A DNA stretch of 64,000 bases, taken from Patiria pectinifera. Lineage: Eukaryota; Echinodermata; Asteroidea; Valvatida; Asterinidae. The stretch is taken from the NCBI GenBank assembly GCA_029964075.1, contig CM057134.1, positions 18,516,905 through 18,580,904 of the forward strand. The letters are read 5' to 3'. Below the pieces are notes generated by a model. The model made no database searches. It saw only the letters and a list, made by a program, of their open reading frames with translations, and was not told where the DNA came from. The stretch's first letter is position 1; the number at the start of each line of letters is the position of its first letter. A program made the translations under genes and the position numbers. Positions 1-64,000 of the stretch are shown piece after piece.

Positions 1-731
1 TTTGGGACAAAAATAAAGTAATCGCAAGCTTTTCTTTGTCTGTTATTTTTTTTTTTGCGGAGTCACGGCACGTACGACACTGCTCTACAAACATTTCCTG
101 CGCCGCTTTCCCTTGGCACATTATGGATCCCGCTGTGTTCCAAAAACTATTTCTGTGTCCAGTCATGAAAGCGAAGAAAAAAATCCACACACTATGGATT
201 CATTGAGGCTTGATGTTGTTTTCTTCTTTTGAGACACTGTTGTTTGTGGCTACGCCTTAACAACATTTTTAAGGAGTGTTCGATGTACTAGAATGGCTGA
301 TTTGTATAGAAATAAAGAGCACACAAGGTCAAATACCCAAACAAAATTCCTTGACATGTTTGAGTGATTTCTTGAAATTGACAGTTATTAAACCCGTTTC
401 AGAGATTTTTGACAAGAGAAAAACAGACAGGCAGGTGTGGTGTGTGATACTACCCCATTTGCTAGCTGTTCTTGGACAAATATCAATTTTGTCTACAATT
501 TGTGTATTACTGTCTGCTCAAGAGCTACATGTACATGTATTTGAAGCAACCCACAAATTGTGTCAAATTTATGGCCAGAAACTTCAGGCAAATGTCACAT
601 CTGCCACACCCTGATTTATTATATGAAGTGGTTTGCCCCCTCCCTCCCTCCCCAATCCCCTACCATGCCATCCCCCACCCCCCTTGAGGGTGGATTTTGG
701 TGATTTGAGAGTATCTGATCACTTCTATTAC
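1..731. other. Intronic or flanking DNA downstream of the cbEGF exon
   Basis: This is the 3' side of the minus-strand cbEGF exon, so it should be the start of its next intron. The minus-strand splice donor sits at 730-731. A C-rich pyrimidine tract lies at about 637-685 and an ACATGTACATGTA run at about 526-541. I see no further EGF-like exon or other recognisable coding segment; the open frames here are short and have no family features. Confidence 0.6.
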
Positions 732-854
732 CTATGCACGTCATGCCGTCGGGTGAGAGTTCATAGCCGGCTTGGCACTTGCAGTAGTAACTCCCGATGC
801 TGTTGCAGCATTCGCCCTGGCACCCTCCGTTGTTGTACAAACACTCATTCACAT
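732..854 (-). CDS. Calcium-binding EGF-like domain exon (partial gene)
   Basis: This 123-nt exon encodes one complete calcium-binding EGF domain of an extracellular protein. On the minus strand a long pyrimidine tract and CACTACAG precede it, and a GTAATAG donor follows. It starts in phase 1 (last two bases of an Asp codon) and ends with the first base of the next codon, so it is a symmetric 1-1 exon as is usual for EGF modules. The peptide begins (Asp)-Val-Asn-Glu-Cys, the Ca-binding signature. Cys spacing is C-x6-C-x3-C, and the Asx-hydroxylation pattern C-x-N-x4-Y-x-C-x-C is present, followed by [11 protein letters not shown]. An extra cysteine directly after the third canonical one gives seven in total. 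The Cys-x6-Cys-x3-Cys spacing is that of EGFL7, MEGF6, SCUBE and EGF-precursor modules rather than fibrillin. The domain assignment is firm; the parent gene is inferred. Confidence 0.9.
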
Positions 855-942
855 CTGTAGTGAAATTGTAACAAGAGGGGGGAGGAAAAGATTATCAGTA
901 AAGTCCAAGTAGTTTCAATGCAGATATTTGAAACCTGAAAAC

Positions 943-1186
943 CTGGGGCCAATTTTATGGCACTGCTAAGCACAAAAATTTGCTTAGCACAAAAAAGTCT
1001 GGCTTATAAAAGCAGGTTACAAGCCCAAACTCCATGTGATGTATATTGCTTGTGATTAGTATTCAGCTGTTGTTTGCTTAGCATGAAAATCACGTGGAGT
1101 TTTAGCTGGTAACCTGCTTTTATAAGCCAGACGTTTTTGTGCTAAGCATATTTTTGTGCTAAGCAGCGCAGAGAAATTGGGCCAGT
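943..1186. mobile_element. Foldback MITE, family F copy 1 (GCTTAGCAC type)
   Basis: This 244-bp element has long terminal inverted repeats that start CTGGGGCCAATTTTATGGCA on the left and, read from the right, AACTGGCCCAATTTCTC. The arms carry repeated TGCTAAGCAC motifs and the matching blocks GGCTTATAAAAGCAGGTTA and TAACCTGCTTTTATAAGCC. It has no coding capacity. A second copy at 9992-10249 has its central loop in the opposite orientation, and a broken third copy lies at 11755-12190. The superfamily is uncertain. Confidence 0.85.
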
Positions 1187-1862
1187 TCTTGAGCTAGTTA
1201 GAGATTGAGAACACTAAGATCAAATATATCGATAAAAAAAGTACGGAAAAAGTCACTTCTTTTATTCTCTGCGATGAATAGATCGGAACTGTTCCGCCTT
1301 TGAGAAATGGTTCAATAGTGCCAGGAACGGATTAAATCTTTTTATGGACGGTGTTCAGGATTACAAAATATTGGCTAATGCACTCTCATTTCACAGCTAG
1401 GCAGTTCTCAAAAGGTGTTGAAAACCGCAAAGCCTAATACCCTGTCAAAAGCCAGAATAAATATCAACGTGAAGTTTCTTTTAATACCGATGACTTCTTC
1501 ATGCAACAGTTAGCAGTTCCTTTTTGGCTTTTATTCCGTCTGTTTAGTCTGCTTGATAATCCCTCGGTCAACACCCAAAAGTGTCGAAGTAGGCAGAACA
1601 CCGTGGGATACCTTGCGGTTGACTCAACTTTCTTGTGGATTGCTTTTATGTCTTGTGTTTTCCTTTTATTCCCAGGATGTGTGCCACCCATGGAGGTTAC
1701 CTGTTCTGAATGTATTGAAGTGAAAGAAGTTTGTGGTCTGTGGCCAAGATAATCTTTCATGAATAAAAAAAGGGAATTGGAGCTTTCAAGATAGGAGGTA
1801 CATTTTCTTGTGAGATGTGTACCTGTTGCACCATGTAGCATAAACAAATCATTACAGAATTA
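1187..1862. other. Intronic DNA, nothing recognised
   Basis: I see no repeat family, splice-bounded exon or conserved coding pattern here. The overlapping open frames on both strands around 1464-1847 have no recognisable domain and look like chance. Confidence 0.5.
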
Positions 1863-2187
1863 GGCATGCAGCTGGGAAGCAACCAAAAATGACTTAATTC
1901 CGAGCTTTACAAATTCCGACTGGTTCACACTAGGTGCGAAAGCGAAGACAAATTTGAATTTGTAAAGTCAGGGCAAGTTTTCAAGCTGTGAATTTGCAAC
2001 AAGTTGAACACATTCCAACTCCGGTGAATTTCGCAGCCAATGTTTCCTGACATCAAATGTGATTCACGTTTGCTTCCACGTGAAGTAATTGAACCAGCCT
2101 CAATACTTGTTTGTCAATTATTTTTAATGGGATAGTCAAAAACAAGGAAATCAGCCAATCCGAAGAGAAACTGCATAGCTGTTGTAT
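1863..2187. mobile_element. MITE family N copy 1, interrupted (AGGCATGCAnCTGGGAA ends)
   Basis: The left end AGGCATGCAGCTGGGAAG and the right part GGAAATCAGCCAATCCGAAG followed by AACTGCAT match the ends and body of the copies at 24956-25090 and 54029-54170, which are only about 140 bp long. The extra material between about 1900 and 2145 in this copy is probably a nested insertion; it starts near CCGACTGGTTCACACTAGG. The boundaries of the insertion are not clear by eye. Confidence 0.6.
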
Positions 2188-2304
2188 GGGATCCTGATGA
2201 CGGAACCTCTTGACACATTGACTAGCGATTTTGGCTCACTATGCAAGGGTTGCACTAGTCCGAAAATTCGGGACTCTCAATACTGTGTATGAAAGTCCAA
2301 AAAG

Positions 2305-2860
2305 TTAAAGGGAATATACAACATTTGCAAACATCGAAAAATAAAACTACCAAGTTTTTGCGAAATACCTTAATAGGATGTTGGTAAATGACAGTCTAAA
2401 GCATCCTGTAAAATTATGGCAGCTGGTATACTGTCATTTTCAAGAAAAGTGGTATTTTTGTATCAATTTCCAACGCTGATCGGCCGATCAGCGTTGGAAA
2501 CAACTGGCCTTTTTTCAAATACTGGCCCCAATTGACCATTGCACTTGTTTGCAATCGACTACACACCTATGAACGGGTACGAGCCAGCTAGACTGGTTCC
2601 CTGACCTTACAATTCCCCAATGTATGTAAACTGCTCTGTTTCTTCTTATATGGAGTCAGGGAACCAGACTACAGGAAAATGATCGTTTTTCTTGGTTTTT
2701 ATAGCATTTTTGAACCCAAAACCTCCAAAAAGTCAGTGTAACTATATTTGCTTTATATTTCCAACCCCCCATAAGCTTCTTACTGACACTACAGTTTGCT
2801 CAAAATTCCTCCAAACTTCTTTGTTGCTTGTTGTGAGCATTGCATCACACAATTTTATGC
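2305..2860 (-). mobile_element. TTAA-flanked MITE with palindromic core, family P copy 1
   Basis: It begins TTAAAGGGAATATACAACAT and runs in reverse orientation relative to the copies at 29887 and 33045. It shares with them the GGTATTTCGTGATAAT-type block, the stretch around AGGATGCTTTAGACTGTCA (read on the minus strand) and the block CAGGGAACCAGACTACA. A perfect 34-nt palindrome sits at 2467-2500, with half-site TCCAACGCTGATCGG. The TTAA target fits the piggyBac-like group, though that is inferred from the ends only. The far end is diverged and set approximately. Confidence 0.75.
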
Positions 2861-4349
2861 TAGTTTATTCTAATTTTTCAGAGAGTGAAGTCCAAAAATG
2901 ACACCTCACGTTGATGTGTGTCGTAATGAAATGTGGATAATAATAATTATGAAAGAACTCAACTGTAACATTTTCATACTGCCGTGTAGTGGAACTGGAA
3001 CAGTGCCCTCTTGTTGTTACATCCTCGCATTTGCGAACGAATAGTTTACATTCTCCATAGAGAACGATATGTTATTTTTGGCCAATGATTAAAAAACAAG
3101 TAAACTGCAAGGTACTTTTTACAAGTGACCCCGAATACATTGTAAAGAACACAAGTCTTTCCAGAACAAAGTGTGTGAATGTCAAACTTGCTTATAAATT
3201 GGATAGATGATCTCAAATAAGGAGACATGCTTGTAACAATAGGGTGCACTATACTAATTCAAGTGAGAATTTCTACACAAGTCATTAGCATAAAAAGTGC
3301 CCCCACAATTTCTTTTGAAAATGGAGACCGTTTGGCTTTAAAAACGGTGGAGTTGTGTAAATATACCCAAGGATTAACTCCCTGGGTTTGGGCTTCCATC
3401 TGAGGGCAGGCTTGATAAAGTCACGGATGAAAAATGGGTCCTTTTTGCCTGTGAAAGTGGAAGGATGCCACTTGTAAAATGGCTACATGCAGGCTTGGGG
3501 ACTATCACTTTTAGGGAGGTGATTTTATTTGGGTGTGAATATTTAAAAATGTAATTGGCTAATGTACCTTAAATTGAAAAGAAATGAAAAGATGAAAGAC
3601 AAGACAATAATTGAATTTTTGTTTTGAGCAACCCCAGTGATGTTGCTTTGCATGTTATTTGGCCCTGAACTTTGTTGATTTTACACTGTTTTCAATGGGG
3701 CTTGAATTAGTACAGTGGACCCAATAGCATTTTGAGGAACGTGTTGTGTGGGTGTTAGTTAGCTGAATGGTGAGTAGAAAAGCGTCAGTAGTAATTTTGC
3801 ACTTTTTATGCAGTTACGGTCCCAGTCTGGAGTTGCACCACAACCTCTGCTGTGCAGTACAATAGCATTACAGCGCTAGTAACCACCAACTGTTTTTTCC
3901 ACCCGAACCCATTCTCTGAAGTTCTTACACAATCTCCGCGACCACAGCCGACCACAGCCTTATTCCTTTCATGGGGCTTTTTAATGTAAAAGTTAGCTTC
4001 CCAGTGTGATTGGGAAATGTTTTCTCTTCTTTTCTTCTCCCAGCAGGTGCGGCCAAGTGGAGTGATCGTTAAAGTCAACACTTGACATGATCTTGGACTT
4101 TTATTGTGGACATAAAGGATTTGAGAGAGAGGGGGGGGGGGAAGGGGCACGCTGGTGCGCAGATACAGCGACAGAGAATAAGCTTTGGGAGAGGACATAA
4201 CAGTCCGCCCACTCAAACAGGATTTATAAAATAAATAGCGAGCTACTGATGGGAGGATTGCCCATAAACTAACAGTGTTATTTGAAGGGGGCACGGAGGT
4301 GGTAACAGCGTGAGAATCACTAACTTTTTTCACTATGGCTTAATCTGGG
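2861..4349. other. Intronic DNA, nothing recognised
   Basis: This is AT-rich sequence with a G run near 4132-4140. A minus-strand open frame of 175 codons spans 3806-4333. It has no recognisable domain, no convincing splice context and low-complexity stretches, so I do not call it a gene. Confidence 0.45.
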
Positions 4350-4562
4350 GGGAGTGAGGCCTAGTTGTTAGGGTTTGTGACTCATGATCAGAGGATCTTG
4401 GTTCGAATCCAGCTGCTGGTCATATGTTGTGTCCTTGGGCAAGCCACTTCATCCCTACTTGCCTCTCTTCACCCAGGAGTAAAACTTATTTAGTTATCGC
4501 AGGGTGGACTGGTTCCAGCCTCCCTATCAGCAGAGATGATGTACATGTAGGGATGGGAACCA
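4350..4562 (+). mobile_element. tRNA-derived SINE, SINE-B copy 1
   Basis: The tRNA-like head starts near GTGAGGCCTAGTTGTTAGGG, and an exact Pol III B box GGTTCGAATCC lies at 4400-4410. The body carries the conserved TGTGTCCTTGGGCAAGCCAC block, then CACCCAGGAGTAAA. Related copies are at 6232-6400 and 39073-39425. The 3' part decays into unrelated sequence, so the end is approximate. Confidence 0.8.
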
Positions 4563-4849
4563 GTGCGAACCTGTTCTTTGAATTGACAATATTGTCCCAG
4601 TTCTAATTAAAATATAAATTCAAAATGAATATTTCAAGAGAAAAATAAAGTCAAACTTGTTGAAGAGCCCAGACACCTGTTCTTTTGATAAAGGTCACAT
4701 TTAGCTACTTTCCTAATGTCACAAGAGACATTTTAAGGATGCGTGTAATTATCATGACCACTTTAGTAACCATCTGTTGCGTGTCTTACAGTGTCAGTAC
4801 ATGTGTAAGAATGTGAACATCTCACACCAAAAATCACAGCTCAGCTGTA

Positions 4850-5358
4850 CAGGGTGAGTTTTCAAAAAAACGAAACCCAAATGTCAAGACCATTGTTTTA
4901 GTGAAGTTCTGCATGTAGCACTTTCAAAATCTAGGATATAAAAGCCCAATTCATAATCTTTCTTTTAGTTCAAGAATCATTCACATCACTCTTGTACTTT
5001 TCAAGTTAGGTAGTTTTAAACACAACCACCGTTTTAAAGTACTGTCCACGGATCACAAAAAAGGTGTGCGTTCTTTCAGCAAAACAAAAACAATTCACAC
5101 ACATCCCTATGTGATTTGTTTTCGTTTTGCTGAAAGAACACTGAACTTTTTTGCGATCCGTGGACAGAACCTTAAAACAGCAGTTGTGTTTAAAATTCGG
5201 TAACTTGAAAAGTACATGAGTGATTTGAATGATTCTTGTACTAAACGAAAGCTTATGAATTGGGCTTTCATATCCTACATTTTGAAAGTGCAACATGCAG
5301 AACTTCACTAAAACAATGGTCCCGACATTTGGGGTTTCGTTTTTTTCCACTCACCCTG
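4850..5358. mobile_element. Tc1/mariner-like foldback MITE with TA duplication, family D copy 1
   Basis: Nearly the whole 509 bp is an inverted repeat. It begins CAGGGTGAGTTTTCAAAAAA and ends with the complement CACTCACCCTG, flanked on both sides by TA (4848-4849 and 5359-5360). The arms pair over more than 200 bp, including AAAGTGCTACATG-type and GTCCACGGATCACAAAAA blocks around a short loop near 5100. The TA duplication and CAGGGTG ends fit Tc1/mariner-type MITEs. It has no coding capacity. A shorter copy lies at 32365-32803. Confidence 0.85.
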
Positions 5359-6231
5359 TATTACCTTTAAAAAAAATACAGGCATCAGTACAAGCCTTTG
5401 ATATTCAGCCCCTGAATTGTTCTGACTTAGCGGAAATGAGTTGGCCTACAAGATTAACGTTTGACTCTGAGGCAGGAAGTTTTTGGGGTGATCATTCCGA
5501 CGGAACAGACAAAGAATAAACATGAGGTGTTTGCGCCTGAGGAAAGGAACCAAAAAACCCCTACATACCTTCGTGACATTGTGGACCGCAAAGGAAATGA
5601 TAAATAAAAGGAATTACTGGGTATATGCTTTGAAATCTTTGAAGTTACGTGCAGCTGCACAGACAATTTCCATCCACCAATGTTGCAACAGCAACAGTTA
5701 ATTAAAGGTGGCAAGTACGTATCCTTTGAAACAAATATGGGCATTTCAAATCAGCATCGAAGACAAGGGCACTGCCATCTTGAACTTTTATACACATTGT
5801 TTTATTCTGTCTGCGGAAAAGGGAGATTTTAGCACCAAGTCCCTCAGGGTCAAGTGATATACCCTTTTGATAATGTTCCCGACTTCCTTGTAATTATCTA
5901 CATCCGCCATCTTGGAACTTTGTCTGATAATTTCGATCTTTAGTTCTTGATGTAGAGTTCCATGATGCACTTATCTTTTTCAGAGAGTGCTTAACTTCAT
6001 CTGCTAGCCTTATCTTATTCCATAAAACAACCTTCTCACTTGCATGTTCAAAATCCTTGCCTGAAGCGTTGTTACTAGAACCAACATTTCATAACCATCC
6101 TTGGAGGCTAATGGTAAGGCTTCAGGTGTTTTTTATCTCTCTTTATCATGTCAAAAAACAAACTTTTTGGGATAGGTACATGTAGATTAAAATCAACATA
6201 CAGGATTCTCCCCGGATTGTAAATAAAGCAA
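5359..6231. other. Intronic DNA, nothing recognised
   Basis: No repeat family or coding pattern could be supported here. GCCATCTTGAACTTTTAT near 5774 and CCGCCATCTTGGAACTTT near 5906 are two similar phrases in the same orientation, perhaps the remains of an old repeat. Confidence 0.4.
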
Positions 6232-6400
6232 AAGTAGTTAGGGTATGTGCCTTCTTGACCAGTGGGTCACGGATTTAAATCCAGCACTACTTGCCATATG
6301 TTGTGTCCTTGGGCAAGCCACTTTACCCTTACTTGCCTCCTTCACTCCACCAAGGAGTACAATGGGCACCGGCATGAGGCAGGGAGTAACCTGCAAATTC
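6232..6400 (+). mobile_element. tRNA-derived SINE, SINE-B copy 2
   Basis: It matches copy 1 through ATATGTTGTGTCCTTGGGCA, AGCCACTTTACCCTTACTTG and the CCAAGGAGTA block. The B-box position reads GGATTTAAATCC, which has decayed from GGTTCGAATCC, so this copy is older or less constrained than copy 1. The 3' limit is approximate. Confidence 0.7.
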
Positions 6401-6550
6401 TGCAAAGAACTTGCATCCTACACGTATCCAATGAGCAGCAGAAACATTCAATAAGTAGTTTCTTGCCAAGGAAACCAGACATAAACACTAGCCCGATGGG
6501 CCAAATTGAAGTTGGAACAGACTTCTCCTTTTACATGTGTACAAGTGCCC

Positions 6551-6825
6551 ATTGACCCTCCTATGCAAACATACATGCAGTCAAAATCAATCAAGTGACT
6601 GTTTCCAACAGTTAAGAATTCCCAGCCTACATAAAGCTTTGATTTTTGACTGTGGATAAGTGATAAGCCAGCTGTGCCCACAACTTGCCTACTGTGTCTG
6701 TTCATGGTCTCTCGACTGAATTTGAGTAGTCACAGTGCTTGCTTGTCATATGATCTGACTGTTGGTGACTAGCCTGTGTTAAAAGTATAGCAGGGGAAGT
6801 GGATGGACATTTTGACTGTCTGACC
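6551..6825 (-). mobile_element. CAGTC-rich MITE, family C copy 1
   Basis: It carries the family phrases CAGTCAAAATCAATCAAGTG, ACTGTTGGTGACTAGCCTGT and TTTTGACTGTCTGACC. It shares orientation with the copy at 24454-24795 and is reversed relative to 21635, 25510 and 37999. It abuts a truncated family P element at 6826, so one of the two was probably inserted into or beside the other. Confidence 0.75.
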
Positions 6826-7082
6826 TTCACAGGTGTGTAATCAATTGCAAAGAAAATGCGGAATAGTCCTAACTAATTATAAAAAAAAAACAGTTTTCTC
6901 CAACGCTGGTCGGCCGACCAGCGTTGGAAAAATACCATTTTTCTTGAAAATGTCAGCACACCAGGAGCAACGATTTTACAGGATGCTTTAGACTGTCATT
7001 CCCAAACAAACCAGTAAGGTATTTCGTGATAATTTGATCATTTCGTTTTGTGATGTTTGCAAATGTTGTCTCTTCCCTTTAA
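6826..7082 (+). mobile_element. Truncated TTAA-flanked MITE, family P copy 2
   Basis: Only the 3' half of the family P consensus is present, from CACAGGTGTGTAATCAATTG to the terminal CCCTTTAA at 7082. It keeps a perfect 30-nt palindrome at 6899-6928 with half-site TCCAACGCTGGTCGG. This differs from copy 1 by a paired change that keeps the palindrome intact. Confidence 0.8.
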
Positions 7083-8157
7083 AAGCCATGAGATCTACAG
7101 AATCCCTGCACGGCAAAATCAAATGGGGCTCCTTCTTGTCAACAGGGAAGGGTGAATGGAGCCTTTCCTGAAAAACGCAAACTCAAAAACACCAATACCG
7201 GCATCCAGGGGAAAAAATCAATTTAGTTGTTTACTGTCACTTGGATGCCTGCAGGTGCCGAGTGATAACCTGCCGTTCTGTCAAGAGAGCAATTCCAACA
7301 TTGCCCGAAAGGAAACAACTGTCAAAAACTTGCTGGGCTACTACCACCCCCTCTCCCCTTCAGGACTCAAAAACAGATCAAAAGCAGAGCTGTTAACAGT
7401 GTGAAAAGTGCCCCGTTTTATGGCCGCCCCCAGCGATCACGTCGGCCGTAAACACCATCTTAGTAATTATTGGTCACCAGTCCTCGGACACGTAAATAGC
7501 ACATTAAATTAGCTTCCTTTGTGCTCCTCAAATTGTCGCTGGCGATGATGACTCTGCAAACCTCTCACAATTAGACCAGGGACACTGGACAATACTTCAC
7601 GAAATGCCACCCCCGTTTCTTGTTCACAGAATTTGTTTCCAAAGGGTTCAGTTGTGTTTGGAGATATCGGATCCTGTTTAATTAGACTGGGCTGTTGTTT
7701 GGCAGGGGCCATGGTTGGCTGAGTTTGTCATGAAATCTTTACTTGAATATGTATTGCCAGTAGTTCTTCATCTGTGTTAAGTTTCATAATCTTATCCAAC
7801 CAAAATACAAACAAAATAGGGCCAATGTCCCCTCTATGCCTGATTAGGGTCCAACCAACACAAAACATGTCCTTCACTCCCCAAGTAATAGCTCAATAGC
7901 CAATTATTCACACTTTTCCCGGTAATGCCGACTGTAATATTCAGGAATTTTCTCCACTGTAAAAGGATCCACTGGCGCTCGGCGACCACAAAAGGAAAAG
8001 TCGCTGGTGTGTGCGAACGCAGCCCGACTTTAATTTCCACGGCTCAGATTTAATTCTGCTGGACCACAGTAAGGTCGTTTGGTTGGATATAATTAGGTAT
8101 TTAGCCATGTTTGTATGTAGGTCTTAAAGTACAAAACATGTCATAACAGAGGAGACT
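7083..8157. other. Intronic DNA, apparently single-copy
   Basis: No repeat family is recognised within the window. An 82-codon plus-strand frame spans 7156-7404. It has no family features and no clear splice context, so I treat it as chance. Confidence 0.4.
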
Positions 8158-8590
8158 GTTCTCTTTTGTATGGTTTACCTCTTTGTATGGTTATAAATAT
8201 GGGAACATAAGAGACATTTCACATTGTATGGTTTATAAATATGGGTACAGAAGAGACTTTTCTCTTTGTATGGTTTATAAATATGGGTACAGAAGAGACT
8301 TTTCTCTTTGTATGGTTTATAAATATGGGTACAGAAGAGACTTTTCTCTTTATAAATATGGGTACAGATACAGATAAGACTTTTCTCTTTGTATGGTTTA
8401 CAAATTATATAGGTACAGAAGAAACTTTTCTCTTTGATGGTTTATACAGAAGAGACTTTTCTCTTTATATGGTTTATAAATAAGGGTACATAAGAGACAT
8501 TTCACTTTGTTTCAAATGGTATGGTTTATAAATATGGGCACAGAAGAGATTTTTTTTGTATGGTTTATAAATATGGGTACAAAGAGTACT
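8158..8590 (+). repeat. Minisatellite, about 42-bp unit
   Basis: About ten units, some truncated, follow the pattern GTATGGTTTATAAATATGGG then TACAGAAGAGACTTTTCTCTTT. The three central units (about 8225-8350) are almost identical, while the outer ones are shortened or diverged, as expected for growth from the centre. The full unit is 42 bp, a multiple of three, so the array reads as an open frame with 14-residue periodicity. I regard that as a by-product of unit length, not a gene. Confidence 0.9.
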
Positions 8591-9991
8591 TCAACCTCCC
8601 CCATCTAATGCCTCTGTGCGGGAACACTAGAGGGCAGTATGATGTGTACTCATGACAGCCAAGGGAGGACACATGATCCTGTGTCTACAAACGTGCTTAT
8701 ATGGCAGAAAGTGCACATCCTTCATTTGGCAACTCAGTTGAACTAAACCACATCTTCATGTGAAGCAACCTGAAAATGAGCATGTAACAGCACAGCGCTC
8801 TCGATTTGTCTGAATAGTCAAAAACATTCTTGCTTTACGGTCCGTCATTGATGTTACCATTCAGAGTCCACAGATCCATATCTGCAATCTCTCCACAGGC
8901 GTTTACAGTCTTATTTTGAGTGGTGCTATGACATTACTCTAGCCAATCCAATAATTGAAAGAAAATAAATCAAATTGTCACCTTCAACGGTCACAGTACT
9001 TATCATTCACATTACTTATCATCGTCACCGACGTCCTTGCTTGAACAAAAGGACCTTTACCCCGACTCCCTGGGCATTTTTTCAAAACTTCGTAAGTGGA
9101 ACCCAACTGCATATTCTTCCCAAGTGGCATAAACTCCCCTACAAAGTAATCCTGACTTTAATTGGGTAAACCTTAAATCCTCCAAAAACCTTGTGTCAGA
9201 TTTTAAAGGGTTAGGAAAAAGATCCACTGCTAAAGTTTACATCATCCACTAGCCTTTGGTGAATGAGTCACCGGGGATGACCAGTGTCTCCATGATGGTC
9301 CATCAACTGATATTTATGAAGACGACGACCTCCCATAAATGTGACAAAGCAAAATGAGTCACCGTTTCTGGAGCTACAATGTACTTGTATTTTTTTAGTA
9401 CTGTAAATACACATAGGGAAATTCCAGCATGAAAGAAAATTGCCGTTTGAAAAAAATTGCATGGTTATGAAACTTTAAAGAGTAAAAACAGTGTAACGGC
9501 CGTGATAAAAACTTCATTTTTTTGCTTTGTGTATTCATAAATTGTGTTTAAAAATTATGAAAAACTAAAAAGTAGATAAATGTCCTTTTAACGAATTCGC
9601 GTTGTATGACGTGTTAACTCTGGCTGTTTTTATACACAGGCACGGCTGACGGGTTAAATCGTCAAGGGTGCCTCGACTGGCCTCCGGGTGACTTCTAAAC
9701 ACGCTAATCCCGCATGCCTTTTGTACACACACACACACACACCGTCTGCTGTGGAGGTGGACTTAGTGTTGACCTTGAATTGGGCTGCTGTTCACAGCCT
9801 ACTGTCGTACAATTTACGCTCCATGATACGAGCACAGCCCGGAGTGTTGAAAATATGAGGCTTTGGCAAGAAAAATAAATACTGTTGAATCAGTATTTAT
9901 GGCCTTTGGCTGTATATCAGAAGATGGAATCCTTTTTTCGAAAATCAACAGAACTAATTTCGTCTCAAAGTGGTTAAAGCACTTTTTGCAG
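8591..9991. other. Intronic DNA with a CTCF-like site and a CA repeat
   Basis: ACACTAGAGGGCAG at 8624-8637 fits the CTCF core consensus at 13 of 14 positions. A short (CA)n run lies at about 9725-9742. The part from about 9590 to 9840 has higher GC and CpG content than its neighbours and shows no repeat similarity; it could be a conserved non-coding element. I recognise no exon. Confidence 0.4.
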
Positions 9992-10249
9992 GATCTGGGC
10001 CCAATTTCACGGCGCTGCTAAGCACAAAAATTTGCTTAGCACCAAAAAAGCCTGGCTTATAAAAGCAGGTTACCAGCAAAACCTCAACGTGATTTTCATA
10101 CTGTAGCAAACAACAGCTGAGTACTAATCCCGAGCAATACATGTATACATCACATGGAGTTTTGGCTGGTAACCTGCTATTCTAAGCCAGACATTTTTGT
10201 GCTTAGCAAATTATTGTGCTTAGCAGCGCCGTGAAGTTGGGCACAGATC
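9992..10249. mobile_element. Foldback MITE, family F copy 2
   Basis: It matches 943-1186, with ends GATCTGGGCCCAATTTCACG and, read from the right, ATGATCTGTGCCCAACTTCA. The arms are the same TGCTAAGCAC and GCTTATAAAAGCAGGTTACC blocks. The central loop reads in the opposite direction from copy 1. Apart from the loop the element is nearly symmetrical, so orientation is only definable from that segment. Confidence 0.85.
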
Positions 10250-11064
10250 ATGAACTTCATCCTGACATACGCTCTGATGAATTACAGGGGAATCTTCTAG
10301 AAGTCTGTCTATAAGGTCAGCAAAGTCTGTTTGGTCAGATGAATGACTTTCACAAAGATCTATTGCACTTGCACTACCCCATCCTTTTCTTCAAATTCTG
10401 CGACCTCCTTTTAAAGTTTTTGGTGACTCATCTACACAAAATGCCTAATCAATAAAAAGTGTGAAGGTCAATTGGTCATCCCATAGACAAACACCCACAG
10501 GATTCTACGACAGCCATTTGTCCTCCATTCACATAGCCAAAACCATTCACGTTGCCAAAACCATTCATTCTAGTATTTGGAATTAGGACAGAGGTCCACA
10601 TTTTTGGAACACCGATCGTAGACGTCATCTACTCCCCAACAATCAGTCAGTAACTTCTCCTTGACTGAACCCGAAAGGCTGAAATGCTCTGTAATGCTCT
10701 TACTCTAAACTCGAGCCACATGTTGATGAGTAATCAATTAGGAATGAATCTACTGGGGGTCTGGATCTTATTAAAGGCGTCCGATTTCTTTAAAAATTAG
10801 GATACATATTTTGAAGGATAAGTTATATTCAGAGTACTTGACACGACGAGCAGGTGAACTTCTGCGAAAACATCTTCATCAGTCCCTCAGCTCAAACCAA
10901 TAACAGTCTCAGCAAAATATGGAACAGGGACTTAAAACCAGGTTCACATAGTAAATGGTTTAAAGATTTATTGGACAAAGGTATAGACATCAGACTTGAA
11001 TTCAGACATGTACGTGTCCAAGCATGTACATGAGCACAGAAAACAGTCTGGAATTTGCATGAGG
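10250..11064. other. Intronic DNA, nothing recognised
   Basis: AT-rich, apparently single-copy sequence. The phrases AGCCAAAACCATTCACGTTG and CCAAAACCATTCA near 10538-10568 form a short direct repeat. There is no supported gene. Confidence 0.4.
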
Positions 11065-11340
11065 AGAGTCAGGTTGGTGTAGCGGTACTTTCCTCGCCTT
11101 CCACCGCTGTGACCCGGGTTCGAATCCCGCCTGGGCCAATATGTGGGTTTCAGTCCCTGCCTGATTCCGTGGGTTTTCCCCAGAATGTTCTTCTGGGGTT
11201 TTCCTCCCGCCTCTAAAACTGTAACTTCTTCTCACTGTCTTCTATCCACAGGTTTCTTCAGGCTTGCGAGCTACAGTGCCCAGGGTGCTTTTGAGGAATC
11301 CTTGGTTTCATTACCAGAAATGATTAATGGAATTAATAGA
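11065..11340 (+). mobile_element. tRNA-derived SINE, SINE-A copy 1
   Basis: The head GTTGGTGTAGCGGTACTTTC is tRNA-like, with an exact B box GGTTCGAATCC at 11117-11127. The body has CTGATTCCGTGGGTTTTCCC and CTAAAACTGTAACTTCTTCT, and the 3' end is TTTGAGGAATCCTTGGTTTC followed by an AT-rich tail. All four copies in the window (this one, 28820, 41700, 56740) lie on the plus strand. Confidence 0.88.
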
Positions 11341-11754
11341 GTTGAAGTGTGAACCGGCCTTTATGCTTTGAAAAAAGTTATAAGGCATCAATGATTCTGC
11401 ATACCTTCCCTGTGGCCTGTTGTCTGATTGACCATTTTTTTTCAAACAAAGCAGCTAGCAGAACAAAGGTTCTATTTGTGCTTGGTGTGTCAAGAAGGAA
11501 AAAGAATATCAAAAAACGTACGTCAACTGTAAAGCCAAAATCACTTGCTTAATGATTCTCACTACAAAGAAACTTCCCCAATTTGTAGCCAATTTGGGAT
11601 GTTAACAATTGAAAGCCTACCTCTAGCATTGATGGCCTAGGTTTCAAAAACAGATTTAAAATTGTTACAAAAGTAGAAATTTGTACATGCAGGCTACAGC
11701 CTGATTCATTAGTGGCTGTTTATCAACAGAGAGTTATAGAAGTAAGGAAAAGAA

Positions 11755-12190
11755 GCCCGGCCAATTTCGTGAAGCTGCTTCTAAAAACTACAAAATCAGT
11801 GTAGCACAGAAAATACCTATTCGGCAAAAACAGGTTAACAAACGTAACACGATGCACATTGCTTATGAATATTCTCAGCTGAATTTTTTACTTAGGCCCA
11901 GGCCTGGGCAAGTAGTTGACTGTTGAAGTCGAGTACTCCCAGAAAAATTACTCGTGAGTAGTTGAGTACTCATGAGTACTTAACTGAATTCCTACAAAAG
12001 CAGAAAATGCCATTTACACTTTATTATGATGTGAATTCTTCCAAAGTAACAACAAGCAAATTGCATGAAAAATCACGAGTACATTGAGTAGCATAAAATA
12101 CTCACAAGTACCCGAGGTACTCGCCCAGCACTACTTAGCCCCTACGTATATATACTGAGCAATTTTGCTGCTACCTAGCCCTAAATTGGC
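11755..12190. mobile_element. Diverged family F foldback MITE split by a nested hAT-like MITE
   Basis: The left part, GCCCGGCCAATTTCGTGAAG to TTTTTTACTTAG, and the right part, ending CTAAATTGGCACAAGAACTG, match the outer parts of family F (compare 943-1186). The join falls where intact copies read TTTGCTTAGCATG. A separate element (11899-12133) is inserted there. This copy is the most diverged of the three. Confidence 0.6.
11899..12133. mobile_element. hAT-like MITE nested inside family F
   Basis: The ends are CAGGCCTGGGCAAGTAG and, read from the right, TAGTGCTGGGCGAGTAC. They are flanked by 8-bp direct repeats CTTAGGCC (11891-11898) and CTTAGCCC (12134-12141), which differ at one position. 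The arms are rich in GAGTACTC-type sequence. The 8-bp duplication and CAGnG ends fit hAT elements; it has no coding capacity. Confidence 0.75.
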
Positions 12191-13217
12191 ACAAGAACTG
12201 TTATTAGAAGTACACCGTTCCTGTTGAAATCCCAAAATTTCTGTTTGGAGCATAAACAGAAACCCCTGCTTTCTATTAAGAAGTCCTGTCAACAGAAACG
12301 AATCACGCCCGGCAGCGCTGACAGAGAATGCCCCCTACAAAACCCGACCAAGAAATGTTGATAATGGTCCAAGGAACACACAAGCCAGGCCTAGGGGTCT
12401 AGAGGGGTAGCAAAAGGTGCCACCCCCTCCCCCATCTACTCTGCTGAACACCGCGCTGGCACCATCACAATATGGGACGCTGGCAGGATAATGCTTACAG
12501 GTCAGGGGGTTAACCTAGTGGTGCCAGGCGGAGAACTCAACGGCCCGCCAAATTACAAGAAAATCGATGCGGGTGAAGCCCTGTTCAAACATTCCGGGAC
12601 CTTATTCCATTTAAAAGGGAAAATGTCAGATTGAATTGAACTTGTAATTGTACCAAACTTCTTTCTCTGAAAAAAGGACGAAGTAAGGCTATGACTTTCA
12701 ACTGTTGAAAAGTTTGAACTGCTTTGACAAAACTTTGACCACAAAAGCAAGGATTCAGTAATATTCTAAGAATTCAAACAGTCAAAGTCTTTTCTGCTTT
12801 GCGGAAATAACAACTTGAGTAATCTCAGCACAAAGGGATCTTTTCAAATTCGATATCAAGGTTTTGTTATTTCCGCAAACTTAGTCACAGCATTACCATA
12901 GAGTAATTACTCAGGGAAAGTACATTTCATATTTTTGTTTTCACTGGACAATTGAAGCAAACAGTTGATGGGGGATCTGTTAAGTTCAAGCACTTTTTTT
13001 TTTCCATTTTTCATTTTCCATTTTTGAATTGATCTCATCGGCTCCATGCATTGTTGATTCATTTAGGGTTACTGGAATTTTGGTTCAAATGTGAATTTGG
13101 TTAAAATGTGATCAGGTAATGTGAAATATGCATACAAATGAACTTGATAATCCTTTTGATGTCTGTAGCTCACACAAAATGAATCAGGTACAAAATTTCA
13201 CTTGGCAATCTTGTAAA
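12191..13217. other. Intronic DNA with one short inverted repeat
   Basis: TTTGCGGAAATAACAA near 12798 and its exact complement TTGTTATTTCCGCAAA near 12865 form a 16-bp inverted repeat about 80 bp across, perhaps a tiny MITE. Otherwise nothing is recognised. Confidence 0.4.
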
Positions 13218-13597
13218 CAACCACACGGGCACCCGGGTACCCGTTAAAAAACCCAACCCCAAAATTCAAATCTCGAAAGTTGCTGTTCAGATTGTTCACA
13301 AAGGTCTGCACAACAATGCTACATCGGTGCGTAAATACAGCAAGATATAAGGGTGTACAGTGAGCATGGCTTTACGGTGTAAACCGCAACTTTCGCGAGC
13401 ATCGTAAACGTGAAATGTTTTGTTTTCCCATGTAGCCTGGTTTTCATTTTGAAAATTCCTCACAAATGACATTCAAAACCTTTCCTATTCATTGTCTGAG
13501 AAGTAAATACGTAATTTGTCAAGATGGTTACGGGAACCCGTCGGTTCCTGACATCAATGGTCGGGTACTTGGGTACCTGGTTCTGATGCACAGCCCT
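13218..13597. mobile_element. Probable hAT-like remnant rich in GGGTACCCG
   Basis: The left side has CGGGCACCCGGGTACCCGTT, and the right side has GGGTACTTGGGTACCTGGTT followed by CTGATGCACAGCCCTA. Opposed GGTACC-rich ends with a CAGGGCTGTGCAT-like terminus (read from the right) are common in degenerate hAT MITEs. The ends are not cleanly paired and no duplication is visible, so this is tentative. Confidence 0.35.
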
Positions 13598-13712
13598 AAA
13601 ACTGTGAGACTCGAGTGTAAACCAAATGTCTGGCAAAGATCAAGACTTTGGAAACGGAAGGTAAAAAAGTTATGAACGCAACCATAACTAGAGGTAATGC
13701 TCAGTCCAAATT

Positions 13713-14076
13713 AATTCGGGCGATTCACAATGCAGTGCGCCACCAAGAGTTTGGCATGGAGAGTTGATTTTTCCCATTGCATTGTGGGAGATGGCCGACA
13801 AATTGGCAGCGCGGGACATTTGAAATTGTTGGTTTTCCGGTCAGTAGTTTCGTAAGTGTATGATTCGAGTATGTGTTTGCCCTTTTCTTTTTCGTTTCAT
13901 CACTATGGTGTTTATTGTAAGGCGGCAGAATGCTATGTCACAGTCCATAACAAATTTGCTCAAGTTGTCTGCTGACACTCATTCAAACTGGCCATGTTTT
14001 GTCGACCGTAAACTTGAAAACTGGACTCTCCATGGCAAACTCTTGGTGGCGCACTGCACTGTGAATCACCCGAATT
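13713..14076. mobile_element. Palindromic-ended MITE, family E copy 1
   Basis: The inverted ends are AATTCGGGCGATTCACAATG and its complement CATTGTGAATCACCCGAATT-like form, continuing through GCGCCACCAAGAGTTTG. The interior includes TTGCCCTTTTCTTTTTCG and GTAAGGCGGCAGAATGCTAT, read in reverse in the copies at 48722 and 54896. It is followed at once by a different foldback element at 14079. Confidence 0.85.
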
Positions 14077-14078
14077 GG

Positions 14079-14388
14079 ACCAAGTTCGGGCAAGGACCAT
14101 TAGTCGACTAGTGGTTGATTTGTGACGTACCTTACGCCTGCGCACTGATAGCAACGTGCGAACGTCTCTATTCAAACGCTGGTCAAAATGTCATCGCAAA
14201 ACTTCTGGATCCTGGCTCTCTGCTAGCGTTATGAATGCGCACGGCTATTGGTTACCAGCGAAGCAACCAACCTCAGTAGGCTGGTTCCAAATAGTCGACT
14301 AGCGTAGTCAACCATCGTCGACTAGACAGAGTTCGGGCAAACGTTAGTTAACCATTGGTCAACTATAGTCCTTGCGCGAACTTGGCCT
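14079..14388. mobile_element. Foldback MITE with repeated TAGTCGACTAG motifs
   Basis: The ends are ACCAAGTTCGGGCAAGGACC and, read from the right, GCCAAGTTCGCGCAAGGACT. Inside are several ATTAGTCGACTAG, TAGTCAACC and CATCGTCGACTAG phrases, so the arms themselves are made of short palindromes. It starts two bases after family E copy 1 ends. It has no coding capacity. Confidence 0.7.
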
Positions 14389-14892
14389 TGGCTGTGGCTT
14401 GAAGTTAAGAAGTTGCAGCCACTTCCATAGACCCTGTGTTATTTCAAGCCGTTAGCCAAATAAATCGCACACAGCCTATCCTTTGCCACAGAGGTTTGTC
14501 TTTTCGTCCTTGACAGACTGGGACAAATCTACTTGAACCCTGTCGATCTTTTGTCACATTAATGAGTGGCAGCTATTAGTGGGATGAGGTCTGTTTATGG
14601 TTCGTCCTTGGTGGCCAACCAAGGCATTTGAACTCTAGAAAGCAATCAAACTAAGACAAATCACATTTCGCCGTTCCCTTCGGCCTTGCCTAGAAAATGG
14701 GCAAATAATCTCGGGTGTCTGCAGCATGCCTCCTAGGGTTTGAACTTTTGCATGATCGGTATTCAGCGGGGACGAGTAGGGTGGTTTGACAAACTGGTTT
14801 GACAATAGTTAAAGTCAGGCTGTCCTGATTTTCGCTTTGTTTTTTTTTGCACAAACAGTGCATCGCCAGCTTTTCCATGCATACAAATACAG
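14389..14892. other. Intronic DNA, nothing recognised
   Basis: No repeat family or splice-bounded coding pattern is visible. The overlapping minus-strand frames at 14690-14975 run into the MITE that follows and are not gene-like. Confidence 0.4.
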
Positions 14893-15212
14893 TAGCCCCA
14901 CTTGTGTGGCCTTTGTATTGCTGCACTCGTCTGGTTTCCCAACCTACTGAGGAGTTTAGTCCGAAACTTGCACATATGGACTCCAGAAAGATATCTAAAT
15001 TTCTCTAAAAATTTGAAGAAAGATTACCTAATCTACCCGGAGGGCAAAAGATGAGACATCATAGAATACAACTGTATGCAGTGATAAGTAAAAAAAAAAT
15101 GCCAAAAAAATATGCGCCAGTGTTTGGACTAAACTCCTCAGTAGGTTGGAAAAACAGACGTGTGGCCGATTGTACAGCGCAGCAATACCGAGGCCACACA
15201 AGTGGGGCTAAC
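14893..15212. mobile_element. MITE with TAGCCCCACTTGTGTGGCC ends
   Basis: The left end is TAGCCCCACTTGTGTGGCCT and the right end is the complement GGCCACACAAGTGGGGCTA. Both arms continue into CCAACCTACTGAGGAGTTTA and its complement, giving arms of roughly 70-100 bp around a loop of about 140 bp. The superfamily is not determined. Confidence 0.8.
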
Positions 15213-16704
15213 AAAACAGCAGACACAGTGTACTTGGCATTGGTCAATTCCATGTATGGTGCAAAGAGAAAATGGTGTGAATGTGCTACAAAGTTTTGTT
15301 TTCACAATTTTGCCTTCTAACGGCCACAATACGCCATAGAATTAAGTGTGGGGTCATCTCCAACAGTGTTGTGACCAAACAATGTCTCGTCCACCAATTT
15401 TACCATAGTATTTGCAAGGGCGATTTAGACAAAGAATTGCTCAAACATTGAGAATAAATAAGGCTGGGAAATGGGCAGTGCTTTGTAGCTCTCTGTACTC
15501 ATCACTCAGAATGAACGGTGCCCACTTTTCATCACTGCAAAAGAAAATAACGACATCCATCACGTTCGGAATCAAAGCAAATTCGGGGATGTTCAAGTTG
15601 TTTTCTCTAGCTTACATGTGCCTCACAAAAAAAGGAAGGTTTAACTTTTCTTAAGGTTGGTTTCGAATATCCGATTCCCAAACTCTAAACAGAAAAGGGG
15701 ATTCAAACCAAATTTTCAAAAAAATAGGATATAAATCCTACCACAAATTCATTTACAACACACGGTTACAATTTCTAGGAAGTTTGAGGTCGCAAACCGC
15801 AATTTCTTCAAATAAACAATCACATCATGTAAACAAACCAATTAATGTTATTACTCTGAGTATGGCCCATCAATCTTCCTGTGGTTTTAAAAGAATAAAA
15901 GCTTTGCAAAATGCCGGAAATGGACCAAAACGGAGCTATGGATTTCAACCCTGGCCCACAACCTGAATAAATAAACACCATTTCAAATGGTAAAACCTGC
16001 TTTCATCATGACCACTGACAAAAAGTCAGGAGTGTTCAAATGACATGTTCCCAACTGCATTTTTTCTTTTCTTGGTAGAGTAGCGTACCAAACATAATAT
16101 ACTTTGCGGTAGCCACGAGCGTGTTGTATTTTTTTTAACAACTTGTGCCAGAAAACATGTTTGTTGATTTTATCAGAGTCTACGGTATGTCGTTTCTCCA
16201 ATTTGTACCAGTTCTGATGCGTGCTTGCGTGCATTGTTAACCGCACACACCCCAAACTCCAAAACAATATTTATTTTTCAATAATGAGTGTTTTCTTTTC
16301 CTGGGCGGTACTTAAACAGCAGATCAACACAAAATACTAACACTTGAACCAGACACTGAAACCTTTCCTCCAAATGAGGCAATTTAGTTCAAAATTGACT
16401 GACATTTGCCTTCTTAAAAATCAAGGAGATTCGCAAAAATGGAAAAGAATGTTGCAACCTGATGCTACTTCAGTGGTTCTGTACAAAGTCTATGGAGAGT
16501 CAAGAAAAATTTCTGGGTATTTCCTAACAAAATTGGAAATGTTTCTCAGTCCCAGATTCATGTCTCATTATCATTTTGCATTGATGGACCTTCATTGAGA
16601 TGATATATGAAGAAAAAAGCAGTGTCTGGTTGTAACATTCTTTCCACAAAAATCTCAAATCCCATGTGTTTTTGATAATGACGACATCAATTTAGAACCT
16701 TCTC
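15213..16704. other. Intronic DNA, nothing recognised
   Basis: AT-rich sequence with several short open frames on both strands, none with recognisable family features. I see no repeat shared with the rest of the window. Confidence 0.4.
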
Positions 16705-16975
16705 TTGTGTCAAAAATGAAAAACAGATAATTGGAGATGGACAGGACACCTTGCGAGAAAAGAGAAAGAAGATGGAGCTGACTTAGAACAGAATGGCAAC
16801 CACAATATGGCAAAAGGAAAAGTGGGAGACCTTGATCTAAAATGGAGAGCTGAGTGGAAACAGGAAAAAAGCCTGGAAAAGACACACCAAGGGCAGAGAG
16901 CAATGACATGCTATTGGAGAGGCCTTTGCCCAGCAGTGCGACGATACAGGCCAATGATGAGGATGTTGATAATTG
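16705..16975 (+). mobile_element. LINE fragment, reverse transcriptase C-terminal end
   Basis: Conceptual translation across frames gives NWRWTGHLARKEKED, then a GKRKSGR-like basic stretch, and ends near RGLCPAVRR. These match the well-known C-terminal region of non-LTR reverse transcriptases (the W-x-W-x-GH-x-x-RK pattern, the GKRKRGRP stretch and a final LCP). Frames shift within the match and no RT catalytic domain is present, so it is a dead, 5'-truncated copy. The end ATGATGAGGATGTTGAT resembles a GAT-rich LINE tail. Confidence 0.6.
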
Positions 16976-17125
16976 TGTCACATATCGCCCCCCTCCCCGT
17001 CGCCCCCACTTAGATTTTGAGTTTCTAAAAAAAATTATCAATGATCTACGTGACGCCCCCATGAAATGTTCCAGCCCCCTAGCGCCTCCCCGCCCCCCAC
17101 TGAAAAAATTCCTGGCTACGCCTCT
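16976..17125. repeat. C-rich repeat remnant, possibly hAT-like
   Basis: Runs such as CGCCCCCCTCCCCGTCGCCC, and an end TGGCTACGCCTCTG that matches the TGGCGTAAC-type termini of hAT MITEs (compare 41128-41310), suggest one half of an old element inserted after the LINE tail. Confidence 0.35.
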
Positions 17126-19515
17126 GTATACATGTAATTGTTGTAAGTTCTATTCACGATACAAACAAAATAACCCTGGATGAATTTGTGTGTGCTTCGC
17201 AACGCTACCCAAACTAAACACTTCTCCGAAAACTTAATGCCTCACTGATCCATAAGAATCCTATGCTAGCGTGCGTGCGTGTCCAGTTTCGGTTCTGCAC
17301 GACGCACCTACAAAGCTTCAAAGCACAGTGTGACAAAATTCAATATTGATAGAGAAAATAAAGTGGGCGCAACCGTATATACCTCCAGGCTGTTGACACG
17401 GCTCGCAAATAATGAAATTTTTTTAAATAACAGGCAATCCGATTCCAAATTAACAGGGTATCGTAATGTACTTGCGATACTCCAAAAATGCAGTGCATAT
17501 CGGTTTTGGACACCACTGACAGATATTTTATGCCCTGAAGACACGACGTGTTTTCCTGCCGAGTTCAAACCCAGCAAGGCATATTTTGATCCCAAATTAG
17601 GCTCGGGTTAAACGCAGAAAAGAAAAAAAATGCAACATCCCCTGACTATTCTCCTATTAAGAGGTCGAGTTCTACCAAACAGATTGGTAGAGTAACAGAA
17701 AGGAACACTCGTTACCCCCAGGTTGTTTGTCACCACTATTTAACTGAGGAAAAAACTAAAATTATTGAATTTAGGAATGGCAGAACTAAAAGTAAACAAA
17801 CAAAACTACTGCGGATAAAGGGGCAATCGTGTAGTTTAGGACACCTCCCTTTTTTACTTGTTCAGTTGAAATATGACTTTTGCAAATGACTGTCAAATTT
17901 TCTAAAATGCCTTCTGCAGCCCAAGCAATTTTTTTTTATTTAGATGAATTCTAGGTTTTGGTAAAGTGGATTAGTAGGCCTACTTTTGAAGAAAATGCGA
18001 CATTCGTCATAGCAGTTCAGGTGCTGTCGCCATTTTAACCCAAGTTTCCTCATAAATAAAAACCCTGTCTTTCTACAAAATTTAGCTGGCTGATAGGTAT
18101 TTTAGCAAACTAAAAAATACAAAGCTACTTTTCCTATTTAGGTAAATCTCAAAACATACAAGTGTCTTTTCGTTCTCTTATATGGAACGGAGTCTTAAAC
18201 AACACCATAACCAATAAAAGGAGACTTTCGAGAGAAATCTTGACAGAGAATTTCCAAAGAAAGTGGAGCCTCCAAAGTTGCAACAGACTTTTAAAAATGT
18301 CAAGAGCTACACATGTACATGTACCTTGCAAACAGCGTTACTATGGAGAAATACCACAGCTATTGAGTACCGAATCGAATACATCACATGCACAAAATGT
18401 GTGTAAAAGACATTAGCGCGTGAGTCAGCCCGTGAACCAACACGCGCGCGTACTCCATTCGTTTGCACTACACTTTCTGGTTCTAAATGATGTCACACTT
18501 CGGTACTCTGAAGCAAAGTTCACGGGATTTGAATGTAAGTTGCAAGGGAAAAATCTTGTCCCCATTTTCATGACAATGGCCCAAGAACAAGCCTAAAATA
18601 GAACAGAAAGTTATTCAGTGTTCTTCAAGATGAAAGTGCTTGTAACACAAGACCTAAATTTGACCTTTAAGATACGAATTCCTTTCAAGAGTTGGGGGAG
18701 GAATTTGAAATGTTATCCTCCCGTCCCCAAGATGTTAATCTCATCACTGGCTCCCAATTTCCTTCCAATTTTTGTCGTTAAGATTCTTAAAAGAGACAGG
18801 CCGACCTTAGAATTATGACACGAGGGAAGCTTTTTTCTTTTTTTGGCCGGAGGTGATGACTTATCCAATATTTCCTTGATTTTGATCTGGCAGGTTTGTA
18901 CTAGGATCAGGGTCTGGGTTAAGGTAGTCTTCCCAGCCCTGAGGAGTGATGTTAATTTCCTCCAGGACCGAGGACTAACCACCCATCTTCCTCCCGAGAC
19001 CCGCCGACTCTACCTTCCCCCTTTGGCCACCCCCTTGGAGACTCGGACTTTCCGTGAGCGATTGCCACCTGCCTAATCCGACCCTCTTGAACGGCCGACA
19101 GGACGTGTCAACCTCCATTTCTTCTCCTTTTATTTGTTCAACTCAATAAGACACTAACAGCCATTCCATGTAAGGGTCATCACCAAACTCAAAAATTGAA
19201 GTGAAAGGAATAAATGTTTGTCAGTTATATTTGATAAGAGGAATATTGAAACCATCTAAATCTCAAAAGATTTTTAAAAATAAATCATTTGATTTAAAGT
19301 TTCAGCCTCCTGAACATGGATGAATTTTGTGGGCAAAACGGAGGGTCAGGGGTATAAATCACAAACTGAGGAAGTAATTGAAGCTCATTCATAAGATTGT
19401 GCTTTATCTGCATACATTTGGTAGCTATTGCAGTCTGTTTGATAAAACATTAAAATTTTTCCAAATGTCTTCAGTATTTTCCCACTATTTCATCGTGAAA
19501 ACACCCTCAAAAATA
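17126..19515. other. Intronic DNA, nothing recognised
   Basis: There is a CpG-rich patch with GCGTGAGTCAGCCCGTGAAC near 18418-18437 and a GC-rich segment at about 18950-19100. No splice-bounded exon or shared repeat could be supported. Open frames on opposite strands at 17279-17611 overlap each other and look like chance. Confidence 0.4.
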
Positions 19516-19720
19516 TGTCACGCGAGTCACAAAATAGGGCTTTTTTTCAGATTACTTAATAACTAGAGAGGGATTCAGCTAGTGTTTGATATTTGTAAAT
19601 GAATTAGTGGTGGTCTATCAATAAAAGTATGAATATTCTTATTTGCTCTACATTCCTTGTAGAAAAAACTATCTCAAGAATGTCACGCGAGTCACACAAG
19701 ATGTATGTCACGCGAGTCAC

Positions 19721-20068
19721 CAGGGGCGGATCCAGGAATTTTTGCAGGGGGGGGGGTTTCATAAGCCAAAAAATCTGAAAATGTACACACGTTTTTTTCT
19801 CCAGACACTTGGCCTCCATAAAATCAAAAACTGGAGGGGGCTGGTACCAATTTCAAACAGGGGGGGTTTTCAAATTCGACGATTTTCAACACATTACAGA
19901 ATGGTGTACCGTATTTTGAACAGGCGGACATTAGACCAGTATAATTTTTTGGGGTGTCACAGCAGGGGTTCAACTAATTTTTAGGAATTTGTATGAGAAT
20001 TTTTTTTTTTTCAGATCTGGGTGGGTGTGGGTTTGACCCCTAAAATCCCCCCTCAGGATCCGTGCTTG
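19721..20068. mobile_element. MITE with CAGGGGCGGATCC ends and 5-bp duplication
   Basis: The left end is CAGGGGCGGATCCAGGAATT and, read from the right, the other end is CAAGCACGGATCCTGAGG. It is flanked by GTCAC on both sides (19716-19720 and 20069-20073), and the left GTCAC is the last five bases of one of the repeated 15-mers. It has no coding capacity. A single end of the same type is seen near 36384. The superfamily is not certain; hAT-like is possible. Confidence 0.75.
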
Positions 20069-20214
20069 GTCACAAGCGAAGCCAGGAATGTTTCATTTTC
20101 ATGTAATACAAAGAAACAATGCCATATTAAATTATAGAATTGGAATTAAGTCTTTAATTTAAGCATTAGTTATGTAACAAGAAATTGAATCAGTTTTTTA
20201 CAAATGTATATATA

Positions 20215-20404
20215 CAGTCGAGTCTCGTTAATACAAACTCGTTTGGACCTAGCCAAATAGTTTGTTATATCAGAATTTTGTATAAAGAGGAACATCAGTC
20301 CCATTCATTGTGCACATAATTTAATGCACAGTCGGGACTAAGGCTTTATGTTTGTTATAACCAGAATTTTGTATTAACAGAGTTTGTACCAACGAGATTG
20401 ACTG
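20215..20404. mobile_element. Pogo/Tigger-like MITE, TA duplication
   Basis: The left end is CAGTCGAGTCTCGTTAATAC and the right end, read inward, is CAGTCAATCTCGTTGGTAC, with TA on both sides (20213-20214 and 20405-20406). The interior has two further AGAATTTTGTAT phrases. TIRs of CAGTnnAnnCTCGTTAAT type with a TA target are characteristic of pogo/Tigger elements. At 190 bp it is non-autonomous. Confidence 0.8.
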
Positions 20405-21147
20405 TACTGTATACATTCCTATACAACTGCATCATTAATTGCAGCTCTTACCTTTTAAGGAAACTGTGACTCTACATGACCAAGAAGTACAACTGTTTTC
20501 CTGAAATAATCACCCGTGGATTGATGACATCACAAATTCGAAACATTTTTTTGTCTCCATGTCATTGTTAAGGATGTTGTGTTTAAACCAGATTTCCACC
20601 CCAACATTTGCCAAAGTAAAGGGATAAATAGCAGTTTTCACACTCTTTCATAAGGTATTCACAGGTAAATCATTTTTATTAATATATTATGATTTGATTT
20701 GTTATACTAAAATTACAGTTATAATGTGAAAGTGAAAAGCTACTGTGTCACGCGAGTCACGCATTTGTGTCACGCGAGTCACATTTTCGTCAGGCTATTT
20801 CTTACAACAAGGGATATTTGGCACAATACAACTTATGCATGTATTGGGTGAGGGTATTAAGTTCTAAGTTCAGTAAGAATAATTTTTAGAACACTGGTAG
20901 ATCCATAGGAAAAGCTATTTGAATCAAGGGATGTAAAAAATCCCTTTTTGTATCCTGTCACGCGAGTCACGTCAAAGAAACTGTGATACATGAAAAAATA
21001 GCGATGTTAAAGTAATCATATAAAAACTAAACCATAGATTCACAATGCCCTGACTCAAATACATGCTAATTTGAGTTGAATAAATGCCAGGTTAACAACA
21101 GTAATGCATTAAAATTTTACATTTTGTTCAAATGTCACGCGAGTCAC

Positions 21148-21634
21148 CATGGAATGGCTGCTAAGAAGAAAAAAAAAGACACCCAACTTCAAACAGGACT
21201 TTCGTGATCTGTTTGCGCAAGGGTTTTTACGCTCAATTGGGAGGAGGTACATGTATTGTGTAGAATTTGAAGCAACGAAAATACAGGTGTATTTGAGTTG
21301 TTGGGCACTTACATGCCAAGTGTTTCTTGAGCTAAAGTCAAGAAGACAGCAAGCACAATGCATGCTCTGACACTCAACACTTTAAGATTTTCATGCTACC
21401 AAAAGGTGTTTTCCTCATTGTATGAAAATGTAGTTCCTTTTTCTTCACTAAAAAAACACCTGTGCATTATTTAAATGCAAGTCTAAGACGGAAAACAATG
21501 AAACTGTACAGTTTATGTTTGCTAACTGGCAAGTAAGTATATTTTCTGAGAACAGATGGAATAAAGGAATATCAAGGATATTTTCCCACAGAAAAACTAT
21601 TTCAATATGGGGCCATGTAAGTGAACGAAACAAG
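21148..21634. other. Unique DNA after the 15-mer cluster
   Basis: Directly after the last 15-mer an ATG in strong context (CACCATGG, 21149) opens a 73-codon basic frame ending at 21370. No family is recognised and no intron signals are evident. I do not call it a gene, but the position is noted in the findings. Confidence 0.3.
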
Positions 21635-21942
21635 CTAAACCCTCCTGATGTCTGAACAGACACAGACAGTCAAAAAATCAAACCTCTTCCCTGCCATGCC
21701 TTTTACACAGGCTAGTCACCAACAGTCAGATCATATTTCAAGCAAGCACTGTGACTAGTCAAATTCAGTCAACAAACAAAAGCAGGCAAGTGGTAGGCAC
21801 AGCTGGCTTATCAATCACCTACAGTCAAAGCAAAGCTGTATCAAGTTACATTTAAACAGTCACAGCCAGTCAATCCTGCTTTATGTAGGCTGGGAGCTCT
21901 TATAACTATTAAAAACAGTCTCTTGATTGATTTTGACTGGTA
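21635..21942 (+). mobile_element. CAGTC-rich MITE, family C copy 2
   Basis: It begins near AAACCCTCCTGATGTCTGAA and ends GATTGATTTTGACTGG. It shares the order of CACAGACAGTCAAAAAATCA, CACCAACAGTCAGATCATAT, CACTGTGACTAGTCAAATTC and GTCACAGCCAGTCAATCCTG with four other copies. Many CAGTC or GACTG pentamers are spread through it. Confidence 0.85.
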
Positions 21943-21959
21943 CAGAATTTTTGTTGGCC

Positions 21960-22330
21960 TAGGAGGCTAATGTCGATGAGGCTGAAATTGCAGGGGGTAG
22001 ATACGCCATCGTCATCAGCGCGTATGCCCCAACTACGGGCTATCCCGACAAAGAGAAAGAAGCCTTTAACGAACAACTATCTCAAGCTGTTTCATCGGCA
22101 CCTCCTAGCAACAAAATCGTCCTCTTAGGCAGTTTCATCGCCAGAGTGGGTCGCAACTACCACGAGTGGGACCATGTTATTGGCAAACATAGTGTTTGAA
22201 ACGAGACCACCAATGGGTCCCTCTTGCTCAGCTTGTGTGCGACGAACAAGCTTACCGTCACAAACACCTTGTTCCAACAACCAAAAAGATGATAAACATC
22301 ATGGATGCATCCAAGCATAGGAGGTATACA
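21960..22330 (+). mobile_element. LINE fragment, AP-type endonuclease domain
   Basis: A continuous frame from about 21985 reads RYAIVISAYAPTTG, then later KIVLLGSFIARVGR and DHVIGKHSV. It resumes after a stop with NGSLLLSLCATNKLTVTNT and LFQQPKR. This is the endonuclease of a non-LTR retrotransposon: YAPT, the (L)LGDFNARVG block and GKHG are standard landmarks. Here the catalytic Asp and Asn of GDFNARVG are replaced (GSFIARVG) and stops interrupt the frame, so it is inactive. No reverse transcriptase follows. Clade is not resolved. Confidence 0.75.
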
Positions 22331-23360
22331 GAAATGAAATGAAGGCATCATTTCAGTACGTTACAAAACAAATTTCTTTCAAGGTTGCACGTGCAAGGCG
22401 TCAAGGAATTTCCCTGAAAAGCAGATTTTAGTACTCTCCCGACAATGGTTTACATTCCATTCATCAATTGGAACGCTTAGCAGCACAAAAGATTGGCAGT
22501 GACCTGTCAAGTACGATATTTTCCTCCCAAACTTTGCTTTATTCCGCAAATCGCACAATGGAGGGGCTTACCAGTACATGAGCAGAGTGCATTCACTGAT
22601 TCGAGTATAAAGCAAAATTGATACGGCATTGTTAACAATGCATCCAAAACATGTCAGTTGAAATTTTGACAACAAAATAAATTTTGACACCAAAATAAGT
22701 TACACTGGCTACCATCAAGTTCAACTCTTTTTTTTTCAGAAGCGACAGAAAAGTTACATGTGCCTGCACATCCATGTTTACATTACACGTCATTTGTTTT
22801 TTCCTTTGTTTTTCGTGCTTTGTACAAAAAACACATTTACTTAAAACTTAACTCCTTCACTCTTCTCTTTTTCAACTCTTTTGATTTCCTTGAATGTTTC
22901 TCTTCATTCTGTGACAGATAACCTTAACCGAAAAATGCCTCTAAACCTGTTTTCCAGAGAGGGCGAAACGTTATGTGGACACGGCTTAACGTCAACACAA
23001 CCTGCATTATGTGGACATCTTTTGTTCACATGTCCACATATAGTGACTGTAAGACAAACTCATATGTACAGACATGTCTCCTTTTAAACTCAGATTGTAA
23101 GTTTTATGGTCTGCAGCAGTAAGTTTTACAGGGCCAACAGGGTCGCCGAAAATTCCATCGCTAGTTTTACTTTAATGTTGAATAACTTTCTGTGGGCGGA
23201 AATTAACTTAAGTGCGGATGCACAGTAGAATAGCTGCAATGCAATGTTAACAATTTATCATAGTACTTTTTTGCAACATTATGGCCAATGCGAACGCGGC
23301 TTTATACAAAACTTTGATAGCCAATGAAATGTCATGTTAATAACATTAATTAAACGTAAC
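22331..23360. other. Intronic DNA, nothing recognised
   Basis: AT-rich; no repeat shared with the window and no splice-bounded coding pattern. Short phrases AATTTTGACAACAAAATAAA and AATTTTGACACCAAAATAAG near 22660-22700 form a small local duplication. Confidence 0.4.
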
Positions 23361-23764
23361 TGCCCTGAATCCTTCAAAATCCTCTTTGCCAAAGTGGAGG
23401 AATTTGGAGGATTGAGGTTACGGCCAAAAATTGCTAATGATTTCGTAAGATGCACTTTGTCAAGGTCTTGGGCTAGACCTTGTGTTGTTTTTGCACAGCT
23501 GTGCATTAATATAGGCCTGGATTATGCTTGGAAATCTCAGTACTGCTCCAGGATGTCACTGGCCAAGCCTCAACATATTGACAGTCACTGCCGCAGGATT
23601 TTGCAGGATTCAGGCAGTGGTCACCCCTCCACGGACCATATTCAAGAAATAATGAAGGAATTTGCAGGATTGAGGCTATATGCTATTTTTCCATGAGGCC
23701 AACTGAAGGATTTTGCAGGATTGAGGCTACATCCTAGCAAAAAGGCCTAGGGAGTTAGGGTTTT
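23361..23764 (+). mobile_element. Repeat family G copy 1 (GGATTTTGCAGGATTGAGG)
   Basis: This roughly 400-bp segment matches 27095-27504 in inverted orientation from end to end, including AGGGAGTTAGGGTT at one end and CTGAATCCTTCAAAATCCTC at the other. Within it the phrase GGATTTTGCAGGATTGAGGC recurs in variants several times. It has no coding capacity or recognisable ends, so the class of element is unknown. Confidence 0.75.
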
Positions 23765-24453
23765 ATTCTTCTGACACCAAAGATAATGCAAAAAAGCTGT
23801 GCATGCCGGTTTTAAAAACAACAGACACCCGAGTTCCTACCTGTAATAATTCCCACTCAAGCGTAATATGGCTTGAATTTACTTCGAAAGGTACAACATC
23901 CTAAAACAACCTTTGCAGAACACCTCCACCTCAGTACCTCAACAAATCTTGAACTCCTGGCCGGTATCAAAACCGATACCACTAATTGAATCCAGCTTTC
24001 CAAGGGTACTAATAATATTTTGTTTTGTGGCTTAAGTGGGGGGAACCTTGCCTGTTTAAACTTGAGGTGAAGGAGTCAACCACAACCGCAGGCAACAGGT
24101 GTCGCAATTCTCCCTCATTTACTCATTACCGAACTAATTTTCTTGAATTCCTTGAAATGACAAGAGTGTTTGTTTTTCTGGGTGATTTTTATGATATGGA
24201 GACATTTTCAAATATTTTTTGACTATTATGTTTACATAGTTAAGTTACAAGCATAGGTAAAAACAAAACTTCAATTGTAACTGAATGTATATGTAAAATG
24301 TATGTATGTAACTGAATTTAAAAAGAATTTAATATGTGTCTTGTGACTGTACTATTTCATTTTCATCATTTGACGATTTAACAATATCTCGCTTTCAAGT
24401 ACTTCTGACAGCAATACATGTAGGAAACAGTTTCAAGATTTTTATCCTTCATT
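23765..24453. other. Intronic DNA, nothing recognised
   Basis: AT-rich sequence with a TATGTATGTAA-type run near 24280-24315. No gene or shared repeat is supported. Confidence 0.4.
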
Positions 24454-24795
24454 TGACCCTCCCTCTCTGGCTGGCAATTTCAACAAGGCCAGCCCAGCAG
24501 TCAAAATCAATCAAGTGACTGTTTTTAACAGTTGAGTGCTCCCTGCCTTCATAAAGCAGGATTGACTGGCTGTGATTGTTATGAAACCTGATATAGCTAT
24601 GCTTTGACTGTAGGAGATTGATAAGCCAGCTATGCCTACCAGTCACCTGCTTTTGTCTGTTGATGGAATTTGACTGTCAAAGTGCCTACAAAAAAAATGA
24701 TCTGACTGTTGGTGACTACGCTGTGTAAAAGGAATGGCAAGAAACAGGATTGAATTTTTTGACTGTCTGTGACTGATCAAACCATGAAGGGTTAA
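24454..24795 (-). mobile_element. CAGTC-rich MITE, family C copy 3, near full length
   Basis: It runs from TTGACCCTCCCTCTCTGGCT to AACCATGAAGGGTTAA. With copy 5 it defines the full element: one end TTAACCCTCCTTCTCTGGC, the other TTAACCCTTCATGGTTTGA. The TTAA target with CCCT termini is the piggyBac pattern, so I infer a non-autonomous piggyBac-type element of about 340 bp. Confidence 0.85.
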
Positions 24796-24955
24796 ACATG
24801 CTCAACTCAGAAATTATTTACATTACATTCTCGCTTTCTGAGTGCCCCAATAAAGAAAAATGTTGCGGATTTTCTTTCAAAACTCAATGATGCCTATGCT
24901 CAGACAATATGGTTTGCTATCTTGTATTGTATACATTCTGAAACAGCACATTACT

Positions 24956-25090
24956 CAGGCATGCAACTGGGAATTTAGAAAAAACGCGGAAACTCACAAG
25001 ACTTTGTACAGTATTTTTCAATTTGTAATGGCATTCATGAGAAGTAAAAAATGAGGAAATCAGCGGATCCGAGGAAAAGTTGCATGCCTA
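24956..25090. mobile_element. MITE family N copy 2 with 6-bp duplication
   Basis: The ends are CAGGCATGCAACTGGGAATT and GAGGAAAAGTTGCATGCCT, flanked by ATTACT on the left and ATTACT on the right. The body holds ACTTTGTACAGTATTTTTCA, shared with 54029-54170. It is short (about 135 bp) and non-coding. Confidence 0.8.
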
Positions 25091-25509
25091 ATTACTAGGG
25101 AGAAAATGTCTGCAAAATAAATTACAGAATTTATCCTCGTTTCTATTTACTGATCAAGGATTTTGGTAGCTATGTTCCAGAGTGCTTTAAGTGCAAAGAC
25201 AGCTTTCGTCCTTGTTTTTCTAGATAACTTTAATCTTAGCATAGGGACTGGAAACATTGATGCATGCTCCATTAGGTCTGGATTGGGAGCCACTGTCAGC
25301 CCTCAACATTCCCCAGTCACTAAAAACAGGTGTCTTCTTTTGCAAAATGTTCTCATGAAATGCTGAGGGTTTCAAACAGCATACCAAAGGATTACTGACC
25401 AGACGTATCATACAGTTATGAGGACAAGCAACAGCCTCAAAACATCTGATAGTGATTGCTACATGTATAAACCAACTAGAGCACAAACACTTCTAATCGT
25501 GAATGCCCT

Positions 25510-25761
25510 CGACCCTCCTGCTGTCTGAACAGTCACAGACAGTCAAAAAATCAATCCTCTTCCCCTGCCATGATTTCTACACAAGCTAGTCATCAACAGT
25601 CAGATCATTATTTCTAGCAAGCACTGTGACTAGTCAAATTCAGTCAACAGACAAGTCGAAGCATAGCTATTTCAAGTTAACAGTCACAGCCAGTCAATCC
25701 TGCTTTATGAAGGCTAGGAGCTTTTAACTGTTAAAAACAGTCACTTGATTGATTTTGACTG
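25510..25761 (+). mobile_element. CAGTC-rich MITE, family C copy 4
   Basis: It begins GACCCTCCTGCTGTCTGAAC and ends GATTGATTTTGACTG, with the same block order as copy 2. Part of the middle is missing between AGTCAACAGACAAG and CATAGCTATTTCAAG. Confidence 0.85.
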
Positions 25762-25910
25762 AAAAAAACCCAACTTTGCACATCATGTATGTTTTCAATG
25801 GAGAAAGCATTGTGCTAGCAGTACGTTCTTTTAGAGAGTGTGCCTGTTATAGAGCAAGCTTATCACTTGTTTTTCAACAGTGCTGTCATATTTCCAATTT
25901 TGCCACACAT

Positions 25911-26050
25911 TGTGTTGTTGTTGTTTATAAAGTTTTCTCTTCTTAGTCCTGTTGTTGTCGTTGTCGTTGTTACCTCTGTCATTGTCTTCATCGTAGTCTT
26001 TGTTGTCGTGGTGGTGGTGGTCGTGTCCCACTTATTGTTGTTACTGTTGA
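25911..26050 (+). repeat. Degenerate GTT/GTC/GTG trinucleotide tract
   Basis: Interrupted triplets, with runs such as GTTGTTGTCGTTGTCGTTGT, GTCGTGGTGGTGGTGGTCGT and TTATTGTTGTTACTGTT. Open frames across it translate into homopolymer-like Val or Asp/Asn stretches and are artefacts of the repeat. Confidence 0.8.
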
Positions 26051-26197
26051 GAGTGATCTATTTCTTAATTTAATGCTAATGTATTTCTTATCCAAGCTGA
26101 TACTATATGACATTAGTTTCTAGCTTTTTAATGGAAAACATATATTAATGAAGTTTGGGATTTGTAAGTTACTGGTAGTTGTGGGGCTGGGGCAGTA

Positions 26198-26373
26198 TAG
26201 ACCATTATCATGTTGCGGCCATCTTGATTTTACCCATTCAAATCAACGTAACCACAGAGAGGCTGGAAGGAAAAATAGTCTGGCTCCTTTTTTCCACAAA
26301 AAACATTATCATTCAGTACTGTTATTGGCTACAAGGAACATGACTAAAATGGTGGCAGCATGATCAAGGTCTA
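26198..26373. mobile_element. Foldback MITE, family H copy 1
   Basis: The ends are TAGACCATTATCATGTTGCG and, read from the right, TAGACCTTGATCATGCTGCC. The middle has TCAGTACTGTTATTGGCTAC, shared in inverse orientation with the copy at 39770-39953. About 176 bp, non-coding. Confidence 0.85.
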
Positions 26374-27094
26374 GTGGGCCTGAAGCTGGGACAAACGATT
26401 TGTTGAGGGGGTTGACATTTGGGTAATTGTTATCAATTGTAAATGTATGTATTTATAAGCACTGTGTCCTAGATTTAGTCAACTTTATGCAATCTGTGAT
26501 AGCCACATCTTGTCTTAAAAAACAAATAAACCATTTATAAAAATAATAAAATGACCTGAATTCCTGTCCCCTGTCACCTTGGGAACTGGAAATGGATGGC
26601 ACGGGAGAAAGAATGGAGACCGTGGGCGAAACAGACCAAGTCTTTGTGCCTCAATGATTCTCGGATGTGACTTGTCAAGGAATGACGGGATGAGGCTGGT
26701 GGCACATAGCCTTGAGAAAGAACTAGAGTTGACAGTCATGGTATCGATTACTGTGTATGGTTAATATCAAAGTTGTTGAAATTGAAATATGTCTACAGTG
26801 GCTTTGGCTGGGATTTTTTTTTTAATGTGAGGTTACAGTTAAGTGGGAGGGGGTTACAAAAACATCCTTAGGGGACATTTCAAACCTTTTGGATGCACAT
26901 CATTTGACCATTATGCTTTCCTCTGGATAATATTATTGGGGGCACCTGTGGAAATTGGGAATTTATGGGGGTATGCCTCCTTGCATCCTTGCAAACATGG
27001 TGGCAGTATGTGGGTCGTTTTCTGAATTTGGGGTCCACTTTTTTCCTGTCCTGTTAAATCTGACATCTATGATTTTTATCATTCTTGATGCGCC
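26374..27094. other. Unique DNA, nothing recognised
   Basis: Apparently single-copy DNA between two repeats. I see no exon bounded by splice sites and no shared repeat. Confidence 0.4.
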
Positions 27095-27504
27095 CAACCC
27101 TAACTCCCTAGGTGTTGTTGCTAGGATGTAGCCTCAATCCTGCAAAATCCTCCAATTGGCCTCATGGAAAAATAGCATACATGTATAGCCTCAATCCTGC
27201 AAGTTCCTCCATATTCTTTGAATATGGTCCGTGGGGGGGTGACCACTGCCTGAATCCTGCAGAATCCTGCGGCAGTGACAGTCAATATATTGAGGCTTGG
27301 TCAGTGACATCCTGGAGCAGGACGGAGGATTTCAAGCATAACCCAGGCCTATATTTATGCATTGCTGAGCAAAAACAACACAAGGTCTAACCCAAGACCT
27401 TGACAAAGTGCATCCTACGAAATCAGTGCCATGTAACCTCAATCCTCCAAATTCCTCCAGTTTGGCAAAGAGGATTTTGAAGGATTCAAGGCGGTTAATG
27501 CAGC
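27095..27504 (-). mobile_element. Repeat family G copy 2, inverted relative to copy 1
   Basis: It runs from AACCCTAACTCCCTAGGTGT to GGATTTTGAAGGATTCAAGG and matches 23361-23764 on the opposite strand with scattered differences. The two copies enclose about 3.3 kb that contains family C, N and H elements. Confidence 0.75.
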
Positions 27505-28318
27505 TGTCCTCCATGAGTGATTAAGATTAGCAAACTACCTAACTAGCAAATTAATCAGAAGGCATCCTTAATGATTCTTCAATTTAACGGGGACAAGACG
27601 ATTGTCACACTTTTTACCAAATTTATAGAATGACCATATGTTTTCATGCGTACATGTGCAATGATCAAAATATTAACTTTTGTTTCCCCGTCCTTCATTT
27701 AAGCAACGTTTGTCAGTTTTTAGAATTTCAGGTTTCAGTTTTCAACTGCTGAAGTGATGTATACACTTCCGTATCTCAGAGAGCAAAGTCCTGTTGCCAA
27801 GAGAACTTTTTAACGGTCAATGCCCGATTATCACTTCCTGAAATGTCAAGCATCCAAACATTTGTGCGCAGACATCATTGTGACAGAATTACGCAACAGG
27901 TTATCCGGTCTGATCAGTTGCAAAGGAAACACCAGTTGATAGCTGACAAGAAATTCTCTGGCAAATCCAAAAGATAACGATCTTTGTTTTCTGGATTTCA
28001 TCCAAAAAAATCTAACTCTGGTGATTGGTATAGAATACAGACAGGAAAGGGAAACTATTGATTTGTAAGATTGTGTGAACAAAAACGCCTGAGAGGGCAA
28101 CTCACCAAATTTTTTTTTTTAATTCACATAAATCTAAGGCTTGGGTATAATTAGCTGCTAGTGCAATTTATTGCGATAATGGAAGGTCACTTCCTAGTAA
28201 AGGTCAGGAGCACTGACAAGTAGCAATGCTTTACACATCTTGCATATAGCGAGATACTGTAATCCTAGCACAAAATACTCAAGTTTGATGATGATGATAT
28301 TTCAGCATTCAGACACGA
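27505..28318. other. Intronic DNA, nothing recognised
   Basis: AT-rich sequence; short open frames only; no shared repeat noticed. Confidence 0.4.
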
Positions 28319-28658
28319 CAGGGTTCCCACAGAAATCTGAAGACCAAATTCCATGACAATTTCCATGACATTTAACGCCATTTTGCAGAGAAAAGTTGTC
28401 GAGTATTATGATACTGATGAACTGCTGATGTTAGGCTTTAACCATTTGTTAGCTTTTGAAAAAAGTTAAAAATAATAATGGCCTCTTCCTCTTCCCTTAC
28501 AGTCATCCTTAAAGCAGCCCATCAAAAATAACCCTTGATCTTGATTTCCATGACTTTTGTTTTTATTTTTTCCAATTTTCCATGACTTTTCCATGATTTT
28601 CCAGGACAACTTTTTTCCCAGGACTTTCCATGATTTTTCCATGACCATGGGAACACTG
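28319..28658. mobile_element. hAT-like MITE with CAGGGTTCCCAC ends
   Basis: The left end is CAGGGTTCCCACAGAAATCT and, read from the right, the other end is CAGTGTTCCCATGGTCATGG. The interior is made of TTTCCATGACTTTTCCATGA-type repeats, so the reverse strand reads as SWK and MEKSWK repeats that are not a gene. This end type and CATGGAAA-rich interior are typical of a widespread hAT MITE group. Part of the middle (about 28375-28500) looks unrelated and may be an insertion. No target duplication is clear. Confidence 0.65.
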
Positions 28659-28819
28659 CTTCTTTGCAGCAGACTGTGCACAGTTTTTGGACGAATCCTC
28701 TTTGAAAGTCTTTTAGTTTGCAAATAAAAAAGAGGGGCTTCAATGAACAATAAAGTCCCTTCAATCTCGATCAAGTACCCAGGTCGAACAACATTTCGGA
28801 AACCTCTTTCAGTTTTTGG

Positions 28820-29090
28820 GGAGTCAGGTTGGCGTAGGGTTTTTTCCTCACCTTCAACCTGTTACCGAAGTTCGATTCCTGCCCTGGTCACATGTGGATT
28901 GGGTTTTCAGTCCCTACCTGATTCCGTGGGTTTTCCCTAGAATATTCTTCTGGGGTTTTCCTCCCACATCTAAAACTGTAATTTCTTCTCATTGTCTCCT
29001 CTCTACAGGTTTCTTCAGGTGCTCTAGGGCCTAGGACGCTTTTGAGGAATCCTTGGTTTCATTACCACAAATAATTAGCAATAATAAAAA
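28820..29090 (+). mobile_element. tRNA-derived SINE, SINE-A copy 2
   Basis: It has the same block order as copy 1: GGAGTCAGGTTGGCGTAGGG, a decayed B box (AAGTTCGATTCC), CTGATTCCGTGGGTTTTCCC, CTAAAACTGTAATTTCTTCT and TTTGAGGAATCCTTGGTTTC, then an AATAATAA-type tail. The decayed B box makes Pol III transcription of this copy unlikely. Confidence 0.85.
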
Positions 29091-29157
29091 CAACATCAAG
29101 AATCAAACACACAGGTCCATCTATATCATGGGTTAATTTCAGCCCTGGTTTGGACCA

Positions 29158-29400
29158 GGGCAATTCCACGGTTACTCACAACGTTACATTTTTGATGTAC
29201 TTTTGAGTTTCCTTGGGCTGTAATTACCTTACTGAAAAGGTTGAATAACTGTTATCCCCATGGTAGATAGAGTAGACCTAGACCTACCTAAGCACCAAAG
29301 ATGACATCCAGAAAAATGTGTTATGTATGATTAACAAGACGCACAAAATCGGGGTTACTCACGTTACATTTTCGGAACGTGAGTAACCGTGGAATTGCCC
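29158..29400. mobile_element. Short transposon with 22-bp perfect inverted ends
   Basis: The left end is GGGCAATTCCACGGTTACTC followed by AC, and the right end is its exact complement (29379-29400). Subterminal ACGTTACATTTT occurs on both sides. A 4-bp direct repeat ACCA flanks it. It is 243 bp long and non-coding. Perfect 22-bp ends suggest relatively recent movement. Superfamily unknown. Confidence 0.8.
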
Positions 29401-29886
29401 ACCAGGATTGTGGGGCTCCACTCTGCATGGGTAGAAAATCCGAGATCTAGGAATGACCCATGTAAAAATTAGTGTAAGTGTGAATATGCCACATGCCTTG
29501 TTGACCCAATTTCAACACAGATAGGCAAGAGGTACATGCAGTGTGAAAGTTCTGCTGACCCACCAGTGCATAAAATTCACGCATCCAGTGGAAAACATTT
29601 CCAAACCAGACTACACGCAACAGGTTGTGACAGGCCAGGAAGCCTGTTGGGGAAGAATACTTCCTTATGGTGTTATACATACCATTCATGTACATTGTAA
29701 GAACGAGAGATACGGCAAAGACAGTAGACAAGTAAAGCCAGAGAACTTCCGCCACTGTAAAGACCAGGTGGCTTAACACTGTCATGTACTTAATTAAACC
29801 CATGACTGAGTTTCCTTTTTGCTTCGGTGAATCCTTAATAGCTAGCTCCGGCTATTTTTGAGATTAATTCCCAGCTAAATGTCAAC
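29401..29886. other. Intronic DNA, nothing recognised
   Basis: No repeat or exon recognised. Overlapping open frames on both strands at 29447-29803 carry no domain features. Confidence 0.4.
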
Positions 29887-30390
29887 TTAAAGGGAATTTA
29901 CTGCATTTGCTTTTGCTGCAATTTCCAGAAATATATGGATTTGGAGGATTAGTATGTTATAGAATATATTGTTAAACTGACTTGTTTCACGTTTTGGGCT
30001 TGTATACATGCTGGAAAAACCAAGAAAACCAATCATTTTCTTGTAGTCTGGTTCCCTGACCCCACTTAAGTAGAAATGGAGAAATTTAAAGACTTTGGAA
30101 AATTGTAAGGTCAAAGAATCACTCTAGCAGGCATGTACCCCTTCACAGGTGTGTAATCAATTGCAAAGGAAATGCGGAATAACTAAATATGAAAATTTAG
30201 GAGCAGTTTTTGAAAAAAAAAACACTTTTTTTCCAACGCTGGTCGGACGATGAAAATGTCAGCACAACAGGAGCCACAATTTTACAGGATGCATTTAGAC
30301 TGTCAATCCTTAACAATTCAGTAAGGTATTTCGTGATAATTCAATCATTTTGTTTTTTGATGTTTGCAAATGTTGCATCTTCCCTTTATA
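29887..30390 (+). mobile_element. TTAA-flanked MITE, family P copy 3
   Basis: It starts TTAAAGGGAATTTACTGCAT and ends GTTGCATCTTCCCTTTATA, where the final TTAA has decayed. It includes CTGGAAAAACCAAGAAAACC, AGTCTGGTTCCCTGACC, the ACAGGTGTGTAATCAATTGC block and GATGTTTGCAAATGTTGC. The core palindrome is half lost: after TCCAACGCTGGTCGG the second half is deleted. Confidence 0.85.
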
Positions 30391-31793
30391 GACACCTTCT
30401 CGTGACTTCTGGAAACGGGTTCCTTAATTACTACGACAGTGACCAAAATTCTGGCAACTTGTACTCTACGTGACGCTGTCAACTCAATTTGGTTTCGTTG
30501 TTTAATCTCTGCCAAACACATGACGTAACTGATTAATGTTGCGTGTGTACATTGTGTCAACAACGACAACACGTCATAGGATGTTGGGTCAAATTGTCTT
30601 TCCACTGCAGACTTTTAAAAGCAAAGTAGAAAAAAGTGTGCTGACCCTATTTTAATCATGTGTTAATAATAACTGTGGTGTAGGAGGTCGCTGTTATAAA
30701 TGGACCAAACTGGCCTTCTGTTATAAAGGCCATTTCAATCATAAAAAGGGAAAAACCAGCTGTACTACAAGTTTTGCTAGCCCACTTTTTTCATCAATTT
30801 GACAGTGCCTTTAAAATGTTCTGCCCGTGAGCAACATCTACGCGAAGTTCTTGCATCGAATGAATACTTACAGTAATATTGATTACAAACTCGGAATCAG
30901 ATTGTGACATCCCTTTTTGAGGAACAACTCTTTGTATCAGCTGATTCGAGTACTAGTTTTCATTGAGTTGATTCCAGGCAGCACCCCAAAATTCAAAGGA
31001 GGGGTCATGTTTGCAATGACTAACCTTCATTGTGATGAAAAAAAGTTGCGTCAGGAATACTCAAGATGCAACGTTCTTTCCTAAAATGACCTCTAAAGGC
31101 AATTTTCTACAACAGGTTATGAGTGAACTGGGGGGAGGGGAAAGGAAGGTTGGAGATGATTTTGAACAGAATATGAATCCATCATAAACTTGGAACAGAT
31201 TCCAAAAAGGCTGTAGTTGCCCAGACCTAACCTCTAAACCCCCCCCCCCCCAATTCCCCAGCAAATGGATTTGACACTTGTTTTTCGATTGGTTAGATGC
31301 CCTTCACTAGCAGGTGCAGCAGGTTCCGGCTGCGTGTGAAAGACCTACATTTGTAACACGCTATGAAGGCTTGACTTATTTCCTCAACAACAACACAATT
31401 TCCAATCCAAAAACACCTACATTTTTATATCATCTAGTAACACAAAAAATGTGAATCCCCCTCCCCTAGCCCCCGCCCCCCCCCCAAAAAAAATTACAGT
31501 TAGTTGTTGCTAGCTTACCAAAAAAACACAGAAAAAAAACCTTTTAACAAGTCTAAGGCAAAACATCAGAAAAAAACACACAACATGAAAAGGAAATTGC
31601 TCATGCAATTACACGTAATTACCAATCAACGCGACTTAGGAACAGTACTAGTTGATGTGTACACATTCATGTAGGCAACAAGCCATTCATGTAGGCAGCA
31701 TGCCTGTATACCACGCCATTTTTCCTTGAGACCGTCGAAATTCAAAACTTGACTGAAACAGTAGCTTTTCCTAATACTAACAGGGTACCTTCT
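30391..31793. other. Intronic DNA, nothing recognised
   Basis: Apparently single-copy DNA with homopolymer C and A runs around 31238-31250 and 31475-31495. CTGTTATAAATGGACC and CTGTTATAAAGGCC near 30690-30735 are a small direct repeat. No gene is supported. Confidence 0.4.
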
Positions 31794-31807
31794 GTTGCTA
31801 TGGAAAC
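31794..31807 (+). promoter_or_regulatory. RFX X-box motif GTTGCTATGGAAAC
   Basis: The 14-mer fits the RFX/DAF-19 X-box consensus GTHNYYATRRNAAC at every position. X-boxes of this form mark promoters of ciliary genes in animals. It lies about 265 bp upstream of the first AAGATGGCG start in the duplicated segment. A second RFX-like half site (GTTGCTAGG read on the minus strand) lies near 31913-31921. Function is inferred from motif and position only. Confidence 0.45.
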
Positions 31808-31931
31808 CTACAGGTGTTGTACTTGAGCATGGTGAGACTAAAACCAGCGTACATGACACCAAAGAGCTATATGGGCTCCGTGCGCCAACGAAAGAGGGCG
31901 TCCTTTTACCTAGCAACAACGTCCCATGGGC

Positions 31932-32136
31932 GGGACATTTAGCTGGTTGACACGCACCATTCCTTGTGTGTGACGCACATACACCAAGAGATTTGTACTA
32001 TGAACACGCAGTGGTACGTATGGCCGCGCGTCACGGCAAAATATTGCAGTCAGGAAAGATGGCGTCAGTCGGTCACCCCCAACTGTGCTTTCTTTGCCGG
32101 TGAGGGGGTACTTGTGAACGGAGCGGATAGGAACCA
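31932..32136 (+). repeat. 205-bp tandem duplication, unit 1, with candidate first exon
   Basis: The unit starts GGGACATTTAGCTGGTTGAC and contains GTACGTATGGCCGCGCGTCA, then AAGATGGCGTC. The ATG at 32059 opens 41 nt, encoding MASVGHPQLCFLC plus two bases, up to a GTGAGG splice donor at 32100. AAGATGGCG is the YY1-type motif often found at animal transcription or translation starts. CpG content is higher than in the neighbourhood. The open segment stops soon after the donor if unspliced. I do not recognise the protein; the Cys-x2-Cys could begin a zinc-binding motif. Confidence 0.4.
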
Positions 32137-32341
32137 GGGACATTTAGCTGGTTGACGCACTCCGTTCCTTGTGTGTGACGCACATACACCAGGGGATTTG
32201 TACTATGAACACGCAGTGGTACGTACGGCCGCGCGTCGCGGCAAAATATTGCAGTCAGGAAAGATGGCGTCGGTCGGTCACCCCAAACTGTGCTTTCTTT
32301 GCCGGTGAGGGGGTACTTGTGAACGGAGCGGATAGGAACCA
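32137..32341 (+). repeat. 205-bp tandem duplication, unit 2, with candidate first exon
   Basis: This is a direct copy of unit 1 with few differences. The ATG at 32264 opens MASVGHPKLCFLC plus two bases to the donor at 32305. Between the units the 41-nt coding segment differs by one synonymous change (TCA to TCG) and one change that turns Gln into Lys, with no frameshift. The upstream block and donor are preserved. Either a duplicated promoter/first exon or a duplicated fragment of an unrecognised element is possible. Confidence 0.4.
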
Positions 32342-32364
32342 GTTCCATGAGCAATGCACATAAA

Positions 32365-32803
32365 CAGGGCGAGTAAAAAAACGAAACCCAAATGGCAGGA
32401 CCAATTTTTTGAATGACGTTTTGCCTGTAGCACTTTCAAAATCTAGGATATGAAAGCCCAATCAATGAGCTTTCGTTAAGTACAAGAATCATTCAAATCA
32501 ACAAAAAAGATAAGTGTTTTTTTCAGCAAAACGAAAAGAATTCACATGCATCCCTATGAGAATTGTTATTGTTTTGCTGAAAGAACACTTACCTTTTTGT
32601 GATCCGTGGACAGAACTTTAAAAACGGTGTTTGTGTTCAAAATTCCGTAACTTAAAAAGTACATGAGTGATTTGAATGATTCTTGTACTAAAGAAAGTTC
32701 ATTGATTGGGCTTTCATATCCTAGATTTTGAAAGTGCTACAGGCAAAACTTCATTCGAAAATTGGTCCTGCAATTTGGGTTTCGTTTTTTTTAACTCACC
32801 TTG
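32365..32803. mobile_element. Tc1/mariner-like foldback MITE, family D copy 2
   Basis: It starts CAGGGCGAGTAAAAAAACGA and ends TTTAACTCACCTTG. The right arm (TTTTTGTGATCCGTGGACAG onward) is complete relative to copy 1, while the left arm lacks the matching GATCCGTGGACAG block, so about 70 bp are deleted. The flanking TA is not preserved. Confidence 0.8.
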
Positions 32804-33044
32804 GGATGTAGTACACATGAATACAATAACACTTGGGGCTGCTAACCGATAATAATACCCCTAATAAATCACATTACAGCACCTGCAGGCTTCCGCTCCT
32901 TCGCGTGATGACAGAATTTTTCCAGCTTTTATCCCCAAGCAATGAATAATGAATAAAATATGAAGGAGAAAAAACATCCAAAATGGGGTAATCATCAATC
33001 GGAAACCTCAAAAAAGCCTGAAGATATTATCCATTTCCTTGCAT

Positions 33045-33584
33045 TTAAAGGTAATATACAAAATTTACTTTTTGCTGTAAGTTTCAGAAACGGATGGATT
33101 TGGGGGTTAGTGTTTTTTAGCAAATATTGTTACACTAACCTGTTTAAAGTTTTGTGTTCAGAGATGCTGGAAAAACCAAGAAAAAAAATTGCCATTTTTT
33201 TTTAGTCTGGTTCCCTGACTCTACTTCAGACGAAATGGAGCAAGTTATAGACGTTGGGGAATTGTCAGGTCAGGGAACCGGACCAGCTGGCTTGCACCTG
33301 TTCACGGATGTGTAACCAATTACAAACAAAATGTGGATTAACTGAATTTGGTAAATTGGGGGCAGCATTTGAAAAAAAGTCATTTTTTTTCCAAAGATGG
33401 TCGGCCAACCATCAATGGAAATTGATACAAAAATTCCCCCTTTCTTGAAAATGACAGCACACCAGGTGCAACGATTTCACAGGATGCTTGAGATTATCAT
33501 TCACTTACAGTCAAGAAGGATCTTTCATAAATAATTTGGTAGTTTTGTTTTTTGATTTTTGCAAATGTTGTATAATACCTTTAA
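33045..33584 (+). mobile_element. TTAA-flanked MITE, family P copy 4, full length
   Basis: TTAA at 33045-33048 and 33581-33584 flank about 530 bp. It starts AAAGGTAATATACAAAATTT and ends AAATGTTGTATAATACCTTTAA-like. It has all family blocks in order (CTGGAAAAACCAAGAAAAAA, AGTCTGGTTCCCTGAC, GTGTAACCAATTACAAAC). The core palindrome near 33390-33420 has several unpaired positions, unlike the perfect versions in copies 1 and 2. Confidence 0.85.
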
Positions 33585-35810
33585 GGACCCAAAACGGAAA
33601 ATACGGATTAAAATCTAACCTTTCGCACCCAAACCTAAAACCCAAGAGTTTTTCCCATTTCCCCTGCCTCGATAAAAATTGCTTTTGCTTGCGGCGCCAA
33701 TTATGTCATCAGGGTATAATACGACCCTTGATAAGCGACGCCTTTTGTGACCGATATAATCAGTTTTTGTTGCTTTTTTTTTGTACGCAGAGCCTCGAGC
33801 AATCCTTTTTTAATATTATGGGGTGGTCTTAACAAGGTGCATTGGCACTCCTTTGTTGAATTGTGAATTCTTTTTTTCTCCTCGCTATTATTACTTTTAT
33901 GCCGTGAAGTTTGATTCATAAATCAAACCATGGTATACATTAAACAGTACACGCTTCTTGGTAGTTGTATATGTACGTGCACATGCATTCTTGTTCCGTA
34001 GTTGTGGAGACACGAGTTGTCCAATGGTACTATGGGGACCCAAGATGCTGTAATGACAGCAGAAAGTCCCCATAACTCGGTCCTCATTTGCCTAACAATA
34101 AAAAAACTTCCCATAACGCGGTGATGGCCTGCCCAATACTGCACACTAAAACAAGTATAGCGAACCCGAGAAAAAGACTGCATCGACAACAGCACTGAAA
34201 TCTTGGAAATATGAGAACGATTTCTGCAAGAATCCAAACACATCAGGCCCACGAACCCCTTTAAAGGGGAATTTGCTTATTAAAGCTCAGAGGAAGCAGT
34301 TCTCACTTTTTCTAGTAAAACTCCCCAGAGTTTCAGAAAGCAGCAAGTACCTTTAAAACTAAAAACTATAGTATCAGGGCCACTTATTTTTTTTCAATTA
34401 AAAGTTGATGATGACATTCTCAAACAAAAACAGGTTGTACGGTGGATGAGGATCACTAGTGATTTCATTTCATTTTTGTGTGTAAAATTGACTGTGTACA
34501 TCATTTAGTATCTGAACTTTGAATGAGGTTGCAATTTTTTTTTACAGGATTCAGCATCGGTTTGATGTTTTGGAGGAAGAGGTTTATATGAAGGATGTCA
34601 TAAATTTGCAATTTCGTGGAAAATGGGCTGGGGCCATCAGACAAGTGGGCGGGGCGTCTCCTATGGCCACATCATTGTGAGGGTATTTCTCAGTAATCCT
34701 ACCCATGCATTGTGTCACCAGATCTAACAGTGAGTTTCTATTGGAATTTGCTGATGTGAAAAGAACAAAAGACCTATTGTTCTACATTTAGGTGCTGTTG
34801 AATTTGCTGATGTGAGATTCTGTTATATTCAGCAGGATGCATGATGAGGAAACAGATTTACCCAAGTGCCCGTCTTGCAGACATAAATGTGCCCCCTCCA
34901 GATGAAAAGAAACCTGGCCCTAAAATTTCGGATAATTTGTTTTAAGTAACCATTTCCCAAAATTGTATAGAGAGTTCTGATATGAACGAGGAATATGAAA
35001 ACCAAGCCCCCAAACCCTTACAATGCGCCCTGAAAATGGGCACATAATGCGTAATTTTCATAATGGCCGGTTTTGAAGAGCGCCCCCTATTTGGGATGAT
35101 GGTAACAGGCCTCTCCCCCACCCTTGATTTTACGACGCCAAGTGTCCAGAGAAACGTGTTGACATATCAGCACGGATGTGCCAAAAAAAAAAAATACTGA
35201 GCAAATGCCCCTTTTTGGTTATGCCCCCCTTCCCCCAGTTTGAAAACCGTTCCGCCGCCGCTGCCAGTGAATGGTCAGAATCTGGAGATTCTGGAGATTG
35301 TTTTGCATAATCAATCGCCGAATCTGCTCACATATCATAGACCCTTGCTGTGCAAGGGGATATTCCATAAAATACCCCCTCTTTGAAATCCTCACCTTCT
35401 ACATCTGAGCCATCCCATTTTTTTTTCAAATCTTTGATCCACATTGCAACAAAACTTTCATCAGTGGATGAACTGCTTAAAGTGGCTTATCAGAGAATGT
35501 AATGCAAGTCACAAGCCTTGTTTAAGTTCAGGTATGATGACTGTGCAGGTAGCTGCTTAATTTAACGGATGTTTAAGGATTCTTCAGCTCATGAGTTTGG
35601 GCTTCCCGACACTTAGATGATACAAACTCACAGGATGAGGGGCTAGGGTTCACGGCTATCGGAGGCTTATTGTAATACCACTCAGAGTCTCAGACTACGT
35701 GTACAGTACACAAGCTCATAAAGCTAGGATTAAAACAGAGCATCATGGGCAGCTACATGTACGTGTATGGGATCCGTGCACAAGTACCCCCCTCAGTGGT
35801 TGCAAACAGA
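33585..35810. other. Intronic DNA, nothing recognised
   Basis: Long stretch without recognised repeats or exons. GAATTTGCTGATGTGAAA and GAATTTGCTGATGTGAGA near 34745 and 34800 are a short direct repeat. TTCTGGAGATTCTGGAGATT near 35282 is a small duplication. Confidence 0.4.
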
Positions 35811-35935
35811 GAGCTGGGGAGACCCAAGAGTGACATTGAACACATTTCTGTCTGCATCTGACGCTCACGTAACAATGCTATGGGTTGTGCACACTCGGAA
35901 TAAACTCAGTCGTGCATCCTTTGCGCCATACATGT
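35811..35935 (+). repeat. Dispersed repeat, family I copy 1
   Basis: It matches 62098-62255 through GGGGAGACC, GTGACA, the CTGACGCTCACG block, TGGGTT(T)GTGCAC and GCGC(C)ATACATGTA. The two copies are diverged (gaps and many substitutions). The class is unknown. Confidence 0.55.
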
Positions 35936-36312
35936 ATGAGCAGTAACCTGTGTGGGTTGGTTATCCATTCAGACTCAGGACTTGGCACAATGTTGTGTGT
36001 GTGCTCGGGAGAATTTCGTGTACAAACCTTATGGGAACTGTCGAGAAAATATTTAAGTACAAATAAAAAGGAACAAAAGAACGAAAGGGGCAGGTCCTCA
36101 TGATCTGATACATCATGCCTCTGGAGACGTGTGAACAATAGGGAACAAAAGATTGTATACATCTCCACAGGGCAATTTCTATAGATGAATACGTCTCCAC
36201 AAGGTTTTCACGAAATAGAAATGTGGATTTTACTCAAAAACTAGGAATTTCCAAGCTATGTTGATCTGTCGCAAATGGAAGAGTTTTAGAAAAGGGATAT
36301 TAAGTCCGAATT

Positions 36313-36708
36313 TCAGCCAAGGAAATTTATTCTGGTTAAAATAAGAGCATTTTTAAACTTTACTTTCGAACTTGAAAACTTTAGCAAGGGCGGATCCAGA
36401 ACACAATTTTTGTCTCCACAGTATGTCTGCACACTTGAGCTTTTGAAAGTGCCATCAATTCTTTGTGCATGGTGGTTCATATTAACTGTTAGAGATTGAC
36501 CTGACATTTTTATTAAAAAATCAACAAACTGTTGATTTCTCTGACCATTCTTTTCAGGTTCCACAAAATATGTAACAATTTTCTTTAATTTGCTGACAGC
36601 AAATGTCTCCACTTCATAAGTATCACTTTCCCAGATGGCACCGATAGATCTTTCAAGTTTCCTTCGGAGCATGCTTGGGTGGCGACAGCCTTTTTCAGCA
36701 GCGTTGCT
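36313..36708 (-). other. Unrecognised coding-like open frame
   Basis: The minus strand is open from about 36708 to 36313; the first ATG is at 36672 (119 codons). The peptide has a lysine-rich, mixed composition (for example LERSIGAIWESDTYEVETFA and KKIVTYFVEPEKNGQRNQQ) without low complexity, unlike most chance frames here. Near its end it runs into GGATCCGCCC, which matches the end of the MITE type at 19721. A second open segment of 47 codons lies just upstream on the same strand (36741-36884). I recognise no family. It could be the remnant of a DNA-transposon gene, an exon, or chance. Confidence 0.25.
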
Positions 36709-36884
36709 CTAGGCTAGGTATCAACCGCAAACCAACCCAATCAACCCTTCTCATTCACTGCAGGGTGAGAGGTAATTGAAAAGTTGTGAAGTTCTGTGAT
36801 CCCTGTTGGACCAAACTCACAATCACAGAAAGTCAGCCCCATTGCTTGATCAAAATTTGTATTGCCACTGGATGGCAGTTGCAT

Positions 36885-37998
36885 TGTACCTTAAACTATT
36901 GATGTATTTACTGGAAACTTAGTACATTGTAGCATGCACCCGCTAAAGTTTAACATGGTGCAGTACATCTAAAGCCGTAGTCTCTGTGGAAAATGTAGGG
37001 CACAACCTATGAAGAGACCACTTTGCACTTTGTGCAAAGCTTAGCCAGAATTGTAAATTTTCCTCTCAGGCTAATGACAAAGGCCCAAAAGTTGATGACA
37101 TCATAAATCCACTCTGTTTTTTGCTTTCACGTGAAGTATCGAAGCATTCAGTAAAGCACTGCCTATACTCATTTTGCTGGAAAACTACGGTACCCCTATG
37201 CCTCCGCTCTAAATTTTGAAGGATAAGGGTGAATTTCAAAATTATGATGTGTAAGCTTTTTGACTGCCCCCCTCCTAAGTAAATGAGGACCCCAAGCCCC
37301 ACCCCTGACCTTATAGTTACAGCCACTTCAAGTCTTGTACCCAAATTGTAAAACCTTTGCGCACATTTAGAAGCATACATGTACCATACATGTATGCAGG
37401 CTACTGATTCAGCAACTTAGAATGTAGCGGATGGGCTTGGCTGTTAAAAATACAACCCAGCTCCCTTCATCTTGAATAATACAATAATACAAGGGTTTGT
37501 GACTCATCAGAATCATCAGCGGGCATTGTCTCTCGCTCCGTACACACCAGACCGCACTTTGTCTGATTACATCAAGCGCCGCGAAGAATCCTTGTGCCGT
37601 GCCGAGGCCGTCTTAAGATGCAGCGGCCCACTAATAGCTCAGGAACCGGCGAGGATTTGAGTCACATCCTCATGGGGCTTAAACAATACAGCGGTAGAAA
37701 TCAAATTATTGTGTCGGAGACCGGAGGAGCTGATCATTTGCCGCTTAATCATGACACCATCTAGCGCAAGACATCATCTTCATTAGGACTACCTGAGTTT
37801 GTTTTGCTCTCATTAAAAGTTTTCAACTGTTTGTCTTGAGGTGGGAAGGAAGGTGCGAGCAGACACGCTGGCTGCAAAATAATTGGGAAGTTATTCTCTG
37901 GTACAGGGGCTTGTGCGGTTTAAGTATCTATTTTCAAAAGATTTGCATTTTATAGAAAAAAAATTAAAGCAAATGGGGTTGGTACAATGTATTAAATA
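36885..37998. other. Unique DNA with a GC-richer segment
   Basis: The part at about 37500-37800 is richer in GC and CpG than its surroundings, contains no repeat and has no splice-bounded exon that I can recognise (a plus-strand frame spans 37472-37660). It is a candidate conserved non-coding element or unrecognised exon. Confidence 0.35.
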
Positions 37999-38266
37999 AA
38001 ACCCTCCTTTTGTTTGATCAGTCACAGACAGTCAAAAATTCAATCCTGTTCGCTGCCATGCCTTTTACACAGGTCAGTCACCAACAGTCAGATCATATTT
38101 CTTGTAGGCACTGTGACAATCAAATTCTATCAACAGACAAAAGCATAAACTGGTAGGCACAGACTTATGAAAGCAGGGAGCACTCAACTGTTGAAAACAG
38201 TCACTTGATTTATTTTGACTGCTGGGCTGACCTTGTTGAAATTGACAGCCAGAGAAGGAGGGTTAA
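37999..38266 (+). mobile_element. CAGTC-rich MITE, family C copy 5
   Basis: It begins AAACCCTCCTTTTGTTTGAT, a few bases after ATTAAATAA, and ends GAGAAGGAGGGTTAA with TTAA at 38263-38266. It shares the outer block GGGCTGACCTTGTTGAAATT with copy 3, which the other copies lack. The middle block containing AAGCAAAGCTGTATCAAG is deleted here. Confidence 0.85.
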
Positions 38267-39072
38267 CTAAATGTTGACCTTATGAACATGTACATGTGTT
38301 ATGTTTCCCATGCACAGGAAGTTTAAAGGGAGGGTCCTGTAGATGTGTTCAAAAAGAAAATAATCCGAAGTGAAAAATAATGAAAACTTGACAAAACTGT
38401 CAAACTACGTTGCCAGAGAGCATAGAAAATAGAAAACTTAAACCAGAAATTTTGTTGGTTGGTCTCATTAGCCAAGGCAGGGAATTGAAAAGAATTGATT
38501 ACCCTTTTGGACGATACCTTTTTTTAGTTGCCAAAACTTAGCTGTACTAAGTTTTAGCTGTACTTAGCTGTACATAAAGTTACAGTGTAACCCGCCCTCA
38601 TTTTTAGCTTTGTCATTGTCAAGCTGGCCTATTTCTTAACAGTATGACATCACAAGCAATATAATTTTGGCACTCCCATAATCCCAAATCCTCTGATTCC
38701 AAAGGACTGAAAAAAGAAAGCCCACTCCATCATTCACTTTATTCTGACACTGACATGTCCACAGGGTGGTCCGCAAAAACAGTTATGGCGATCAATTTCA
38801 TTCAGAGAATTTTTCCTTTATCCCAGTTTCACAAAAGAGAAATCACCTGTCCATTCTGGCACCACACAAGGGAAATAACAGACCAGGGGGAACAAAATAG
38901 GAAACAAGACGTTATTAATATCCTTCCCCTGCATCTTGGGATCCATATATCACAGGTTGGCAGGTGGGTTTTGTTGAGGTTTAGCACTAGAGGTTCCCCT
39001 GTGTGGATTTCGGAGAATATGAAAAGTTTGGACTGCCGTTACAATAGGCCTACCGGTACATATGTTTCAGAC
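38267..39072. other. Intronic DNA, nothing recognised
   Basis: A small direct repeat, TTAGCTGTAC, occurs three times around 38538-38572. There is a plus-strand frame at 38755-39108 with no domain features. Confidence 0.4.
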
Positions 39073-39425
39073 CATTGCCTCATGGATTGGAGCATGGTCT
39101 GCGGGTAATTCTGCAGGTTGTGGGTTCGAGTCCAGCCCGGGGTCATGGTGCGTGTGCCCTTGGGCAAGGCACTTTGTCACTCATTGCTTCTCCCCACCCA
39201 GGAGTAAATTGGGTACCTGTGAGGGCAGAGATGGTTATTGTGATTGATTTTAGCTGCTTTGCACCGAAATGGCAGCATCAAGCTGTATACTCCCCAGGGA
39301 GCTGAGATGATATTTGGAATGTTTCATTGGCCCAAATGAGCAGGGTAATAATAATGTAGCGCCTTGAGCACCAATACTGGCGGATTTGTACACTTTATGA
39401 ATACACATTGTTATTATCATTATTA
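39073..39425 (+). mobile_element. tRNA-derived SINE, SINE-B copy 3, full length
   Basis: The head is ATTGCCTCATGGATTGGAGC, with B box GGTTCGAGTCC at 39123-39133. The body is TGTGCCCTTGGGCAAGGCAC and CACCCAGGAGTAAATTGGGT. This copy alone keeps the 3' region GTAGCGCCTTGAGCACCAAT, ending in ATTGTTATTATCATTATTAT. That tail is like those of L2/CR1-type LINEs, which is the expected way for such a SINE to be mobilised. Confidence 0.88.
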
Positions 39426-39769
39426 TCCGGCAAGAGATTACTGCATTTGGCTATGGTTCCATTATTGTGGTGTACCAACACGTACTGTGTATCTAAGGAG
39501 TGCAGATTTTGTACTCTAAACTTGAATCTTAATTGGAGCATTTGTCCACAGCAAGCTTCTTCCAGAGTGTGAGTTCTATTTTACTGATGATGTGATTTAC
39601 AATGATCATCAAAAAATGAGGACCAGAAATCTGGACTTCTCTGGAATTGACTTTAGATCAATCAAGGCATGCGGTAACTTCCATCACCGAGGCCCCCTTC
39701 AATGGCGAAGCATTGTGCTAGCTATTGTCCAGATAATATAATCCATCAGGGAGCAGTTGCGTTGTACAA

Positions 39770-39953
39770 TAGACCTTTATCATGCTGCCACCATTTCAGT
39801 CATGTTCCCTGTATCCAATAACAGTATTGAATGATAATTTTTTTGTGCAAAAAGGAACCAGACTATTTTTCCTTCCAGCCTCACTTTGGTTACGTTGATT
39901 TAAATGGGAAAAATCAAGATGGCCGCAGCAAGTTGGGTTCATCATAGTGATCT
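39770..39953. mobile_element. Foldback MITE, family H copy 2
   Basis: The ends are TAGACCTTTATCATGCTGCC and, read from the right, TAGATCACTATGATGAACCC. It is inverted relative to 26198-26373 through CCAATAACAGTATTGAATGA and AATCAAGATGGCCGCAGCA. Confidence 0.85.
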
Positions 39954-40948
39954 AAAAGAGTCTGGTGCCCTCAAGCATTCTGAACATTTCTGTCACCGGT
40001 TTATCTTTGCTTGGTTTCCATATTGAATTATATGATATTAGTGAAGGGAAGCAGAAATTTGAAAGCAGATTTGTTGTTATGATTCTCTCTGGACATAGGC
40101 CCCAAGTTCACCTTTGCTGAGAATTTTCTCACGCAACTATAAACCTTCATGACTCAGATTTCAACAACATACGGGCATTTTTCTTCTACCGAGAAGTCAC
40201 CCAAAAGAAATAATTCAAACAGGGAAAGCAGGGCGCATGTCAAATCATCATGCCTGATTTCACGCAAGTCAGTTTGCCATTCTCCTGCAAAGCCCAACCT
40301 GTCAAAAGAGCCTTAACTGGGATTACCCGGAGCGTGATATACCAGGACAAACCCTTGGAACCGATCACGGACTCCCTGGCAACATAAAGAGCCGCTGCGG
40401 TTTAGCATTCGTTCACCTGTTTTCCCTGCGCATGGTTGCTCAAGTTCAATACATCAAAGTCTGCTTTTGATTCTTTCCACTTGCTGCGGTTATTGTCCGG
40501 TCCTAATGGTCCACAACACAACAAGAGCCGAATTCCTTTGAAAACGTAACCCAGGTCAATACCCCACAACTCCCCCCCCCCCCACCCCTCAATCCAAAAA
40601 CCATATCAAATTTAAGTTAGCTTGAATTTCATTCAAATGGATTAACGTCACACCCAATAACAGCATACCCTGGACAAATGGACCATGCGCACCCTGACAA
40701 CATTTTACTTGCGAAATAAAGTGATGCAACCCACTGGCCACATTTTGATTGTAAATCCTGGGGTCAACGACTCCAATCAATTTTGACGAAAGGCAGACAA
40801 AATTGACAGAAAACATATATTTCCATTTTGTAAATGGATGATTCTGTATGACCACAGAATGTCTAAATTAAAAAAATGAAGCTTTTTTTTTCCAAATTTT
40901 TCTCTCCAATTGTCGACATTTTGTTAAATCTTGATCAAAAAGATAGAC
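39954..40948. other. Unique DNA with a GC-richer core
   Basis: Positions about 40230-40560 are apparently single-copy and more GC-rich than the neighbourhood, including GATTACCCGGAGCGTGATAT and AAGAGCCGCTGCGGTTTAGC. No coding frame or splice context is convincing; a conserved regulatory element is possible. A C-run lies at 40572-40583. Confidence 0.35.
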
Positions 40949-41103
40949 AATAGGCCTGAGATATAATGACGTCTAGCTTCGTTTACATGTACATATATGC
41001 GCTTTCCTATGTAGTAGACGGTCCCCACTTTATCTGGCGTCCGGACTTCGCTCCAATAAGAAAGCGCATATGTAAACAAAGTCATTACGTCTCCGGTCTA
41101 TTT
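40949..41103. mobile_element. Short foldback MITE (TAGGCCTGAGATATAATGAC ends)
   Basis: The left arm AATAGGCCTGAGATATAATG, continuing into CGTTTACATG and ATATGCGCTTTC, pairs with the right arm GAAAGCGCATATGTAAACAA and GTCATTACGTCTCCGGTCTA. About 155 bp, non-coding. Confidence 0.75.
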
Positions 41104-41127
41104 GGGCTTTGTACAATCACCACTGGC

Positions 41128-41310
41128 CAGTGGCGTAACTATGGGCAGGGCATGCCCCTCCCCCCAAAGGAAAGGTCCGTTCCCCTCGCCCCATTTATAA
41201 TCTCGAATTGCACAAAAACCATTTATCAGTTATCTTCAGTGCCTGGGGGCACCCAGGCACTGAACAATTGGTGCACCCTCAGATGCTTGTTAACCCTAGT
41301 TACGCCGCTG
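41128..41310. mobile_element. hAT-like MITE (CAGTGGCGTAACTA ends)
   Basis: The left end is CAGTGGCGTAACTATGGGCA and the right end is TAGTTACGCCGCTG. The interior has a C-rich block CATGCCCCTCCCCCC. The flanking 8-mers CCACTGGC and CTACTAGC agree at six positions. These ends are typical of a common hAT MITE type. Confidence 0.8.
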
Positions 41311-41443
41311 CTACTAGCATGTCAGTTCTGGGCGCAACTGTTCACTACTGTCACTAGTTATAAGATTGTAACAACAAAAAACACAAACAGAACAAAAAAC
41401 TAGGGCAAAAAAAAAGTAAAAAGAGGGATTCTTGATTACTTAC

Positions 41444-41548
41444 CGTACTGGCATCTGGGACCGTCAAATCCAGGGGGGCAGAGACACATCTGGGAATAGC
41501 CACCTTGGCAGGTTCCACCATTGAAGCACACTCCCATGCTGCAGGAAG
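41444..41548 (-). CDS. EGF-like domain exon (partial gene)
   Basis: This 105-nt minus-strand exon follows a T-rich tract and TGTACAG acceptor and ends in a consensus GTAAGT donor. It is a phase 1-1 exon like the cbEGF exon at 732-854. It encodes one complete six-cysteine EGF module with spacing C-x4-C-x5-C-x7-C-x1-C-x8-C, including CFNGGTC and CLCPPGFDGPRCQ. There is no calcium-binding start. The last base plus the first two of the 732-854 exon make an Asp codon, so the predicted junction reads RCQY-DVNEC. An EGF module followed by a cbEGF with CQ-x-DV(D/N)EC at the join is the arrangement in EGFL7/EGFL8. The protein is secreted or extracellular. EMI and signal-peptide exons, expected further along the minus strand (higher coordinates), were not found. 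Confidence 0.9.
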
Positions 41549-41699
41549 CTGTACATTTTAAGAAAAAAAATTGAGAAAATAAAGAAAACCTCCAAACTTA
41601 ACCAAGATTTATGGAACTTAAGCAACATTTATTGATCAAAAGCTTTGTTAACATAAACATAAACCTGGTATCTTCAATGTGTTGTGTGCATAGCATAGG

Positions 41700-41990
41700 G
41701 GAGTCCGGTTGGCGTAGCGGTACTTTCCTCGCCTTCCACCGCTGTGACCCGGGTTCGAATCCCGCCTTGGCCAACACATGGATTGACTTTTCAGTCCCTG
41801 CCTAATGCCGTGGGTTTTCCCCGGAATATTCTTCTGGTGCTTTCCTCCCACCTCTAAAACTGTAATTTCTTTTCATTGTCTTGTCTCTACAGGTTTCTTC
41901 AGGTTTGCGAGCTACAGTGCCTAGGGCACTTTTGAGGAATCCTTGGTTTCATTACCAGAAATAAATAAATATTAATAAGAACAACAACAA
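41700..41990 (+). mobile_element. tRNA-derived SINE, SINE-A copy 3
   Basis: The head is GTTGGCGTAGCGGTACTTTC with an exact GGTTCGAATCC B box near 41752. It closely matches copy 1 through its whole length and ends in ATAAATAAATATTAATAA. It lies about 150 bp upstream of the minus-strand EGF exon, inside its upstream intron. Confidence 0.88.
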
Positions 41991-43320
41991 TAGTAAGTTG
42001 ACATTTAGTCATTTGGATGTGTTCTTATGGGTCTGAATGTTCTTACTGCTAAAAATTATGTTCTTGCATTTCTAAAAATCAGCAAAATACAAGGATAATT
42101 ATAAAGACAGAACAAAACAAAAATGAGGAATTTTTCTTGCGGCCGAGGTACATGTTACTTTAAAAAGCAGTTAGATCTTCAGCATTTCAAAAAATTGCTA
42201 AAATGAGGAACATTCTTTCTAGACACTGTCTGTTGAAATCGGAATGACGATTCCGCGCAGGAACGGTCAACTAGTCATCCAAAAGAGCTTCACAGAGACT
42301 AAAGTCCGTGACTTGAGTTGAGTGACTCCACAACCCAGTTGTCAGCACAGTTTCAGGGGACAGAGCGACACTTGTGTTGTCCTCTTTTTAGAAACATTAT
42401 CAGAGGCAACTTGACCCAGTTTATTATCTCTACACCCTGTCAACACAATTGAGGACAGATAACTGAACTTGAAATCTGATGATTATTTTCATTTCGAGGG
42501 CTATTGCTGAGTCCACAAAAGGGCATTTTTCCACACACAAAAAAAGATTTTGTGGGGAACTCATTAAGATTCTTTCGTTGTCAACTCCCTTGACCCCCCA
42601 AATATTCTGTCACTTAAAATGCAAACATTCCGCAGTCAGTCTGTCTGTTTTGGGAAATTTTCCCGGAGACAAGACTTGTGACTGTCAACAACAGATGTAT
42701 TCAGAAACTAGGCTTCTGCCACTCGGTGGGAGGAAAAACCCATCAAAATGCCATAAAAGTATCTGAAGTGGTTATTGACGTTTTTTTTCAAAGTCTTGAT
42801 CGGTTAATGCTTCCATGGTTTGCTTCCATGAATTCTATGGTCTGATTTTCTGAACTTTTGAGCAAAGTTGATGAAGGTCGTTTAACTTTATAGTCAATTT
42901 TGATTTCACAAAAAGTTAAATCTGATGAAAGCACTTTGTTTACAGGCCTAGGGGGAGGGGAAGGGGTGACAGACAAACCCCAGATTCGACAAACCTGCCA
43001 ATATTTCAAGTCCATGCCTTGAAAGCAGATTTCTAGCTGTTGTGCCTTTCGTAGTGCACTTATTGGTAAAAAAAAATACTGCCTTAAGTAAGAAAGGCGC
43101 ACTTTTTTGTTAAAATTAAATAAGATACCATCTCCTTCACACTAGGTGGGCTTTGAACCTGATATATTACATGGAGGTCCACTCTTACTTGTAATTTGTA
43201 GACATCATACATGATGGAAAATTAGCTACAAATACTTCAGCGGATTCAGTGATGAAGTACAATACATGTAGTTGTAGCAACGAATGCGGGATGCAAACTT
43301 TTTTTAATGTTTGCCACTTA
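41991..43320. other. Intronic DNA, nothing recognised
   Basis: Apparently single-copy. About 42230-42440 is GC-richer and could be a conserved element. No EGF-like or other exon is seen. Confidence 0.4.
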
Positions 43321-43620
43321 AGCCCCCCCCCCCACAAAAGTCTTCGGTTTCTGGTATGGAGCAAATGGTGCCAGACTAAATTTAGTGCAAAATATATGAG
43401 GCCCAGAGAGGCCATAAAGCTTATACTCGATCGTAACCCCACCTAAAAATGTCACGTTAAAATGGTGCAGCAGCAGGATTCCAGGCAAACCAGTGAGTTT
43501 GGCGATTTTGAGACATCATCTTACGTTGAAAAAAAACTTTTTAATTTTGCCGATGCGATGGCTACGGCAACTCGCGCGCAGACCAGAAACCGGAGCCTTT
43601 TTTAGGGGGGCCTTAGGTGC
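43321..43620. repeat. Possible MITE with GGTTTCTGGT ends
   Basis: GTCTTCGGTTTCTGGTATGG at about 43340 and the inverse phrase GACCAGAAACCGGAGCC near 43580-43596 oppose each other. The same phrase GTCTTTGGTTTCTGGTATGG recurs near 63547. This suggests a repeat family, but I cannot set clean ends. Confidence 0.35.
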
Positions 43621-46027
43621 TACCTTACTTCTCCATGTTTTCCCCTGACTAACAGGGTTGCCTGGCCACCACTTAATATCATGTAGTTCAGTGTGTACAT
43701 TGATGTACATGTACATGTACATTTCTAGAAACACCATAGATAAGGGAAAGTACATGTGTACGTACGTGTATCAGATACAGTAAATGTGTACATGTGTACA
43801 ATAATTTACAATAATTTTGTAGACTTGGCATCAATTAACACGATCAATCCCCACAAAAGCAATATCCCCAAAGGTGCATATGCCAAATATAATAAGAAAC
43901 TGCTCGATCCACATGTTGTGCGTGGATGTACGAATTATGACAGGTACATGTAATAAGTTCAATGCCACTGCTGTTAGTGCAGCTGTAACACAGGTGTTAA
44001 TGGACACGCTTGTCCAGCCAAACAGAACCTGTGGCAGGCAAACAAAACGTTCTCATTCAAAGGACCTTTTTCGTTTTCTTTCCAGAGCATGCAGAAACAC
44101 AGGGGTTGACAGTGAATAGACCGTAATTCTCGCACGCCCTTGTTGTCTAAAAGCTTGTTTGCAAATTTTTTGAAAGCAGTCCTAAAATCATTGAGCATGT
44201 CCACAGCATTAACGCTTGGATGATAAAATCGAACTGAGCCTCTGCAACACATTGTCAGATTTAAGCCCGAGCTGACGCATTCGTTTCGGTCGTGATTCCC
44301 CCCCTCCCCCCCCCCCCCCCAAAGATTTGTTGGTAAAATGTCAAAAGGTATTTTATTTTTCAGTCACTATATCCATTTTGGCTTTTTGGGGGGGGGGGGA
44401 GGGCAGGCGGAATCCAAGTTGAACTTGTGATGAGACAGACCTTTGTTAGGCTTAGATTTGGTTATGATTTTCACCCGGCACATATTTGTTGGTAAAATGT
44501 CAAAAGGTATTTTATTTTTCAGTCACTATCCATTTTGCATTTCTTTTTTTGATCGGAATCCCAGTTTGAAGTTATGATGACACAGCTCCTTTTAGGCCTA
44601 GTAATTTTGAAAACTGAGCAATATTTAAATGAAAAAAAAACAAACTTTATCTTGGCGTTTACTTTATGTTACGTTTATGTCCTACGTTTCAAATTTGGAA
44701 TTGAGTTTCATTTTATTTTTGGTGTTCATGTGTCTTACTTTAAAAATTCTTCACTCACCACATGCACAGTGTGCAGCACATGTATGTGCTAGTACACACT
44801 TTCAACTGGACAATTTCTATAAATAACGATCCAATCACTGACCCCAATTTCCTGAGCGAGAGTAAAATAAAGCCTACGCCCAGTTCCGTTCAAGGTTTTT
44901 GCCAGAAGTGTTCCTCTGGGCATTGCCCCTAACAGGGTCTCCCCTGGTACCTCGGATGCCCTCCAAGCCCCAGCACCAATGTTTACCCTTAACCCAGACA
45001 AGTGACCCCAAATCTTGACCCTTGCTGTCCCCAAACTTGCCCTATAACACCGGAAAAGCCTTGGTGGGTGGAACACTTGTTTTAGGTCATTAACAACCTT
45101 GTAAAACAGTCTGTCCCTTCAGTGTCATGGTTCCTGGGTCAACGCGGTTCTTGTAAAAACACCACTTCATTGGGGTAATTTTTCAAAGGGGCTGACTAAT
45201 GAGGTGAAACGATTGTGAGGAGGGACAGAAAGGGTCAAACGTGACTGCTCCCAACATGCCCAAGACTATGTCTTTCAGCCAAACCAAACCCTTTAAACTG
45301 TTTCACTGAGTTTGACAGCGTTTCGCCAGCGTTTTGCTTCAATTGTCTTTCTTGAAAAGCATTTCTCTTTCTTTCTTTTTTGAGGCTTTTTCAGAAATAG
45401 GTTCTATGGTGAGTGGTCAATTAGGGACCGGAGGGTAGAAGTTGTGGTTGATATTACTGTTGACATTCAATTAACGGCTCGTTTGCTGGACTCTCGTTTA
45501 ACAAAGATGTAAAGATGGATTGGTCTGGTCAAGATGTGTGCCTCAGGATTCAAACTGCTGTGGTATAGCACTGGGAGAGCTGTACACTTTTTTTTTTAAG
45601 AATTCAGAAAACTTGTAAGTTTCAGTTCCAAAATGCTTGAACAACTCTAAATGCCAATATCCATCCAGTAGTTACAATCAATTTTTTTTTCAGATTCAAG
45701 TCCAAATTTCAAAGAACTGACAACTCCCCCCTCCAAAAAAAGTCAGAAAGATCCATAAATGAACTCACTCATTGAATAGCAAGAGGTCTAAGTGTACAAC
45801 ATGAAACTACTTCACTTAAAGTGATTTTATGTACCATTATCGACTAAAGTTCAATGTGAAGTCACAGTTTTCACAGAATGCATGTAGATAAGCTTGCTCT
45901 ATGGCAGGCATACTCTCTAAAAAGAATTTACGTTTTCGGGAAGTACATGTAGTGCCAAATTAGTTGGCCCAATCCCAACTTAAACGTATGCTAATGAAAA
46001 ACAGGGGAAAAATTGTCAATTCTTGCT
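43621..46027. other. Intronic DNA with ACATGTAC runs and a local duplication
   Basis: TGTACATGTACATGTACATT lies near 43682-43702 and more such runs follow to about 43800. The phrase TTTGTTGGTAAAATGTCAAA continuing to TTTTCAGTCACTAT occurs twice, near 44326 and 44485, a direct repeat of about 45 bp. Homopolymer C and G runs lie at 44299-44322 and 44389-44400. No gene is supported; the minus-strand frame at 43974-44252 has no recognised domain. Confidence 0.45.
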
Positions 46028-46308
46028 TAATGTATTAGGCCAAAAAAAAAATTGTTCTGCTTCTGATTAGAATGTACATGGCATTCGAAAATAGGGTAGG
46101 TAGGTAGGTAGGGAATTTTTTTTGGGGGGGGCCAATTTTTTGTGTGTATGATCATAAGGAGGCGTCTGCGTGCAGTCAAGGGTAAAAGATAAAAATTGAT
46201 GGTTTTGGGTGTTTTTTCCTCATTTTTCCCATAAAAAAATTAGGGTAGGGGCTCTCAGAATAGGGTAGGTAGGGAAACCGGAAGCAGAACTATTATTTTT
46301 TTTGGCCT
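46028..46308. mobile_element. MITE with GGCCAAAAAAAAA ends
   Basis: The left end is TTAGGCCAAAAAAAAAATTG followed by TTCTGCTTC, and the right end is GAAGCAGAAC followed by TTTTTTTTGGCCTTA. The interior has GGGTAGGTAGGTAGG and TAGGGTAGGTAGGG. Non-coding; superfamily unknown. Confidence 0.75.
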
Positions 46309-46885
46309 TATGTACAAGACAAGTACTGTTTACGTGAATTGTCATTGTTTTCACAAAGAGATGAATATTAAGAAAAGAAGAGATAGGCAATTTGTTACTT
46401 AGTGAAACCTATGCACCCTAAGACGGAGTGTATCATCGCGGTGAGTAATCAATGTTCTTAGCAACAATGGCTTAAATCTTGTTGTTTGTTATTTCTGGCA
46501 AATGCAGGCTGTTGAAGCGTCTTAATGGATCACTTCCTGCTTCCTTGGCCATGCTGTATCACAATGTCATTGTTGATGAGGGCATTCTCTGAAATTTGTG
46601 AGGTCTTCTAATACCTCTTGCTGACTTGAGGTCAATTCATATACTCAAAAGCGAATTTGTGATGTAACGTCGTAACGACAAGTTTCAGTGCTGCGAATTC
46701 CCATTTTAAAACATCAGTTGACAAAGGCATTATTCTCATTGGTTCAAATCTTGCGAATTTCAAAGCGAATGTCTTGTAACGTCTATTTCACTTTGCATAA
46801 ATGCATTTGAGTGAAGTATGAACCAACTTTAATATGTCATGCTTGAGGAGTGCTAAGTTAGGTGTATATTTATGTACCTGCCCAA

Positions 46886-47062
46886 ATATACAAATATTGA
46901 GCGGCTCAGAGTGAAATGGGAGGAATATTATCGCAAGGTAAAATCTGGACTTTTCCATTTCACGAGGCGAAGCCGAGTGAACTGGAAAAGTTCAGATTTT
47001 ACCAAGCGATAATATTCATCCCATTTCACAATTTCAATCCACTCTATATTTGTTATATATAA
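46886..47062. mobile_element. Foldback MITE with GTGAAATGGG arms
   Basis: The left arm GTGAAATGGGAGGAATATTA TCGC pairs with the right arm GCGATAATATTCATCCCATT TCAC, around a centre holding CGAGGCGAAGCCGAG. Outer ends AATATACAAATATTGAG and, from the right, ATATAACAAATATAGAG also pair. About 177 bp. Confidence 0.8.
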
Positions 47063-48314
47063 CTGACATATAGATCCTGATATATTTGAACTTTTTTTTC
47101 AACACATTTTATTTTCAAGGGACAGTCAAGGTTACATTATTATGATGTCCTTTGCGCTCAGACTACTGTCACACTCCCAGCTGTTAATTGTGTTATCTTT
47201 GGTAGACTCTGAAACATGTACATCCTGCAGACATTAATTTGTCACATGTAATACATTTTCAATTTTAAAACAACTGGAAGTGCAGCGTGCTAACGACAAA
47301 TTTATCACTGGCTGTGGGACAGGTTTATCACAGCGGGGCAAATATTTGACCACCATGTCAAAAATGCTGTCCAGATTATAATCCCATTATCTGCATCATG
47401 ACTGCAAATTTATCGCTCCATTATAAGCAACTTATCCCCTTGCTGCTCAACTCCCTGAACACACTGTGCGATCAGATTGGAATGCAGCAAGTCAACAAGA
47501 ATTATGCAAACCAGTTTGCCAGAGATAAAAACTTTAAATATGATCAGTCATCACTGTTGATAGAAGAGTCAACATCTGGGTTTTTTTAACAATGTGCTGT
47601 ACATGGTTGCACTGATAATAGAGGAAACACTGTGTTCAATTTTGAATTAAAAAAAGAACGAGACAGAATTAATAGAGACTCGATATATATAAAAAAGGAA
47701 GTACATGTGAGAAAAAAAGTATGTGCTATGTATGCAGTTTCATGTAACAACAAGCATGTTATTATAGGCAATCACATATGGCAACTAAACAAACGACCTT
47801 ATCCAGATCCTAGTAAATTTCCTTTTCTAGCTGACCATTCATTAACAGACCCATTGAGGAAGTTTTGCACAAAATTTTTTTTTTTTTATATACACCCCTT
47901 GCATTTAGCAGCCATCTTTATTCTTTAAGGCTTCTTAGTTTACACAAAACGTACATCAGAGCATGGAGGATGGTCAAAGGGAGACACAATAGACAGTTTT
48001 ATGGAGAAACTATATTTCACTGACAAAATGACGATCCTCGCGTCTCCACCTGGTAAGAGTGATGATGGAAGCAATCACTAACCCATGTGATCACTTCAGC
48101 ACCAGCAAATCAGGACTCGACCAAAATTACCATAAATCACTTATTTTTTCAACAATTACAAATTATTTTGAAGACGATGCTTTCCTGCGCAAGCAACACA
48201 GTACGGTGCAGTGTCGGTGTGGTTCAGAAGAAACGCATCTAAGTACTGTACATACAGAGCATGTATGGCACAAAATTGATTTCCAATACAATTTTGTATT
48301 AGTACGGTACTTAA
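47063..48314. other. Intronic DNA, nothing recognised
   Basis: AT-rich sequence with several short open frames and no domain. No shared repeat noticed. Confidence 0.4.
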
Positions 48315-48430
48315 AGGCGACTGAGACTCGGACTTTGTGACTTGTGACTCGGACTCGACCTGCATGACTCGGGACTCGGGACTCAGAAGAAGTGACTCCG
48401 ACACGGACTGGATGTTCGGTGACTCGAATG
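48315..48430. repeat. Degenerate GACTCG repeat
   Basis: Runs of GTGACTTGTGACTCGGACTC, GACTCGGGACTCGGGACTCA and similar form an irregular array of GACTCG and GACTCC units, ending GGTGACTCGAATGC. It is low-complexity sequence. The minus-strand frames that cross it are artefacts. Confidence 0.7.
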
Positions 48431-48721
48431 CAAGTCTGTGCCATATACAAAAGATCTACACGTACTTAGGGGATTTGGCTTAGGAACCTTGGCATGTCAT
48501 TAGGAGTGGGAGTCCAGGACAGGAAAGTGACAGGTGACGGGTGGTCATGACAATGAATCACCCCACAGATTGTCATCATGTGGTTTTTGTTGGGCCACTT
48601 TTTGACGTAAGACCTTGCAACTTGTATAAAGGAACAGGTTCCAGTAGAAAATGCTGCTTGTAATAAGAGTTTGGTTTTGACATGTATGGGTTTTTCATGA
48701 GGATTGCGGTTTGTGTTTAAT

Positions 48722-49089
48722 GCGGGCATTGCACAATGTAATGCGCCACTAAGACTTTGCCATGGAGAGTCTATTTTTCAAGTTTACGGTCGACAAAACG
48801 CGGCCCATTTGAACGAGTATCAGTAGACATCTTGAGCTAATTTGTTAAGGATTGGGGTATAGCGTTCTGCCGCCTTACAACAAACACTATATTGATAAAA
48901 AGAAAAGAAAAGGGCAAACAGATACTCGAATCATACGCTTATGAAACTACTGACCGGAAAAACTAACAATTTCAAATAGCCCGCGCTGCGATTTTGTCGA
49001 CCATCTCCTACATGTACAATGCACTGGGAAAAATGAACTCTCCTTGGCAAACTCTTGGTGGCGCACAGCATTGTGAAACGCCCGAATTG
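48722..49089. mobile_element. Palindromic-ended MITE, family E copy 2
   Basis: It has the family ends (GCGCCACTAAGACTTTGCCA at left; CAAACTCTTGGTGGCGCACA and CGCCCGAATT at right). The interior AGCGTTCTGCCGCCTTAC and AAAAGAAAAGAAAAGGGCAA runs in the same direction as the copy at 54896 and opposite to 13713. Confidence 0.85.
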
Positions 49090-50562
49090 AAGACATTCCA
49101 TTACCTTGAGGATTCATTTTAAGGAGTTTTTCCCACAGAAAGCTAAGTACTCAATTGAAAGCTGATTTTTAAAGAAAATTTACAGATTTTTTATTTTATA
49201 CACTATTTAATTTGAAAAAAAAATTAAAGTCCTACAAAATCAAATTGATAGGTACATGAAAGTATACTTCCTTTGTCCGTTGTTGCTTGTTACACACTTG
49301 TGTTCAACTTGACAATGAAGCGTGATTGGCTTGTATTTGAATCCGTTTATCTTGTGACTTGGTTTTTCCCTTTACATTTAAATGTAAATTAACCATGCAA
49401 ACATCAAACTGAATGCATGCTGCCTGATTCCTTACTCATGTCCCAGCTGAGCTTTCCCATGTTTTCTATCCTTAAAAGGAGTACTAAGAACACCCCCGAT
49501 TCGTCATGAAATTCTTCCACATAAATTCACGAAACATCGCGCCTTCCCAGAGGGAGGTCAGAAAATGTCATCAAGCCCATCGTAAGTGTCGATAAACTTA
49601 AAAGACATTATCTCGGGTGGAACGTCTGAGTTGTCTGATTTGTCTTTCCGATTTATCTCCTCTCCAAGGACTAGCAAGCTTCTGCATGACTCCATCCGAC
49701 CAAAACAATACTATCAGATTTTCAGCCGCTATTAATATCAGCATCCTCTCACAACAGTTATAAAAGGACTTTTTCTCAACTCTATAAAAATGTGGCGAAA
49801 TCTTGTGTAAATGTGTATGTATGTGACTTTAAATTCCTTGTATAAAAGGCACAATTGCTGGGCAAGTGAACAATCCGTAAGGCACATGTACATATGTTAA
49901 TAAATCTTTTTACTTCTTCTTAGTTCACGAACTTAGAACTGTAACGTTTAGAAACTGAACACTTCGATTTCCAAGGGTGAACAAAAATCTTGAATAGGGC
50001 CTATACTTTTTTTAGGCCTACAAACTCTATAGTCCCAACCCCACTGGAATTCTAATGCCAGTTGAAACTTCTTTTTTTTCTTTTCAGAACTTAGAACTTA
50101 ATTACAACTGTGAAACATACTAATATAAACAGAAAACATCTTTAAAATTCCAATATTTTTCTTGCCAGGACATTTTACAGACCCACCCCTCTCCATAAGT
50201 CACTGGAGTTCAGATCCTGGCAATGTTAATCACCGACAAACTGTTGCCAGTCAATAAAAAAAAGAGTACAAAACCAGATCGAGAAAGTCATCATACATGT
50301 AAATAATGCGATTCCCAGGCAGAGTGCCTTGGAAAGCTGTAAAAAAGAAAGACATAACGAGGTCGAGGGAAAAGTTTTAGAGTTATATAGTCGGAGGTGG
50401 CAGAGTTGTAATTCGTACAAATGATTAAATAACCTGGCCCAGACTAGGTGAGAAGGTGTCTGACGTGCAGTTATAAATTCAACATGATTAATGGCCTCTC
50501 CAGGGCTTCTCAGTGCAATATGTCATGAGGAACTTGGTTTGAATTAGCAGTTTAATGGTACA
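49090..50562. other. Unique DNA, possible conserved segment
   Basis: About 49480-49760 is apparently single-copy with more balanced composition, including CATCGCGCCTTCCCAGAGGG and CATTATCTCGGGTGGAACGT. No exon is recognised; it could be regulatory. Confidence 0.35.
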
Positions 50563-51651
50563 CAGGTTACTGAACTACAATGGCACGACGCTGACAGACT
50601 TTCAAACTCTTTCATTTTTTAATGCTAAACACTGAGATCCAATTCCAAAACTGAACAGAAACAAGTCAGAGTTTAGTTTTAAAGTCAGGGCTCTGTTTTT
50701 TAACGTTGGCAAGCTACATGCATTCATAGCTGAAGACAACAATGTCCAGTAAGGACAACACCTAAAGATTACAAGAATCAAGAGACAGGTTACTGAACTA
50801 TGGCAGGACGCTGACAGACTTTCAAACTCTTTCATTTTTTAATGTTAAACATTGAGATCCAATTCCAAAACTGAACAGAAACTAGTCAGAATTTAGTTTT
50901 AAAGTCAAGGCTTTGTTTTTTAGCATTAGCAAGCTACATGCATTCATAGCTGTAGACAAAAAAAGTCCGGTTAGCACAACACCCAAAGATTACAAGAATC
51001 AAAAGACAGGTTACTGAACTATAATGGTAGGACGCGGACAGACTTTCAAACTCTTTCATTTTTTTTAATGCTAAGCATTGAGATCCAATTCCAAAACTGA
51101 ACAGAAACAAGTCAGAATTTGGTTTTAAAGTCAGGGCTTTGTTTTTTAACGTTGGCAAGCTACATGCATTCATAGCTGTAGACAAAAAAAGTCCCAAAGA
51201 TTACAAGAATCAAGAGACAGGTTACTGAACTATAATGGCAGAATGCTCACACACTTTCAAACTCTTTCATTTTTTAATGCTAAACATTGAGATCCAATTC
51301 CAAAACTGAACAGAAACATGTCAGAATTTAGTTTTAAAGTCAGGGCTTTGTTTTGTTTCTTAACATTGGCAAGCTACATGTATTCATAGCTGTAGACAAA
51401 AAAAGTCCGGTTAGCACAACACCCAAAGATTACAAGAATCAAGAGACAGGTTACTGAACTATAATGGCAGGACGCTGACAGACTTTCAAACTCTTTCATT
51501 TTTTTAATGCTAAACATTGAGATCCAATTCCAAAACTGAACAGAAACTAGTCAGAATTTAGTTTTAAAGTCAGGGCTTTGTTTTGTTTCTTAACATTTGC
51601 AAGCTAAATGTATTCATTGCTGAAGACAAAAATGTCCAGTTAGGACAACAA
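50563..51651. repeat. Tandem array, five units of about 222 bp
   Basis: Units start AGGTTACTGAACTA at about 50563, 50787, 51008, 51219 and 51448, giving spacings of 224, 221, 211 and 229 bp. Each holds GACAGACTTTCAAACTCTTT, TGAGATCCAATTCCAAAACT, GGTTTTAAAGTCAGGGCTTT-like and CAAGCTACATGCATTCATAG blocks. Unit 4 lacks the GTTAGCACAACACC block just before it. Minus-strand open frames in the units are shared by repetition, not evidence of a gene. Confidence 0.92.
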
Positions 51652-53239
51652 CGATCTTTCTTAGGAAAATATTTTGTGCAGCTTTCTACTCTTTTTAAAT
51701 GTATTAAACTATTTAACATCCCTTTTCTGGTTAATTTTATTGAAAAGAGCCTTTTTAAAAATGGCAAATATGTTGCTGTGATGTCATTTCAGGAAGACAC
51801 TGTTCACTGAATTTAGGGGTTTTCTGATCGATTCGGTAACCAAAAATGTTTACATTGAAAACATTTGTGAGAAAAGTTTGCTCCTTGGCTTACTGCCATG
51901 TGCTGACATCACACTTTTGCTCATGAGTATGAAAATTCGCATTAGCATAAAAACCAAAAAGGCACCAAAAAGACTTGGAAAATGGCAAAACGAACATTGA
52001 AAATAAGGTTAAATGGGACACAGAGGTGCATTTTCAAGGATTGCATTACAAAACCTTACATTGCATGACAACTTTAAGATAACTCCATGTGCTGTGGCTT
52101 CAAATTGGATTGCACATGTATAAAATCTGGATGGGGTTCAAATTTATGGCTCTTGGGAAGCAATATCGAAGCTCTGTCAAGATCAGGGTTTGAGGACTTT
52201 CGGTTTGACTCATCATACATGTGATGTAAAGATTACCGAAGAACTTTTTCAGGAGGGGGGGGGGGTGAACCAGGTTAAATGACTTCACTTCCACAAAGCT
52301 AGATTCCACTTATTATGTGAATAAACATAGAAATAGTCTTCTGGTAGAGGTGGAATTGGTTCTTAGCCCGAATCCATTCAGATGTTTGAAGTCATTTCTC
52401 TCAGTCTCAGACTTGTTAAAAACCCAACATCCTTAAATCTTGGCCGCAAGGGGAAAGGGGGAGGAATGAAATATCAACACCCTAAGACACTCATTTCCTT
52501 CCCAGGCAGTTTCTCCACAACCGCCCAGCCCCCTTACCCAATTTTTTGTTTAGCTTTCATTTCCCGTTCTGGGTTGTAGGAAGTAGCGAATGAAGGCTTA
52601 AAAAAAGATCTTAAAGAAACTGGCAGTCAAGTTGAATTTTCCACCACACTTGGCAACATTTCAGTCTCCTCCACTGAAAAAAAATACTGAGAACCGCGAT
52701 TATTGACTCTTTTGGTGAAAGATTTAACAAATACAATCGGATGTTCACAACACAATCTTTGACATCTTTCCTTGGCTAAAAACCAAAAACACATTGCTGT
52801 CTTATGTTGTTTTCACCATTTAAATTTGTTTTGTCTCTTCAGTGACTGAGCCAATGTCGGCCCCTGAGCAATTATTTCTGTGAACACTTATTTGTTTCCA
52901 GTAGTGTAGCGACTAGCGGTATGTCCCCAATACATGAACATTTCCATGTTCTCCCATTTAGTCCAACCCCACCCCACCCCTTCAAAAAAAGCATTACTGC
53001 CCGCTAACAGCCTCATCCCAACCCAGGATGGTGGTGTCCCTTCCCTTGGGACACCACTCCCTTCACCCCTTCTCCAGCCTCCACCCCTCACCCATCCCAC
53101 CTCCCCCACCCCCACTAAGAACTTGCCATTCTTCCTTGTCAGCAAGGTCCAAATACATTAACACTTCAGAAGGCAGTGTACCATTATGTCTAAAAACAGC
53201 TTTTCAAACTGCAAACAGGAAGGGCTGTAACTTCAGTAC
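51652..53239. other. Intronic DNA, nothing recognised
   Basis: Includes a G run at 52255-52265 and a C-rich stretch at 52967-53115 that produces low-complexity open frames on both strands. No recognisable exon or repeat. Confidence 0.4.
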
Positions 53240-53374
53240 CTGAAGATGGAGGACGGCTCTTTCGTGCGCCTGCACACCTTGGGCCAACGGGAAGGCTTTC
53301 TCATATGACCCTTGGCCGTCTTCCATATTTTCATCACGTCTTTGCGAGACGTCCCAGGGGGCCGCAAAAGCGCA
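53240..53374 (-). other. Candidate exon of unknown function
   Basis: On the minus strand AAATTTCAG is followed by 135 nt and then a donor in the context CTTCAG|GTACTG. The segment is clearly richer in GC and CpG than its surroundings. It is open in phase 0 (45 codons) and phase 2, but closed in phase 1. It is therefore not directly compatible with the phase-1 EGF exon at 41444 unless other exons intervene. No family is recognised in either frame. It could be an exon of another gene, a regulatory element or chance. Confidence 0.25.
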
Positions 53375-54028
53375 CTGAAATTTTAAGTGGCAATTACAAA
53401 AACTTCCCCAAGAACAAAGCTGGAAATGACCCTCAAAGGTAAACAAGCTGAACAAATGGGTCCTCTGGGGCCAGAAGGGGGACTGGTATTTTGGTCAATA
53501 TTTGGACAGGACTGTGTATGGTACAGTAGCCCAGAGATCAGATACAGACTACAGTAGGCCTATTTTTGGCTCTCTGGATTTGGTATCTTAAGCAGAGCAA
53601 CAAGATAACTCTACATTGCTTTGTAGCCCTTCAAAACCAAACTAACTCCCAAACAAACACACACATTAGGCAACCAGCATTCACGTCATCAGCTGACGTG
53701 AATGACTGGATTTATTTTATATCACACTGTCACTCTGATTCTCTGGAAAAAAAATTGACAATCCGCTTCTGTGAAAGAGAGTTTTTCCCTTTTCAGACTA
53801 GCGTTATACAGTCTTGCCAAACCAAAAAGTAATTAAGGATTTGACTCAGGCATTTTGAATTAGATGACAAGCCAACTTTACGCATGGCTTTTCCACAAGA
53901 CTCTGGAGTAGTTGCGAGTGAATGCAACAGTTAATTTTACAGTGACTTTCTCATTTCAAAAACCAAACTAAATAGAATGTTAGGGGTGCAACTCCGTTGT
54001 ACCAGTCTGAAACAGGTTTAGGTGTATG
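53375..54028. other. Intronic DNA, one CRE-containing palindrome
   Basis: ATTCACGTCATCAGCTGACG TGAAT near 53680-53704 is a short inverted repeat. Otherwise nothing recognised. Confidence 0.4.
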
Positions 54029-54170
54029 CAGGCATGCAACTGGGAAGTCACCAAAAAAGAGGAAAATCAAATCTTCCAAGATTTTGTACAGTGATTTTCT
54101 ATTGTCAATGGCACACATTGGAAGTGAAAAAAGAGGAAATCAGCTGATCCGAGGAAAACTTGCATGCCTG
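54029..54170. mobile_element. MITE family N copy 3 with 6-bp duplication
   Basis: The ends are CAGGCATGCAACTGGGAAGT and AACTTGCATGCCTG, flanked by TGTATG on both sides. The body TTTTGTACAGTGATTTTCTA and GAGGAAATCAGCTGATCCGA matches 24956-25090. Confidence 0.85.
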
Positions 54171-54895
54171 TGTATGTAATCTTGGAAACGGAAATTCAAT
54201 AATGTACAGTGTGATTTCATAGGACAAAAAAAATGTGTATTTGTCAAGGCCCTTGATTGGTATTCATCTGACATAGACCCTTAGAACAATGGCCCCAGAT
54301 TCAAAAGACCAGTGTCCATGACTGAGTGCTTACACAGCAGAAATCCAGAAGAAAAAGGGGAGGCCGAGAAAGAACAATCAGTCAACACGGTGCAAAGATC
54401 CACTGGTCATGTGTTGATGTTAAAGCGTTGATATTTTCCCAGGAGATTGTGACAGGTGGACACCGCAACAGGTGTCTCTGTATGACATGGCATGCATGGT
54501 GCACATAAGAAAACTGTCAAGGTTTCAGCATGATCTTGGAAAAACATAGCAGTCATATTTGTGACGTGGTCTTGCATAAAATCGGACCGATCTGGGAAGC
54601 CACAACCCAACAGAAGGGAAGAAATTATCAGGAATTAGGTAGGAAGGCCAACGCATGACTCATAAGATAGAACATGTAGGCTGGGGTATTAAGAAATGTC
54701 TCCTACAGGTTTTCACCTGTACATGTCTTTCTATGCTCGATCAACTTCCTGTCTGGCAAGCAGGATGGCAATGTGTTTTCTGAAGGAATCAACTTCCCCG
54801 TTACAAAACCTGAGATTTCTCCCCTAACGCTGCTATGTGTAGATGCACTTGGTGCATGAAGTTTGAGGATTTAAACATCAGTATTCAATGTCTGC
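54171..54895. other. Intronic DNA, nothing recognised
   Basis: No repeat or exon recognised. Confidence 0.4.
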
Positions 54896-55282
54896 CAATT
54901 CGGGCGATTCACAATGCAGTGCACCACCAAGAGTTTACCATGGAGACTCTATTTTTCAATTTACGGTCGACAAAAAAAGACCCATTCGAACTAGTGTCAG
55001 TAGACAACTTGAGCTAATTTTTTATACATGTAGATTGGGTTATAGCGTTCTGCCACCTTACAAAAAACACCATATTGATAAAAAGAAAAGAAAGGGGCAA
55101 ACATACACTTGAATCATAGTATTCATACGCTTACGAAAATACTGGCCAGAAAAACTAACAATTTCAAATATCCCACGTACGAATTTGTCGACATCTCCCA
55201 GAATGCACTGGGAAAAATTAACTCTCCAAAGCATGCAAAGTAAACTCTTGGTGGTGCACTGCATTGTGAATTGCCAGAATTG
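54896..55282. mobile_element. Palindromic-ended MITE, family E copy 3
   Basis: The left end is CAATTCGGGCGATTCACAAT and the right end ATTGTGAATTGCCAGAATTG, continuing to GTGCACCACCAAGAGTTTAC and its complement. It is close to copy 2 through most of its length. Confidence 0.88.
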
Positions 55283-56739
55283 AATACTGACTTTATATGC
55301 TTGTTCAAATGAAACTGAAGGGTTGCGGTAGGGTGACACAGAAGGTAACACGCCTCCTCAAACCACCTCTGGCCACCCCATCCAAACCCACCTCCTCCTG
55401 CTCACTCCCCACCCCTATCCCTCCACCCCCACCCTACCCTACACATCAGACACAGCTACCCCCCCCCCCCTCTAACCTCAGCACAGCCAATTCTGGTTCC
55501 TCCCTACAGGCTACACTTCAGTACCATTTTCCTGGCAATGACAACATGCTTAAGGGCAACACATATTTAGGCATACACATAAAATATATTTTGTCGCTCC
55601 AAGGCCACACACCAGTGATTTGAGAACCTCGGGCCTCTCTGAATTGGTCTGGAAAGAATTTTGGGCGTAAATATTGACATAGAGGTGTCACATCTCACTT
55701 CAGTATGAAAACAATTTGCACTTATAACACATCCACCGAAAATTGAAAGTTGTTGCCGAAATATTCAACTGTAAAAACCCAATTTAAGTCACAGCAGCTG
55801 TGTGACGGTCGGGAGTCCTTACACGCTGTGCAAACACACATGATTGTTCTTATTCTGCGGACTGGTGATAGGAATAGTCAGAAACTTCAGATAAAATACG
55901 CTCTTGTTGGAATGTACCTGGTATAGTGGAGGGTTGCTTAACAATCTCCAAAAACAAACACTTGGGGATAGAATGTTGGCCGTTCTGTTGACACACTGAT
56001 TGTGAAATGTTTGCAGAAATTTTGGCTGAGAAAACAAGGTTCGAAATTGGCTACCAGCAGAGAGGAAATTCAGATGGTGGTTTTTGTGTGGTCAGTGAAT
56101 CTCTGCAGGCTTCTCATTCTCAGCTCCCATATAGGTGCAGACCTGCAAATCGACTCCCATAGACCTAAGTGATAACTACGCGTACTTCAAAAATTTAGTG
56201 AAAATACTTTTAACTCTCCAAGGTGTTTGTGACACCTATTAAATTAAACCTTCTTTTGTAATCTTTCATCTTCTGTTACATTTGTGGTCAATTATCCGAT
56301 GACTTTTGGGAGAAGATCAGAATATGAACACCCCGAAAAGTAGTCCTGTGGCCAATTGCCATTTTGAAAAATAATGCCTGCGCTCCATTGCAAAATAGAG
56401 CAGTTTTAGGGCCCAATTTCATGCGAATTTCACAGAAATACGAGCTCACCCTCCTGTGCACGGCTTCCATTCCACCCATCTGGGTGTTTTTTTTTTAAAA
56501 CTTTAAGTTCATGGCCCAGAAAATGCTCTAACAGCAAAGAATTTGAGGGCATACAAAATGTGATTTGGCCCGCTTTCGGAAGTCAGGGCCTATTTACAGG
56601 TCTGCACCCAAAAAGAACCTTTCACATCTCGCACGGAATATCTAGTCATTATTAAAATAGGAAATTCTTACCAGCAATGTACATGTACAAAGTATGATTA
56701 AGTATGTATGCACATATGAATTCAACATTGAGTGAATAT
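55283..56739. other. Intronic DNA, nothing recognised
   Basis: C-rich low-complexity sequence at about 55375-55475. No exon or shared repeat. The plus-strand frame at 55297-55623 is largely driven by the C-rich stretch. Confidence 0.4.
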
Positions 56740-56975
56740 GGGGTAGTCAGTTTGGCCCAGTGGTACTATCCTTGCCACCACTACTTGTGACCCAGGTTCG
56801 AATACCACCGAAGCTGATATGCTGATTTGGTTTTCCACTCCCAGCCCTAATGAATGTGCTCCCCCAGAATATTTTTCTGTGGTTTTCCTCCCACCTCTAA
56901 TATGGCTTCATTGTCTTCTCTCCACAGTTTTCGGTGTCATGGGAACATTTGAGGAAGACATCATTGTAACTACAT
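56740..56975 (+). mobile_element. tRNA-derived SINE, SINE-A copy 4, diverged
   Basis: The head is GGTAGTCAGTTTGGCCCAGT, with a B-box derivative AGGTTCGAATACC near 56795. TCTGTGGTTTTCCTCCCACC and TTTGAGGAAGACATCATTG align with the other copies at a clearly lower level of identity, so it is the oldest of the four or a separate subfamily. Confidence 0.7.
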
Positions 56976-59113
56976 AACTGTGGTTTGATATTTCCCAACT
57001 ATAATGACAAATTTCCCACAACGAAAGTAACAAGTGGTTCTCTCTAAGTGAAATTATAATAAACCTTGCATACTTGTGACCCATTCCCTGTTTGCACCTG
57101 TGACAAATTGCGGTACTAAAAGGTCCAGAGAATCAGTTGTTAGTGCAAAGACACATTTATGAATTCCGGTATCCGGATTTTTCTTTCCATTGATGACAAG
57201 TATCGGTCCCGGTAAGCAAACAAGTCTGTTGCACTTGACACGCAATCCTAAACTAGACTCTTCCAGTCAGGATCTCTGATTGGACCACTTGTAGTGATGG
57301 GCTTTCGAGTTCCGAGAGCACGGAAGGTAGGCGATCTACTTCCGACGCCCCGTAAATGGGGCGCAAAAGGGCCGGACAAACGCCATCGACTCGGTTTCCT
57401 ATCTCAGGAAATAAGGTAGACCGTTTCGTTTGGGGATTTCTATAACCTCTGACAGCAAATTCGTGATTTTCTGAATGACAATTGATCATTTGTTTTCTGG
57501 GTCGTTGAATCCAGGAAACCCACAGGTTCTTTCCGGACACTTTGTAGTTCCCCTCTTTTGCTAAGATCCCACACGATATGTCTGCATGTTTAATCACGGT
57601 CAAACACACTGTCCAGTGTCCATATTGTCCATTTTTTCTTGAAACACTAATACCTTTGTGTCATTCCAGCCCAGGCCAATTCAAAACCTAATTGACAGTG
57701 CGTGATTTGGAGGAAAAACATTGACAACAATTGAGGCATGGATCCTCCATTTGCGGTGAAACGCAGGAAATGAGAGGGATTCTCTCGACCAGATGCACAT
57801 CATCTGACCCCTATTGTTATTTCGGTCGAAGGATGTATTGCCGCATAAAGAAAGTTAACCACTTCCAACGTCAGTGAATGGTATCACAATGGCTGAATGA
57901 GAGGTAAAAACGCTATCGCACTCTTGATGAACTTGTGTTTAGTCAGCGTGATATTTATCTCTTTCATAACATCCTATTGTGGAGAAAACCACAAACAGAC
58001 CCTTGCTCTCAGAAAACAGCACTGTGCTGTACCGAAAAAGGCTTTCAGTTTATATGAGATTAGGATCTATGAAAGACATTCTTGTATTTCTAAGTACATG
58101 TATTTGGTATTTCTAAAAGAAACAAGGGGAAATTCGATAAAATGTCATATCCTACCTGAACCAACATCCATGCATGCTGATTCATGGCCCGACCATACTT
58201 TATCATCATGCCTGCTTACTATTAGTTTTTGATCCCCGAGAGCAACCTTGAAGTCCTCTAATGACTGACACGTTTTTGTGGGTTTTTAGGGGAGGCTTCT
58301 CTGAGTCTTCTCTTTAAATACATTAAAACAATGTTTTCTTCGAATTAACACAGAGAATTTTAATCAATACAAGCTAAATAAAGTATCAAGACATATCCAC
58401 AGGGATAAGATTGTCAATTTGAAAAAAAAGTCTGAAAATAGGATGAAAGGTCTGTAAGATGCATTCCGTTCTATACTCATGTCTTTCTCTCAGATTCAAT
58501 AAGTCTGATTTCAGATGCAAGTTTGAAAAATCTCAAGCCTGTATCCAGCAAAAAGAAAATCAAGTTTTTGTAAGTGCAAAAAATGGCAGTTATTTTACGA
58601 ACTTAAGAAATAAGTAGGACACAGCACAATCCCACTTTGAAGCCGAAGACCACCCGCCATCAAAACGATATTACCTTGAAAATAAAATATGACTTGTCAA
58701 CCCTGGTCCAATTTAATACAAATTTCTTAGATCACTAATGTTGCCAGGAACACTGTACAAATCAGATTCAATCTGACGGGGATAAAATGGCAGTAATTCA
58801 AGGAACATATGGTCGATTTGGGTGAGGAAATAAATCTGTCTGCGCCATTGAAAGGCCAATGAAATGGTCAAAATTAGATTTAGGAGTTTTGATTGTGGGT
58901 GGCTGCTGCAATAAGTCTAGTCCACCCTGACGAGGTGAGGGGGTCATGAGCACAAGGATTCCGAGGCTAGGGGGTCATACATGTATGTGTAATGATTCTA
59001 GGTAAACATTGGCACAAATACAAAAGTCCCGAGAAAGTAATTTTGATCAATCTAGAATAAAGAGCATTTTCTGTCAAGAATTATGGTTCTCCACTGTTTT
59101 ACTAGCCCTGACC
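56976..59113. other. Unique DNA, nothing firmly recognised
   Basis: A CpG-rich patch at about 57300-57440 contains ETS-like ACTTCCG. Opposing open frames at 57253-57609 (minus, 118 codons) have no recognised domain. I do not call a gene. Confidence 0.4.
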
Positions 59114-59608
59114 CACTGATCTCTATACAAAGACTGGATAGCGTACAGCAGAGAACCCCAGAAGAAAGCCATCTGAAGCCATATTGCGGAGACTGGTTGG
59201 TGTTCTATAAAGGACAAGTTGCCGTCTTTATAGGCAGTTGTGATCCAGTTTTGTAACATCGTCACGTGATCGTGGTCCACATAGTTTATCTTTTGTCCAC
59301 CACCACCACTGACCACAGTTCGCAGTTTTTCAAATGTTGTGGTTCACTTTTTGAATGCCGCAAGTTCACTTTTAGTGACGTTTGGAAATATAATCACGAT
59401 GGGAATTGTCCTTCTTTGAACATCATAATACGTGTACGTGAACACAATGCATGACAAATTTTGATACAATGCTGTATGTACCCGTAGAATGTACCCGTAT
59501 ATCGGCGGCCATTTTTGGAAGACCGGGGGCGAACTGGTCAAAAAGCAAAAATAAAGTATATGTAAATGTATGTCGTATGCGCATAGCTATCCAGTCTTTA
59601 TATCAGTG
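59114..59608. mobile_element. Inverted-repeat element (CACTGATCTCTATACAAAGA ends)
   Basis: The left end is CACTGATCTCTATACAAAGA then CTGGATAGC, and the right end is GCTATCCAGTCTTTATATCAGTG. About 495 bp between and including the ends. Short open frames on both strands exist but none is recognisable. It is likely a non-autonomous DNA transposon; superfamily unknown. Confidence 0.6.
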
Positions 59609-60620
59609 CCTTGATCATGGAAATTACTCATTCTTGTTGACAATGGAAGAGTTGCACAAGTCTGGTTAAATAATTTTATTCGAGCCAAAATTTGGAAAGC
59701 AAAGATGATTGCAGTATGATAGGCAATTGATTGCAGTATGATAGGCAATATAACCATTAGCGTAAGACTTAATTTTGTAATTTGGAAGGTCTGCAATCTC
59801 GTTTGTCCTTTTGAAAGAAAACTGACAAAAATGGACCACAAAACCATAATTGGATCACCACAAAAACCTACCAAATAGTTTGGCCCCAACCCATTATGAG
59901 AGGCCTGCATCACCATTATTGGGAACCACCTGCAGGTAGTTAAAGATTCCACCGGACAACAGCGTGGTGTAGCGCCATTGTGCTAAGGCCATCACGCTGG
60001 CACCACACAAGGTGCAATTTCCTTTAAAGAAAATTAAACATTGTCGGGCCATAGAGTTTAGGCTGACACTTACACAATCTTTTATCGTTTTTTAAACAGA
60101 CTGGGGCTGATGGACTGACTGACCCGGCGCATTGTGTGTTTTTTATAAAGTTGCCGATGAAGGGCATGTTTTGTCTGCTCAAGGAGTGTTTTTGGTCAGA
60201 GATTTTTTGATTCGGTCCCTGCAAAGTCGATGTCTTACTGGATCACAGGATCCTTATTGAGATAGTGCAGGAAAACAGGATTATGTAAATATGTGTAGCC
60301 AGCATCATATGCTTACCCGGATGTTTGACTGATATTTTATTCGGCTAGGATTATAACGGGAACGAGTTAAAACCAACCACTTATTCTCACAAAGTCCCCA
60401 CCCCAGTTGGTCTAAGCAAGTTCCTGTCTGCTTCAACAGACTGTGTGTTGTAAACTCATTAAACGAACTGGGACCCATTCTTCATTGTGCACTTTCAAGG
60501 ATCATCCAGCCCTGAAACATGGCTGGGATTAACTTTTCTCCATCCTGCAAAAGTCTTCAAAAGCCTCCTGATATATTTTAGAGGATCAGAGAGGGTTAGA
60601 CTTTAGCACTCTTTTCACTG
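59609..60620. other. Intronic DNA, nothing recognised
   Basis: A local duplication (GATTGCAGTATGATAGGCAA twice near 59707-59746) and otherwise unique sequence. Confidence 0.4.
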
Positions 60621-61280
60621 GATTTGTGCAGTTGCTTCAAGTCAACGAAGTTGATTGTTAGTTGGTAACATTGATTAGACTTGAATGCAGCGTATTGAAT
60701 AGACTAGAATGCCCAAGTTATCCAGATAGGGACCTCTGGACCTGCCATTTGACAAGGGTCTAAGAGGATTGAGTTGCCTTTGGATTTGTGCTGTTGCTTC
60801 AAGTCAACAAAGTTGATTGTTAGTTGGTAACATTGATTAGACTTGAATGCAGCGTATTGAATAGACTAGAATGCCTAAGTTATCCAGATAAGGACCTCTG
60901 GACCTGCCATTTGACAAGGGTCTAAGAGGATTGAGTTGCCTTTGGATTTGTGCTGTTGCTTCAAGTCAACGAAGTTGATTGTTAGTTGGTAACATTGATT
61001 AGACTTGAATGCAGTGTATTGGATAGACTAGAATGCCCAAGTGATCCTGACAGGGACCTCTAGACCTGCCATTCGACAAGCGTCTAAGAGGATTGAGTTG
61101 CCTTCTGTGGATGTGTGCAGATGCTTCAAGTCAACGAAGTTGATTGTTAGTTGGTAACATTGATTAGACTTGAATGCAGTGTATTGGATAGACTTGAATG
61201 CCCAAGTTATCCAGATAGGGACCTCTAGTCTAGACCTGGCATTTGACAAGCGTCGAAGGGGATTTATTTGCCTTCTATGG
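60621..61280. repeat. Tandem array, four units of about 163 bp
   Basis: Units start at GGATTTGTGCAG-like phrases near 60620, 60782, 60944 and 61109. Each holds GCTTCAAGTCAACGAAGTTG, TTGATTAGACTTGAATGCAG and TATCCAGATAGGGACCTCT. Units 1-3 are nearly identical; the last is a little diverged. Confidence 0.92.
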
Positions 61281-62097
61281 CACTCAGGGTTGAATTGGGA
61301 AGGATCTTCACTAACTCCCACAAAGTGCAAATCCGAGAACAATCAACTCTGCTCTGAAACAACCCACAGCCTGCAACAGGATCAGCCTCAAACACCGCAC
61401 ATCAACAATGAACATTTGAATGTTAAAGGCGTGTTCCCCATGCTACTTTCGTGTTTAATCCCCCCAAAAAATAGATTCCTTTTCTAGATTGCTAGTTTTC
61501 TAGCGATACAAAAGGTATTCACTTTGGAATGAGACATCGACCAAAAAAAAAAAATCAGCCCTTGTTTAGTTATTAACAAATATTTTAAATTTTCAAATTA
61601 TTGTCAGCCAAACATTTGGAGTCTATCCAGCTATGAAAACGCACACTGAGTACTGAACTTGGCGCCAAAATCAGGGTTCACGACTCTGTGATGACACGTT
61701 TCAACAAAGAGCTTCCATTATTCTCCTGCCAAACAATAGGGTGAAAAATACCACCCAGACATAAGAGCCTGTCTACCTACAATGCTTCAAGTGCAGAAAG
61801 GAAGTTGCTGAACCGTTCCAAATTACGCTGCAGCATTTTGAATGATTTTTTTTCACAAATTCAAAGAACGCAAATGTACATGTATTGAACTGATCCATTC
61901 TTTCGCCACTTTCTGTCTTCTGTTAGTGCTACACACAGCTAACACATGTTATAGGATTACCAGGAATACAATACTTAACAAAAGTTCAAGGGCCACAAGG
62001 AACCAATGTTAGCCTCATCAGACTCAAGCCACAGCTCCACTAAAATGTGCTGCATTAACCACCACCAATGCATGGACAACCCTCAACAATTACAGAG
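61281..62097. other. Intronic DNA, nothing recognised
   Basis: AT-rich; no exon or shared repeat. Confidence 0.4.
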
Positions 62098-62255
62098 ATT
62101 TGGGGAGACCGAGTGTGACAATTGACATCTCATTCTCAGAATTTTGAATGCATTGCTAATGACGTCTGATGCTCACGCAAAGACACTGTGGGTTTGTGCA
62201 CTCTCACAATAAGATTAGTCAGGCGCACTGTGCGCCCTACATGTACGCCCACGCA
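62098..62255 (+). repeat. Dispersed repeat, family I copy 2
   Basis: It matches 35811-35935 in the same orientation (GGGGAGACCGAGTGTGACAA, GTCTGATGCTCACGCA, TGGGTTTGTGCACTC, GCGCCCTACATGTA). Diverged with gaps; class unknown. Confidence 0.55.
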
Positions 62256-62446
62256 GTCCATGCGCGCAGTTCATGCAACAGGGGTGTCCCCCCCCCCCAC
62301 CAGTTGGAGCTTTCAAAAGTGGTAAAAAATGTTCATGCATGCAAGAAGTTCACACCACCTGAAACAAAATCAGTGTTATGGATTGAGATCCATCTCTTGC
62401 CACATTAAACATGTTAAAACATTGCTATGACGTCACACTGTTCTTA

Positions 62447-62480
62447 AAAGTGTGGATTCGGAATTACGAATCCACACTTT
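62447..62480. repeat. Hairpin with 14-bp perfect stem (AAAGTGTGGATTCG)
   Basis: AAAGTGTGGATTCG and CGAATCCACACTTT enclose GAATTA. A perfect CRE (TGACGTCA) lies just before it at 62428-62435. The same stem sequence recurs in the larger hairpin at 62795-62872. Confidence 0.8.
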
Positions 62481-62794
62481 GAACATGTCGGACAATTGTT
62501 ATCCAATATGAGCATTAATTAATAGGACCGTCTGCATGAAAAGTTTCCTTCCGTAATTACCAATGCATCTTCACTGTCAGATTCTCCGACGTCACTGCAA
62601 AAACTACTTTGAGTCAGAAAGAAAATAGTCGTATGAACTATCCATGTTGACTGATTACGTAAAAGAGCCTCGAAAAACTCCCTTGTAAATTACCCTAATG
62701 GTCACGACTCAAGTACAGGAGATATGCAAGTCTTTTCGTCTCCACTCACTGGACTGTTAATGACATTACTTCTTTTGACGCAATGGTTTAAGTC

Positions 62795-62872
62795 GGAGAA
62801 TACACTCGCAAGTGTGGATTCTTAATTTATGAATTCTTAAATTACAAATCCACACTTTCTCCTGTATTCTCC
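62795..62872. repeat. 78-bp near-perfect palindrome
   Basis: GGAGAATACACTCGCAAGTG at one side pairs with CACTTTCTCCTGTATTCTCC at the other, and the centre TTAATTTATGAATTCTTAAA continues the pairing. Only a few positions fail. It includes the AAGTGTGGATT stem found at 62447. The two may be parts of one MITE. Confidence 0.75.
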
Positions 62873-64000
62873 TTAACATAGTCCTCCTGAACATGTTCCT
62901 TTATTACACACAATTATGAGCAGAGTAATAAAAGCTGTTGCTGAAGATGAGCTGACATGACTAACCTCAAAAATGGACGAGACACATGTCAGCTGACGAC
63001 AGCACAGACCACACCAGATGAAGCGCAAAGCTAATAGTACAGTCTTGTTGCATTTTATGTACTGCATAATAATGTACATGTATGCACTCTGTTACCAACA
63101 CTACTCTATCCTTTAATTAGCCGGAACAAAGTAGGCCAATACTTCCACTAATCTAATTCTACCTCCATGCATGCATTAATTGACACACTCTTTGTAAGTG
63201 CACATTTTTGTCTCAACAATACCTTGCCACGCAGTGTCTGTATTCTAGTTTCCAGTCACCAGCTGCAACCCACAACAGTCCAAATCTCTCTCCCCCCCCC
63301 CCAGGTCTCCCTGGGCTGGGGCTAATCTAATTCATTTTCTACCTCATAGGAATTCCTAAACACAAGGGTGGCATTTGTTCTTATCCCCTGGTCCAGCCAA
63401 GCAACTGGACAAGGACAAATGGCACTTCAAAAGTTGGATAGGACTATAATCTGAACCTATTTAATATAATCAGGCTGTGCAGGCTACACTTTGCTTGCCT
63501 CTTGGGGGAAAATGTGGCCGTGTTCCACATAAGGCCAAAACAAAAAGTCTTTGGTTTCTGGTATGGAGCTTGCCCCAAAAGTGGTGCGGCGACGCAGCTT
63601 TTTCTTCTTTTTTTCCCTTTTTTCTTTTCTTCAAATGTCGGCTGATGTTGCAGAAGATGATACTTTGATTCCCTTCATGCCCTTAAAACTCTCAAAAATA
63701 TCCTTCAGGGTGGAGCTTGAGGTTACCTCAGTAAGGCCATACGGCTTGAGAATTCTGCACCCACTTACGATCTTGACCGACAGGAACATTCTTTGGGAAA
63801 TTTGGATATTCAAGACAAAAATCCGAGAAAACGTATACAGCGACATCGACATCGTGCCTGTGCTGCCAGGCTGGTCATTAGTCTGCTCCCCTACATATTG
63901 CGCTGATTAAAAGGCTAAGCATGCAATATTCCAACAATTCAGGGACTCACAATACTGAGTACCGGTACTGAGAATCCCAAAAACCAATTGTTTTCATTCT
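62873..64000. other. Unique DNA to the window end
   Basis: The phrase GTCTTTGGTTTCTGGTATGG near 63547 is shared with 43338. A C run lies at 63290-63302. Opposing frames at 63551-63910 have no domain. No gene is supported. Confidence 0.4.

Follow-up and report, generated by a model that had tools for sequence, protein, structure and literature searches.

An array of identical 15-mers in Patiria pectinifera belongs to a dispersed transposon family and may consist of transposase sites

The 64-kb stretch of Patiria pectinifera DNA analysed here (the window) contains an EGF-like exon on the minus strand (622-891), the one frame recognised by Pfam among ten scanned, the other nine giving no match. 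It also holds tandem arrays at 31932-32342 (205-bp unit), 50562-51650 (440/230 bp) and 60619-61274 (162 bp), a dispersed repeat of ~300 bp at 21637-21939 (others near 6578-6822, 24498-24782, 25512-25761 and 37999-38221), and words containing TACATGTA that recur on both strands with unrelated flanks. Rfam and ARAGORN searches over the whole window returned no match. Between 19516 and 21147, a 15-mer, TGTCACGCGAGTCAC, occurs in seven exact copies, all on the plus strand, with successive start-to-start distances of 165, 25, 1040, 22, 188 and 177 bp (Table 1). Allowing up to three mismatches, the window held ten matches to it, compared with a mean of 0.58 and a maximum of 4 in 100 dinucleotide shuffles. 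A sequence-only reading of this DNA had described seven identical same-strand words arranged as two tight pairs (25 and 22 bp) with the others about 165-190 bp apart, and our recount reproduced both the copies and their spacing.

The window was also scanned for words of 10-13 bases present four or more times with dissimilar flanks. At 13 bases the sole qualifiers were fragments of the 15-mer, and at 12 bases there was one further word, AATGTACATGTA, in four copies. Flanks of the 15-mers were compared by local alignment against 200 shuffles (21 pairs per side). Similarity far exceeded the shuffles in the two tight pairs only, whose flanks overlap, and two upstream pairs were mildly high (7/200 and 15/200 shuffles equally good). 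The flanks, reported as unrelated, are therefore nearly so, the exception being a weak upstream likeness between words 1 and 2 (25 of 50 bases identical without gaps, also visible as a 60-nt, 70% repeat) and between words 6 and 7 (22 of 50). An ancient satellite with units of 165-190 bp was rejected as the source of the words, since their flanks had no clear residual similarity. Exact matches to the 15-mer in viral contigs (22 single, no pair) were about as many as chance would give on our own estimate, and a match in one Cellulomonas contig from the genome-contig search was likewise taken as chance. One window frame spanning words 2 and 3 had no homologue at E ≤ 1. Literature searches gave a sole match for the 15-mer, concerning hepatocellular carcinoma, matches for the terminal repeat CAGCCATTCCATG that, among those listed, were unrelated as judged by title, and no match for short words of the transposase protein described below.

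Table 1 Features of the element copy in the window (positions in the window; alterations counted among 39 family copies)
Feature	Position	Strand	Remarks
Left target-site duplication	19154..19157		CTAA; exact, flush with element end
Left terminal inverted repeat	19158..19170	+	CAGCCATTCCATG; 13 bp, perfect pair with right arm
Word 1	19516..19530	+	altered in 2/39
Word 2	19681..19695	+	altered in 2/39
Word 3	19706..19720	+	altered or deleted in 5/39; final five bases, GTCAC, double as left copy of MITE1 duplication
MITE1	19721..20068		nested miniature element, 348 bp; GTCAC at 19716-19720 and 20069-20073
MITE2	20215..20404		nested TA-flanked miniature element, 190 bp; without counterpart in L087
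Internal-deletion junction	20478..20479		~2.75 kb lost relative to L087, including nearly all of the transposase frame
Word 4	20746..20760	+	altered in 8/39
Word 5	20768..20782	+	altered in 1/39
Word 6	20956..20970	+	altered in 5/39
Word 7	21133..21147	+	intact in 39/39; adjoins right terminal repeat
Right terminal inverted repeat	21148..21160	-	begins one base after word 7
Right target-site duplication	21161..21164		CTAA; matches left copy

All seven 15-mers are bracketed by a perfect 13-bp inverted pair with CTAA on both outer sides. Their layout is asymmetric, word 1 starting 358 bp inside the left end and word 7 touching the right repeat. Comparable inverted pairs (arms of at least 13 bp, flush direct repeat of at least 4 bp) turned up in 3 of 100 dinucleotide-shuffled versions of the window, and the window itself contains two. 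Within the window alone, the inverted pair and CTAA were no more than suggestive of an element. The second pair, at 29158-29400, is a 243-bp inverted-repeat element with GGGCAATTCCAC ends and an apparent 4-bp duplication; an insert of ~1990 bp with the same termini, and also an apparent 4-bp duplication, lies inside another copy of the 15-mer family (L047). The central gap of 495 bp given by the earlier reading was recovered by subtracting 19721-20068 with its 5-bp duplication and 20215-20404 with one TA.

We then considered the whole assembly (G000; 613,548,705 bases, 1020 contigs). The exact 15-mer occurred 365 + 376 times, compared with 0 for the reversed control, and the approximately 100 matches listed first were grouped with the window spacing, a recurrence of the layout that the sequence-only reading could not see. 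A DNA search with 19100-21220 gave, among the matches listed, 43 places: the window copy, 38 near-full-length copies (93-96% identity, ends no more than 17 bases from those predicted) and four partial ones. There were 130 left ends (up to three mismatches over 24 bp) and 130 right ends (up to three mismatches over 28 bp), the 100 listed for each end all being exact. Among the ends listed, 68 of 81 end pairs enclosed an element of 1950-2080 bp (median over all 81, 2028 bp). At 30 family loci the 4-bp target duplication was exact and flush in 16, had one mismatch in five and was absent from nine, whereas 23 of 870 mismatched control pairs showed one; the duplicated sequences were varied and AT-rich. 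The termini read CAGCC, with the pattern CA..TG, and the same ends recurred in other copies. These copies, ends and duplications settled that 19158-21160 is a copy of a dispersed family, which has the terminal inverted repeats (TIRs), fixed duplication and dispersed copies with defined ends of cut-and-paste DNA transposons (TIR order). Divergence from the consensus was 0.9-2.4% in the 16 copies measured, which, with ~130 copies, bears out the recent spread suggested previously.

When the 15-mer was probed together with a following T, seven of seven places lay in family copies and none outside, a search that samples one flank only. Probing for other interiors, CAGCCATTCCATG followed by A or C was found at six genome places, compared with one for the reversed control and an even-base estimate of ~9; another type of element may share these ends. 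Individual copies also varied. One (L042) has three 15-mers 22 bp apart (2577, 2599, 2621) where others have two, through expansion of a tandem 22-bp unit. At G000:C11:6152472-6155862 (L050) two family copies lie almost head to tail; the end search placed the right end of the first of them at a chimeric position.

A 4.2-kb full-length relative, L087 (G000:C11:3309390-3313620), retains both ends, each bordered by AAAG, and carries six exact 15-mers, word 6 having one CpG change. It has neither MITE1 nor MITE2, so the two MITE insertions recognised within the array by the earlier reading are real. A further copy (L041) also lacks MITE2, though its site is not cleanly empty. Between words 3 and 4, L087 has an open frame of 740 codons with its first Met at codon 14; words 1-3 thus precede the frame and words 4-7 lie downstream. 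In the 2-kb copies, sequence ending near L087 position 779 continues from near position 3526 and the last frame codons are retained, which identifies these copies as internal-deletion derivatives. A 3.5-kb candidate for a second full-length copy (L088) was rejected, being a family copy that carries an insertion.

The L087 frame encodes a predicted DDE/D transposase, with invariant D394/D471/D512 and a predicted core that is integrase-like. The match list of a fold search with this protein was filled by integrase core, the search covering chiefly that part, and the protein had no match in the copy of Pfam searched. Across the 37 members of set A1, one matched the Pfam family rva_4 (integrase core, 1.1e-17), and six other families, matched by one member each, look incidental. 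Judging by the names of its homologues, the transposase would belong to a protein family found in several animal phyla. In a protein search of the genome (60 of 94 candidates scored), L087 itself matched at 100%, the next relative had 35% identity over 15-724, and the remainder were distant or partial; among those scored, we therefore saw one close source of transposase. Two distant relatives, at G000:C20:15907014-15908368 and 16381372-16382726, have equal stop counts and similar scores and are perhaps a duplicated segment or an assembly duplicate. A 40%-identical piece of a transposase relative, at G000:C9:10979116-10979847, is followed after ~1.6 kb by a family copy starting at C9:10981413.

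A diverged relic, L084, is ~80% identical to the family; its left 24 bp are exact, its right 28 bp have one change and word 7 is exact. It contains no exact internal 15-mer, and the internal words may thus be dispensable or lineage-specific. Among the 40 of 138 first-look candidates scored, its relatives were the young family, at 79-80%. On this single copy, either L084 could have lost its internal words through decay, or the young lineage could have built its own or homogenised them.

To compare the words with the rest of the element we used 29 copies including that of the window (set A), retrieved by whole-length DNA search and not by word pattern; the query nevertheless contains the 15-mers, and the ranking followed how closely each copy resembled that of the window. 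Both MITE parts and homopolymer runs of at least five bases were left out; divergence was higher in the MITE1 part (2.9% at non-CpG positions of set A), perhaps through alignment errors. Non-CpG changes in set A were rarer in the words (1/2175 cells) than in the body (335/36131; Fisher, 6e-8), as were non-CpG singletons (1 vs 195; 1.3e-4). CpG changes were also rarer (14/868 vs 21/520; 0.005), whereas CpG singletons alone showed no difference (P 0.21 for set A and 0.52 for the 39 copies together). Across all 39 copies the counts were 5/2914 vs 475/48571 for non-CpG and 19/1163 vs 25/698 for CpG changes. With a tree from which the words had been excluded, parsimony gave 1 non-CpG change against 14.6 expected and 13 CpG changes against 26.7 expected in set A, and 5 against 20.6 and 18 against 31.7, respectively, in all 39 copies. 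CpG sites accounted for 19 of the 24 base changes within words, as expected from decay after insertion. When CpG and non-CpG changes were pooled, however, conservation of the words did not clearly exceed that of random body windows: over 39 copies, 2124 of 20000 random sets had counts as low or lower, as did 478 of 20000 when the first 16 copies were compared with all windows. The suggestion of selection on the word itself was nonetheless upheld by the stratified rates and the tree parsimony, both of which show constraint on the words.

By analogy, the family may work like other transposons that carry subterminal binding arrays. Among these, CACTA/EnSpm elements make duplications of 2-3 bp and hAT elements of 8 bp, compared with 4 bp in the 15-mer family, and Ac/Ds differs from it in superfamily, motif and duplication length. 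Passages of PMC2613891 describe the soybean CACTA (En/Spm) element Tgmt* as having 13-bp terminal repeats, asymmetric subterminal motif arrays and deletion derivatives moved in trans, and TNPA of Spm/En as binding subterminal repeats. On that description, the 15-mer family resembles Tgmt* in its 13-bp TIR, asymmetric array of a short motif and deletion derivatives, and differs in its CAGCC rather than CACTA termini, its 4-bp rather than 3-bp duplication (PMC2613891), its seven identical words on a single strand and an L087 protein without Pfam match. Kolobok elements have a TTAA duplication and 5'-RR..YY-3' termini (PMC9587614), compared with varied AT-rich duplications and CA..TG termini here. 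Since termini and duplication differ in both cases, the family was assigned to neither CACTA/EnSpm nor Kolobok. Some Sola2-type elements are reported to have 12-13-bp TIRs and AT-rich 4-bp duplications of the pattern AWWT (PMC3627910); the 15-mer family may be likened to them in the length of its terminal repeat and duplication, and its duplications do not strictly keep the pattern. For the hAT element Herves, PMC3143072 reports a short motif within each end that the transposase recognises, and unequal treatment of the two terminal repeats; this is similar to the site proposed here, though the motif itself differs. In maize Ac/Ds, the terminal repeats and some of the subterminal repeats are common to non-autonomous copies and an autonomous element (PMC3260210), which resembles the relation between the non-autonomous copies and the full-length relative here.

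Taken together, 19158-21160 is very likely a non-autonomous cut-and-paste transposon copy from a family of ~130, a deletion descendant of a 4.2-kb DDE-type element, with two MITEs that the full-length element lacks and with the 15-mers as putative transposase sites. By analogy with the systems above, the words are probably docking sites for the transposase of the rare full-length relative. Supplied in trans, this protein would assemble on the 15-mers as direct-repeat binding sites, then pair and cut the ends. Each word may comprise two GTCAC half-sites 9 bp apart, about one helical turn, which would suit a side-by-side dimer. An essential role would fall to word 7, beside the right terminal repeat, and an auxiliary one to the internal words, and the words would stay identical through recent family spread and through the poorer mobility of copies that have lost them. 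Speaking against this reading are the one-strand, asymmetric layout of the words, the lack of exact internal words in L084, the pooled counts and CpG singletons, the CpG change in word 6 of L087 and the single close copy of its frame among the candidates scored. A more elaborate version, which we put forward tentatively and regard as rather unlikely, is a one-directional, iteron-like array with non-equivalent ends, in which the essential copy lies at the right terminus only, the young lineage multiplied its internal copies or homogenised them to word 7, and the deletion derivative thereby gains an edge in competing for the single-source transposase. It fits L084, with word 7 exact and different internal words, and the 22-bp triplication in L042.

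The host enhancer or transcription-factor cluster listed among the candidates of the sequence-only reading has in its favour the clustering of the words on one strand. It is contradicted by the whole interval being a single insertion of a ~130-copy family spread over the assembly, and we regard it as scarcely credible. That reading had itself named membership of a dispersed repeat as evidence against such a cluster, and this is what was found; nearest among its candidates were sites captured by an unknown mobile system, the array being part of the mobile element. The paired-domain or AP-1-like factors it mentioned need not be invoked. Host factors could also bind within the transposon, either exploited by it for expression or used to silence it. 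Subterminal arrays can act in regulation, TNPA blocking transcription on defective Spm/En (passages of PMC2613891), and words 1-3 precede the L087 frame. However, the remaining words lie downstream of that frame, no word was found outside the family at the T-followed places (one flank sampled), and the least altered word is the one adjoining the terminal repeat, which makes host-factor sites unlikely.

We also think it improbable, and slightly more so, that the words are passengers in an element that moved recently as a unit, their identity then being uninformative on binding. The copies are young and the pooled substitutions in the words unexceptional, as this would predict. Seven identical words amid unrelated sequence would, however, have had to be made and kept before the spread, the stratified rates are lower in the words, with parsimony in agreement, and CpGs persist in the words, with few in the body outside them.

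An odd cluster of words thus becomes a testable transposon system, with one open transposase frame and ~130 dependants. Clusters of exact words in large genomes should accordingly be checked for repeat membership before an enhancer is named. Finally, the family provides a sequence-level estimate of which bases are important for movement.
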